NCBI GenBank assembly: GCA_950295325.1
Contig: OX485804.1
Span: 45,384,001-45,448,000 of the forward strand
Direction: 5' to 3'
Source of the DNA: Polytrichum commune
Lineage: Eukaryota > Streptophyta > Polytrichopsida > Polytrichales > Polytrichaceae
DNA: 64,000 nucleotides
The notes beneath the pieces were generated by a model. It did not search any database, was not told where the DNA came from, and saw only the letters and a program-made list of their open reading frames with translations. A program made the position numbers and the translations under genes. Shown here one piece after another: positions 1 to 64,000 of the stretch (the first letter of the stretch is position 1; every line of letters begins with the position of its first letter).

Positions 1-90
1 ATTGAATATTTAATGATTTGCGACTAAGGTATGAAGTCCAAGTTAATTGACAATTGATGCCTAATAAAGTTATGAATGTCGAAGTCATAG

Positions 91-115
91 ATATATATAT
101 ATATATATATATATA
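91..115. repeat. (TA)n microsatellite
   Basis: An uninterrupted run of alternating A and T, followed by looser ATAC/ACAC repeats to about 150. Simple sequence, no coding content. Confidence 0.9.
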
Positions 116-150
116 TCTATACATATATACACATATACACACACATATAC

Positions 151-2880
151 ACAATGAGGTCAGAGTGGCTAAGAACATGTTGCGGACGCCCCTAAAATTA
201 TAGGTATCATATGTTTCACATCAAAAAATGACCGTAATATGGTCACCAAGTGCATGAATACAACTAAAAAATCGGGTTAATCCATAATGGCTTGCTGTAA
301 GCCCGAAATCGTACTCACATTAATCCTTAAATCGCAAAAACATGGCTAACCCGTCGATTTCACGCTTGATGGAATTAATCAAAGGATGAGAAAGGTGAGG
401 CGTTGAATATCTTGGTAAATTAGGCTAAGAGGTAATTAGGAGCTAGAAGTGAAATTAACCTTAGAGGGAAAGGGGATGTGAAGGCATGAGTGTTTAATAA
501 AGAGCCTAGTAAAAACGTACTTAGGAATACCAAGAAAAACCAATAGAATAAAGGAGGAGTCATAATGATGACTGTCATTTATTAAACGATAGTTACATGA
601 ATAGCTCAGGAGGATGGATAAGAGCCGGTTGGTTGGATACTAATTTCCTGCCTAGAAATCACTAGCCAAGTCATGTGTAACACATGAAACGATCACACGA
701 ACTTGATGGGAGTTGAACCCGGACCGTTTAAAGTGTCGTACAAATTCCCTCCCTCAACCAACAAAGGGAACATGATTTGGTGACCACAACCATAACGACC
801 CACAACTTATACCACAACGCGAGCGTGATTACTTGGTAACAACTATGGTGGGTTACTTTTATCGTATCTAATTATCTATCTATCTATGAATGTTATTTAT
901 CTATGAGGCTAGGGGGAGAAGAAGTCAATGAAAGAAAAGGGAAAGTGGGTTTGGAAGGAGGAGAGGCCAAAAGAAAAGGTCTTTGACCCGTTTTTCTCTC
1001 GGGCGGCCCGAAAGATGCCGGGCAAACCGGGAAAAAAGGTAGAGGTTGGAGGGGTCTCCGGAGGTAGAGGCAAGGAGCCTCATAATGCATGTTTAGAGAG
1101 GTAGAGGAAGGGAGGAAGGAGGAGAGGGCGAAACCCTGCTCCGTTGGGAAATGAATGCATACACGGAGGTAGAGGGAGAGAGAGTGGGGGCGAAGGGAGC
1201 GAAGCGCCGCTCCTGTGGTGAGTGCTTGTCCGTGTGTTGTTGTTTGGTTCGTTTCTCCGTGGCCAGAGAGCTCGAGGAGCAGAGTCGAAGTGTGGAGAAA
1301 TCGGTTCCAGTGAAGTGGATGCAGATTGAAGGAGCGACCAGGTAGTTAATGCGGCGTGATGAGGGTGATGTGTGGACTTGATTGGAAATCCAGCCAGAAA
1401 GAGATAGTTCAAGATCTGGACGAAAAGCTCTCGTGGGGTCTAGCCCCTGGAAGAGCACCTGAGAATAACTGCGAGTTCTTTTGCACTCGTTATCACGGGG
1501 TGTGACTCCGGCAACCCAGGGGGCTGATTAGGGGTCGTGCAAACAAACTCGTGATGAGGCGGGAAGGGGTGATTTATCGTGAGGCTGAGCCTTAGGGTCG
1601 ATCAGAGAATAACGAAATGGTATGCGACCCAGACTCAAAGCTTCAGAGGTCTCCAACGAGGGTAGAGCAGTCAAGGGATATAGTTGCCAACAGTGGGGGG
1701 ATCGGAGTTATGCACCTTGAACATGCACCATCAGGGTGATCGACAGAAGCTCACCAGCACCTGGACAACACATAGCAGAGATATAGGACCGAGGAGCCTT
1801 CAAACTGCCCAACCCAGCATTTCATCGCTGAAGCCCGCAACAACTCGAAGGATCGGACGTGGGATGGTCCGGTCGAGGGGAGCTGGAGAGCGGGCGAGTG
1901 GTGCAGCACTAGGGTCATGAAGGGGAACTGTGGACACCCAGAGCACCCTTTACTGCTTTTACGGGAGTTTTCGGCATTGGTGTACAATTATTTCAGGGAA
2001 CTCATGTTCCTCTTACCTCATGCTTGTTGAATTCTGCTATCGGGATTAGGCTGTAATTTGATGGCTGGTTGCTGAGATGAGATGTGGTACCGTGTCATGA
2101 CTCTATGAGCTCAGTCTCCGCATTCCATTCCCCGCTGATCTTAATGAATTGTGGACGACTGAATGTTGTGGGAAGCAAAGTGGAGTTCTCTCTCCTTTGG
2201 AAGGTTTCAGGGAGTGGGGGAATGGTCCAAGCGACAGAAGATAAGAGAGCCCCCATTTGTACAACCACGCTGGGATTATTTGGGCGTTGATACCCAATCG
2301 GAATATATCGGGGCTCTAATGCTCCACAAGCGGCAGCAGTGAGGCAGGTAGCAGACTGCCTGTGGTGCGAAGAAAAACTCAGAATCCGGCGAAGTCTCGC
2401 ACTGTGCAGACGCTCCCCTGTCGGTCCTCTAGGAGGCTGTATCTGCGAGGCATGGAGGTCTCGGCCGCAAGGGGTGGAGGTCTCGGCCCCAGTTGTGTTT
2501 AGGGTGTGCGGCACGGACAGTAGGCATTGTGGAATTCCTCGGAGTGAGGTGAGGGCAATAGGAGAAGTCAGTGCATGCGAGGGGTCTTCTCTTGGGTCCG
2601 AACGGTGCGAGAGTAAGATTGGGTTACATGACATTAAGCTCAGATGAGGCAGTGGCCGGCAACCCACAATGCGTGGAAATTGCCACAGGCAGGGAAGGTA
2701 GCATTGCCTTGTTAATGCATATGAGTAGAGTAATTGGGTTTTAGAGTGGCAGCCCGGTAGCTAGATGTGTGCTTGTGACGTTGTAGGCGACTTGGTGCTT
2801 GTGAACACTTGAAATTAATAAAAAAAAAGAAAAAGGTGTTATATACACCACTTCTCTCAATCTTTTCTTTGCTTGCACTT
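151..2880. other. Non-coding stretch, repeat-like, no gene recognised
   Basis: No reading frame here resembles a protein I recognise. A small TATC microsatellite lies at about 866-886. From about 900 to 2700 the composition changes to GC- and purine-rich, with several short overlapping frames on both strands, then an A-rich tract near 2820-2840. The texture suggests an old retroelement or a long non-coding transcript unit. I found no paired LTRs, primer-binding site or reverse-transcriptase motif, so I do not name an element. Confidence 0.4.
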
Positions 2881-2910
2881 GTGATTGCGTAATGGAATGT
2901 AGCTCATGAT

Positions 2911-2951
2911 CCCTCACCCGGACTAGGACGCAATCGAAGGGTGAGGGGGAT
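2911..2951. repeat. Small inverted repeat (hairpin)
   Basis: CCCTCACCC and GGGTGAGGG face each other around a spacer of about 22 bases. It could form a short stem. No adjacent gene or element boundary explains it. Confidence 0.5.
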
Positions 2952-2959
2952 TGATGCTC

Positions 2960-3800
2960 ACACTTGCACTAGGGTAGATTGAGGACATTATGAACTAATT
3001 ATACCTAATAATATATGTAAGTTAGGTCTTCTTTCAAATGGTATCTAGGTGTGAAAATAAGGAATTAAAATGGCATGAGTAGGAAGGATTAATCAATTTG
3101 TAATGCTGCATAGTATAATAGCGTAATGATCATTGAGACTTGAAACCATACTAGCTACCGTAACGTTGAATCATAGTTACAATTATTATGTGTTTGACGT
3201 CCTATTGGAAATTGAATTTTCGTCCACTTGTTGTAAGGGTACGGATACACATTGGTTAAATGTTTATTAGATCATTGGTGATATTTATAGTTGAATGCAT
3301 TGTTCGATTGTTAGTTTAAGTTGACACATGATTAAATGAGTTGAGGTCCTATTGGAAATAGACTTTTAGGGTTTGGGGAAATGCACTATTAATTTGGAAT
3401 GTTGCATACAATAGTATGTACTTACAATTAATATATGTTTTGCATCCTATGAGAAGGATGTGCATCATCATAGCTTAAAGTGTTGATATAAATTGAAGTC
3501 TTAAGACATGCATGTTATTATAATAAGATCGTGGATTGTGTGATGAAATTTCACTCAAAACTATTAAGGTGAAAGAGGGAATATTTGAAATTTCACTTAT
3601 CACCTAAACCAAAATTTTATCTCAAATCTATTAATTTGGAATGTCAAAATGACAATTGGCATCATTATCAATTATTATAGTTGTTATGAACGGAATTAAG
3701 CATTCTCCATCCAACCAACATTGGTAGACCAATTTGACCTGCCCTCAGACAACAACATGGCCACATATAAGAAAGGTTGGTAAGATAAAAAGATGCAGGG
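2960..3800. other. AT-rich intergenic sequence
   Basis: AT-rich sequence with no sustained reading frame, splice pattern or repeat that I can support. Confidence 0.5.
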
Positions 3801-3802
3801 AT

Positions 3803-3873
3803 GTAGGGTTTAGGGTTTGCGGTTAGGGTTTAGGGTTAGGGTTTGGGGGTAGGGTTTAGGGGTTTAGGGTTTG
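3803..3873 (+). repeat. Interstitial telomere-type repeats (TTTAGGG)
   Basis: About ten degenerate copies of the plant-type telomere unit TTTAGGG, with variants such as TTAGGG and TTTGGGGG, embedded in AT-rich DNA. Internal telomere arrays usually mark old break repair or chromosome fusion, or serve as telobox-type promoter motifs. No gene starts next to it, so repair or insertion is likelier here. Confidence 0.85.
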
Positions 3874-4440
3874 TGAAAGTTGTGTATGTGGTATTTGGGT
3901 TTAGGTTTTAGATTGTTACTAGGATACATTACACACACAAACAATATTGACTCTTCAAAAACCCTTGTAATTGCAGTAACTTCATTCATCGCAAGCTCGT
4001 AGTTGATGCTAGCAAAATAGTTGACCACTCCAGAAATGCATTAGTTCAAGCTAACACCTAATATTGGAACTTGAATTGACATCCTATCGTATAGCAACTC
4101 TCCGCAATCTCATATTATTATGAATTCCTTTTTGCATGTAATGTTTATTTGAGGAACCATCGAATTAATTGAAAGATATCTAGCTATTACATAAACTATA
4201 TTTTAAAACACCATATACATATCTTTGGGGGTGGATTCTACATTGACAACCTAGGAAATGACATGCATTGTTTATTACGAATTAACTGAGCATATTTTTC
4301 TAAAATATGTTTACAAGGAATCCAAATGTAGAGGTACTAAGGAAATAAAACGAGTAAAATTCATGTATTTGAACTAAGCTTTTCAAGTTAATGCCCTAAA
4401 CGCGTCCATTACATATAAATATGTCAAAGCATGAGTATAA
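3874..4440. other. AT-rich intergenic sequence
   Basis: No supported gene, RNA or repeat between the telomeric block and the CCCAT repeat. Confidence 0.5.
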
Positions 4441-4458
4441 CATGAAGGGTTCCAATAT

Positions 4459-4548
4459 ACAACCATCTCTCATCTCCCATCGCATCCCATCCCATCCCAT
4501 CCCTTCCCATCACCTCCCATACCATCCCATCCCATCTCCCTCCCAGCC
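4459..4548. repeat. (CCCAT)n minisatellite
   Basis: Repeated CCCAT/CCCATC pentamers with interruptions. It leads into a short GC-rich segment (4550-4680) that resembles a promoter-proximal region of the downstream island. Confidence 0.8.
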
Positions 4549-4689
4549 CTAGCCAGTGGAGTTGTGCCACGTGGCAGGTGCTGGGAAACCCTACCGGCGC
4601 AGCTACCTCCCCGCGTCCCTTCCTCTTCTCCTCATTTGTCATTTCGAGGAGAGGAGGAGCGGAGCGCTTGGAGAGCGAAGCTCTTGCTT

Positions 4690-5035
4690 TTTTTAGTCTT
4701 GAAGTTTTAAATTAGTTTTGTTGCAAGTTTTGAGAGATTTCAGATTGAGAGCTTGTGTGAAAGCTTTTGAGTTTGTGAAAGCTTTCAGTGTGAGAGTTTG
4801 TGAGTTTCAAAAGCTTGAGAGTTTGAGTAGGAAAGCTTCAGAGTTTCGGATTGAGAGTTTGAAAGTGATCTTTAGAAGCTTGAGAGTTTAAGGAAGCTTT
4901 AGAGTTGAAGCTTGAGAGTTTAGGGAAGCTTCAGAAGTGAAGCTTGAGAGTTTAGGGAAGCTTGAGAGTTAAGGGTTTGCTTAAGAGTTCAGAAGCTTGA
5001 GAGCTACAAGCTTGTGAGTTTTGTGTACATGGGAG
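4690..5035 (+). repeat. AAGCTTGAGAGTTT-type degenerate minisatellite, possible leader
   Basis: A purine-rich strand built of irregular repeats of about 16-27 bases around GAAGCTTGAGAGTTTA, with many AAGCTT sites. It lies just upstream of the leader of the palindrome-bearing gene and may be its promoter or 5' untranslated region. Similar purine-rich leaders occur in some plant LTR elements, but I see no second copy that would make this an LTR. Confidence 0.6.
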
Positions 5036-5351
5036 TATACTAGGGTTTGTATATAAGCTGTGAAGGCTTGAGGTCTGCATTAGAGAGTTATATGAGTGTG
5101 CATTTGAAAGGCAATTGAGTGTGCACTTGTGAGGATTTATGGGATTTTTAGAAAGAGAAGAAGCAGGGTTTGAAGTGTGCAGCATTTCAATGTAATTTGT
5201 TATCCTTTCCAACTCCTCTCACATTCTGAAAATGTTGCTTCTTGAATTCAATTTGTTTTGTTACATGCAATGTGAATTATCACTTTCTTCTTCATGTTTC
5301 ATTCTGCATCTCATTCTGCATCTCAATTGCTTTATGATTCAAGATTTGCAG

Positions 5352-5379
5352 GCACGACTGCAAGCAGAGTAGCTAATAA
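5352..5379 (+). other. Possible 5'-untranslated exon of the ParB-like gene
   Basis: A 28-base stretch with an acceptor-like TTTGCAG on its left and a donor-like GTGAGT on its right. If used, it is a leader exon joined to the ATG-bearing exon at 6080, with an intron from 5380 to 6079 that carries eight palindromes. This is inferred from splice consensus only. Confidence 0.35.
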
Positions 5380-5468
5380 GTGAGTTATATACGTATACAT
5401 ATATATACACGTATTCATATATATACGTATACATATATGTACGGACAGGGGATCCCAAAACCATCACA

Positions 5469-6051
5469 TTTACGAACGCTCGTTCGTAAATGGACATACA
5501 CTGTATACCGAACCTCCATTTACGAACGTGCGTTCGTAAATACGCACTCCACGTTCTTTGAAATGATCTATATTTACGAACGCACGTTCGTAAATATACT
5601 CAAAATATCGCTTAGATGGAACCTTAACTTTAATATGAACCTCTACGAATATCTAAAGAACAAATATAAATTTGCGAACACCAATAAAACAACTCACATG
5701 TACTTACGAAAGATAAATCAACCAAATGTCCGAAAAGATAGACCAAATGGACATACTTACGAACGCACGTTCGTAAACAAAACCAAATCTATAAAACCTA
5801 TATCTTTTACGAACGATCGTTCGTAAAAATAACCAAATATATTGCAAATACATTCATGACGAGTAGTCTCTTTGATCTTCATATCTTTTACGAACGCTCG
5901 TTCGTAAACTCAATACTAAAAATTTATATTATCTTGCAACCCCTCATTTACGAACGAACGTTCGTAAATATAATTACATCAATTGCAAAGACGCATTAAC
6001 ACTGCGTAGTATGTGGGATATGCATGTCATTTACGAACGTTCGTTCGTAAA
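5469..6051. repeat. Cluster of eight 22-bp palindromes in the 5' leader
   Basis: Copies at 5469-5490, 5519-5540, 5573-5594, 5756-5777, 5806-5827, 5887-5908, 5947-5968 and 6030-6051. Each has arm TTTACGAACG, a free central dinucleotide (CT, TG, CA, CA, AT, CT, AA, TT in order) and arm CGTTCGTAAA; only the copy at 5756 departs, with C for the first T. Start-to-start spacing is mostly 50-83 bases. Degenerate half sites lie near 5671 and 5703. All eight sit in the presumed leader intron or immediate upstream region of the gene starting at 6080. Confidence 0.95.
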
Positions 6052-6079
6052 GTCACTAATTGTTTATATTCTGTTGCAG

Positions 6080-9000
6080 ATGGCAAGATCAAGCAGAAGC
6101 GCCATTGAGATGTTCGCGGTGAAGGTCGATGGCCTCCCAGAGTCCGTGTTAGACGATAACGGCAACGACAACTATGTCCCCAAGGAAGACTTCATGGGGG
6201 AGTGGACGGCACTGCCAGAGAAGATCGGGGACGGCCTTTTCTGCATGCGCTTCACCTACGAGCTGGAGACCAGAGTGGACCAGCCTGAACAGTGGGTTCA
6301 AATGAAGACGTGGGAGATAGAGTCCATAGAGGCCCAGGGGGAGTATGTAATTCTGGACATGAAGAACAAGAAGGATCATATCAACCTCTTGTTGCATTTC
6401 CAGAAACATACCTTCTCCTACCAATACGCCACCAATAACGTAGTGGAAGATGCCAAGCACTTCGACCTGGACGGCCTCTTCTCCAAATATGCGTTGAGCC
6501 CATATTGGACGACAAAGAAATTGACCGCCCTTGCATTGAACATCTCCAAATACAACAGTGTGGTCACTGAGGCAAACAAGAAGAAGAAGAGCCCCAGGAA
6601 ACCATCCACATTAGGGGCAGGAGGATCTAGAAGTGCACCCAGGCCTGTGCCTTCCGCGAGCAGGGCGACGGAGGGCCCCAGTAGACACTCCACGCCATCG
6701 AAGAGGACAAGGGACGAGATGGAGAAATCGGGAGTAACAGAGACCGCGGAGGTGACCTCTTCTGTCGTAATGCCTACCCCCTTGAAAAAGGGTGAGAACC
6801 CTGACGCTGTGAAGGCCACGAGGATCCTTCGAGACTTCAACAACTACTCGAAGGATTGTTGGCCCATGGGACACCACTTCACATTCAACGTGGACTGCTT
6901 CAAGTGCAAGATGTCCCCCAACAAATGGGTGGTTCGCTCTCGCGAGAGCGGTGGTGTGAAGTGGCAGATCAATAATCTAATGAACAATGTCAAGTGGGAC
7001 AGGCAGACCGTCTGTGTCATGCCGAAGGGGCTGACATCCCGTCCGACGGAGAAGGACTGGCCACGGATCCAGAATGGAGAGTTCTGGATCATAGACGGAC
7101 AACACAGCTTGGAGGCGTCCCAGATAATCCTCAAGGACGACAACTTCCAGCATGAGCTGAAGGAGGACTTGCGCTACTGGAAGGCGTTCTTGGTGTGGTC
7201 GGACGATTGGGACAAGCTGCGGAAGATATCCACCTTCCTCAACTCCGGCAACAAGATCAAGGCCTTCGAGGCATCGTGGGCAGCCAACATAGTGGCTGCA
7301 AGGGACGTCTGGGTCGCCCACGGGTGCCCCCCTAAAGAAAGGGAGAACGCGAAGACGCCGTCTCCACAATGGAAGGTGAGTTTACGAACGAACGTTCGTA
7401 AATATCTTTGACATTCAAATTTTCAAGTTCTTTGACATTCAAATTTACGAACGTGCGTTCGTATTTTGTGCGTTACTGATGCCTTTCTTGCTGCAGGCAT
7501 TCTGCGACGCAATGGTGGACAAGTTCTCCTCCATCGACATGAAGTCTACAACAACCAAATTTGTCCTGGAGCTCAAGGGTGAGCTCCGCCTCATCTGTTG
7601 CAACAGGGACACTTGGGAGTTGTGGACACAATTTTTTGATGCGCACAGCTCGGGCGATTTGGTCAACCCCAACACCGAGGAGAAATACAGCGCTGAGAAG
7701 ACTGGGGAGGCCCCTCCAGTACTGAGGGAGTTCTTCAGGTCCCTTCAAGGGTTAACAGAGTCCGAGTTGCAGAGGTGCGCGGTGCATCTTCTTGGGAACA
7801 CAGTGGGAAGAACCATCCCATACCCGAAGATATTTTTGAAGAGGCCAAGACACAAGCCCGGCACGTATTCCATCAAGGAATGGTGCGAACACCGCAAGCT
7901 GAAGACTGCTGCAATGAGGGAGTTGAACGGCCTAATACCGGAGTACGCACTCATCTTAGCCGACAGAGACGTTAATTGGGCCAGTTGGAAGATGTTCAAG
8001 GTCAACTACAACATCTCCGGAGCCTCAATGCGTTGTCTTGTCAAGGAGCACGCCTCCATTTTGAAGCAGAAGGGGAACAAGAGGACAAAGAAAACCGAGA
8101 CGGATCCCCAGGAGGTGGAGCAATACAGAAGCTTTTTGGCGCGGAAGAGGTTGGCCACATTCGGAGTGGCCAGATTTTGTTTGGTGACAACCGGAGTGGA
8201 GAGGATCACATTTTCCAAGTGGGACCGGACCATGAACAGGGCCGAGGTGAGGGAGGATCGACGGGGGTGCCCATTTGCCCTGATCGATTTCAGGGGGATC
8301 CCCGGTGCGTCGAGGCAGGGGGGGAAGGACATGCCTTTTTACAACCCCTTCATGGCCAAGTTCAAGGAGCATAAGTCGCCGGACATGAGGGAGCCTCACG
8401 TTTGGCTGTGGATAGTGGAGCAGGAGAAGCTGTCTGTCGTCACCGACCTGTACGAGAAGACGATCAAATTCGAGTACAACATCTTCCACAGCACTTACGT
8501 GCCCGCCAAGACGGAAGGGATCGTGGCCATTAACGAGGCCAGGGGAAACAAACAGGTGGGGGCGGTCAGCCTCGTCTTCTTGACGTACAACGCGCTTCGG
8601 AATGGGCGAGCCCCTGTTAGGGCGAATACTACGTTCAAGAAGATCTACAACATCCCCCATCCCCCTTCCAAGGATCTGCTGCAGGAGACCTTGTACACTG
8701 TCTTCCCGGCGATGGAACTCAGGTTGGAGTTCTACGTCTCCGTTTTGCAGAGCGTGGCAATAAGCGGAGAGACCGTGTACAACGTTTGTGGAGGCAACAA
8801 GTTCATGTACGCTGCGATGGTAAGCTCTCCAACTAATATTTACGAACGCTCGTTCGTAAAGTTCACCTCAACTTGTCTTGGGTTTTGATGACATTGTTTC
8901 TCGTCGTTGATGTTTACGAACGCACGTTCGTATATTCTAACGTATTTGCTTGGATCTCAGATGCTGGGGCTGGTCGTCAATAGCTTCATTGAAGCCATTG

Positions 9001-10579
9001 ACGAGGAGGACTTCCACGTGCACAGGGCGAAGGCCTCCACGATGGACCTGGAGGACATGTCCCTCCCGAGGACGGACATCAACATGCCCGTCGACGAGGG
9101 CATGCCCGCCATGGAGACGGACGACGACGAGCCCGCGCCCTCCTACAACGTCGAGGCGATCCTCCGATCCTTGGACGTCACGCCTCTGCGAATTTTGGGG
9201 CCGTCGGGAAACCCATCCGACGTGCAGGGGACTCCGGGTGGATACACGGGGTCGTCCGCGGGGACAACCCAAGATGTCCTCCCCGCGCGAACGTCTGGGG
9301 CGGATGCATTCGGCACTCCCGAGGGATGCTCGACATCGGTGTTGCCCAGGCCAGTCGTGGTTCCCAAGATGGAGAACCTCGACCTTCTGGACCAACGCTC
9401 CCGCCCGTCGTTGGACCATTTCCGCAACACTAGGCGGAAGATGAAGAAGACCCCCTACGTAGAGCTGCCTCCGGGGGCAATCATCGAGGTCTCCGACGAG
9501 GACGAGGGAGATATGGAGATAATGGTCGAGCTGGGGGTCGACTTCGACAAGAACAAGCGGGTCAAGGAGGAGGCCCTCTCCGTCGCTGAGCTTAACGCCA
9601 AGCTTGAGCAGAAGATGAAGGAGGACATGGCGAAGGCTGCTGAGGAGAATGCGAAGAAGATGAGAGCAATTCAGGAGGAGCTAAGGCAATCCAACGAGAA
9701 AACGGACGCCATCCTCGCCATGCTCAACAAGATGCAGAGCTTCTCGGCACCCCCCCCAGCCGGCTTACCCCTTCCTTGGAGGATACCCATCGCAATACCC
9801 CCCGCCAGGCCAGTACCCCCCGCAGGGCCATTTCCCAGGAGGACCATCACACCACTTCGCGCCCCACCCTACGCCTGTTGGGACTCCTCCGCCCCCAGAA
9901 GTTCCCTCGGCCACCTCCCACGATGCTGTCGCGGCGGCCATCCAGGAGGACGAAGATTTACGAACGCGCGTTCGTGAATCTTCAGGTCCTGCAACCCTCA
10001 CCCCTCCCTCTTCAAAGGTAGGACTGCACTCAGACACCGACACAACATCTTTCACCGTCGTCCCCAGGGTAGTAGACAGACAGGGCGATGACTCTGCACG
10101 ACACACTAACATGGTCATTGTGGAGGACACGCAGGGGAGCCCCAATGACGCAACAGGAGAGCAGGGGATGGACGTGGAAGAGACACCTGCCGCGTGGATG
10201 GAGGATGTCCGGATGGACGCGCTCGACCTGGGCGCCGAGGATGACAACGTGCTGCGCATCCAGCAGACACATGCCTCTCAGTCGGAGCGTGAGGCCGACT
10301 CCATGGAAATGGAGGCGGCTGCGGCTGTGGAGGTTACGAACGCGCGTTCGTTAATCGTTGAGGAGGGACTTGCTGCTCGGTCCAGCGCCGCTTCCCCTCC
10401 CCCCGATGACGAGGTAAATCTCCTCTGAGAATACCATTTTTTGCGAACGCGCGTTCGTAACCTCACTAACATCGCGGTGTTTTTCTCTTCATCGACACCC
10501 CCTGGCCCACGCGAACCCTCTTCAGCGACCCCCCTTATGGGCAACCAGTTTTGTAGGACACGGCATCATTTTGCCTTAG
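6080..10579 (+). CDS. ParB/DGQHR-like plus methyltransferase-like multi-domain protein, palindrome-bearing gene
   Basis: Exons by splice sites and frame: 6080-7375, 7497-8819, 8961-10413, and possibly 10526-10579 (stop TAG, AATAAA at 10588). All junctions are phase 0. The start ATG directly follows an acceptor (TTGCAG). Exon 1 (residues 1-432) has a basic linker near residue 170-180 and a ParB/DndB-like core with IIDGQHS at about 337-343, followed by FLNSGNKIKAF. Exon 2 (433-873) looks like a decayed beta-type amino-methyltransferase: IDFRGIPG near 695 where DPPY would be, then a WLWIVEQ strand, then GETVYNVCGGNKFMYAAM at its end where the cofactor glycine loop would be. Exon 3 has an acidic, SUMO-binding-like IIEVSDEDE near 1047 and a coiled coil near 1077-1137, then a proline/tyrosine-rich and acidic tail reached only by a one-base frame change near 9750-9757. 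Domain calls are inference from motifs; function is unknown. Confidence 0.6.
7381..7465. repeat. Two palindromes inside intron 7376-7496
   Basis: Copies at 7381-7402 (centre AA, perfect arms) and 7444-7465 (centre TG, right arm ending TATT instead of TAAA). The first begins five bases after the GTGAG donor; the second ends 31 bases before the CAG acceptor. The 121-base intron is almost entirely these two palindromes plus a duplicated TTCTTTGACATTCAAA segment. Confidence 0.95.
8839..8934. repeat. Two palindromes inside intron 8820-8960
   Basis: Copies at 8839-8860 (centre CT, perfect arms) and 8913-8934 (centre CA, right arm ending TATA). The layout repeats that of the previous intron: a perfect copy near the donor and a copy with a damaged right end 26 bases before the acceptor. 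This parallel suggests the introns share an origin or a constraint. Confidence 0.95.
9957..9978. repeat. Palindrome within coding sequence
   Basis: Arm TTTACGAACG, centre CG, arm CGTTCGTGAA. In the proline-rich frame it is read through as LRTRVRE; in the frame of the upstream exon its altered right arm supplies a TGA stop at 9975-9977. Confidence 0.9.
10333..10461. repeat. Two palindromes, one in coding sequence and one in the next intron
   Basis: 10333-10354 (GTTACGAACG, centre CG, CGTTCGTTAA) is read through in frame as VTNARSLI. 10440-10461 (TTTGCGAACG, centre CG, CGTTCGTAAC) lies 26 bases after the putative donor at 10414. Both have mutated outer ends and intact cores. Confidence 0.9.
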
Positions 10580-10741
10580 GAAAATGTAATAAACTTTCAT
10601 GTGAGAAATGTAAATACTCAACGGATTAATATATGGGCCCATGTTATCTGCATCGCATTGCTTCAAATTTTGTGCCCTCGACTCCTTCTCGTATATTGTG
10701 GATGTTGATGCGATTATGTTCATTCTTGTGTATCCACCTCA

Positions 10742-10854
10742 TTCACGAACGCTCGTTCGTGAAAGGGTGCAACCCCGTGTCCACCTCCTTCACGAACGAC
10801 CGCTCGTAAATGCACCGCCCCCGCAGCCTTCATTCACGAACGGTCGTTCGCAAG
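10742..10854. repeat. Three palindromes between the ParB-like and FCP1-like frames
   Basis: 10742-10763 (TTCACGAACG, CT, CGTTCGTGAA), 10789-10810 (TTCACGAACG, AC, CGCTCGTAAA) and 10833-10854 (TTCACGAACG, GT, CGTTCGCAAG). All three share the C at position 3 of the left arm; the first also has the matching G on the right, so symmetry is kept. Start-to-start spacing is 47 and 44 bases. They fall in a possible 574-base intron (10414-10987). Confidence 0.9.
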
Positions 10855-10987
10855 TGTGCCCTTGTGCACATTTTCCTTGCACTCTCCTCACTTCCTCGTC
10901 TTTTCCCATAATGCATCGTCTTCATTTTCTACGCAAAAATTTCATTTTTGGATCATAGCATTAAACTAGTCGCGTTGTTCATCACAG

Positions 10988-11755
10988 GACCCCCCGGAGA
11001 TAGGTCGCAACCCCTCGACCAGTGGACCTCACATTTGGAACAAACCTTTCATAGTTTTTGACCTCAATGGGGTCTTGTGTCACACCCAACACATCCCCAG
11101 GGTCCCCACGCGTCCCTTCAGTCACCCCGACGAAAGGGACTATGACGGCGAGCTCGACACCCTCATAAACCGCAAGGTTGTCCGCGCCCGTCCCGGCTTG
11201 CGGGACTTCCTTCGCGAGGTGGTCGAGTTCGCACACGTCGTTGTGTGGAGCTCCATGGTCATGGAGAACACGAAGCCCATCGTGGATTTCTTGTTCCGTG
11301 ATCTCCCGAGCCCTTGCCTCGTCCTCGGCCAAGAGGACTGCGACGAGCTGCTCGACAAGAAAGGCTGACCGGTGCCCAAGTTTGGCGGTCGAGGCGGAGG
11401 ACAACAGTTCCTCAAGGTCCTCCGCTCTAGACTCTGGCGAGGCGTCCCCCGGCTGCAGGGGACACCCCACGGGTGGTGGCCGACTCCTGAGAACACCCTC
11501 CTCATCGACGACAGCCCCACCAAGAGCGTCTTGAACCCCCCGGGCAACGTCATCTTCCCGGACACATGGACCGGCGATAGGCAAGACACATTTTTGGTCG
11601 ATAGGCTAGCCCCCTACCTTAGAAGGCTCGTGCTCCACGCCGATAGCATCCCATTTTTTGTTAGGTCCAACCCCTTCGGCAATGCGGCACTAAGCCCCCG
11701 CGATAATGTATATAAGAGCATCATGAGGCTCACCAAATTCAATAAATTGATTTGA
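10988..11755 (+). pseudogene. FCP1-like (NIF/HAD) phosphatase domain, one in-frame stop
   Basis: A single 256-codon frame, open from the acceptor-like CACAG at 10987 to TGA at 11753-11755, interrupted only by TGA at 11366-11368. HAD motifs of the FCP1/SCP family are visible: motif I FIVFDLNGVLCHT (nucleophile Asp at 11060, second Asp of DxDx replaced by Asn), motif II VVVWSSM, and motif IV LLIDDSP near 11502. Families of this kind dephosphorylate proteins such as the RNA polymerase II tail; the Asn replacement makes activity doubtful. The internal TGA lies where CGA would keep the frame, so deamination is a simple explanation. The first codon is in phase with the exon ending at 10413, so this may be the 3' part of the ParB-like gene. 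AATAAA lies near 11740. Confidence 0.65.
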
Positions 11756-11834
11756 AATTCCTCCATGTCTTTGCTTCTTATCATGTGGTTCACATATCTA
11801 ATGCTTGCTCTGTTTTTGGATGTCTGTTTTTGTT

Positions 11835-11875
<41 letters not shown>

Positions 11876-11876
11876 G
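11835..11876. repeat. (TTG)n microsatellite
   Basis: About a dozen TTG triplets between the FCP1-like frame and the next gene. Confidence 0.9.
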
Positions 11877-11957
11877 GCCTCCTTAGTCTGCCCCCATATG
11901 TGACGCCCCGGTACTCGACGGCCCTTCCCGTCCCATCTCGCCCCCTGGCTCCCCTTC

Positions 11958-11971
11958 CCGTGACGTCACGG
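11958..11971. promoter_or_regulatory. TGACGTCA-core palindrome (bZIP-type site)
   Basis: CCGTGACGTCACGG, a perfect 14-base palindrome containing the TGACGTCA core bound by bZIP factors of the TGA/CREB type. It lies nine bases before the ATG at 11980, so it would be in the leader or core promoter of that gene. It is unrelated to the 22-bp palindromes. Confidence 0.5.
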
Positions 11972-11979
11972 ACTTCCAA

Positions 11980-12857
11980 ATGCCATCCCTCTACCAGTTC
12001 TCGGCGGTGGACGCGGCCTCAGCAGTGGATTACTCCCGCGACGTTGGCATCGACGACGGCGTCGTCAACAGCCCGCCCCCCGCACTTGTCGCCCGCGCCT
12101 ACGCCCCGTCGCCCTCCCCCTTCTCCAAGGAGAAACGGATGCTCGTTCGTTTGGGGCACCTCTCGCCCTCTAAGGACGACGCCGTCGCTCGTCGTGGGCC
12201 GAGCCGGCGTCTCCGCATGGACTTTGCCCCCGCCGACTCCGTTCCTCCCCCCGCAACGTCCTCCGCGATCGTGGGCCCTCCAGGCCTCGACTCCCCCCCG
12301 CCATCCAACAATGCAATAGTTCCATCGGCTCCGGATGCTCCCGTCGACGCCCCCCTCGTTCCCACCGTTCTCCGCATGGACGTCCCCAAAGCCAAGGTGC
12401 CCTCCTCACCCCTAAACCCCTTTCCCGCTTTTGCTTTCCTTGTCTTCCGTGTGCGTGTCGTTCTCTTTACGAGCGCCCATCCCAAACCGCCCTCATTATT
12501 TTCCCCACTCCATTCCTATTCTTATCTTCCTATGACGTTGTTTTGCAGGTGGCTACCCGCTCGCTTGGTGCCCAGCCCTCCTCCACGTCCTCCTTGGATA
12601 GGCACGCCCTCAAGGGCGCATCTTCCGAGTCCGATCGTTGTCTGGCCCTCCGGAGAAGCGCAAGACATTCCCTTTCGCAAACGCCCTCGCATTCTACTTA
12701 TAATACCACCTCGTACAATTCGGGAGCGCGTCCTGAAACATGCAAGAACGACACATATTCCTGTCCAGGCAACACACAAGGATACAGTCGTGGGCCTGAG
12801 ATTTTTAGAGCCATGGAGGCCGCCAAAAAAAAGGACTTAGCCGCAAAAAAAAAATAG
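11980..12857 (+). CDS. Small proline/serine-rich protein of the GC-rich island, unknown function
   Basis: Proposed exons 11980-12396 and 12549-12857 (stop TAG). The intron starts GTGCCC and ends TTTTGCAG; both sides are phase 0, giving 241 residues. The N-terminal part is rich in Pro, Ala, Ser and Asp, the C-terminal part in Ser, Arg and Lys, ending in a lysine-rich tail (AAKKKDLAAKKK). No domain is recognised. The intron contains a degenerate left half-palindrome (TTTACGAGCG, 12466) and exon 1 a right half (GCTCGTTCGTTT, 12141-12152), which ties it weakly to the palindrome system. A second frame stays open across exon 2, so the exact frame is not certain. Confidence 0.4.
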
Positions 12858-12859
12858 TG

Positions 12860-13250
12860 GGTCGGACTAGTGTGACTAGAAGCGTACTAGTGGGACGGAC
12901 TCCCTAAATGGGCTTAGGTGTAGAACTTATTTAAGTGCTTACTTTCTATGCTATTGCAAGTTACTCAAGACATTGATGGTATTTCCATTATAATTGTATT
13001 TCAATCCCAATTAATTCATTCAACTTCCATTCATTCTTCGCATCTTCCCTTCCATTCATAACGAGTTGTCATTTCATACGCAACTATTTTCATGTATGCC
13101 TCACATTTTTGTTTACTTCCATGCCTTTATGTATAATAATAGTAGCATACCATTATACATATGAGATTTTTAGTCATCATTACTGGTCCAATTTTGAAAT
13201 GTGCATCCTTATATAGTATCATAATCAACAAAAAGTCTCCAATTACCGAA
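12860..13250. other. AT-rich spacer, right edge of the GC-rich island
   Basis: Composition drops sharply to AT-rich after about 12910. I see no terminal inverted repeat or target duplication that would define the island end, nor the left end of the following Harbinger element. Confidence 0.5.
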
Positions 13251-13254
13251 TATA

Positions 13255-14307
13255 GTGTTAAGGATGATTGGAGATGTATACGGCATAGGGGTGAGTACAA
13301 CTTCAGAAATTGTAAGTGAATGTTGTGAGGCTATTAGAATTAAGCTACGACCATTGGTTTTTCCAAAACCAACACTTGCGAGGATGAAAGAGATAGCTTA
13401 TGGATTTGAAGCATTACATGACATTTCTTTTATATTAGGGGCAATAGATGGTAGTCATATACCCATTCTAGCACCATCCCATGATCCAGTAGCATATTAC
13501 AATAGAAAAAGGTTTTATTCATGTTTGCTTTAAGGAGTTGTAGATGCGGATTGTAAATTTTGGGACTATGATTTTGGATGGGCCGGGAGGATACATGATT
13601 GGACATTGTTTCAGAAATCTGAAATTGGGAAGAAAACTATGAGAGGTTTGTTTTTACCATTTAAGTTTATCGGAGACGCAGCCTATCCAATGCGGCCTTG
13701 GTTTTATTCACGTTTTAAAGATGAAAAAGACGGTTTACCTAGAAGGAAAGCCCATTGGAATTTTATCCAATCAAGCACCCGTATGGCCGTGGAAAGGGCA
13801 TTCGGTATTCTCAAAGGAAGATGGCGGATTTTACTGAAGAGAATTGATATGTCACTCCGGAATGTACCGGATATTGTTACCGCAGCCCTTTGTCTACAAA
13901 ATTTGTGTATAATTCAGAAGGATGAATTCAATATGGAATGGGCGGTAGATGCAGAGAAGGATTTGCAAGAAAAAGCTAATAGGTCTTTAGGGGATTTACA
14001 AAATATTAACATGTTTAAGGCCCTTGAAGCATCTCTGAGGAAAATGAAAGAATTGCAGAAGATAAATCCCCAAGCCAATGAGACACCATTCATTGAAATA
14101 AAGGAAGAGAAAGAAGTAGAAGGTGGAAATGATGAAGGTGAACAAACAAAGGTGGAATGGCAGAAAAAGATGAAGCAAATGTTGGCTGAAGCAACACGTG
14201 TGCATTTACTATTAGCAAAGAGTTTTTACAAGGCTCATTTAGCCCAAAAATCAACTCTTCGATTTGAGGACTGCAACTATGATACTACTAGTTCTGAATC
14301 AGAGTAG
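13255..14307 (+). pseudogene. HARBI1-like DDE transposase, truncated with one stop
   Basis: A 351-codon frame with a single internal TAA at 13531-13533. It aligns by eye with Harbinger nucleases: GVSTTSEIVSECCEAI helix, first Asp in FILGAIDGSHIPI, the YYNRKRFYS block, GWAGRIHDWTLF, second Asp in FIGDAAYPM, and catalytic Glu in MAVERAFGILKGRWRIL. The stop sits where the family has a Gln (CLL-stop-GVVDA), so CAA to TAA is the likely lesion. The N-terminal helical region found in full-length proteins (usually about 80-100 more residues) is missing. The acidic C-terminal tail runs to a TAG at 14305. The protein would have cut and pasted this element; it is now presumably inactive. Confidence 0.9.
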
Positions 14308-14316
14308 TAATTTGAA

Positions 14317-15541
14317 CTAGAGTTTGTTAATGAGGCGGTCAAATTGATAATCTACCCTCTCTAGTAGTTCATTTGTTTTTTCAAAAAATTTCATCAATCC
14401 AATGCTGGTTTCAACCATTTTCTCAAAAATTTCAATTGATCTTTCTTGAAAATTAGTCTTTGTCTTTGATATTGATGGAGGGGTGGATATTGGGGCACTG
14501 TCTACTTCTGGAGAAGAATTGGTTGGAAAATCTGCACTATTATTTGTTGTAGCTGATATATGCTTGAAAACTTGGCCGGCTTGATGGTACCATTGATCTA
14601 GAGCGTCGAAAAATTTACTCTCTTGCCGATTGTTGCCTGAAATACCATTTGCAAGTTTGTCTTCCTTGTAAGAAGAAAAAATTTGATTAAACTTCTTACG
14701 ACATGTTTGGGCTGTTCGGTTGAACTTGGAGAGCATAACCACCATCATTGCATGAAGCCGCACCCATGTATCAATTCCTGCACTCAAAACAGTGAAAAAA
14801 AAAACAATCAAAATTTGTATAAGAAAAAAACAATTTCAAGAACTGTGGGCAGAAGATGAATGGATTGGGAGGTATGAATAGGAAGGTGGTGGCCATGTGA
14901 TCACGAAGTGGGTTGGTGGGAAGAAGGCATCCTCCGTAAGGGGAAGGTACGAGGCTCAAATCCCAATGGCGACATTTGCCCGAATCCATATGGGGGGAAA
15001 GGGGGGCCTGGGGCCGGGACACGGGCGCGCGGCGAAGGCGAAGGCGAAGGCAAATGCCTTTAGGCCTCCAAATAGGCCTCACAAATCCTCAAAATTCCTC
15101 AAAATCTGAAATTTTCTTTGCAAAAAAACCTAGTTAGGTTTAGGGTTACTCACCTTGTTTTTTGCCGTTCCTTTCAAACTCGGGCTCCATCTCCCCCTTC
15201 AAAGCAATGAGTTGATACACCTCTGAATCTAGCCAATTTCGATTTCATTCTTCTCCTTCAACATTCACTTCAACTTGTGTAGGTTTCTTCTTTGGGGCAG
15301 TTTTCTTCCTTGGGGCAGCTCTTTTCTTTGAACTCCCTATTATCTTACAATCTTTCTCTTCTTCAACATTTCTCTCGTCAACTCTCTCAACCCTCTCAAC
15401 TTCCACTTCTTTCTCTCTTTCCTCTCTAGTAGGTGCTGAATATGGCCGAAATGCACCAAAAGAGTTCACACTCAAAACATTCTCTAACCCCATCCACCTC
15501 TCTTGGCTAAAGAACTCTCTGTTTTGAGATAATTGCTCCAT
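14317..15541 (-). pseudogene. Harbinger-associated Myb/SANT-like protein, one stop
   Basis: Exon 1 runs 15541 down to 15154 (donor GTGAGT), exon 2 runs 14777 down to 14317 (stop TAG). The phase-1 junction gives KKQ-G-IDTWVRL. The joined frame of 283 codons has one internal TGA at 15245-15247, where CGA would read Arg. The SANT/trihelix-like domain spans the junction: NWLDSEVYQLIALKGEME in exon 1, then TCRKKFNQIFSSYKEDK in exon 2. The N-terminal part is charged (EEREKEVEVERVERV) with lysine-rich APRKKTAPKKK. The C-terminal part is a predicted helix (FEKMVETSIGLMKFFEK). In PIF/Harbinger elements this partner helps carry the transposase to the nucleus and the transposon ends. Confidence 0.8.
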
Positions 15542-15734
15542 GAAAAAAAAATTGCGAAAAAAATTTGAATCAAACCAGCAAAAACAAGCGCAAAAAAAAT
15601 TGAACCAAAAACAAGCGCACAAGAGAAAGAGGGCGAGAAGAGAGAGACGACCCACTTTATCCCTTGAAAAAATCTGCCTTTTCCATCTAACGGTCCAGAT
15701 CTTGTCAGATTTTGAATATTTTAATGAAAAAAAG

Positions 15735-15801
15735 TTCGGCCTCTCGACGGAAGTTTGGGTCGAGCATTTTGCTCGACCCAAACTTTGCTCGAGAGGCCGA
15801 A
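15735..15801. repeat. Long hairpin, 32-bp arms
   Basis: Left arm 15735-15766 begins TTCGGCCTCTCG and right arm 15770-15801 ends CGAGAGGCCGAA, with three internal mismatches and a three-base loop. It lies inside the Harbinger right end and is echoed by a partial CTCTCGAAGTTTGG copy at about 15943. Probably a subterminal transposase-binding or fold-back region. Confidence 0.85.
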
Positions 15802-15959
15802 TTCTTGGCGCCAAAAATTCCTAAAAGTGCTGCCACCTAGGCGCTTTTGGAGGCGACGTCCTTTGGACTTCAGCCTCTAGTGTGAAAGCCGAGAGGACGG
15901 CCTTTGGGCATTCCTGCATTTTGATTGGTTGAAACGCTTCTCCTCTCGAAGTTTGGCCA

Positions 15960-15978
15960 TAGTGTGAACCGGCCCTTA
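15960..15978. repeat. Harbinger right terminal repeat and TTA target site
   Basis: TAGTGTGAACCGGCCC (15960-15975) followed by TTA (15976-15978). Read inward it is GGGCCGGTTCACACTA, a typical PIF/Harbinger terminus. Confidence 0.7.
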
Positions 15979-16169
15979 ATGCGGGCTTTACAAAGCATGA
16001 AGGTGAAGGTTTGACTATGAGAGCCCTTGAAGTACATCATCTACTTGGAGAAGATGGTAAGTAGATGGTACCAAAAGGGACTACATTCGAGTTGATCGGT
16101 GACACCACCTATAACACATTCATGATAAGATTTCTCGATGAAAATTTGAGCTATATGTTGTCAAGGTAG
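15979..16169 (+). other. Possible coding remnant flanking the Harbinger insertion
   Basis: One frame reads protein-like text through a single TAG: ...RALEVHHLLGEDGK, stop, MVPKGTTFELIGDTTYN then TFMIRFLDENLSYMLSR. I do not recognise the family. It begins right at the transposon end, so the transposon may have landed in this sequence. Could be chance. Confidence 0.25.
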
Positions 16170-17700
16170 CTTAATAATACCGAAAGTTCGACCTTTTATT
16201 TGATGGGTTCCAAGTCAATGACCTTTCATACATTCCTTTACTTTTTTATAAGATCTTCTATGTATAGACCATTTTTCACCTTGTTATCTCATTTTCATAT
16301 CACTTTACACAACACTATTTCATGCCAACCTATTCCACCACACTTCCACTCGCCTTCCAAGGCCAAATTCCGCAAGTGTTGTTGTGCAAGGATTGCTTTA
16401 TCATGTACCAATTTGGGTATTGAGATACATACTTAGAATTTGATACCCCACATGTTAGAATATTAGAAACGTTGAAGAAACGTCAAAGGATGAACTAGTT
16501 ATACCACATAATTTGCAATATACATGTCCATAAATGGGTTTCATGAAGGTTGGTATAAAAGGTTTGATATCAAGCGGATTGAGTAATGTTGGTCGCTAAT
16601 CAAGTTGTTAATTTTGAAAAAATCGTGAAAATGATAGAGAAGTTAATATTTTAAGGTTACAGATCATACTAAACAAAATCAGAATACTATAAGCCCGCCC
16701 AATAGTTGGTGGGTACTGTTTTGATTATCAACATGAATCATTATAATATTGGGTGTTGCATTTGATTCCAAATCATCGATTCATTATATGTCATCATCCA
16801 CAAAACATCATTTCAATAAAATGGAAGTAACAATGTGATATCAAAGATAATTTTGGTGACTTCTGAGATTACAATCATATGTTAGCGTAAACATCTCCAA
16901 ATCTAAGGGTGGATTTCCATCAACCTTTATATGACACAAGGTCTCAATATATGGCCACATACATAATATATATATATGGGCTTCACCAAGTTCATAATCA
17001 TAATTTACATATTTATGTGTTTGATACCTTATTATATACATCTTATTATGTCAAGGAGAAAATAAAAATATGCTAATACTATAAATTGATTATCCAAATA
17101 TAATGTAGGCATTCGCATCTAGAGAACCTAATGATGTGTATTTGAACTTAAATCGTCAATAACATTAAAGTGTTTAACTTATTCAAATAATGCACCAAAT
17201 AATGCACTTGAAGAATAAGTTGATTATAAAATAAGGTCACTATTGATACGATTAGTAAAAAATATGAAAGTATGTGGCTCAAATACGCTATTTTTTACTT
17301 AAGTGCTTAGGGATTAAAGGTATGCATCAAAACACAACCCCTTAACACCCCTCAATACACCTTACTTTGGACCCAACTTGGAGATTGGTGTTCCAAACTA
17401 GGAGAATATTTTCTCAACTGGGGGCCCTTAAGATTTGATGAGAAAGAAAAAGGTGACACAATAATTTTGAACTTCATTTTCTCATTCCTTAGACCCTGAC
17501 CCTAGTGTAAACTCCTTAGGTCCAATTTTAAAATTCTAGACCAATAAGGTCGCTTGATTTAGAGACTCTTTGGTCTTGGACCTGTGTAAAACCCACCCTA
17601 AAAAGCTATCAATAACAATGCACGGATGATATCATTATAAGCAGGAGTCGGATATTTAAATTTCTGAGACCCTGAACACCCGGTGATACCCGGCGATACC
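16170..17700. other. AT-rich intergenic region, partial MITE near its end
   Basis: No supported gene. 17520-17598 resembles the right part of the small TAA-flanked MITE at 47840-47958 (TTGGTCTTGGACC ... CCCACCC then TAA). The PDCD5 promoter and leader would begin near 17.7 kb. Confidence 0.45.
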
Positions 17701-18025
17701 CGGTGCCGAAAACTGTTCACATAGTTTGGCATTGCGAGTTCTGAACTTGGGTGAGCGAGACCAGCAGTGACGCTGACGCCAGAAGACGCAGCCGCAAGCT
17801 ACCGTCTGCGCTTGACGATCGTCCGAACAGCCCCTTGCGTTTTCAGCTTCTTTTTCGCTACACGAACTCTATCGCAGGGGGCAATGCAACGGAGGTTGCC
17901 GCTCAGATTTCTTGCATCCTTACGGCCATAACTGCAGAAACGAAAACCCCCTCTCATTAGGCGAGAGAGAAAACACAAAATCGAAAATCAAAGCAGAAGC
18001 TGCTGTCAATCTCAAATTTCGAGCA

Positions 18026-19889
18026 ATGGTACGTGTGTGTCTCTTTCTGTTCTTTGTATTGGTTGATAAGAAGCTCGGAAATGTAGCGTATGGGAGGTGG
18101 GAGGTGCGTGAACATGATTACTCGATAAGTTTTGATCTTATTTTCAGTCACATTTTCTCACCTGCAGGCAATTTGTACAGTCTATTCTTTCCTCTGGAGG
18201 TGATACTTGTAAATTAGGGTTGTTGAATGTAAAACTGGTTGATGAAGCGGTTGGTTTCGTGGCGTCACAATCACCTCCCGCCATGTTAACAAAAAAATTT
18301 ACACTTATTAACTGTTGATGATCCGACCTTCTTGTCTTGGGGTTTACATTCGAGTTTGCGGCTTTGATCAAGGGTGAAGCGTCTCTCATTCACGCCAACC
18401 TGCAATTGTTGAATTTAAGAATGGTTGGTGAATGTTTGGTTTCGTGGCCTCATCACTCCTGCCATGTAAACAAAGATTTGTGCGCGTTTGCTCATTCATT
18501 GTTGATGATCCGGCCTTGTCCTTCAGCCAGGCTCCGTAAACCTGCCTCGGGTTTATATTCGAGTTTTGCGGCTTTGATCAAGGGTGAAGCGTATCTCATT
18601 TAGTTTGACGTCAGCTCTCTTTCTCTCTCTCCCTCTCTTGTTGATGATCCGTCGAACTGTATAACCGCAGGGGGACTCAGAGCTTGATGCCATCAGGCAG
18701 CGTCGCATGCAGGAGCTCATGGCTCAGCGTGGAGGAGGTGCTGCTGTAAGTGATTTCTTTGTCTTGTAGCAATTGCTTCTTGAACTCTTGCGCCTCTTTC
18801 TGTCAGGCGGATGAAATAGACATCTGTATTTCTTGAGGTCTGGATAGCCCGTGTCTAGCAATTACAGCTTGGCTGACTCTGTGTGCGTTGCAATTTGCAG
18901 CAAGGTGCTCCTCAGAGCTTAGAGCAGCAACAAGCACAGGAGGAACAGAAGCGGTGAGTGCCCATTACGCAATATTCGTGAGGGATCTTAACTTAGGTTT
19001 TGTAACTGGTTCAATTGCTTCTTTCGCATTTATCAAGGCTGCAGTTTAGAAGTTCTGTGTTGAACGTGCTCTATATGATGGTGGTGGTTGGACAGGGAGG
19101 CTGACGAACGCAGACAGATGATGCTGGCTAGGGTTTTGTCATCAGAAGCACGAGAACGGCGTAAGAATTTCCATGTATCGACCGAAAGGGAGGAGTGCCA
19201 GTTTTCTTTCATTGTTTTCTTTCCTTCAAATGTTTTTTTTTAAAACCTTTATGACTAGTAATCCAATTTAGGAGCCTTTCTAATTGTTGCTACTTTTATG
19301 ACCATGTCATAACAATTGTGGTCAGTAGGGAAAGGTCCTTGGAAACAAATTTGTAATTGATGAGTTGGTTTTGATCAACAGTGGCTCGAATCGCTCTTGT
19401 GAAACCTGACAAGGCGAAGGGTGTCGAGGATGTCATCCTGCGAAGTGCACAGTACGGTCAGATCACTGAAAAGGTGTGTAGCACATATTATTTTACACCT
19501 TTTGTACACATGATGAGCTCTTGACTTGCTGTCATTCAGCCAGTGGAAGGATTTTTTTATTACCTCTCTGATACCATATTATTTCAACTGACGTGGTTTT
19601 GGTTCACCTATTCCATTGTACAGGTATCAGAAGAAAGACTTATCCAACTATTGGAGCAGATCAATGAGCAAACGCAGAAGAAAACAAAAGTCGTGGTACA
19701 AATTGCTTCATAACAAGTAGCCGCTTAAATCAATTCTGCATATGACTTGGGTGCCTTTCAAGGTTGCAGTTTTTGAAGTTGTTTGTTTAGATTGATTCCA
19801 TACACTAGTTCCACATTGCCATTAAAAAGCCCCTACATGGTTGATTGCAGATCCAAAGGCGGAGGAGTGTGCTTGATGATGACCAATGA
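18026..19889 (+). CDS. PDCD5: Programmed cell death protein 5 (PDCD5/TFAR19 family)
   Basis: Seven coding exons: 18026-18028, 18671-18745, 18901-18953, 19096-19160, 19382-19473, 19624-19695, 19851-19889. They total 399 bases, 132 residues, close to the human length of 125. The first coding exon supplies only the ATG. The family is recognised from DSELDAIRQRRMQELMAQ, EADERRQMMLARVLSSEAR, RERLARIALVKPDKAKGVED and KKTKVVIQRRRSVLDDD. It forms a small three-helix bundle with flexible acidic and basic ends; in animals it shuttles to the nucleus in apoptosis and assists the TRiC/prefoldin system, and archaeal homologues bind DNA. The role in plants is less defined. All splice sites are GT-AG. The gene looks intact. 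Confidence 0.93.
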
Positions 19890-21480
19890 TGTTGCAGACA
19901 GTCACAAAAAGTTATATGAACACAGGTCAAGGATTTCAGATATGAATCCTTTGAATTAAGTAGAAGCATTAAGTGTTGTTTGTATAATGTGGTTACTTCT
20001 AGTAGTCGAAGCAGAGCCAGGAGAAGCCTCAGTGGTGGCAACCACGACACTGGTTTTTAGCCTCACTTTGGTGAACTCGGAAGATTTTTAAGAGTGAAGT
20101 TTCTAGCTTGGGTGACCAGGGATACTCTTTGATACAGCAAAGGGTTGCACTGCATGAAGGCTAGTTCGCTCGGCTTTCTGTTTTAAAGATGCGAGGAAGA
20201 AAGAATGTCATGTGATAGATCTGTGTTGAGAAATTTTGAGACAACTCTAAAATAGTGTTGTAAACTAATGTTCTGTGCTTGCATACACTTCTTGTTGAGT
20301 CTTTGAGTGTTACTGCAGTAATCATAACTATCTTTGTTTAGATGATACACATGTAGCAATTTTCTATGTGAGATGGGTTATGGAAGAAATAGTCGATGTT
20401 GAAGTTCTGTACATGAACTATACCAAGTAAGTATTCATGTGATTTGATATCGCAAATGCGAAGACCACTTTATTGTATGAACAAATTTTGGTTCAATACT
20501 GAAAGGTATGTGGGCCTTATGTGGGCCTTATGTGGTCACTCTATTTTAATTGGACAACTATTTTTGACTGATATGCGGCAAGACCTTATACACTAATATG
20601 TGCAATTAGGTTGCCCCACACTGATAGATTGACATTTCACATTGTGTTGAATATTTACTACCACAGTAATAAAACACAATAATTTATTTATACTGTGGTT
20701 GCTATATGGATGAAAAAATAAAGACATGATTTTTTATGATCTGGTTTGGACCCAAGGTAATTTGCATTAATAAAGATGCAACATATTTGTGAGGTAAACT
20801 AATCACACACATTAGTGCTGATAATGAAGGACATCAAAAAAGATGCAGGTTATGGTGAGATCTATGTGCTCTAATCAAGTAAGCTATTTTAGGTTTACTT
20901 GTGAACAAAATTGGGAGTGTCTATAATCGTCTTAAGAGAGAATCTTCACTTTGTAACACCTATATTTTTTGAATATCAATTCCAATTTTTGGGAACGTGA
21001 GATGACAATTGGCTGATATGTGATTGTTAAGGGGGTTAAGAGAATTTTTGATTCAATCAAATGACAAAAATTAAACATGGAGTTGGAAATGCCGACAATA
21101 GAGCCACTTACCATAGATAAGTGCAACGAATGTTTATAGCTTTGAGAATTTTAATTGTATTGAAGCATGACACTGCACTTAGTTCACAATTCCAGTTACT
21201 TTGAATTATCAAGGGAATGTTCACAAAGAACATGAAAATGATCATATATATTATAGGAAACATTTGCTATATACAGAATCTGTCTACAAACTCCTCTCTG
21301 TGGTTAATTTGATATTGTTGAACAAGACTGTTAGCAGAAACCCATGTATTAGAAAAACCTGTCGCAACTTGCAATGAAGAATTTCCTGTCCTTCAAGTTT
21401 CTTTTTGCAAGTTCTAATCAAAATGTACAAAGAGTACATTGGTGGTGAGTGATGGACAGAGGTGCAGGGCCGTAGCTCAA
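19890..21480. other. PDCD5 3' region and intergenic sequence
   Basis: The presumed PDCD5 3' untranslated region extends to about 20.3 kb. The rest is AT-rich with no supported gene or repeat. Confidence 0.5.
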
Positions 21481-21488
21481 GCATAAGC

Positions 21489-24285
21489 TTAGCTTTTCAT
21501 ACCCCACCATGACGAAGATTTTGATTGAACTTCTTCACTTTCTTTGAGATTTTGCTCTTCCGTTTCCACCACTTCTTGCTGTAATTCCTGTGCCTTTTCA
21601 GCTTTTTGGATAGCTTCTTCTTCACGACCCTTGACAACACCTTTATGCTCTTCAATCTCCACACCCACTGTTTTCAGCTGATCTTCAAGACCAGCTACAC
21701 GGTCATGCGAGTTTTGAAGCTCAGTTTCTAGCTCGGTTATTTTAGCTTCCAACTCCTTCACCCTGCGTTTACCACCACACATACACAAATTTGAATACAT
21801 CACATTTTTCTCCATCAACGATTTTTCCACACCTATTCACCGTAATTCTGTATCAGTGACCATCAATTCAACTGAAGCTTGATGAATAGATATGAATAAA
21901 GAAAAAAACGATGATCATATTATGCAAATTTCCACATGGAGAAACGAATCCTATAGAACTATGATTAACAAAACTCTGGAGGAATTCATACCTGCTTTCG
22001 CTGGATTCGGCGGAAGCCACAGCTTGATCTCTTTCCTTGCGCAAACTTGACAGTTTCTCTCCCAAGTCTGCTAACCTTTGACCGGATGACTTCAGTCCTT
22101 CATTCATTTCTCCCAATTTTGTTTTCTTTTCCTCAAGTTCCTCAGTAGCGTTGTCCTCTTGATTTGCTTTCGATGCCACAGACTTCAGCTTCGACTCTAA
22201 TTCTAAATTCTTTTCTTCTGTATCTTCCAATTTCTCCGACTTCGCTGCAACTGAACTTTCAAGTTCTGCTGCCTTTCCTTGGGCCTCTTCAGCTTCCTGA
22301 GCATTCGCATTGGCTTCAGACTCCTTCTCCTCAACCTTCGAAAAAGCACCAAGCATTTTTGATTTCAACCCACCAAGAGAGGACATGAGACCTCCCTTCT
22401 CATTTTGAAGTTCGTTAGCATTAGTCTCCATAATACTTCGTTTCTCTGCTTCGGACTTTGCTTCACTGTCGGCTTTCTTCACATCCTCTTCCAACTTGTT
22501 CTTTGTTACCATACTACTCTCCTCGGTGGTAGAAATCATTTTCTCCAAGGCCGCTACTCGCTCGGCCAAAACTCGTGCATGACCTGCATCCTCTGTTGTC
22601 TTCTTCCTCAATTCTTCGGTCTCTTTCTCAACTGCTGCTAACTTCTCTTGTTCATTCCTGAGAGCTGCCGCCAACCGGTTTGCTCGAGTGACTGCAGTCC
22701 GAAGCTCTTCCTGGTATTCGGCTACAGTAGCCTCACTTTGCTGATGACTGTCACGTAGCTCAGCGAGATTACCTTCTGCCCCCGCAGCTTTGTCTGCCAA
22801 GCTTTTAGCACGTGAATCAAGCTGTGACGCTTTCTTCTCTGCCGGAATTGCGCGTGACTCAAAATGCTCGGCCTGCAGCACATTGGGTGAGTGACACATT
22901 GATACAATCGTCCACTCATTTGAAGGGTTCCACGAATTGCAGATGCATCACTGGTGAATATGCTCAACATGATGCATGTAAATGTAATTCAACATAATCG
23001 TGTTGAGTTTATCATACAAAGGAAAACATCATGCTGATTGTATCCCACTGGATATGCATCAACTGGTGAATAAACTCGTGATCATGTTCAATCATTTGAT
23101 GTAAAGCAGTCAACATGGTCATGTAAAATAGTTCAAACATGTAGCACTTGGGATGCTCCATAAATGTCAGCCAACTACTCAAACACCTCAAAGAAAGTTC
23201 ATCTACCCGACAGACGAAGGCCAGAGGAAGTTTAGAATTCCTAAACTTTTAATCTAGCAATAAAATCGACAAATCCGAAGCTACGTCAAGGAAACAATTC
23301 CATTGATGATGGGAAGTATAATTCCTCCAAAAGCATGCTTACATGCTAGGAGACATCACCTCTGCAACGTCCTATTATTTTCCGCAACTTCGCAATCTTG
23401 TAGGTTTAGAAGGCAACACCTTCGAGAAGTTTGAAAATTCAGAGGAACGTTCACATTCAGAAAGTGTGTAAACAAGCATGAAAGTATTGATATGCATGAT
23501 GAAGTACGGTAAGACTTACTTTACTAGAAAGCTCCTTAAGTGAGGAGTTCGTCTCCGCAAGCTCTTGGTCCCTACTAGCAAGATCTGCTTTCAATTCATC
23601 TAACTTCGCCTCCCGACCGTCAATCTCGCCGCCCAAAGATTCCTTACTTTGCTCAGCATTCTTGAGCTTTGTCTTCAAGTCCTTAATCTCAGACTGCGCG
23701 TTGGCGTAATGTTCCTCAGAATCTTTCAATTTGAGCTCCAGCTCAGCAGCTTTAGCACCAGCATCCTGTACATTTTTGCTCAAATCTGCGTTCTTCTGCT
23801 CAAGCTCGTGAATCACATTTTTAGCATCTCGTGCTACTTTGTTTGACTTTTCAGTCTCCTGGTTTGCCAATTGGAAAGCTTCCTCACAGTCTTTCAAGCT
23901 CATCTTCAGCTTTGAATTTTCATTTTTCAAGAACGATATTTCCTGCACCAGACAGAGCGATCATTTTGAAGCAGCCGTCGGAATATTCATGAAATACTAT
24001 ATGAAGACACCGATTCAAATACTATATGAAACAAATCTACTCTCCTTCGAAATGAAAACTGTCTCTTGTAGAACTAAAAATCTCGTCCTCATTGTAACAC
24101 ACGTCATGGACAGTGATGAAGTATACCTCTTCACTTCTCTTGCCGACTTCTGAGGGCACCACGACCTGTTGAGTGACAACGGCACTGTCTCCACGTCCCC
24201 CGCCAATTTTTTCCTGAATTTCCTTGGCTTCACTTTCCAGTCTTTTCCTCACCATCTGGACGGTATCCGCTTCCTGACTCGACAT
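21489..24285 (-). CDS. Long coiled-coil protein, 578 residues
   Basis: Four exons on the minus strand: 24285-24127, 23942-23520, 22872-21992 and 21762-21489, joined at GT-AG sites (phases 0, 0, 2) to 1,737 bases. The start is MSSQEADTVQMVRKRL. Apart from a short N-terminal segment the whole protein is charged heptad-like helix (for example KNVIHELEQKNADLSKNVQD, VKELEAKITELETELQNSHD), with one possible break near GGLMSSLGGLKSKMLGAF in the third exon and a C-terminal SKSSSWWGMKS tail. No membrane anchor, motor or enzyme domain is visible. Plant PMD-type organelle division factors and other long coiled-coil proteins have this texture, but PMDs end in a membrane anchor that is missing here, so I do not assign a function. 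Likely a structural or tethering protein. Confidence 0.8.
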
Positions 24286-24289
24286 TTTG

Positions 24290-25380
24290 GAAGAAACTAA
24301 TCTCCTTGAAATTAAAGTAGTTCACTAAATCCGTTCTAGAAAGAAATCGTTTCTGCTGCCAAACGTCAACATCCAAATTAGACATATGCAGACATAATCG
24401 TAGGGACAAATCCATTTCAACCTCATTCTCGACTTAGTTCGACTAATCGTGAATTAAAATTTAGAATAAGCACTCCAAGAAGATACACCTCCTTTTCACT
24501 AAATGGGGACCAGTTATGCTGCGCTTAACTCTGCTATACTCGTAATATAGCAGAATTAATCCATCACAGCTGCGGCATACCAAAGCAACAATTTCCAGAA
24601 AAAGAGAAAAACACGCACAAACATCAGACTGAACAGCTTGCGACTCCAAACACTTCTGAATAGGGCCGCGGTATTGCCTTCTTTACAGGAATCATCGGCC
24701 CATTACGAACGTTGCAATATATCGCTTCTTCCCTTAACCTCTCTACTCACGTTAAGTCACTCAAACTCTCAAGAAAATATCTACACTACGGACCACTTCA
24801 CATCCAATTCGAGGCCATCGGTCGACGTGCACTCCAAGCCATGTTCTCCGACCTTGGGAGAACTTATGTCCAATGCCAAAGCTCCTTAGAAACATGCATT
24901 CGTCTCTGATAGAGATGACTGTAGACTCATCAGCATATGAAGATACAGTAGACATTTAAAAAAAAGATGAAGCTATAATTTTTGCTTGCAGGAGATTCGG
25001 ATCGTATCCAGCATATCAACAGGGAGGAGTTGTTAGGAGCTTCTCAAATGAGCTTCACCTGTAGTTCCAAACAGCAACCTCCCTAGCTCCACCAATGGCA
25101 GGTAATTGGGAATGCAAAACCTTCAGAAGGTTTGAGGTATACCTGGCTGGTTGTTACCACAAATTGATTGTGAGAGCAGTACTACTGCAGTTGTGAGTAA
25201 TGTAGTTGAAGTGATGATAAGTGAGGTGAGCGAGGAGAAGGGGAGATTTTAAACCGGCTGTGCGGGCGGCAATGGCGAGGGAGAAGGGGAAAGGCTGGCT
25301 GCTGCTGCGAGCGCCAACGCAACTCCCTCCGTGGCACGCGCCATGCACAAACACCGTGTTTCCTTTCACTAGCTAGTTTC
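24290..25380 (-). other. Upstream region of the coiled-coil gene
   Basis: Presumed promoter and leader of the minus-strand coiled-coil gene. A GC-rich patch at 25240-25350 is the best candidate for the transcription start region. No convincing second gene. Confidence 0.3.
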
Positions 25381-25699
25381 ACTTGCCTTTTACATGTGGC
25401 ATAAGCTATGTGTGCACCTATTAATATTATGATGGACTAGGTAACCCCCCTCAAGAGGTTCGAGCGGGGCGGTATATGATAGTCTTGTATTTTAGTATAC
25501 AAGGGGAAGATTTTATGGAGTATACTAATGTTAAGTATTGTGATGTGTTTACATTTATGTATGGAAAAGGAAGATATTATGAAGCATACATACTAATGGG
25601 AAGTGTCATTTGTAGTCATTGTAGTCAGCTTGTAGATTTTTGTGTAACATAAGCATACCTCTCATAACACTATTGAACATACTCGTGCCAACTTATCTA

Positions 25700-26065
25700 G
25701 AAGCACACTTGAACACCAGGTGTCATGAGGTGACACTAATGGTGAAGTTGTTGATCATTAGTGTAACCCAAGATAAAGTGTAGGGTTAAAAAAAAGGGTA
25801 AGTGACACTATTTTGCGTGTGACACTAAATACCATAAATGGTGTCCTACACTCAATATCATATTTGGTGTCACCAATTCTAATTGTCTTACTCAATACTA
25901 ATCACGAACCTTGCTGTAGTGTCACCAACATTAAATGGTAACCCAACATTATTTGTCATTCCTTGTGATTTTTTGGGGGGATTAAGATTTACAGTGTTGC
26001 AGTTATTGTCACTTACCAAGTTATTTTTCATCCAAATTTGAATCATCCATGACAGTATTTCATTA
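25700..26065. mobile_element. Degenerate MITE of the ACACTAAATAT family
   Basis: Contains GACACTAAATACC, CAATATCATATTTGGTGTCA and CCAATTCTAATTGTCTTACT, which match in reverse orientation the element at 60702-61082 (AGTAAGACAATTAGAATTGG-like and ACAAATAATGTTGGGTTA). Ends are blurred. No coding capacity. Confidence 0.6.
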
Positions 26066-26934
26066 CAGAGGATGCCAATTACACCAAGCACAACAAAATT
26101 TGCCAACCAAGATCTCAAATGAGGCATCTATATCCAGGTATCTCTCTCATGCTTTGGTCATTCAAAGTACTTTTAAACATCGAAATCAAAGACTGAAGGC
26201 AAGGCAACAAGAGCCTTTTACAAGTATGATGCGAGGATGGGAGGAATGCTTATTTCATTCGAAGGTTATATGAAATGGATTTGCAAGCAATTCCAAAATT
26301 AAACTAGGAGTATCTTTTGAAACATCACTTGTCTGCTCTCACATACCAAAATATCATTTCGGTGTTAATTGAGAGGGAGAGGAAGAATCTAATTACAATT
26401 GAGTCCGTCTAAACCCCTCCCTAAACATCGGTTGAAAATCCTATTGCAATATCTATACAAAGTGATAACAACACTTGCAATTGCCCTACAATAAGCAACT
26501 CATAATTGACTTTTGCAATAAGGGTTTGACATTTTTAGTATTTGTTTAAACATGTACATTGGTGCTACCATGTCGAACTCATCCCCATATCCAAGAAGAG
26601 CATTAACTAACGGCTAAACTTTCACACTTCCTTGCCAAGGCTGGTTCAAGTAACCTCCTTCTCGTGTATTACACAAACCTTGAAATTAAACCATAACAAC
26701 ACTAGAAACATGTCATCAATATATATACCCTCCAACCATTTGCTCACCACACCCGCTTGTCCTTCAAAGCCTTGAGATGTAAATGAAAGAGTTACTATCT
26801 TCACCATGGGATTGGAGAAACACGTTGTTGGCAAGGCACACCAAGAAGTCAATTGTTGCAAGGTTGGAAGCTTAGTTGCAATATTGTGCAAGATCGTGTG
26901 GTAAAGCCAAGCTTTCTTTGTTGAAGACGTGAGG

Positions 26935-27280
26935 GAACTACACTAAATATGGTATTTAGTGTTTGATACACTAAATACAAAAGTAACGCATACACTAAAC
27001 ATCACTAACCCTACGAAAGTAAGTAACATTAAATGTAAACTCTAACACTAAATATCAACTATGGTAATATGTGGAAGTTACATGCACGAATTTAGTGTTA
27101 GTAAGGTTATGAAAAAAAGTTAACAATGATAAAAGGAGAAGGGAGGTGGCGGTAGGGAAGGTGGCGGCGCATTTATGTCTAACACTAGTTATCAAAGAAC
27201 TGAAAATTAGTGTTGGGCACGATAGGGTGGTAACAACACTAAATATAATCAAACACTAAATATCACTTTTAGTGTAGTTC
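26935..27280. mobile_element. MITE of the ACACTAAATAT family
   Basis: 346 bases with terminal inverted repeats: left GAACTACACTAAATATGG followed by TATTTAGTGTTTGA, right AACACTAAATATCACTTT followed by TAGTGTAGTTC. Each end is itself nearly palindromic. Interior is AT-rich with further CACTAAATAT copies. Non-autonomous, no reading frame. Confidence 0.75.
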
Positions 27281-27289
27281 TTCATGGGC

Positions 27290-30270
27290 TCAGTTCCTCA
27301 GTCATATCCGAGTGAGGTGCCTCCAACCCAAACGATTCTCGTCCTTTTTTAATACCCCAAGTGCCTTCAACAACATCTATGATTTTGATAAATACCTTGT
27401 TTTGTAAACATTTGAGTAAGTTGTGTTGGTATTTATGGATAATATTTTGATATACTCTAAAACGGTAGAGGAACACAAAGAGCATCTTAGACAAATGTTT
27501 AATATTTTTAGGTCCAATACACTATGTGCCAAGTGAAGCAATATGAATTTTTATCATTGAGTGTAGAGTACACTAGGCATATAGTTTCAAACGGAAACAT
27601 ATTTGGTTGACCCTCGAAAAGTCAAAGTAATTGTAAGTGGACGATACCTAGAGATAAGATTGAAGTTCGAAGCTTCTTAGATCATACTAGCTATTAATGA
27701 CGGACTCTGAAAGGAATTTCTCAAGAAACAACTCCTTGAAATCAATTCACCTTCTAATAGTACCATCACGGGGAGGTGACTATCGGAATTTTAGAAACCA
27801 CGTGAGATAAAAAATAGGGTCAATTTAATTCGTTGAGGGTAAAATTTATACATTCATTAGATCTACCATAGCTTTGGAAATATGTCCCCTACATGTTTAT
27901 ATGTAAAATAAGGGGGTGAATAATTCCTCCATTTTAGTAATCAGTAGAAAAAGAATAGGATTATAGATATTGGATCCCCCCAAATGTGTGTAGTAGAATC
28001 AATAGAATAATTATAGGTTAGACTACTTGGATGAAAAATTGTGTAATTCTGTCCAAATTTGAATGAAACGCGTTAGTTTGGAGGGAAACGTTGTGGATTT
28101 TTTTGGGGGAAGGAATGTTGTGACTTCTCAACAGCCCTTGGATTTGCTTAGGGTTTGGACAAACATAGTGGTGTGAAGGCAGTGAAGCGTTTGGGTAGGA
28201 GGTCTTGCATTGGTGAAGCGTGGCACAAAGGCGGTAAGTAAGACACATTTTTTGGAGCTTTCTTTCTTTGCTCCATATTATTCACAACATTCACACATGG
28301 TGTTTCACAAGCGCCAAAGATTTGGCTTGCTATGCTCTCGTGAGGTATGTCCGCCTCATGCCAACAATTTGTTTTAGTTCTTTGTCATCATTGGTGTTAA
28401 ACCTCTCCAAATTTTTTGTCTTATCATGACATAAGAGAGAATATTGATATGTACCTTGACATGTATTGGAGGGTGCATAATTATATCCTAACCCTTCACA
28501 TTGTAAATATTTGGTACAAGGTTGAATGTGTTTGTGAACACAATTAAAGTAAATGTTTTCAATTTGTGCATTTAGTTTTTTCAATTGAATGCAATCTTTT
28601 GTTTTGGAGTAAATAATTATGCAAAATTTTCATGTCTTATGACAATTGATTATATTTCTTGTTTTATTCTATCCGTGTTTACAACTTGTCTATGTTAGCT
28701 TGTACATTTTGTCATCTCCATGTTCATCGGTAATCTTTTAACTAAACTCCAAGTGTTATTGATTGTGTTTTGAATGGTACTTTGAATGCTTTAGCATTGG
28801 TATAACTAATTGAAACCGATTAAATGACAAGATGGATGGTATGGAACGTTTGTTGCTCACATAGTCGATTTTGCAATGCTATAGTATTTTGTTCATTATT
28901 TGGTACCTGTACAATTTATAAAAAATATATAATGCTAAAAATTGGTATCTCCAAAAAAATTACAAATAAACATAGGGTGCTTAAAAATATGTCAAAACAA
29001 CTTTATATCTACAAATAGGGAGGGAAAAAATACCGAGAGGTGCATAAATACCCCCCCATTAAATACCCCATTATTGCACGTGGTTACAAAATGTAAGAGG
29101 GTGTGATCCCCCCGTGAGTACCATACATCTAATAGTACCGTATAAATCTCAAAGACACATGCCATTTTTGACATAATGCACATCACCACATCAGACCAAA
29201 AAAAGAATGAAAAAAAGAATGAATTGACTACTACCATTAGGTACACTTGCATTTTTTGAAAATACAAAGGTATGTCAACAAATTCATTGACAATCTATAA
29301 TAATTATTCTAATCCATAGGATCATGTCTCAAGAACCTTGCAGGCTCTTATGCCCTTCAACTGGGATCATGGATACAGAGGTCCACATTTCGATCTATCC
29401 TCAAGACAACAAGGAACAAATGATGCAAGTGTTTGCAAGGGACATATTTTCTCTGGCACCAATGTTGGTAGAATACATGTCATGGTAATTGGAGCAAGTG
29501 CAGTTGGGATATAGATTGATGGTCAATGCATGCGCGATATCTAGAGTGGCAATATCATGATTCTACACAATATAAACATTATTGTACGAAGGCAAAGTCA
29601 ACTGCATCATCTTCACACTATGTAGCGCCGAGAAACAATTGAGATTCATCTTTAGGAAATGTTTCTCAATTTGTTAAAAACATCTAATTTTGTTACCATC
29701 CTATATGGTTGAATGCTTTCTAGATGGATCACTAAGAATATCTCAATAATAGGAGAGAGAGAACGGAAAAAATCACTCCAATTTGAAGTTTGCAATGTCA
29801 TTGAGATTTCAATTTTGGGTTGTAGTTTTATGATAGACGTTGTTGCTTGAGATTGGGGAGCAAGAGAGTAGAGCATGTTTAGAGGACAATTTGACTAACG
29901 ACACTATTCAGTCTAATATGTATTCATGCAAGTAGCCTTATTTGGAGTTTTCAATTCTGAATGATCAAAATGCATAGTGAAGGAACTATACAATGTGTAC
30001 GTGTATCAAGTGAGAGAGATGTGTTTGTGAGAGTAAATGCCTGACACTTAGGAAGAATGAACCAAATAACTACGTTGTGAGACAAAAAGGTTGAGAAACA
30101 TATATATAGATTGATGAAGTTAGAAGGAAGAAAACAAGGTGCAGATAATCGTGAGAGAGGAGGAGAGAAGGAAAAATGTGAGATAAAGATTTCGATAGAG
30201 AAAGATAAGAATATTGGCAGATAAGGGGCCAATAGATTGATAGAAATTCATAGTAGGTAGAGAATTGGAG
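27290..30270. other. AT-rich intergenic region
   Basis: No supported gene. A short protein-like stretch around 29325-29490 (DHGYRGPHFDLSSRQQG in one frame) is followed by stops and could be an old gene fragment; I do not recognise it. Confidence 0.4.
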
Positions 30271-30279
30271 ATAGACTTA

Positions 30280-30703
30280 GGCCCCTCCCAGACGGGGGGC
30301 AGGCAGTTTATGCAGCGAGGCTAGGCTAAGGAGGGTAGAGTCTGCAGCCACGTAGGACACTGCCGCAGGTGGCCAGCAGACGACCGGCGAGGAGGGTACT
30401 TGCAAGTGTCAAGGGGGCTCGGGGAAAGTTCGAGGAAGCTGCGGGAGCAGCAGACGTCGAGAGGGAGCGGGGGGCTGTCAGACGACGAGGGCGACGAGGA
30501 AGAGGGCGGGAGGGGCTAGCAGTGGGCCTTCGCCCTTCGAATTCGGAGTTCCAGGGTTGATCCCCTGGAAGTCTTCCTTTGGAGCGGTTGTTGCCACGTC
30601 GGATTGCCGTCCTGCAGCCTGCCGGTGGTCTGGTTGGCAGACCGGCTCCTCAGCCAATCACGACGCAGCCTGGGCCCTGCCTGCCCCCCGTCTGGCATGG
30701 GCC
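30280..30703. mobile_element. Harbinger-type MITE, GC-rich, TTA target duplication
   Basis: 424 bases flanked by TTA at 30277-30279 and 30704-30706. Terminal inverted repeats: left GGCCCCTCCCAGACGGGG then GGCAGGCAG, right CTGCCTGCC then CCCCGTCTGGCATGGGCC. The interior is GC-rich, unlike the flanks, and has no convincing protein. The TTA duplication and GGCC ends fit PIF/Harbinger. Confidence 0.85.
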
Positions 30704-30709
30704 TTAATC

Positions 30710-33525
30710 TAAGGACAATGCTAGAGAGCTTGGTGATACACATGTATGTAGTGGAAATAAAAGTAGAAACAAGGAGCTCATGGGCTATAATTGTCTACAA
30801 CATAGCCATAATAAGAGACCATTGCCCGTGACAATGTCACGCCAAGAGTATTGCAGTGGTTATGTCCAAAATTTGCCAAGAAACTATGAAAGGTGAGATG
30901 AGAAAGAGACAACAAACCAAAATTAGGACAAAATTTCCGAAAAGTTGTTATGAGAGAAGGTGGAGTCGAACACATTATGAGTGACCCATCCTTATGAAGG
31001 GATGTAATTAAAAGATGAGAAGGTTAAGGAGGCTAGGATTATTGGTAGTCTAGGTCTAACAAGCTATGGTCTTAATGCCAAAAGGCATATTCACCAATAC
31101 AATTGGATATTATATTTATTTTCAATGATGCGATGAATATTAGGCTTGTTGAGCTTTACGCTAATAAAAATCGTAGCTTACTTGTATCTTTGTTCCCCTT
31201 TGATGTTTGGAGGGACTGCAACCTATGATGCTATATATATATATGTGCATGATAATTTATGAATGAAATAAGTTTGCATCAAGAACATAGAAAAAATCAA
31301 ACAAGTTATTTAAAATTTTAGCAAGCAATTTGGTTTATGATTGATGGCATCAAATGACCATCCTAACTGAAGAAGGAGACACCAACCCCAATAGGATGAA
31401 CATCTCTTGAAAGACCATGATCACGTGACAAAGAATATTTCCAATCACAAACTATTGCTCAAATTAAAGAGCTTCACAACAACCTTATATAGGAGCATGT
31501 ATGTCACTAAAGTTTTAGGAGACTTTATATAAGACAAATTCACATATGACCAAAAAAAAATGCAAACAATCCTTAAGAATGAAGATAATAAGTAACGAAC
31601 CTTGTCAAATGATTCGTCAAGGAGAAAAAACCTTAGACTGTTATAGAATTCCTTGAACCAGTGTAACATTAATTCTTTTAGACTTTAGACCATTCTTCCT
31701 TGAGACTTGGTACCAAAAGTTTTGTTGGTTTGATCCCTAGCAATACCAAACTACAATTGTTTTCTCAAAGCTTTAACATATACATTGAAAAAACAAAGGT
31801 ATGTCTTTGGTCCAAAATTCCAAACACGGTTGTAATGATAATATAATTACCATTATAAATATTTTGAAAGGAGTTGAATGATACCTTCATGCCAATAAGG
31901 GGAAAATAATAAATAAAAATAAATAAAAATAAAAAAAATAAAAATAAAAAAACGGAAAATGATGTCGTTGCAAGTCTTGTAGTGAAAATAAATGATGAGG
32001 TTATTTGGTGGCATATTAAAATACGATTTGCAGTCAAATATTAAACATATAATATAATTGTGAATATCCAAAAAAGAGCATAGAAAAAAGAATGGAAAAT
32101 ATCGCTTATAAAATAAAATAAAATAAAATAAAATCTTTACACCAAATTGTGTAACTTGTGGACCGCATCATCCATAATGAAGCCACTTGGTCTATAAGTC
32201 GGCATGTGAAAAATCACCCTCCTTTTCAATGACAAGCCATGGAACTAACTCATTATTTTTTGGTGATGTGAGGTTATAAACCACACAACTGGATAACGAT
32301 TCCACCACTTACACAAGACAACAATCAATGTGGAGATGTGGAATTTGGTGTTGTTGATGCCTAATTAAGGTGACCTGCACCCTTGTGTCTTTATTGAACA
32401 TGAATTACAATTGCCAATTCATTGAAGGTGATGAATGAGCGGTCCACATCATTATCCTTAGGTTGCCAATAAATACAACTCCCTCACTTTTCAATTTCGA
32501 ATAGAATGCAATGGCCAAGATTCACTAGTGTTGAAAACATTGCCTAAATAAATTTTTATATTATATATGCAAAAAATGATTTAAAAATCTTCTACACTTT
32601 GAATGACTATAAAAGTTGGGCCTAAATTTTATGTTTAAACAATTTCCTAGATCCTACAAAGTATATCATGAGCCTGAACAATCATTGAGAGACAATTCTA
32701 GACACTTGTAGCAAGGCTTGGATTTAATTGCCACAAAACTAAGTAGACTTGAACACTATCTATGTGTATGACATGTCCAAAAGATTGAAGAGAAATCAAT
32801 GTAGAAAGAATAAATTATGGTGTGTAGAAACCTCGTGGAGTGATATGCAAGAACACAAAATTGAAGGTTGGGAGAGAAATGAAAATTTGTGAAAGGCTAC
32901 ACGCATTGCACACAAGAGAGTATAAGATCCGAAGGGAACATTAAGAGAAGATTCTTCTACAAAATGATGGGTAATTTTCCTGAAGTCTTGAAACTCAACC
33001 GGTTCATTTGTAATTTAGCAACCGGATCTCCCCGTTCATTGATCCCAAGCCTCGGCTATGGACACCAAAGTGACGAGACTTCGCAGCTCATCCCTCGTAC
33101 CGCTATGCGAGTGATGAGGGGGAGAACAACCGGACAAAGCATCGCCAACCGAACAGCAGACCAGCAGAACGCAAGCTTTGCAGCTGAGTCCTCTTATGAA
33201 TCGATGCATTTTTAGTTCTTGTGGATCGAGCATTCATCTCTCTGTCTCTCCGTCGTATGCTTTCAATCTTGGTTGACTTAGTGGTGACCACTCCGAAGAA
33301 GGTTTGCAATAATCCAAATTAATCTCTCCTGCAATTTGTCCATACGTGGGAGCTCCCAACATTGGATGATTGCACTCAATTCCTCCTGAAGCTAGCTCAC
33401 ACTCTACACGTTGCACATTTCGCAAGAATGTCGAACAATTCTTCCTTTCTGCTAAGCTTAAATAAGGGCTTGGCATCGTTGGTGACGTCATTTTGTTGGA
33501 CAGGCCTCATTAATTTCGGATTATC
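30710..33525. other. AT-rich intergenic region with simple repeats
   Basis: AAATA repeats at about 31914-31950 and AAAAT repeats at 32111-32134. A segment at 32955-33045 (GGTAATTTTCCTGAAGTC ... CCCGTTCATTGATCC) resembles 43460-43555, so it is a dispersed repeat. The DDAH leader would lie just before 33531. Confidence 0.45.
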
Positions 33526-33530
33526 AGGCC

Positions 33531-36500
33531 ATGGACGATCTCGCCATCGCCACTGCGGCTAAGGTTAATGCGGAGGAACGAAATTCGACCGCAGTTACGC
33601 GGACCGCTCTCGTGCGTGGAGTTCCCAGCTCTTTCTGCGATGCGCTGGCCATGGAGATGCCTTCGTCCCCCGTCGATTTGGAGCGTGCGCGAGCACAACA
33701 TGCTGCTTACGTCAAAGTTCTGCAAGGTAACTCACTCGCTCACATCCTCCATCAAAATCCTCACATAACCTCAATTCAGGTCATCCTTGCACAAAGAGTT
33801 CTGCCATCGCTTGATGAGTTTGAGAGTCAGGATTGCACCTCTCTCCTTCAGAATTAGTTCTACTGGTCGCCACCCTGCAAGCCCCATGTATGCTAGGCAG
33901 TTAATTAATGTTGTCCTTCGATTTGTTTGAATGAATGTGAAATTAGTGTTAATGATATGTGACTTGGAGGTTTGTGACATATTTTTATCTGTTGCTCCAT
34001 GTAATCCTACAGAAACTGAAATTCTCCAGTAGTTGGTTTCCACTCACATACCTTCAGGTAAGGTGATGGTTGGTGAAGAGTTTAGTCTTCGCTTCATGAG
34101 TTTGAGATTTAGGATTTGTTCTCACCTTCAGAATTGTGTCTTCTGGTCAGTATCCTGCAAGCTTATGTAATAGCTTTCCTTCAAGCCATATGTATGGTGG
34201 GCATTGATACAATGTTGATGTAGTCTGACGTGATTTAATCAATCTGAAATCAGCATTGATGATATGTGAATTTGGAGGGTTTGTGATGAGACGTAATTCC
34301 CTGTTGTTGCTCCATGTATTCCTACAGAAACCAAAAATCACCTCAAGTCAGGTGATGCTTGGTAAAGAGTTCAGCAATCGTGTGGAAAGTTTGAGAATCA
34401 GGATTTGTGCTCAACTTGGAGAATTGTGTCTTCTGATTGGTATCCTGGAAGGCTATGTAAAGCTTTCTTGCAAGTCCTCTGTGTGGTAGGCATTGAGTCA
34501 ATGCTGATGTAGTTTGATGTGATTGATTCAATGTGGAAGCAGTGTTGATGAAATATGAATTTAGAGGTTTGTGATGTGGTGTTAATCCCTGTTGCTCCAT
34601 GTATGCCTACAGAAACTGAAATTTCTCTATTAGTGGGTTTCCACTCACATGCCTTCAGGTAAGGTGATGGTTGGTGAAGAGTTCAGCCATTCCTTCAGGA
34701 GTTAGTAGTAGGATTTGTTCTCACCTTCAGAATGAGGTCTTCTGGTTGCCATCCTGCAAGCAGAATCATCTCAAAATGCACATGACCAGCATGTCGAGTT
34801 GAGTCAATGTTTCTACATTGGTACCTTGCAGAGTTTAATATCTTTTCAATGCAAACTCAACACTTTGACATCGATTCAACTCATAATTAAAATTACAACT
34901 TGTGTAAACGAAAAAAACCTTTGTTGTAGTGGAAAGTGGGCCTGAACCATAAGCACAACTAATTGAGTAGTTCTGTGTAAACACCCCTTCAATCCCTAAA
35001 GCATGTCAAAGATTAGGTCACAGTTGAGTTCCTCATCATATGATTTCTGGTATGAATGGAGGTGTAATGTGGTGGTTGGCAGGACTCGTGGACAAAATGA
35101 TTGAGTTGCCAGCTGATGACAAATTCCCTGACTGCCCTTTCATTGAGGACACTGCTGTGGTGATTGGCAACAGGGCTTTCATCACACATCCTGTGAGTGC
35201 TCACTTTCACATTTTGTTGCCGTATCTTTCTTTAACCAGAATCTTGTTTTCCAAAGAATCTTGGCCATGACGTATGCTTCTGCACCTTCATAAAAATTAA
35301 GTACTCACTCCCTGCTGATGTTTTGTAGGGAGCGAGTTCTCGGCAAGGGGAGGAAGTCGCTGTTCGGGAGGCATTGAAGAAGTTAGGAATCCACGTTTCA
35401 GAGGTGGAGTCACCTGGCTCAATAGACGGCGGTGATGTGTTGTATGCTTCAGGAATGCTTTTTGTCGGCAAGAGCACGTACTCCTCTGGAACAACTCAAA
35501 CTACCTGATATCATCACTTGTTTTGTGAAACTATGTCAAACCATGCCAAAGAATCTTGCAATCTTATTACAAATTTAGCATACTTGTCCTTATCGCTGAA
35601 TGTAGGCTCTTGTTGAAACCTATTGATTGAAGAGCTCTTCAGTTGTAAACAAAAAAAAACCTTAATTACTTGCATGCAGAAAGGGTGATGAATATACCAA
35701 CTCATTATGAGCTCTCAATTGTTTAATCTGCAGACGAACAAATGAAGCAGGTATTAATGCCCTTGCCAAAGCATTTCCCGACATACAAGTACACACCATC
35801 CCTGTCTTAGACACCTTGCATCTCAAGTCAGGTGTGCATCACAAACCTCTAGATCCATATTGTAACACTGGTATTACATCCATTCAATCACATCAAAAGA
35901 CAGCATTGAATCGATTGCCTATCAATTTACAGGGTTACAATTTTTGTTCTTTAGTTTCTATATTGTATATCTGGTTGCAGGATCTAAAAGGTTGAAATGT
36001 GATCTGAATAAGTGTTGAATAAATCCTTGTTGAAGTGTCAACTTAGCACCGAAAATATACTAAACCCTGAAGAGTACGTGACAACACTGACTCAACATTA
36101 AATGCTGGCCACTTGCATTATGAGACTTGGATCCCACTGATATTCCCTATCGTCCATTCCAAACTCCATCATATCTGTATGAACTTGTTGCTATATTGTA
36201 ATGTCCACCTTTTCATTATTGGAAACTGTGTCTTTGGCAAGGTTTGTGTGTCTTCATTTTTTTCTATTGGTCCTTTTGTGGCGAAGTCAGATCTGGCATT
36301 CCTCATTAATGTTATTATCACACAAAGGTCTACACTACATATCTGATGTAGTGTAGGCCGCACTGTTTATCATTGACGCAGGAAGTGAACATTAGACTAA
36401 GTATAGTGATCCAAATTATTTCTCTAGTACCACCTTTCCTTACCAATGTTTATTATGGTGGGCCACATAATTTATCTTGAATGTAGATTAATGCGGAACA

Positions 36501-37037
36501 GTACTATCAACATATAAAAATTACTTGTCAGTATGAGAAGAGGCAATTTGTAACAAGACAACACATTGATTCTAAAGAGTTTGAATACTAATGTGGCCCA
36601 TGATAGTATGTGACACAGTTCTTTCAATGCCACACTAAATCAGATATTTAGTGTAGTTGCTTCTTGTGTAATTTATCCAATAAACTTTTCTAGTCCTCTG
36701 TAGATGCTCATTTGATTAACTGCTGAGTTTTTCTGTCACAGTTCTGACGCAGATTGCACCACAAACTCTGGCTGTCGAAGATAATGAAGTTGCAGCAGCC
36801 ATGCTCGTTGAAGTGCAACGAAAAGGTGGCGACCTCTTCAAGGCAGTCCAGATAGCGGGAGCAGGAGCAGCCAATACAATTCTCGTGGGTGACACGCTTG
36901 TATGTTCCGCAACTCTTGGGAGCAATCTGGAAGCACAGTATAGCCAGTACGCAAAGAAAGTCGTTTCTGTAGATATCTCAGAGTTCCACAAAGTTGATGG
37001 GGGTCTTACTTGCCTCTCGATAATCATCGAACATTGA
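33531..37037 (+). CDS. DDAH: N(G),N(G)-dimethylarginine dimethylaminohydrolase-like (DDAH)
   Basis: Five exons: 33531-33726, 35083-35192, 35329-35477, 35734-35831, 36742-37037, all GT-AG, total 849 bases, 282 residues (human DDAH1 is 285). The family hydrolyses methylated arginines to citrulline and an amine, and belongs to the pentein fold. Recognisable blocks: TALVRGVPSSFCDALAM near the N-terminus, FPDCPFIEDTAVVIGNRAF carrying the acidic catalytic residue, GASSRQGEE, PGSIDGGDVLYASGMLFVG, TRTNEAGINALAKAFPDIQV, LDTLHLKS with the catalytic His, and VDGGLTCLSIIIEH with the nucleophilic Cys near the C-terminus. All catalytic landmarks are present, so the enzyme should be active. The exact plant substrate is uncertain. 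The start follows TTATCAGGCC and is the first ATG that gives the family N-terminus. Confidence 0.92.
33777..34765 (+). repeat. Tandem array of about four 0.28-0.31-kb units in DDAH intron 1
   Basis: The segment CTTCAGAATT...TCTTCTGGT...ATCCTGCAAG recurs at about 33846, 34128, 34415 and 34723, and CTCCATGTAATCCTACAGAAAC at about 33992, 34313 and 34595. Divergence between units is substantial, so the expansion is old. Confidence 0.8.
36330..36658. mobile_element. MITE in DDAH intron 4 (ACACTAAATAT family)
   Basis: Left end CTACACTACATATCTGAT then GTAGTGTAG; right end CACACTAAATCAGATATT then TAGTGTAG. The ends are inverted copies and each is self-palindromic. About 330 bases, no coding capacity, inside the intron 35832-36741. 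Confidence 0.7.
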
Positions 37038-37082
37038 GGTGCTTCTTGGTTCATCTATTCTGATGTTGTACTATCTACTGTA

Positions 37083-37422
37083 CAATTTGGAAAGGGTGAA
37101 CAGCGAGGGCGCATGGGTGTTGATGCCATTGCCTATTTTAAAGTTCCAAAATAGTTGGCCATCAACGGCAGCATGTTGAGCAGATGGTGTAGGGATGGCC
37201 CTAGGATATTGATTCATATGCATAGGTGCAGTGGGCCAGGACGGCACACGCCCAAACTAGTGCATTTTATATTTTGGAAACGGTGAATGGAGAGGGCGGA
37301 TGGAAGTTGATGCAATTGTTGTTCCAAAGTTTCAAAATGGCCAGTTGTTAATGTTGAGTAGTTGGTGCGGGAATGGCATGTACAACGGGGTAGGACAACA
37401 TAAGCCCAAACCTAGTGATTTC
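37083..37422 (+). repeat. Two tandem copies of a 0.15-0.18-kb unit downstream of DDAH
   Basis: 37083-37262 and 37270-37422 share TTTGGAAA..GGTGAA..G.GAGGGCG, GTTCCAAA...AAAATGGCCA and ACACGCCCAAACTAGTG-like text. Dispersed-repeat character, no frame. Confidence 0.65.
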
Positions 37423-38129
37423 CATGTAAGATTTGAGTGTGTATGAACCACTTTAAGAGTGTTGTGTAGCAAAGTTTAAGTAATGTTATAGTTTTTTTGA
37501 TGAAAGTGGAAGCTGGAAGCACTTTGTCTTATGGGTGCTAGTGTTGTGTTTTGGATCTCCTCCACGTTCGTATTGAATGTTCCCGGTACTTGCCATTGAG
37601 CTCATGTTGTGGAGCCCATGTTGTGTTGTTCAAGAAGGGATGGGGACATTATGTTGTCCATTATTTTGAATTAGACACCAATATTTGAATGGTATAAGTT
37701 AAGGTAAGCGGGCCTTAAAGCAACACCCCGAGACACTTTGTGGAGTTTGGGGGATCTACCGAGTGAGAAAAAAATAGGAAAAAATAAGGGAGTTTTGCAA
37801 ATGTACATTGAATCTACACAAAAAGACAAAAGAAAATATTGGAGTTTATATGCAACAAAGGTGATGGTCAAAATTGACCTTTTACAATCACAAGGTGGGG
37901 TCCACTAATGTTGGATTGTTAGGCCACAAGTGAGAATGATAAAAAAGTTAACCTTATAAAGTTAACCTTATAGCGCATGAGAGTCTTGTGCTAAATGGGT
38001 ATACATCAAACACTATTTCTCACCCCATACAACTTATTATACGACCCATATTCTTCTACTCGTCACCAATCTATTGAGCCATATAAAATCCCAATCAATA
38101 CGTCATAAACTCCTCGAATCTAATAAAAC

Positions 38130-40580
38130 CACACAAACCATAGACAAATGCTACATGCAACCCCAACATTTCTATACCCCACCTCTTTTCACAAATCCAA
38201 GAATGCAACCCAAATAAAGATATTTTCACAAATTGCCCCACAATACAAATCCTACCCCCCTTGGCACAAATTCATGACAATACATGCCTCCTCCAAACAA
38301 CCGTCTCCAAGGAAAGACTATCGTGGCTATGGGAGAGATACACAGCTTACAACACCACACAATCCACAATCCTTTCCCCACCCCCACAATACTTTGCGTC
38401 ATAACTCTTGCTACTAGTTAATAAATACATAAAACCATTCCCACGCTGCAACCCAACTAATTATCCCACCTTCCACACCCTCCCCCCAACAATACTAGCC
38501 AACATAATCAACAATTTCCACCTAACACACTCCTACTTCTCTAGCCCACTCACATGCCCTACATCATTCACACAATTCCACCCCCCACAAGAACGAGATA
38601 AAATCTTTGGTTCACTCGGCCTAACCTTCTACACCAAATGGCAAGGAGATGGTTTAGCCCATATAGCATATCCAACAACCATCCCAAAAGCCATAAAATG
38701 GGCCCAGCTAGCAACCCAAACTAACCCCAACTCAAATACTATACTCATCGTCACACATGATGACTGGACCCATAACATCACTAACCCCCTCCATTAATCC
38801 CAATTATCACAATACCTCCTCTAACAATGAAATACACAACGACACCCACCCTCCTCAACTACTACCACAACAAAGAACCACTTCTTACCTCCATACTCCT
38901 CATATCTTACACTCCACACCAAGCCCACATAACCACATTCTTACACTCACTACTCAATGCATTGATCACCACAAGCAACACATACACCACCATACCTGCC
39001 CCCTACACACCTATATATATATATATATCACCAACATCCCCAAAATGTGGCACACCACCCCTTCACCACTGCCCCACCCCCAACACATACCACCCCACTA
39101 CCTCCAAAATCCATCAACATCCTCCCACTAAGATATACGCCCACACAATCATATCATTCGGATGGCTCATTCACACCACCTGATGGTCAAGGAGAAGGAA
39201 ACATAGCAGGCTCGAGCATATTCAATGCATCATAATTTATTAATATCGCCGCCAAACTCCTTGGCTACCTGAATATCCTAAGGGCCGAATCATACGCCTA
39301 GCTACTACTAGCAATAGAACATACCCAAAAAACTCATCATGGACACCTTCATCTTCACTGATAGCTTTAACAATATATACCTCTTACTAAATCACAGAAG
39401 ACACCACTCTTCCCAATATAGCCACCTAGACACCATCAAGGCCTCCACTCATAACATCATCATTAAAAATATTAGAGCACGCTCAAATATAGTTGGAAAT
39501 GTTGAAGCTGACAAGCTAGCTAAACAAGGAGCACTTGAACCAAGTATCATAACAACCCCTTTTCATCATATTGGCCACCAAATTCCCCAACCTCTATACA
39601 ACATAACGGCTTACTATGTAACCTCAAAAGCTACATTGAAACAGATTACAAAAGCGCTCTCATATCAAATGCAACAAACACAATACCAAACATTAAAAAA
39701 TGGCTAACCAATGAAAACATTCACCCAAAATGGTCTAACCTTCTTTGGGGTGCACCTTGGATCCTAGATGCCCAACTCACACAAACCCTTAAATTCCGGT
39801 ATGGTGGATACCTAAAAAACGACCGTAGGAAACACATTCTCAAACAAAATATCCCACCATTTTGTAATATATGCCCACTCAAACAGAAGAAAAATTGCGT
39901 ACACCTCCTCTCATGTTGCACAAATAAACATATAAACATCCTCCACACTAGTTGACATAACAAAGCAGTCCGCGCAATAGCCAACACACTACTAGCCCAC
40001 CCTACCACAAGATGCTTCACACTCATAAACGCGGGAAATTTCAATGAACAAACATTAGGAAACACCGTACCATCATGACTCCTCCCTTGCTCTTGCTACC
40101 TCCCATGTTGTCAGTGCCTTGCATGATTCCGCCCCGATATATTGTACATCATTGGAGCAACACCTATAGGCAAAACCCCATTCTCACCAAACCCAAACCT
40201 AAAAGTCCAATTCTTTGAATTCACATACTGCAACGATAAATTCCCATTGGAAGCCACAACAAAAAAACTTGACAAATATGCCGTACTCCTCCCACTACTC
40301 AGCCAACAAAGGATGACAAGTCCTCCCACTTGTAATTATAATAGCTAGAATCCATGGCACTATTCATACTACAACCACCAAAAGCCTCACAAACCTTCAA
40401 GCCCTTACCAAAAAAATCACAAACTCATGGACACCCTCTCACAAATCTCCATCAAATAGTAAACACACATTATTCTCAACAACAAAAATCTTAAAAAAAC
40501 AGTCCCCAAACTCACTAGACTAATCCCCCCACCCACCTACATGCACACCCTATATATATCTACTAACAATAATTAACCCT
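38130..40580 (+). mobile_element. Decayed LINE-like retrotransposon remnant
   Basis: Protein-like text on the plus strand broken by many stops and shifts. An RNase H domain is visible at about 39165-39545: DGSFTPPDGQGE, RAESYA, FIFTDSFNN, and IRARSNIVGNVEADKLAKQG. After it come a Cys/His knuckle (CNICPLKQKKNCVHLLSC, 39860-39920) and an endonuclease-like tail (RPDILYIIG, FFEFTYCNDKFPLEA) near 40130-40290. Upstream, 38570-38800 has FGSLGLTFYTKWQGDGLAH followed by an alternating helix/strand text that could be a methyltransferase-like domain. I see no reverse transcriptase, so that part is deleted or beyond recognition. The plus strand is strikingly poor in G throughout. Non-functional. Confidence 0.65.
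39165..39707 (+). pseudogene. RNase H domain of the LINE-like remnant
   Basis: Reading in more than one frame gives the order of RNase HI active-site blocks: DGSF with the first Asp, RAESYA with the Glu, FTDSFNNI with the second Asp, and NIVGNVEADKLAKQGA with the last Asp in the family's typical GNE-AD-LAK context. Stops at about 39230 and 39300 break it. Confidence 0.7.
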
Positions 40581-40589
40581 ATATATATA

Positions 40590-41425
40590 TACCTAATAAT
40601 TATCCCATTGTTCACCAAGCCCCCATCCTCCCCATGTTCATGGAAACATGACTAGGAGAGGGTGAACGGATGTAGCACTCTGGTGTAAGAAGCACCGCTG
40701 TTCCTTACTATTATTATTACCAAAGGGGTATTCTTTCACCTAGTTTTATACATATCAATAAGGAACTATGAATTGTTTTGGGGAGGTAAGTATGCTTTTT
40801 GGACACCACAAACTAAATAACATGAGTTTATAAAAAGGGATTTTTTTATGGCATCGATGTAAATAATATATGTAAGGGAAGTTACTTTTTACTAGAATTT
40901 GTTGTTGTTTATAAATATAATGGCTATTGAGGATTTTAAAGTAGAGGTAGATGTACAAATCATAATCTTGAAGTTTAGAGAAAATTTTGATAGTATTTGT
41001 GCTTATTGTATGACTTAAATGATCATTTGTTGGTAAATCGAGATGTTATCATTTCCTCCTTCATTTTCTTAGCTTCAATTATGCATGTGGTCAAATTATC
41101 ATGAGCTACATCATACGGATGAAATAAAAATCTTTAAAACCTTTCTCAAATCTGCAAGCAAAAGTGGATTGGAGATGAGGTATTTAATCTAGAAGATGTT
41201 GGTTTCTAACTCTAGAAACATGAGGGTAGTATTATCATGTCAAGTGTTGGTATTTATCTTAAACATCCCTTCATCCAATTGAGACACCCACCCCACCACC
41301 TAGTACTTCACGATAACTTGGCACAATCCAAATGTACATACTGCAAAACATAGGAACAAATGGGAGACGTATGCCACAATGGGGAAGAATGCCAATGGGT
41401 TATACTACAAACACATATGTATCAT
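40590..41425. other. AT-rich intergenic sequence
   Basis: No gene or clear repeat supported. Confidence 0.4.
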
Positions 41426-41431
41426 ATATTC

Positions 41432-42032
41432 TATGGGCTCAACATTCAACATGATCAGAGGAGAGGGGGGGGGGGATGGGTCTATATGACCATTGAATGA
41501 GCACGAGAATCTTCTCTTTGATAATAATAATAAAAAAAAGATTCATATGAGCTCCAAAGACTATGAGGAAAGTGTCTTTGTACTGATCGCATGTTTCATA
41601 TCCTTGGAGAAGTGGGCTAGTTGGAAAAAAGTAATCATTCAAGACCCATCTACCTTTAGGTAAATTTGCCTTGGATGAATACTTTTCTTTTTGCATCCAC
41701 TTCTTGTACGATTGAAACACACAACTATTGCAAGATGATTAGCAAACCCAAATTGTGCCCGTAACCATTTGCCTCATAATTTTTTAAGCTAATAAAAGTA
41801 TATCGTTCCCTATTAAAGTGAAGACTCTCGTGCTCGTTAAGTGGTTATAGATGTTCTCCCAATCATGTTGATTATTGAACCTAGAATAGTTAACATATTT
41901 TGAGCACGCAATCCAATCTCTTCTGAACACATGTCTTTTTGGTGTCCATCCTTAGATCCACACTTGCCCACATTCCACTCAATATAGGCGTCCAATTTAT
42001 TGTTGTGTTCAATTAGGCACATCTACCTTAGT
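41432..42032. mobile_element. Two AAGGTAGA-family MITE copies fused tail to tail
   Basis: 41432-41660 is a plus-oriented partial copy ending CCCATCTACCTTTAGG; 42032 down to about 41650 is a nearly full minus-oriented copy beginning (on minus) CTAAGGTAGATGTGCCTAAT. They meet at a shared terminus. No coding capacity; the short minus-strand frames here are chance. Confidence 0.8.
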
Positions 42033-42342
42033 ACCATGCTTTAGGGTCGCTTTAATTTACACATAGGCCAAGAGGTGTGACCATGAAAATATGCGGGGCC
42101 TTTGAAAATCATCCAAAGGCTACACGTGACCATGGAAATAAATATCTAGACTTGCGATTGATGGACCCTCAAGCTTAGTGTAAAGTGAAACAAGACTTTG
42201 TTGAGGGACCAAAACAAATGTTTGGGTTTGCACCCCTACCATGACAATTATTTTTTCCCTATGAACCAATGGCAATTTAATCGATTGTCACAACCCTTTA
42301 GTTTTGCATTAGACCCCACCTATTTTTGATGGGCCTAATGTA

Positions 42343-43113
42343 ATATTGTTCTCCCTCTTTAGTATGACACGATTGGGAAACACTAAAAAAGTCGTATTAT
42401 CAAGGTGTCGTCTTCTCATTAATATGAAAAATGGCGTAAAGATGTCGTATTATTGAGGGAATACGAAAACATAAGTAAAATGAGCTTAAAAATATACTCA
42501 ACGAGTTTAAGCAATATAGATGGTATGACATAATAATTTATAATTCCAAACAAATACAAATATTTTCAAGAACTCTTGAAATAGGGGTCCAAAGATCTCT
42601 GGTGTTGCCTACCCAAGTTAGTACTTGTCATCTTATCTAGAATTCCCCACTAACTTTTGAAAACTAATCATTTCATTAACACCAAAATATAAAGAGTTCT
42701 CTAATAAGAAACCAGACAACAATGATCTATGGCATTTAGCATCAAGATATTAATGATACTATATCACCCGTGTACAAGGCAGCATACTAGGCAGGAGGCC
42801 ACTCTAACCCTGCCTATGTCCATTCTACACTAGTAACCATAATTATCATTAAGTTCCCAATGATAAGTGAAGTTTCCAAGTAGTTCCCAAGTGAAAACGG
42901 ATGTATTTTAGATGTACATAACATAGATGAAAGGAATTTTAGCATTCACTACCTCTTTAATATGACAAAACAGAGATTCTAAATGTCACATTATTCGAGT
43001 GTCATAATCGTATAAAAGAGGGAGTTTTGAACTAAAAAGTTTGGTCTTGCAAAAATGTGTCGTATTATTGAGGGTGTCGTATAAACGAGTGTCGTATTAA
43101 CAAGGTTAGATCG
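42343..43113 (-). mobile_element. Pogo/Tigger-like non-autonomous DNA element
   Basis: 771 bases flanked by TA. The end at 43113 read inward on minus is CGATCTAACCTTGTTAATACG; the other end reads CTCCCTCTTTAGTATGACAC. It is highly similar, in reverse orientation, to the element at 62864-63610. The termini resemble the pogo/Tigger pattern (CAGT..AACCTC..TAATACGAC) and the TA duplication fits Tc1/mariner. No transposase frame. Confidence 0.8.
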
Positions 43114-43119
43114 TACATG

Positions 43120-44425
43120 GCAGACCTTGAAACCTTATCCACTTGTTGTCATGTAAAACGCCATGTAGATTGTTCATCCATTTGAGTTTCTTTGGTCAGC
43201 CAAGCCTTGAAAATGTAGTGTCAAATGAATGTGGACCATCTCCAGTCTCTCGACCAACCACATAAGTTATCACGGGTATGGGCCCTCACCAAAAGTGGCC
43301 TTATGCACTTTACAACTTTGTTCTTTGCATCACTACGAGCTCCTCCTCGCGATCAGTCAAAATCATAGTGTTTCCAAGTCCAACTGGTTACATGTTGTGA
43401 TCTTTTGGTTTCTCTTTATTCATTTGAGGCATATTCATTCCATAATTTCCTCTAAAAAAATTGGTAATTTTCATGAAGTCATGAACTTGAACCAGTTATT
43501 TCCCAAACTCAACTAGTTCATTTGTAACTAACGGTTGGTTCTCCCCATTCATTGATGCACCCTCTTTGGGTGCATACATTTTTCAAAGGCTATATCCTTG
43601 ACCCCAAGATGATGGAGGCTTGATAAGGTTCTACTCCTTCTAGAGATACTTGGGATTTCTTTCAACACAAATTCACCCCCTTAAAAGCATAACACCAATT
43701 GTTTTTATATAAAATTGAAAAAAACAAAAAAATACTGACTTACTATACATAACTTCGGAAACATTCTGAAGTAAAATTTAGAAAAAAATAGGAAAATTAC
43801 CAATTTTTTAAATGTAGAGGTAAATGTAGGAATTTAACCGAGAAAAAAAACTGGCTATCGTTAGCTTCCGAGTAAAAAGAAACAAAATCCGAAGCTCTTT
43901 ATAAAATGTAGGAAATGTACCAATTTTTGTAGAGAACTCTCCGGACTGTGGTCTGCGGTGACTGGCAAAACCCCTGCATCAATCGCAGCAGTGTCACGTG
44001 CTCCTGCTTGCAGACCCACAACAATTTTCTCTTAACTTAAGAATCTCTCACTCAAAAACCTCACTATCTCTTTTATTTTCATTCCGGACTGAAAGGTGGT
44101 TCAAATTGCAGGAGGTGAGCCCATCCCTCCACAAATTACCTTGAGAAAGTTGAAATTTGCAATGAAGAATGCAATCTCAAGGATTTCTTTATTTGTATGC
44201 GATGTCAAATTTCTCGTGCACTCAACAACAACTGTGCCACGACATGATTGGCAGAGTGCACCTGCTTGCCTGTCCTTGAAAAATGTGAGCTCTGAAATAT
44301 TTTGGGGAGACTGGAGACACGTGGGTGCATTGTAGGGTTTGGTTTTGGGTTGCTGTCAGAAATGCAAATCCATGTGCCTTTTGTGGTGGGTTTGCTTTTG
44401 ATTTTGATGGGTAGATGAGGAATTG

Positions 44426-44463
<38 letters not shown>

Positions 44464-45400
44464 CACTTGAATTTGCAGTGGTACAATTTGTTGCGGCTGC
44501 ATCAAGAGGTTTGGTCAGCAAAAGGTTTCTGACGAATTCTTGGACAAACGTTTTCTTTCTTAGGCTTTAGAAGAAGAAGTCCGCGAAATTTTTAATACGC
44601 ATATTATGTATGTCTGTACTGTTTTTGTTTATTTTTGTTATTGTTTATTTTCTCCTTCCCCTCGAGTGGATTTGTGGCACCTAAATAGCAAATAAGATGT
44701 GTAATGTTGTGTTTACCGGGAATTTCAGTGACATTTATACTAACAAAGACATATAAGCAGTTTCTGCTACCAAGGAGCCTACGCCGTAGCTTAATCTTTT
44801 CGATGACAAAAATGCTTTCTGGAATTAATTGTTGCTTCAGGTGCCATGTTTGTTATCCTCATCTTTCGTTCGTATACTCCGAGGAAGCATAATCCCAGTG
44901 AGGGCAGTCTAAATGGTCTGTGCCTTTCACATGATGCTTTTTCTGGCCAGCATTGTTGCTCAGGATGGACAGATATGTTGTTGAAAGGCTCTTAAATGTA
45001 TGGAGTTATGTATTTGTTAAGGTTTTCTGATTCTGTACAATATCATCAACATAATTCTGAAAGGTTAGGGTGGGTTAAACCCACGGCCGGATATTTTCAA
45101 CCAACCATTTGGGTATGAACCTAGGAGCTTGCCCTAGGGGGAGATTGGGTCCGCGCCCATTCAAGCTGTTTACCTCTGAAAGGAGGCGATAATCCTCGAG
45201 GAGGTCCCTCTAATTCTCGTGATGTCCATTGCGGGATTTCATATAGAATTTGACAAACTCGAAGACGAAGCAACATTGATAATTCGTGCTGGTGGCAACA
45301 GCGGAGTCATTTCTTCGTCTTCTTCTTCTTTTTGACATGTTGATGGGCCTGTTTTTCTGTGCAGCTCGCAAATATTGTAGCAAGGGTGTGATAATAAGTG
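43120..45400. other. Intergenic region upstream of NCA1
   Basis: 43460-43555 is a dispersed repeat also seen near 32.96 kb. A (GA)n microsatellite lies at 44427-44459. The segment 44090-44350 is somewhat richer in frames but nothing recognisable. NCA1 promoter and leader would be in 45.0-45.4 kb. Confidence 0.4.
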
Positions 45401-45407
45401 CCACCAC

Positions 45408-48400
45408 ATGGCGTGTCCATTTGCAAAATTGAGTGCTCTAGGCCAAAAGTGCCCAATGTCCAAGTCAGCCGACAAACCTGACGAGACAGGGAATAAAAAC
45501 CATCACATGGAAGAGGAGGCCGCTGGCGAGCCATGTGAAGGTGGAGAAGAAAAGGCAATTGGAGGTGCTAAATGTCCATTTGGGTTCGACAAACTCCAAG
45601 TTAAGGAAGCAGTGGAGGTTCAAGGGGCGAATAATTCACAACCGGAAGGAACAAAGGGAGAGAGTGGTGTACCACCCGGAAAATGTCCATTTGGCCATGA
45701 CAACAAAACCGTTAGTAATGAAGAAGGTAGGGGAAAGGAGAGTGATGAGCAAGCAGGGACAACACCCGGGAAGTGTCCTTTGGGCTATGATTCAGTCACT
45801 TTCAAAATTGGGCCTCTGAGTTGTGTGTTGTGTCGGGCACTTCTTTTTGACAGCAGCCGGTGCGTGCCATGCCGTCACATATATTGCAGGTTTGTGTCTA
45901 CACCTTTGTTTTTCATTTTTGTTGGGAAGGATTAAGGTAAGCAGGCCTTAAATGGACACTATTATCTCTGCACCCACTTCTCGTAGGACTTGAAACATGC
46001 AACTAGTGCAAGATGATTGACAAATCCAAATCGTGGCTGCAGCCACCTTCCTCATAATTTTCAGAGCTCATATGAATATCGTAATCATTATCAAAGTGAA
46101 GATTCTTGAGCTCATTAAATGGCCATATAAGCCCCCCCCAATTATGGTGATGATAGAGCCTAGAATGGTAAACAAAATTTGAGCATGTAGTTTAATCTCT
46201 TTTGAACACATGATGCCTTAATCTTAACAAATTTTGAGCATGTAGTCACTTCAATCTCTTTTAAAGACATGATGCCTTTTTGGTGTCTTCTTAAACTCAC
46301 ACCTAACCACGCACCACTCAATTAAATGTGTTTGACTGAGATATATAAGCGACTTAGACCCCATTCTGTTAATTGTGGAGGTGAAGTCTTTGGGGATGTC
46401 AAATGACTTGCCACCATGTGGCTATTGCCACATGTGTGGTTTGATTTTTTATTTTATTCTAGTTTCTGATTTGCTTCCATTTGATTGGTTTTTATTGAGT
46501 ATGTAATTTGTATTGATATATATTTCTGAATTATGTTCTCCCCACATATTCTCAAAGTGGTCATCTTAGTCTGTGTCTGCCATACTGTCTGTAATTATGT
46601 CAGAAAGTTTCATGGCATCTTTTCAGTTTTTCACATTAAAGAATGCTTGGAATGGGCAAAGAGGATCTGTAAGCAATGTACTATTGTTTGAGTGGTGCCT
46701 TCTTTTGTGACAATGCTTGCAGTAGACATTAATTATTTTTAATCCTGTGTGCGTTTGCCAGGGGTTGTATTGCACGCTTCCAAGATTGTCCCCTGTGTGG
46801 TCTCGACATTGAAAGCATTGTCTCAGATCCAGAATTGCAAGCTCTTGTGGATACTTTCATTGAAGGACATGCAAGATCGAAGAGGTCTTCCATTCATGCG
46901 TTGATGACCGAAGATGGAAAAGAAGAAAATAACGAATCACCAGTCAACAAAATCAAGTATGAAGACATGTCTGTGGAACGGGGCAGTTTCTTAGTCCAGC
47001 AAGCAATGCGGGTGAGAAAATTATGTTCTTTTACGTGACTACTACTACATCCATCTATTCACCTTCCAGCAAATTTGGAATGTTTTTGTATCTTTGTATA
47101 ACTTGGACTATGATGTAACCTTGAGTGATCATGTAACAGTTCAAATTATTTGGGTCACCTTTTATGAGCTTACCCAAAAACGTCCTTTTTTAAGAGGATA
47201 CTCTTTTGTACTAAGGTCTACATGCCTAATTCGGACGCCTATATTTGAATGGTATGTGGTTTGGTGTAGCTCCAAGAACAGATACCATTGAAAAGAGATT
47301 GGACTGTGTGCTCAAAATATGACAACCATTCTAGGTTCAGTAGTCAACATAATTGGGGGGGACGTATGTGACCATTGAATGAGCACAAGAATTCTCACTG
47401 TGATGATGAGTAAAATATTCATATGAGCTCTGAAAATTATGAGGAAAGTGGTTATGGGCTCAATCTAGATTTGCTAACCATCTCATCCTAATCATGTGCT
47501 TCATATCCTAGGAGAAGTGGGCTAGTCGGAAAAATCAACCATTCAAGAGCCATCTACCTCACTTAAAAAGGTTTTTCCATCCTTTAAAGAAGTTGTGTTT
47601 GTGTGTCCACTGAAGAAATATGTGTCTTTTGGAGGTTCTCTTCTAATATATGAGCTTGGACAGGCATTTCAAGCAAATAATTTTGAGAGTGCAAAGGCGA
47701 GGCTAGAGCTGTGCGTGGAGGACAGCCGAGAGGAATTATCATGGTCGGGTGATACATCGAATAATTGCTCTCAGTTAGGAGCATTACTGGGCATGCTTGG
47801 TGACTGCTGGTGAGTACATTTTTGAGTCTCCAACTATAAGGGTGGGCTTACATCAGGGTCCGGGTCCAAGAAACTTGGGGTCCAAAACACCCCTTAATGG
47901 AATAGGATCGCTTAATTTTGTGATTTCTTTGGTCTTGGACCGTAGTGTAAACCCACCCTAAGTTCTCCTTGTCAAGTCAGCTACTCTCTTCCAGGTTGCT
48001 AAACTGTTGGGCAATATTAATTTTTCGCAGCCGGGGATTAAACGACAATAATGGAGCTATTGCAAACTACGAGGAAAGTGTTGAGTTTTTAACGAAGCTA
48101 CCCGAGAAGGACCTTGAGGTACTTCAAAAGTGGGCTCACATCATAATTTCTGTTCTCTTTGCTAGCCCCGCCTTTTCTTTTCATGATAATTAGTTGGTAG
48201 CAGAATTGCAGCGACTCTTGGGCTATTATTTATGAGATCCTGATGTTGCGCCGAAACAATATGAAGCTGATAAATTACCTCTGTTTGGAACATTTGAAGG
48301 AAGCTCAAATCATAACTCCTGTAATTTCTATGCATGGTATTTAAACCCTTAGCGTCTAAGAGGCCAATCTGGGCCTCTCCATGCACAACAACGCGTATTT

Positions 48401-49969
48401 GACCTACTTACTCCCAGTGTTAGTCAATTTTTTTAAAAGTGACCACATCAAAAATTAACTGATTCTTCTACTGCATTTTTCAAATTGGTATAATACCTTA
48501 ATGTTATCGAAGATTTGGGTTAACATACACAACCTGGAGGCCCTTGGATGCAACAAATACATATGTAGTATTTTCTCCTCCACATAAGATAATAAACTAA
48601 ATAAAGTTTGAAACCCTAAGCTATAAAATTCATGTTTTTAAGACTTGGTGAGGCTTGTAGAAAGGGTTTTCTTGGTCCTTTTAGTGTTAATACGTGGAGA
48701 CCTTGGGTGCAGGTGGTTCATGCATTATCAGTATCACTGAACAAACTCGGTGACCTCAAGTACTATGCCCAGGACTTGGAAGCGGCACGAGCTTTCTATG
48801 CGCGTGCTCTTAATGTGCGACTTGAAGCCACTAGTGATTTCACAACTCTTTCTTCCCAGGCAAGCCCCTTTCTTTTTCCATTGCATTTTCCATTACCCCT
48901 TTAAGGACGGGCTGTGTTTAAATGGGATGCGCAACGATTTGTTAGTACCCCCCAACAAGTGTTAAAATATTATTCTAATGTCTAGGGTGGAAACAACAAC
49001 CTTAAAAAGAGAGGAATTGAAATTAAAGTCATGTGACAGTGTTGATTATATATATATAGCATGTATTTAGGCCATTTATGCCATCTCAAACCTCCATAGA
49101 ATTCATTCTACATATATGAATGCTGCGATTGGAACAACGCATATAATAAATGGGCTAATTTAGATGGGGTAACTTTTGGCACTTTTAGCTAAACATATCA
49201 AGAAGTAACCTTAACCCCTCTTAAACTGAGGGTGAAACCTCTTTTATGTGGGTCACAAATAGTTGTAAGCAGATTCTACTGGGTTCCAATATGACAATAC
49301 GGTTACTGTGTTTAGTTTGTGATTACATAGACAGCAGCTGGAGCATGTTCACCTGTCTATTTTTACATTAATAATAGTTGACTAAATCTGCAAGGATGGA
49401 TCCCGCTTCTACAACCAGAATGCGCTTTCAAGTAGTGGATTTGGATTTTGTTATGTCTACTTTCGATTTAATCTAGATATTCTATAACATATTTCGTAGG
49501 TATCATTTTGTATAGGTACTGGATGTTGCAGTTTCATTGGCAAAAGTTGCCGATGTAGACTATGCTTTGGGAAAGGAGCAAGCTGCTAGTGAAGGGTTCC
49601 AAGAAGCTCTGAAAAAACTAGAAAACCTGTCGATCCCAGCAGGTGATGAGGCTCGAATGCTTGAAAAGAAGGTAAGTTTGTCCTCCAGAGATGGAGTTGA
49701 TCTTTTTGCAGCTGTGCTTAAATTGCATCTATGTTGACTATTGAGCCTAGAATGGGTAACAAACTTTGAGTATGTAGTCCAATCTCTTTTGAACACATGT
49801 CTTTTTGGTGTCCGTTTTAAGATGACAACACGAACTAGGCCAGCTTTTACCTTAATCCCAGCTGATGTGCTTGAATACCCTTGCTGAGGTCTACTAAAAT
49901 TGTTGAATTTGTATGCAGCGTTTGTCGGTTATGACGTTCCTACTTGGCCAGGTTGCTGCCTCAAAGTAA
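45408..49969 (+). CDS. NCA1: NCA1-like catalase chaperone (RING finger plus TPR)
   Basis: Seven exons: 45408-45889, 46762-47011, 47664-47809, 48031-48118, 48713-48859, 49516-49671, 49919-49969, total 1,320 bases, 439 residues. In Arabidopsis NCA1 binds and folds catalase and is needed for its activity and stress tolerance. N-terminal Cys-Pro motifs recur (ACPFAKL, QKCPMSKS, AKCPFGFD, GKCPFGHD, GKCPLGYD, residues about 2-130), then the RING: CVLCRALLFDSSRCVPCRHIYC joined across intron 1 to GCIARFQDCPLCGLDIE. DTFIEGHARSKR follows, then a helical TPR region with NYEESVEFLTKLPEKDLE, SLNKLGDLKYYAQDLEAARA, and DVAVSLAKVADVDYALGKEQ. The C-terminus is RLSVMTFLLGQVAASK. Intron 5 uses a GC donor; the others are GT-AG. 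Introns 1, 2, 3 and 6 carry MITEs. The frame is intact. Confidence 0.93.
45935..46365 (-). mobile_element. AAGGTAGA-family MITE in NCA1 intron 1
   Basis: Minus-oriented copy: GCACCCACTTCTCGTAGGA, GCAAGATGATTGACAAATCC, CATTATCAAAGTGAAGATTC, GAGCCTAGAATGGT and TTTGAACACATGATGCC match the family. An internal partial duplication of the TTTGAGCATGTAGT segment is present. Confidence 0.8.
47211..47560 (+). mobile_element. AAGGTAGA-family MITE in NCA1 intron 2
   Basis: About 350 bases from CTAAGGTCTACATGCCTAAT to AAGAGCCATCTACCTC. Terminal inverted repeats are imperfect (CTAAGGTCTA against TCTACCT). Carries the family blocks GATTGGACTGTGTGCTCAAA and ACCATTGAATGAGCACAAGA. Confidence 0.85.
47840..47958. 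mobile_element. Short Harbinger-type MITE in NCA1 intron 3
   Basis: 119 bases flanked by TAA at 47837-47839 and 47959-47961. Terminal inverted repeats GGGTGGGCTTACA and TGTAAACCCACCC, extended by GGTCC/GGACC. The ends resemble the terminus of the Harbinger at 15975 (GGGCCGGTTCACAC). Confidence 0.85.
49738..49834 (-). mobile_element. Fragment of an AAGGTAGA-family MITE in NCA1 intron 6
   Basis: About 95 bases (GAGCCTAGAATGGGTAACAA ... CACATGTCTTTTTGGTGTCC) match the middle of the family. Both ends are lost. Confidence 0.75.
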
Positions 49970-52900
49970 AGCAATTGCCCTTCCATCTTCCTATACGGTA
50001 GCTGTAGGAAAATGAGTGAGGCCATATAAATTGTACTTCTTTTGCATCCAATGGTGAACAGGATATGAGCCGTATTGAGCTGTGCTGATTTGAGATGAAC
50101 CGATAGAGAAGATGAGCCTTTGTCTGGCAATTTTCTTGGAGATGTACAATCCTGAAGAGACCTAATTCATGTAAATTGCACCCACTATCTTATGGGTTTA
50201 GGTGTATCTGTTCAAGTTTGGCATGTGTTTTGATGTTTCCATCTTTCGCCATCCCATCTTCAAACTTGTTTGCCTCACTTTTGGTGTAGCTTCACTTTCT
50301 CCTTATTTAATCCTCTCAGAACTACAGTGTGTACACCTATTAGGGTCCAGCCGCACCCACCTACTTAAGAGAATGGATAAACTCATCCATCCTCCATGAC
50401 AATATTAGTTCACTCATTCATAAGAAGTGTCATCCAAAAAGTTACCGTAGTGACATAAAATACCATATGAAACTAAATATCATATATAGTGTAGTGTACG
50501 GGGCCATGGGAGCGGGCACACTAGAAAGAAAGAAAGAAAAAAAGGAGTGGAGGGGGAACATCCTAGGCCCACTCTTACACAATCTACAACTAGCTATGAC
50601 AGACCCTATATCTAGGGGTGCCAACCCTACAGGTGATTCCACTCCTCCCTCTATCTAGGCTACATGATCAATAATGTGGTGAGTTGTATGCTCTTCCCTA
50701 CCTAGATGCCCTACTATGTGCTTTGGTATGGCCCACTAAACCCATCCTATCCCGATGCCCACCCTTTATCACAACCACTCTTCCATTGGCCCATGTGAAG
50801 CCTTCCAGGCATGCCCAAAGCCCAAATTTGGAGATGTCACCATGTTCTTGCCCTTGGAAAAATACTAGATTAATTTCTAAAAACACCATTTTTGGGCACA
50901 ACGTTAACAATTACAATACAAACCCCTTGCACCTTACCTTGTTCAATTTGACAATGACCCCAACTTTGTGGCCCTCCTCAAAATTGTTGAAAAGGCCAAC
51001 ATGGCCTCCCAGTCCTTTAGGGGCTAAACCTTTATTTTAACCAGGTGGCGCAGGCATGACATTCATTGACTATCATATAGGTTAGCCACCTCATATGTAA
51101 GCTAATTCTCATTCCTGGGATGTTCGGGCATAACATAACTAATTTGAGTGCTTGCTTACGCTAATTGAAGCCTTAACTAGAAGTGTGGCTAAACTCTTAT
51201 GGTGGGATGAAAGTAAACGTGGGGGAGAAATACTATCGCCCAATGGTATTTTATATATTTGGTTGAAAATTAAGGTGACTTCTAAATTTTTAAATTTTTA
51301 AATTTTAACCATAAAATGATAGAATGTTGATTATTTTGGTATATTATTGATGTTATAGTTTTCAAACCACAGTAATTCAAGTTTGTACAAAAAAGATTGA
51401 TTCCATATTCTTAATTTTGAGCATAGGATATCGTGGGCTCAAAATTGGCGTGTGTCAAGAAAAGTTGTATCAATCAACATTATCGTGGTATGTCAAAATT
51501 TTGGTGTGGCACAGTACTAGGTGGAAAAGGTGTCGCTATAAAAGCATATAAATGAACTCCTCTAACATTTCTATGCAAGAAGAAATTCTAAGGGTATGTA
51601 TCCGTTTTATGATTTGCTCAAAACAAGGTTGTGAGTGACCTGCATAGAGCCCACCTGTGAAAGGGGGCATGCAGGCGAACATGCTCTTCATTCATGCTTG
51701 CTCCTCAAGGAGTTGAGATTTTTTATAAATATATGAGTGACTCTCCTTTGGTGTAGATACGCAACTTGTCGGAACACTTGAGTTACGGACTAGATATTGT
51801 ACATGTGGAACCATGTTGTAGGCTAAAGCAAGGCGTCCTTGTGGTACTACCAAGTTAGGGGACCGACCAGATAGTAACATGAGGATGCCTTGCAACAACC
51901 CGTAGTAGGACGCCACATGTACAACATCAGACATAACAATGATCATGTTGCCAAGAGAACATGCTACGATCTATAATTGGTGTGCTCGTGTCTAATGAAG
52001 ATTCGAGGTGGTCAACGCTATAAGTAGATATTGGAAAACTAACTTCTACTTATTTGATTCACAAGTGTTCAACACATGAGCTTTGCAAACAAGAATATTG
52101 AAAACAACACCGGTGTACTTACTTCATGTGTTAATTACAAGCCCGGTTTGCTTGGGAATGAAGTGGTTCCCGAGCTTGAAATTTAAAAGTGTGTCCTATT
52201 AGCTATGATAGAACCACACACATTTCCCTACTTGTCCTAACTTATTAGTGTTGGTAAATAGATAGGTAAAGTGGGTGACTAATAATGTCTAGCCATGGTA
52301 GAACATATTTGCCCTACAAACCAAGCTAAAGCTAATTTTATCCACTCATATGGTGTGTCCCAACTATGTATGTGTTCCAAGGAAAATGTAATGGCATGCA
52401 AGAAGTGATAAAACAACCAAGGGAAAGTAGAAGACATGCAACTTTCAATTAACACATTTGATGATGGTTTGTTTAAAAGGTCCACATGTTGTCGCAATAC
52501 CCGGGTAGGGCACTCATACATGTAGTTAATAACCCATTTGCGACGGAAGGGTATTTATCATGGGGCTATTTATCTAAGAAATTGGAATTCTTTACACCCT
52601 ATCAGTACAGATAAATCTAAATTTTGTCATTTTAGATGACCTTATTTGTATTTATAAAGTCGCAAGTGAACTAGTTTCTAGTACCCTATGTTCCTTATAA
52701 TTTTTATATTTGACCCCATGAATGACGAATCATAGGACTCTTGAAAGTTTGTAGTGAAAATTCAATAAACCATGTCTAGACTGAAGACATCAAACAATGT
52801 ACCAAAACATAAAAAACTTGAAGCATTATTAGGACCTCCTATTGTTCCAAAACATACATCAAACAATTTTCAAATCAAACAAACTTGAAGCAAGCAACCC

Positions 52901-53820
52901 TAGGCAAAAATCAAAGATACAACGCACGAAGCAAAGAACACCAAAACCCTCGTCATCCAAATTTTTCATTCGGGAATTTGGATTGAAAATGGATAGTTTT
53001 TCATCCATTGACCACCATAAAATGCATTGTATACCTTTGCCTCAATATTTTTTTTTCTACCTACTATTCCCAACCCTATTTTAGATTGAAAGAATTAGAT
53101 AAATTGATGCATTATATGGTACCCTTATTTTTTTTATACACACAACTTTGTAATTAAAGAGGTGCTTCATTATATCGAAGAATTGTATAAATTTTATCAC
53201 AAATGAATAAAAAAATACCCTACATTCTTTCTCACACGGTTTAATAAATTTTCGCGAGTGCCCTACCCGGGTCGCAATATTCCCCATTTTGATCCAACTT
53301 TCCTTTGCATCTTCTGCACCCTTCCTATCCGATAGGATTCCACATCCTTTGTCATTGCCCCATTGATTGCAATTGCAAATCTACCCCTTGCTTTCTTTCC
53401 TATAGCCTTTGTAGCATGTGTCTTCAATGTGCTCCACCTTTACACAAAGCATACTCTACAATCTAAGCACAATCCCAATTGACATGTAGAACTAGAAGAA
53501 GCATCACTTAGATAGTCAATAGAATTTTTGAAATATACCAAATTTTCATGGGGAAAATAAGAGTATAGATCACAGAGCTACACATGTGATTGGTGCTACA
53601 CATTTAGGAGTATAGATCCAAGAGCTGGACATCCTCCTCACATAGCAAGTTCCTAGACCTTAAATTCATACACTTTACAAGCAATCGTCAAAGCATTTCA
53701 AAGGAAAAAGAGAGATGGTACTCATAGCCTAACCACGCCACCACAACTCCACACCACCATGCCACACTCAAAACTTGCACACCCCTCCAAGCTCACACAC
53801 CCTTGTTAGCCCCACAACAC

Positions 53821-53855
<35 letters not shown>

Positions 53856-54120
53856 GCCATCCATTAGGGTTTTGGGGAGATCTTTCCTCCTTCCCAAAGG
53901 GATTCCTTCATTAGATGAAATGAAATATTGAATGTTATGAATGAAATTAGCCTCATTATTTGGGATGATGGGATAGAGATTATTCTCTTTAGGCAAATAA
54001 CATAAGCTCTCCCTAAGGTCTATACAAACAATCTGCCCTTTGTTGGCATTCCTCAAAACAAATATCTCAACAAAACTTTTGATTTTTCTCTTGGAATATT
54101 TGTTCACACATATTTTATAT
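49970..54120. other. Intergenic region, NCA1 3' end to 54 kb
   Basis: The NCA1 3' untranslated region is probably within 49970-50350. 50395-50505 matches the ends of the ACACTAAATAT MITE family. 50650-51040 has an open frame without recognisable content. (GA)n lies at 53823-53852. No gene supported. Confidence 0.45.
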
Positions 54121-54128
54121 ATATATTT

Positions 54129-54167
54129 GTATGTATGTATGTATGTATGTATGTATGTATGTATGTA
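54129..54167. repeat. (TGTA)n microsatellite
   Basis: About ten tandem TGTA units. Confidence 0.9.
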
Positions 54168-54424
54168 TATCTTTAAATCACCTAATAACTAGTAGGCTAA
54201 GTTTCTTTAACCTAGGTATTAAGTATAGAGGCCATTCTTTGTTAATAAATGCCATCCTATGTTGTCTTCCACCTCCTTTTTGAAAATATTGGATGTGTGC
54301 CCCTCCAAGATTAATTTTCTATCTACACCAGAAATCTAGTTGAAATTAGCGTGGGCCACAATAATAAATTTCCTAGAAAACTGATGTGGGTGATTATTAG
54401 TTTTTGTGCTACTTTTGATGTAAG

Positions 54425-54708
54425 GTGGCTATTCGAGGAGGAGTCTTATAGCCTCTTCCCGAAATGTTGCCCTCTGGGGGCGGCCACGTCACCTCAATTT
54501 TTGTTTTAATTTATGTAAGATGTTGGTTGGGAGTCTCCATAAAGACTTAGGGGAGGACTTGGGGTCTTGGATTCAAAGTAATTTCACTTTGAGTAGAAAA
54601 TTAGTGGGGCCCACACTAAGTTCCACACACACTAATTGGACTATTCGAGAAGGAGGCTTATAGTGCTTTCCAAAAATGCCGCCCTCTAAGGCAATCACGT
54701 CACTTGTT
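54425..54708 (+). repeat. Two dispersed copies of a 75-base unit
   Basis: 54425-54500 (CTATTCGAGGAGGAGTCTTA ... GCCGCC-like ... CACGTCACCT) and 54640-54708 (CTATTCGAGAAGGAGGCTTA ... CACGTCACTTG) match over most of their length. Confidence 0.65.
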
Positions 54709-54709
54709 A

Positions 54710-57700
54710 GGGTTAGGGTTTCCTTAGTGCACTTGGGAAGCATGTTGTTAGAGGGCCCCTTCTTTACCTTGGCGACAGTAAGATTGGGGGGGGGGGCTAG
54801 CTCAAACAACAAGACATCCCAAATACTAAGTAATGTTGGTATGATATCGTCTTGTTTTTAGTTCCATTGAGATATATTTTATGAGAATTTCCACAATTTT
54901 TGATACCAATAGTAGGATATGGGTGTTTGACCTTTTTTTCTTTTTCTTTTTTTTTCCAATACCATTCAATTCTATATGCATACCATGCAAGAACCTTCAT
55001 ACGTAAGTTAAATCGCTCTAATATCAATATGGTTTAGAACGATATTGACCCAAATAATTATTTAGGTATTACAAAGATTCTATCATCTTGACATGCACTA
55101 AACATCAATATTTGACTAGTATAACAATTTCGATACCCATGGGTAGGTTCTTTTATACTTTTATAACAAAAGTAGTATGTTGTTGATTAGGTATTGATTC
55201 TACGGATGTTTTTGACTGACTCATTTCATCATACAATTTGTAAGTATTTTGGGTGTGAATCGTCAAGTGTTCAAAATCGAAGGGTGTTGTAAGTAAGTAT
55301 TACACTACATGAGATATTTAGTGTCACCAATTCTAAGTGTCTTGCTCAATACTAATTTGTAGTCTCCTTTGGCTGATTTGAGGAAAGAATTTGTTGGAAT
55401 CCCCGAGATTCTGGAAAGCCTGGGCCGACTATTTCTCGGTTTGAGGTTTGATTGATCGGAGTGGATGAGGGTTTGGAGGTATTGATTGATCTGTAAATTA
55501 GTAACTGAATGTAGACTTGTAACATAAATTTCTAGGTTAGGTTGTGAGATTCGGGGAGTGCTAATTGTTGGGTCCCCCATAAGCATCGGAGTCGTAGGAG
55601 GTTAACCTTAACTTAGAAATTTCGAAGATTCAACTGCCTCGACTGACGGCGGGTAGTAATCTTCCTACTCGGACTTGCTCTTTGAAGTTTTTCTTTTGTT
55701 TTTCAATAGAATTTATATATTGAAGTTATTTGGGACATTTCAAGTTGACGGTGCCAATTAGGGTGGGTGATAGGTTATTCATCAACGACTCAAATCTGGT
55801 GTCACTCAATTGGGGTCACCAAATTACGGTGGAGTAACTTAAGTCGAGGTCGGTTCAAGGTTGTGTGCATGAAAAAGCGAGGTGAAAGTAAGTGGAAGTC
55901 AAGTCCGTGAGTCATGATTGATTCGGGGAATGGAAGAAATATGATTTAATTATTATGTTGGAATGATCACTTTGATTGGGAAGCGCCCGGTAAGTTAGGG
56001 CTGCGCCTTTTCTTGCTTGGGAAGGAACGGAACTTGGAAGGAAGACAAGTTTTCGAGGTTTTTGTCCCGAGGCTCGGCCGTTCTTCTTTCTTTCTGCTTT
56101 CTTTCTGTCGTTCGTTCTTTCTTTTGGCGCCATCGCATAAGCTAAGTGTTCCGGTGCAGCCCTGAGTCCTATCAGAAGCGGTGTTGGCTATTAAGTTAAG
56201 AATCGTGTTCGCATGAAAAACATTTTGGAGCAGATGTGGGGTTATGTGAATCGGTTAAGGCGAACGAAGTATGGAGAATTTAAGCGTGTATGCGAATTAG
56301 GGTTTCAGTTGATGACGGTGATGATGCTTCTGGTGAGCGAGCCAGGATTAACAATTTGAGTAATTGTGAACTTTTGTGATCTTTGGTGGAATTCCTTTTA
56401 TATGCCGCCCGTGTTTTATCTTGAATTTCGGGTATTGGTTCTTCTGTGAGAAGAAAAATCTCGGTTGGTTTCAGCGCGAGGATTTATTGCAATTTATGTG
56501 TAACAAAGTTGGTTGGTGTTGGAATGATTGGAATGATGGAATGATGCGGATGATGCGGATGACACAACTGCAGGCTTAAATTTGATTTTTTATGTGTTCC
56601 AAGAGCCTGGACTGAACCACAAGAAGCTAGGGCTTGCTGGATTCCTCTCCACTAGGTACTTTTCTTCCATCTCTGGAGCAATGTTGGGTAATGAATAAAC
56701 TAGGGTCAATTTTACAAAGAAAAAATTGCCGTTTGATTCTTTCTGAGTGACTGCCAATGTTGATGATGATTTTTGAGGTCATCAGAGTATGTTAGTCGAT
56801 TACAAATTTGGTGTTCATTCTCGCAGTCCAGCCATCGTGCTTCTGGGTTTCTAGCTCCTAGTTGGGTCCAATGCCTGGCGAACCATTTTGACTAATTTTG
56901 TCCTCCATTCACTTCTACCGGCACAACGAAGTTTTGAATTATGCGACCCAAAAGTAGGCACCTGTAATTATCTTAATGGCCAGTAGGACTTGCATACAGC
57001 TCTTAATACAAAAAAATTGCCACATTTCTGTGGTGATTTGTACTCTGGAAGAAACCATTATAGTCCTCTCTCATGGCTTTCTATCCTTGGCAACAGTTTT
57101 TTCCCTATGGATGATTCAAACATTTTTCTAACTGATTATTTAGGTGGGTGGGCACAGCAATTCCAAACTAAGCTAGTTGTAAAAGCTCGAAAAGTTGTAG
57201 GTTGGGGTTGGGTTTTTTAACGGCACATCAGCTCTCTATTTAAAAGTGCAGAAATGTAAGGAAGGTTGTTTTTTTGGATTCCTGAGGTTTTTAGGGAAAT
57301 AAATTCCAGTCTGTTGATGATTGCAAACTGAAGTCTGGACTATTGTCCTTCCTGACGCTGGATGGTTTCATTAGCAATTTTAATAATTTCACTTTGAGTA
57401 AGCTAGATGATAAATTTTCGTATCAGGTTGGTCTTCAATCAGTTCTTGTGTTGATTTTTGCTGGAGTAAGTGTGGTCTTTTCATCCTCAACATTTTCTTC
57501 CTGGTGCCCATTTTAACATCCAGATTGGACAACTAATCTTGTGGACTCAACCAACTCCAAAAATGCTCATTGATCGAGTTTGGTTTAGGAGAGAATAAAA
57601 AGGATACCACATTAGACAGCGTTTGTAGCGATAGTAAATACATATAGCAGTAATAGTGGTAGTAGTGGTAGTTTTCTTTTCTTATATTTCCAAGTGTGGC

Positions 57701-57860
57701 ATAAAACTTGATTCCAAACTTTGCCATGAAACTTCAAAATGCTCCAGTGTTGAGCCCATCTTTCATCATTATTTTTCTTTTGAGATGGGTGAGTTCTATT
57801 TCCAACTGAAAGGAAAACTGCAAAACTTGGAGGAGCAACTTTGAGCTCCATCTTTCCAGA
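54710..57860. other. Intergenic region, possible leader of the DUF962 gene
   Basis: 55300-55360 is a fragment of the ACACTAAATAT family. 55900-56600 is less AT-rich and could contain the promoter and first non-coding exons of the gene at 58376. No coding exon supported. Confidence 0.35.
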
Positions 57861-57863
57861 TCA

Positions 57864-58219
57864 TTAAGGTAGACAACCCTTATTCAGTTGCTTTTCTTAT
57901 TAGGGGCACCTATTTTTGAGTGGTATGTGGTTTCGTGTGGCTCCAAAAACAGATACCAAAAAGGCATCATGTGTTTAAAAGGGATTGGACTGTGTAAAAA
58001 ATCTGATAACCATTCTAGGCTCAACATACAATATAATTGGGGGGGACCTATATGACCACTTAATGAGCACAAGAATCTTACACTTTGTTATGAGCTTTGA
58101 AAATTATGAGGCAAATGGCTACGGCCTCAATTTGGATTTGCTACCCATCTCATATTAATTGCTTGTTTTGTATCCAAAGAGAAGTCGGCTAGTCAGAAAA
58201 ATGCAACCAATCTACCTTA
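57864..58219 (+). mobile_element. AAGGTAGA-family MITE upstream of the DUF962 gene
   Basis: Starts TTAAGGTAGACAACCC and ends ACCAATCTACCTTAT; matched ends AAGGTAGA and TCTACCTT. Internal blocks match the family. Lies 157 bases before the ATG, probably in a leader intron. Confidence 0.85.
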
Positions 58220-58375
58220 TTTTACCTTCTACATACCATAAATTTTTCTTGTCAGTCTTTGAACAGACAGAAATTTAAAGCACATTGTGTAAAAAGCTTA
58301 TGAAACAACAACTTTTTGTCCTTGTCTTGCTTGTTTGCAGAATAAATCTCATTTCACCAGCCAAGGCTTAAGGAA

Positions 58376-58714
58376 ATGCATTTCCGGAATTTTGAGGAGT
58401 TTTGGCCATTCTATGTGAACCAACACACGAAAGTGACGACGCGAAGATGGCACTTCTGTGCGACAGGAAGCGCCACCTTGTTCTTTTTGGCTGCAATTGT
58501 AATAAAATGGTGGCTCTTATTCTTTGCTCCAATCTTTGGATACGGGCTTGCGTGGTACAGTCATTTCTTTATTGAAGGGAACACACCAGCCACGTTTGGA
58601 CATCCCGTGTGGTCCTTCATTTGCGACTACAAGATGTTTGCCCTCATGTTAACGGGCCGGATGGACCGTGAAATTAAACGGCTCGGGAAAAGGCCAATGC
58701 TACAGGTTTCTTAA
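58376..58714 (+). CDS. DUF962/Mpo1-like membrane protein (short plant type)
   Basis: A single-exon frame of 112 residues, the usual size of the short plant members of the family. MHFRNFEEFWPFYVNQH at the N-terminus is followed by TRRWHFCATGS, two adjacent hydrophobic segments (LFFLAAIVIKWWLLFF, about residues 34-52) and the conserved block AWYSHFFIEGNTPATFGHP, then WSFICDYKMFALMLTG. Conserved His residues in these blocks match those proposed to bind iron in yeast Mpo1, an ER dioxygenase of 2-hydroxy fatty acid alpha-oxidation. The plant role is not established. An acceptor-like TTGTTTGCAG at 58340 suggests a non-coding first exon upstream. A 27-base A run lies 58 bases after the stop. Confidence 0.85.
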   Translation: MHFRNFEEFWPFYVNQHTKVTTRRWHFCATGSATLFFLAAIVIKWWLLFFAPIFGYGLAWYSHFFIEGNTPATFGHPVWSFICDYKMFALMLTGRMDREIKRLGKRPMLQVS

Positions 58715-58772
58715 CCCCCACTTGGTCTTGGTCTTCTCATTGCAAAGAAGAAAAAAAGGGAAAATAGGGAAG

Positions 58773-58799
58773 AAAAAAAAAAAAAAAAAAAAAAAAAAA
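58773..58799 (+). repeat. Genomic poly(A) run
   Basis: 27 consecutive A residues within an A-rich stretch, 58 bases after the DUF962 stop codon. It may be a microsatellite or the tail of a retrocopy. Confidence 0.9.
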
Positions 58800-58809
58800 G
58801 GCCTCAAGA

Positions 58810-60300
58810 GACTGTACATACATAGGCGTGACAAAAGCGCTCTACTGTCATCGGGTTCATAGCATAAAAAAAAATTCTTACCTGAAAGAATTGGAATGTG
58901 TTTTGAATTGGTGTACTTGTGCTATGTAGATCGTGTACACTTATAGGTCTGAAGATTGTTGTGCTATGGTTCCATTCACAATTGCAATAAAGAAGTCGGC
59001 ATCCTTGCCGCTTATATTTGCTCTAACACCTAGCTTCTTAACATTTTGTTTTTCAATGTGTGTGTGTGTATATATGTATGTATGTATGTATGTGTATAAT
59101 CTGCGATGTATTTGAGGTTGCAATTAACTGGTGACAAAACTTCAGTTTGGGTTGTTTATAAACCTGTGAGGAGCTGGGTTTTGGTTCAGGAAGATGAGTT
59201 TGTACTTGGAAGGAGATACTTTGATTCCAAGCAGGAAAAGAAGAATGTGAAGCTTGTGCTTCGTCATCAATCACGATGGCCATGCTAGCAGATGCTATCA
59301 CTCTAAATATCTTTGTACCAGACATTATTCATTTAGGGATACATTGATTGTGAGTTGAATTTTTCTTCTTTCGCTCTTCCGTCTCGATTATTATGACATT
59401 TGTGTTGGATGTGGATGTTATTAGAGAGTAATCCTTCAAGTCCTTTGGACTCTTCGTCAGGAGCTCATCCTCAATGATTCTTAAATTGGTTTTTTGCATA
59501 CAATGTCAATAATTTCTTTCCAATTGTGGTGCATGCCTGAAGGTAGTGTTTGAATTTAATTGGATAGCAACCTATTTTGGTTCATTGAGGGCTAAACTTA
59601 TTTTAACACCTCTCTTGGCATGTCAAAATGATTTTGACCCTTGACAAACCAATATAGAATGTATATTCCAAGCATCACAATGTATATATGATGCTTGGCA
59701 GCTTATCTTGTGGTCCTATTAGAAAGCTAATAGCCCGAATATTTTGGTTTCTAAATTGATACTAATGACCTTCTTGTCACAACAAAAAAGCTTACGTTGG
59801 ATCATTTGACTCTCTAATTTGATGATGGGTTTTGTTGATATAATATAATCTTAAAACCTGGTTATTGGGATTCTGGATGTTGGATTATGTTCTGCCTATG
59901 GTGTTACTTAGCTAATTGGATGAAAAGGATCATAGGCAAGGTTGTGCTGTAGCAATAATGAAATATTTTGATAAGATTTGCCTTGCTTAAATCAATGATA
60001 CGAGTCGTCAACAGGTGTTGGGGCTTCTGCATGTGCAATTGTTTCAGTTTCATTCTCCATTATCCAGTTGAGGGAGTTTGTTTTGGTACCAGGATTTTCG
60101 CTCACTCAGTTGGTGTATTCAGATTATCTGAATGAACAGCCTCCAACAACCTGAAGCACAGAAAGAGGTACCTACTCTGACATTCTTGTCATGTATTAAA
60201 GCATCTTAATGTCATATATATTTGTGTGTGTGTGTTTGTGTCTTCACAATTTGCCACTAATAGTGAATTTTAGGTTTGCAACATTGGTCTCATACCCATT
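58810..60300. other. DUF962 3' region and intergenic sequence
   Basis: AATAAA near 58986 is a possible poly(A) signal. (TATG)n microsatellite at about 59070-59095. No further gene supported. Confidence 0.4.
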
Positions 60301-60307
60301 ACATTAG

Positions 60308-60678
60308 GGTAGTCATGCCTTAGATGGATACCTTTTTCTCTGCACCCACTTATCGTAAGATATGAAACATGCAATTAGTGTGAGATGATTAGCAAATCTA
60401 AATCGTGCCCGTAGACATTTGCCTCATAATTTTAAGAGCATGTATGAAAATCTCATTCACTTTGAAAGTGAAGATTCTCGTGCTGACAAAGTGGTCATAT
60501 AGGTCCCCTCAATCATGTTGACTAATGAGCCTAGAATGGTTAGCACTTCTGAGCACCTAGTCCAATGTCATTTAAATACATGTCGTTTTGGTGCCAGTTC
60601 TTAGATCCACATCTAACCACATACCACTCAAATAAAGGTGTCCAAGCTGTTTTTGTGTTTGATTTAGGCAAGTCTGCA
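60308..60678 (-). mobile_element. AAGGTAGA-family MITE
   Basis: Minus-oriented copy: GCACCCACTTATCGTAAGA, GAGATGATTAGCAAATCTAA, GAGCCTAGAATGGTTAGCA, CACATACCACTCAAATAAAG. It abuts the next MITE. Confidence 0.85.
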
Positions 60679-60701
60679 TTATAGCTCATCATTTTGAAGC
60701 T

Positions 60702-61082
60702 TACAACACTAAATATGATATTTAGTGTCTTATGGTATTTCATGTCACAATGGTAACTTTTTGGATGACACTTCTTATGAATAAGTGAACAAATATTGTC
60801 ATAGATGATGGATGCGTTTATCCATTGGCCAAACCCTACCTTCTTTTGGCAGCAACCAGTGATGAAATATTGCCTTGGATGATTGAAATTTGGATGAAAA
60901 TCACTTGGTAAGTGACAGTTATCACAACACAGTAATTCTATAATCCCCTAAAAAAATTACAAGGAATGACAAATAATGTTGGGTTAACATTTAGTGTTGG
61001 TGACACCGTATCATAGTTTACAATTAGTATTGAGCAAGACAATTAGAATTGGTGACACTAAATATCATATTTAGTGTAGTTC
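60702..61082. mobile_element. MITE of the ACACTAAATAT family
   Basis: 381 bases. Left end ACACTAAATAT-G-ATATTTAGTGT; right end ACACTAAATAT-C-ATATTTAGTGT then AGTTC. Both ends are 23-base palindromes with one central base. Interior AT-rich, no frame. Confidence 0.85.
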
Positions 61083-61166
61083 AAGTGGCATGTCATTTAC
61101 AGTGAAATGTGTGGTGAAAAGCCCTGAGGTCATGATTTTTCCCCAGGTGATGAACCATGTCAAAGA

Positions 61167-61512
61167 CAGGCCTAATTAGGTTACTTATCTCAATCAGACA
61201 CCTACATTTGAGTGGAGTGTGGTTGTGTGTGGATCTAAGTACAGATGTTGAAAAGACCTCATGTGTTTTGAAGAGATTTACACGCTCAAATTTCATTAAC
61301 TGTTCTAGGTTCAAAAGCCACCAAAATTGAAGATAGAGAATTTATACTTTGGCAATGGACAAGATATTCATGAGCTTTGAAAATTGGGAAGAAAATGGCT
61401 GCAGATTTGGATTTGGTAATTATCTCATACTAGAATGTGTGTCTAATATCTTAGGAAAAGAAGTGGGCTAATTGGGAAAATTAACCATCTGAGACCAGTC
61501 TACCTTAGTCGT
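61167..61512 (+). mobile_element. AAGGTAGA-family MITE
   Basis: Plus-oriented, more diverged copy: ACACCTACATTTGAGTGGA, GAGATTTACACGCTCAAAT, GAAGTGGGCTAATTGGGAAA, AGTCTACCTTAG. Confidence 0.8.
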
Positions 61513-61956
61513 TGGACTTCCTCTGCTGTACTTTGCATACATGCCTATCTTGCCACTTAGCCTTGCCCAGTTTATGGTTGGATTTTTTTTGCTTAAAGTG
61601 AGCAGTGGATCCTACTGAGTTTCATCCCTCTTTGTAAACAAATGTCTGCATGTAATTCATAACAGGATACTGGAGTTTCAGATTTCTGATTTTGTGTGTT
61701 TGTGGTGTGCAGCATATTATGCACATTTCTTTTGCAGTTAGTAATGTAATTTATGGCTGTTAATGGAGGAGGAGCTTCTTAAGGAGTGTAAAGGCACTTT
61801 TGAGTTTGAGTTTCGCCATTTCCAGTTGCCGAATCCATTAAACTGCAAGTGAGGACCCAACATGTCAAGATTCAGTAAGACATGAATTCCCATTCTACTT
61901 ACGTCTCATATGAAGGGTTGCATGCCCAGGGTGCAATTATATGGAGTAATGAAGAT

Positions 61957-62315
61957 GGGTCTTAAATGGTACTTTTTCTGACCAGCCCACTTCTCCAAGG
62001 ATATGAAACATGCCATGGTTAGGAAATCCAAATTGAGGCCATAGCCACTTTCCTCATAATTTTTGGAGCTCAGATGAATATCTCAATTCATTATCAAAGT
62101 GAAGATTCTCGTGCTCATTTACTGTTCATATAGGTCCCTTAATTATATGTTGACTATCGAACCTAGAATGATTATCATTGTGCACAACATTGTCCACTCT
62201 CTTTAAAACACATGTCTTTTTTGATATTCATTCTCGGAGCCACACATAACCACATACCACTCAAATATAGGTTTACAATTAAGATGCGTAACCAAATTAG
62301 GCACTTCTACCTTAC
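61957..62315 (-). mobile_element. AAGGTAGA-family MITE
   Basis: Minus-oriented copy from GGGTCTTAAATGGTAC to TTAGGCACTTCTACCTTA, with CATTATCAAAGTGAAGATTC and CGAACCTAGAATG blocks. Confidence 0.85.
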
Positions 62316-62863
62316 ATGAAAATTTGTATGAACCCCAAAGTTTTGAATCAAGATTCTACTACTTGGTCTTACAATATTGAATTCATACTCAACACAACAT
62401 GCTACAAAAAGTGGATACACTACAGAAAGTGAATACACATGTGACAATATTATTGACATATAAGAATATAGGTATGTGCTTGAAAAATATGAGAACCATA
62501 TTGCAAACACCCTTCCTGAAATTGGTTACAAATGTACAATTATCCTAGATTTGCTTTCCTAAAAGAGTAGACTGGCTAGATTCTAGAAGATGATGGCCTC
62601 TTTGCGGAGTGTCCGGGATAGGACTCTTACTTTAAACTCAATGTTTAGCTACACCAATTACCCCGATTAGTGTGTTTTAATATTCAGAGTTACGAAGTGC
62701 AATAACGACTTATGAGTTCAATTTTTACTAATAATAGTTCAATAGGTTTTTTGGACATCATAGAACATAAATAACTTTGCTTCGTAAAATAATGCATTCT
62801 CAATAAATAGTTATAGCACCACACAACACTGAACAGTAACATGCATGATCATAATTGGGATTA

Positions 62864-63610
62864 CAGTCTAACCTCATTAATACCACACCCTCGATATTAC
62901 GACACATTTTTGCGAGACCAAACTTTTTAGGTCAAAACTCCCTCTTTTATACAACTACGACTCTTGATAATGCGACATTTAGAATCTCCATTTTGTCATA
63001 TTAAAGAGGTAGTTAATGCTAAAATTCCTTTCATTTTTGTTATGTACATCTAAAATACATCCATTTTCACTTGGGAACTACTTGGGAATTTTACCTATCA
63101 TTGGGAACTTAATGATAATTAGGATTACTAGTGTAAAATGAACATGGTTAGGGTTAGAGTGGCCTCCTGCCTAGTATGTTTCCTTGTACACAAGTGATAT
63201 AGTATCTCCAGTATCTTGATGCTAAACGTCATGCATCATTGTTGTCTAGTTTCTTATTAAAGAACTCTTTTGGTGTTAATGAAATTATTAGTTTTCAAAA
63301 GTTAGTAGGGAATTTAGATAAGATGACAGTTGTTGACTTGGGTAGGCAACACCATAGATCTTTGGACTCCTATTTCAAGAGTTCTTGAGAATATTTGTAT
63401 TTGTTTGGAGTTATGAGTTTTTATTTCATACCATCTATATGGCTTAAACTTGTTGTATATATTTTTAAGCTCATATTACTTATGTTTTCGTAATCCCTCA
63501 ATAATACAACAACTTTAAACCATTTGTCATATTAATGAGAAGAGGACACCTCGATAATACAACTTTTTTTTTGTGTTTCCCAAACATGTCATACTATAGA
63601 GGAACAACAG
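62864..63610 (+). mobile_element. Pogo/Tigger-like non-autonomous DNA element
   Basis: 747 bases flanked by TA (62862-62863 and 63611-63612). Left end CAGTCTAACCTCATTAATAC; right end read inward CTGTTGTTCCTCTATAGTAT. Nearly full-length match, in reverse orientation, to 42343-43113. No transposase frame, so mobilised in trans. Confidence 0.85.
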
Positions 63611-63619
63611 TATCAGTGT

Positions 63620-64000
63620 ACTTGAGTTAAGGATACGAGACTTCCTATTTTGACCAACTCACTTGTGATGTTTCAGGTCCGTATTATTCCATAATCAAGA
63701 TTTGTGGATCAAGAGCCTTGTGTGTGTTTGTCAACTTCTTGTTGACATTTAGAGAACGACATCATTTTGTGTGATGTGAAAAGGGCCCACTTGCTTGTAC
63801 TTGGTCCCTGGATTCCAGTCAAGAAATTAAATTTTAGATTATTGCTCATGTCAGAATGTGTGGACATTTTGAATGGCCAAGGTCGCACTCTTAAGTGCCA
63901 GATAAATCGGCAGTATCCATCAAATAACGAGAATTGAGCCAGAGATTAAGAACCAGTGACCACTATTGCAGCATGAAGTTGAAGTTTGAGGAGTTCATTG
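63620..64000. other. Intergenic sequence at the window end
   Basis: No gene or repeat supported. Confidence 0.4.

Follow-up and report, generated by a model that had tools for sequence, protein, structure and literature searches.

Clade-specific palindromes in the introns of a eukaryotic gene family with predicted ParB/Srx-like and methyltransferase-like folds: candidate self-recognition sites

What, if anything, reads a 22-bp palindrome that is repeated 18 times in and around the coding exons of a single predicted gene? The window (the whole 64-kb stretch of DNA that was analysed) was searched with TTTACGAACGNNCGTTCGTAAA, allowing up to three mismatches. All 18 matches fell within 5469-10854, with none in the remainder of the 64 kb, and 100 shuffles gave no match; a chance origin of the array is excluded. 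An earlier note on this DNA had described 18 copies and no intact copy elsewhere in the 64 kb. The number was reproduced, and the second statement holds even at three mismatches, but only 9 copies are exact, with three carrying one mismatch, five carrying two and one carrying three. The changes in the imperfect half of the copies lie nearly all at the ends (1 deviation in 216 at the inner twelve positions vs. 15 in 144 at the outer eight). The core CGAACGNNCGTTCG was kept in 17 of the 18 copies and all of the CpGs were intact (72/72), while the centre dinucleotide was variable and the flanks, judged by eye, were unrelated to each other. The gene model below was built from splice signals read in the sequence, with no transcript.

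5380-6079, + strand: predicted leader intron, with a predicted GTGAGT donor and a TTGCAG acceptor read from the sequence
5469, 5519, 5573, 5756, 5806, 5887, 5947 and 6030: starts of the leader-intron palindromes (n = 8)
5469-10854, no strand assigned: array of 18 palindromes TTTACGAACG-NN-CGTTCGTAAA, from the sequence search
6080-7375, + strand: exon A (432 codons), a weak PH-like N-terminal region followed by a ParB/Srx-like fold
7376-7496, + strand: intron 1, phase 0, with palindromes at 7381-7402 and 7444-7465
7497-8819, + strand: exon B (441 codons), a helical region followed by a DNA N6/N4 methyltransferase-like fold
8820-8960, + strand: intron 2, phase 0, with palindromes at 8839-8860 and 8913-8934
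8961-10413, + strand: predicted exon C, a low-complexity/coiled-coil linker
9957-9978 and 10333-10354: exon C palindromes, in predicted coding sequence
10414-10987, + strand: predicted intron 3, with donor GAG/GTAAAT and acceptor CACAG/GAC (the slash marks the splice point) read from the sequence
10440-10461, 10742-10763, 10789-10810 and 10833-10854: intron 3 palindromes
10988-11755, + strand: predicted exon D, a NIF/FCP1-type HAD phosphatase-like domain

Eight copies are thus in the leader intron, two in intron 1, two in intron 2, two in exon C and four downstream, in agreement with the earlier counts (eight in the leader, eight in other introns and spacer, two coding). The four copies that had been placed in a spacer do exist, but most likely they lie in predicted intron 3. 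All 18 are inside the predicted transcript; none was found in the promoter or the 3' flank, nor upstream of the leader intron in the window search. Relative to the reading frame with which exon C ends, intron 3 is phase 0, as read from the splice signals; the three internal introns thus share this phase. The junction of exons C and D through intron 3, and with it the membership of exon D in the gene, is predicted. Eight consecutive C (9750-9757) interrupt the frame of exon C, and exon D has an in-frame TGA (11366-11368). Both defects may reflect decay of the window copy or errors in sequencing. Right after exon D there is a GC-rich open frame of 317 codons (11887-12837, + strand; CpG observed/expected 1.11), with no Pfam family at E 0.01, which may represent a separate gene or belong to the same element.

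Residues 267-395 (approximately) of exon A are predicted to adopt the ParB N-terminal fold of the ParB/Srx superfamily. No Pfam family matched exon A of the window, and the profile matches among 47 exon A members were all weak: PHROG 1033 in 16 (best 0.0013), DUF6551, which we take to be ParB-like, in nine (best 0.012) and TIGR03187 in one (E 0.5). ParB partition proteins carry the CTP-binding box GxRRxRA; the aligned position reads DGQHS here, each of the five columns being kept in at least 90% of the 47 rows. The earlier interpretation of the protein is partly supported: the predicted fold is ParB-like, and the box is not of the partition type. A DGQH motif at the equivalent place is shared with the DGQHR-type proteins of the ParB superfamily, DndB presumably among them, but the fifth residue is S and not R, and TIGR03187 is matched only as given above. 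Unlike the bacterial and plasmid systems ParB-parS, KorB-OB and Noc-NBS, the box and the sites belong to an intron-bearing gene, the sites are intronic, the fold is joined to a methyltransferase-like one and no partition partner is known.

Exon B is predicted to have the fold of beta-class DNA methyltransferases (residues 224-441, approximately), with Foldseek E values of 0.04-0.09 for the best five matches and an identity of 3-11% in the rows shown. The usual forms of these enzymes are a catalytic [DNS]PP[YFW], such as DPPY, and a SAM motif FxGxG. Neither was found in an alignment of 43 rows, three of them from clade 3 (clades are defined below): the place of motif IV reads DFRxxP, with D264, F265 and P269 invariant, and that of motif I reads G[STN]K, with K435 in at least 90% of the rows. 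By these motifs and by its low identity the family differs from the beta-class N6/N4 methyltransferases and the MTA1 group. Exon D matched PF03031 above the cut-off in both of its pieces (E 3.3e-9 and 6.3e-6), and the HAD-like domain is probably the C-terminal part of the family protein. HAD phosphatases have the catalytic motif DxDx(T/V); in a weak alignment with a CTD small phosphatase (E 0.64), the sequence DLNGVL of exon D stands opposite DLDETL and does not have this form. No DNA-reading head was identified in the family protein, and the domain searches found no recombinase domain.

These folds bear on the idea that some catalytically active family member uses the palindromes as substrates, cutting or methylating them or exchanging the exons that they flank as phase-0 cassettes. 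The shared phase of the three internal introns, each of which carries sites as the leader intron does, agrees with it, as do the 2-bp centre and the methyltransferase-like fold. We consider it unlikely nonetheless, given the DFR in place of DPPY at motif IV, the lysine where motif I usually has its last glycine, and the lack of a recombinase domain in the searches.

Three protein searches, in two of which scoring was confined to the 7993 and 7995 candidates with the most words in common, gave at least 107 distinct homologues, all named only 'hypothetical protein' and none with a precomputed Pfam domain. Assigned to whichever of three representatives gave the best BLASTP match, they formed clades of 49, 33 and 25 proteins. 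Many of the homologues are open reading frames running from an exon into an intron, so that intron DNA can be read from the peptides, and the intron-like read-through with splice signals indicates that the homologues are eukaryotic. The window locus would be one member of this eukaryotic family. Clade 1 tails contained LRTxVRK, YERxFV and FTNxRS, which are three frames of the window palindrome; FTDARP and LRPRGRK were found in clade 2, and VWVDRPK, FGSIDPN and LGRxTQT in clade 3. The palindromes of the homologues were therefore read from translations and not from DNA, in tails clipped with hand-made anchors that missed some. In P0002 (clade 2) exon A reads into exon B without intron 1; this gene may have lost the intron with its sites, or the record may be spliced. 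P0047 and P0050 end, by eye, in an apparently shifted frame.

An unbiased scan of all 7-base half-sites with spacers of 0-4 was run over the read-through tails. The half-site ACGAACG-NN was recovered in 31 of 43 clade 1 tails, ACGGACG-NN in nine of 20 clade 2 tails, with ACGGCCG in four, and TGGGTCG-NN in 13 of 21 clade 3 tails, while the best half-site reached 1-2 in the shuffle control (three shuffles per spacer and clade). Spacers 0 and 4 gave shadows of the same sites. Each clade palindrome is a half-site-NN followed by its reverse complement, and the centre is CG-NN-CG in all of them. The half-sites were labelled A (ACGAACG), B (ACGGACG), C (ACGGCCG), D (TGGGTCG) and E (TCGGTCG-type), and proteins with a tail of at least seven residues were typed. 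Type A fitted 29 of 35 in clade 1 (C, D and E none); B fitted nine and C four of 17 in clade 2 (D and E none). Single-frame peptides do not separate A from B, and 17 proteins of clade 1 were compatible with B as well, as were two of clade 2 with A. In clade 3, D fitted 12 and E three of 19 (one fitted both), and A, B and C none. The sites of seven proteins with unclipped tails, described below, are not part of the scan and typing counts. Six of 35, four of 17 and five of 19 tailed proteins in clades 1, 2 and 3, respectively, fitted no motif.

Each motif fitted 0-3 of 4200 shuffled tails. Across 43,941 residues outside the clipped tails, fits occurred in seven of 107 proteins, all of them in read-through tails past a missed donor; exons A and B thus hold no site, as far as peptides tell, and these two exons make up the sample of homologues, exon C with its two window sites being outside it. 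By eye, the unfitting tails of P0055, P0079, P0097, P0038 and P0007 look like relics of the clade palindrome with few changes. The TCGGTCG-type half-site was seen in three clade 3 proteins: in P0063 it is beside TGGGTCG in one intron, in P0028 the two types are in different introns, and the third is P0036. These three possibly represent an address switch under way.

Palindrome type was followed on trees of both exons, with E merged with D and with ambiguous, mixed and untyped proteins left out. Type changed three times on the exon A tree (47 rows), the minimum for four types, and four times on the exon B tree (43 rows); both were quick trees without bootstrap, and the program warned of long branches meeting. 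The three clades were recovered for exon A (SH-aLRT 94-100). For exon B clades 1 and 3 were recovered at 98-100; clade 2 was divided at an unresolved fork, with the two type C rows away from each other. P0002, P0005, P0006 and the window, the only carriers of both exons in full, keep their clade in both trees, a slight sign, from four sequences, against exon exchange. Site and protein appear to have diverged together, so each clade would address its own copies.

The position of the sites was compared in intron 1. A site lies right after the donor in 12 of 14 clade 1 tails (the window and 13 homologues; 11 of 13 in the homologues), its core 10-12 bases into the tail, counted from the last exon codon; one of the other two tails has a site further in and P0007 has a near-match. 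In clade 3 the other palindrome is found 14-15 bases in, in nine of 16 tails, as though a new address had replaced the old one at much the same spot. Residues were compared in ten of the 14 clade 1 tails, chosen because they are read in the frame of the near-donor site. Agreement was found in 28 of 297 pairs for the downstream residues and in five of 45 for the centre residue; inside the site it was 195 of 225, a value that is high partly by the choice of tails. Since downstream residues are rarely alike while the site is kept, the site persists in otherwise randomised introns. The palindromes could in principle be functionless short repeats, spread by copying and shared by descent, and the unrelated look of their flanks, which makes each copy an isolated 22-mer, agrees with such an origin. 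The persistence of the clade 1 intron 1 sites, the CpGs kept in every copy and the agreement of type with clade make it very improbable.

The location of the sites also bears on a role in RNA, in which the palindromes would form pre-mRNA hairpins that are bound by protein or affect splicing. All 18 copies are in the predicted transcript, and the near-donor sites of clades 1 and 3 (11/13 and 9/16 intron 1 tails) suit such a role. Pairing between the arms, however, was 92.7% of cells, the same as with shuffled 3' arms (92.7%; reached in 329 of 500), and a change on both sides was seen once among 15 distinct copies; the sample, 18 copies from a single gene, is small. Usual hairpin recognition would not leave the loop free and the stem fixed, as is the case here, and two copies are in predicted coding sequence. 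We regard a role in RNA as improbable. Arms that vary independently, with a fixed stem and a free centre, favour half-sites in duplex DNA over RNA hairpins: the palindromes would be double-stranded sites in which a pair of inverted half-sites flanks a 2-bp centre of free sequence.

We lean, on balance, towards an explanation in which the family protein, probably as a dimer, recognises the clade-specific sites inside its own genes, either keeping these loci unsilenced or regulating itself. Several observations count against it: no DNA-reading head was identified, the frame of the window copy is broken and interrupted by a stop, every site is in the predicted transcript, as would equally be expected of a role in RNA or splicing, and part of the tailed proteins fit no motif (6/35, 4/17 and 5/19). 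The preferred output would be to keep the family's own loci free of silencing, as VANC does for VANDAL; it is our first choice, a possible one that falls clearly short of an even chance. Autoregulation comes close behind, and the slight leaning expressed above covers self-recognition of either kind.

In the narrower form of this explanation, the protein would bind the intronic palindromes and repress or tune its own transcription, with no role in silencing or mobility. KorB-like ParB proteins repress at operators, and the confinement of the sites to the gene within the window, their palindromic, dimer-type build and the predicted ParB-like fold accord with autoregulation. It is doubtful as the sole function, the sites being spread over 5.4 kb, mostly intronic and absent upstream of the leader intron; a different site in each clade fits copies that address themselves better.

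Self-recognition with relief from silencing has a described counterpart. The VANC anti-silencing proteins bind motifs in the noncoding DNA, introns included, of the VANDAL elements that encode them, and they reduce CG methylation at those places (Hosaka et al. 2017, PMC5735166; PMC10398659). Other members of the VANC family have motifs of their own; YAGTATTAY and AGTTGTCC/AGTTGTAC are examples, 8-9 bases long and often in tandem repeats (PMC5735166, PMC10398659). The likeness is that family members differ in the short motif that recurs in the noncoding portions of each gene, introns among them, which in the present family was found from peptides. The differences are that the motifs here are palindromes of 20-22 bp in isolated copies and that the protein has predicted ParB-like and methyltransferase-like folds; methylation loss is shown for VANC, whereas binding, mobility and an effect on methylation are candidate properties of the palindrome family. 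The principle has precedents in VANC and ParB/parS, and the protein architecture with intron palindromes matches neither. No description of such a system was found among the matches listed in the literature searched, by title and the start of the abstract.

A bolder version is tentative and somewhat short of an even chance: in a family of chimeric genes that combine a ParB fold with a pseudo-methyltransferase, each lineage may have switched all of its introns to a new palindromic address read only by its own protein, which would keep its copies active and limit cross-talk, a eukaryotic counterpart of ParB/parS for epigenetic self-defence. Should binding be confirmed, the family would provide a natural eukaryotic set of proteins with matching DNA addresses of at least three specificities and reveal by what route such a family changes its address. 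It would also add sequence-specific DNA binders of a new class, perhaps usable as tools for anti-silencing at chosen loci.

CpG content was considered as a trace of methylation. The observed/expected ratio was 0.94 in introns without palindromes (1185 bases) and 0.82 in the gene, compared with 0.30-0.60 in eleven 4-kb blocks of 20-64 kb. The CpG level of the gene fits low methylation, in an indirect and ambiguous way. High CpG also occurs elsewhere in the window. Among the 1-kb blocks of the first 20 kb that lie outside the gene the ratio ranged from 0.42 to 1.10, with some at 0.74-1.10, and three of six other open reading frames had 0.71-0.85 vs. 0.69-0.96 for the exons here. GC3 was 0.71-0.82 here vs. 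0.31-0.56 in the six other frames, which were chosen by us, and 0.63 in the adjoining frame at 11887; high GC3 or recent arrival would explain the CpG level too.

No element ends and no terminal inverted repeats with duplicated flanks were found around the gene, so that mobility of the locus is at most a possibility. A TTTAGGG-like array (3804-3873) lies upstream of the gene and a short inverted CCCCTAAACCCC (12407-12421) downstream, possibly by chance. Further downstream, 13534-14304 (+ strand) encodes a DDE_Tnp_4 transposase (E 6.4e-20; Plant_tran 9.1e-6) and 14320-14835 (- strand) a Myb/SANT-like frame (E 2.7e-5, just under its cut-off); together they look like a Harbinger-type pair. The interval 38001-40000 has a strong GC skew (-0.548) and a frame at 39318-39704 that weakly resembles RNase H (E 0.0084, below the cut-off), and is perhaps a retroelement relic. 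At 58346-58711 (+ strand) there is an ordinary-looking gene for an Mpo1-like protein (E 1.1e-30).
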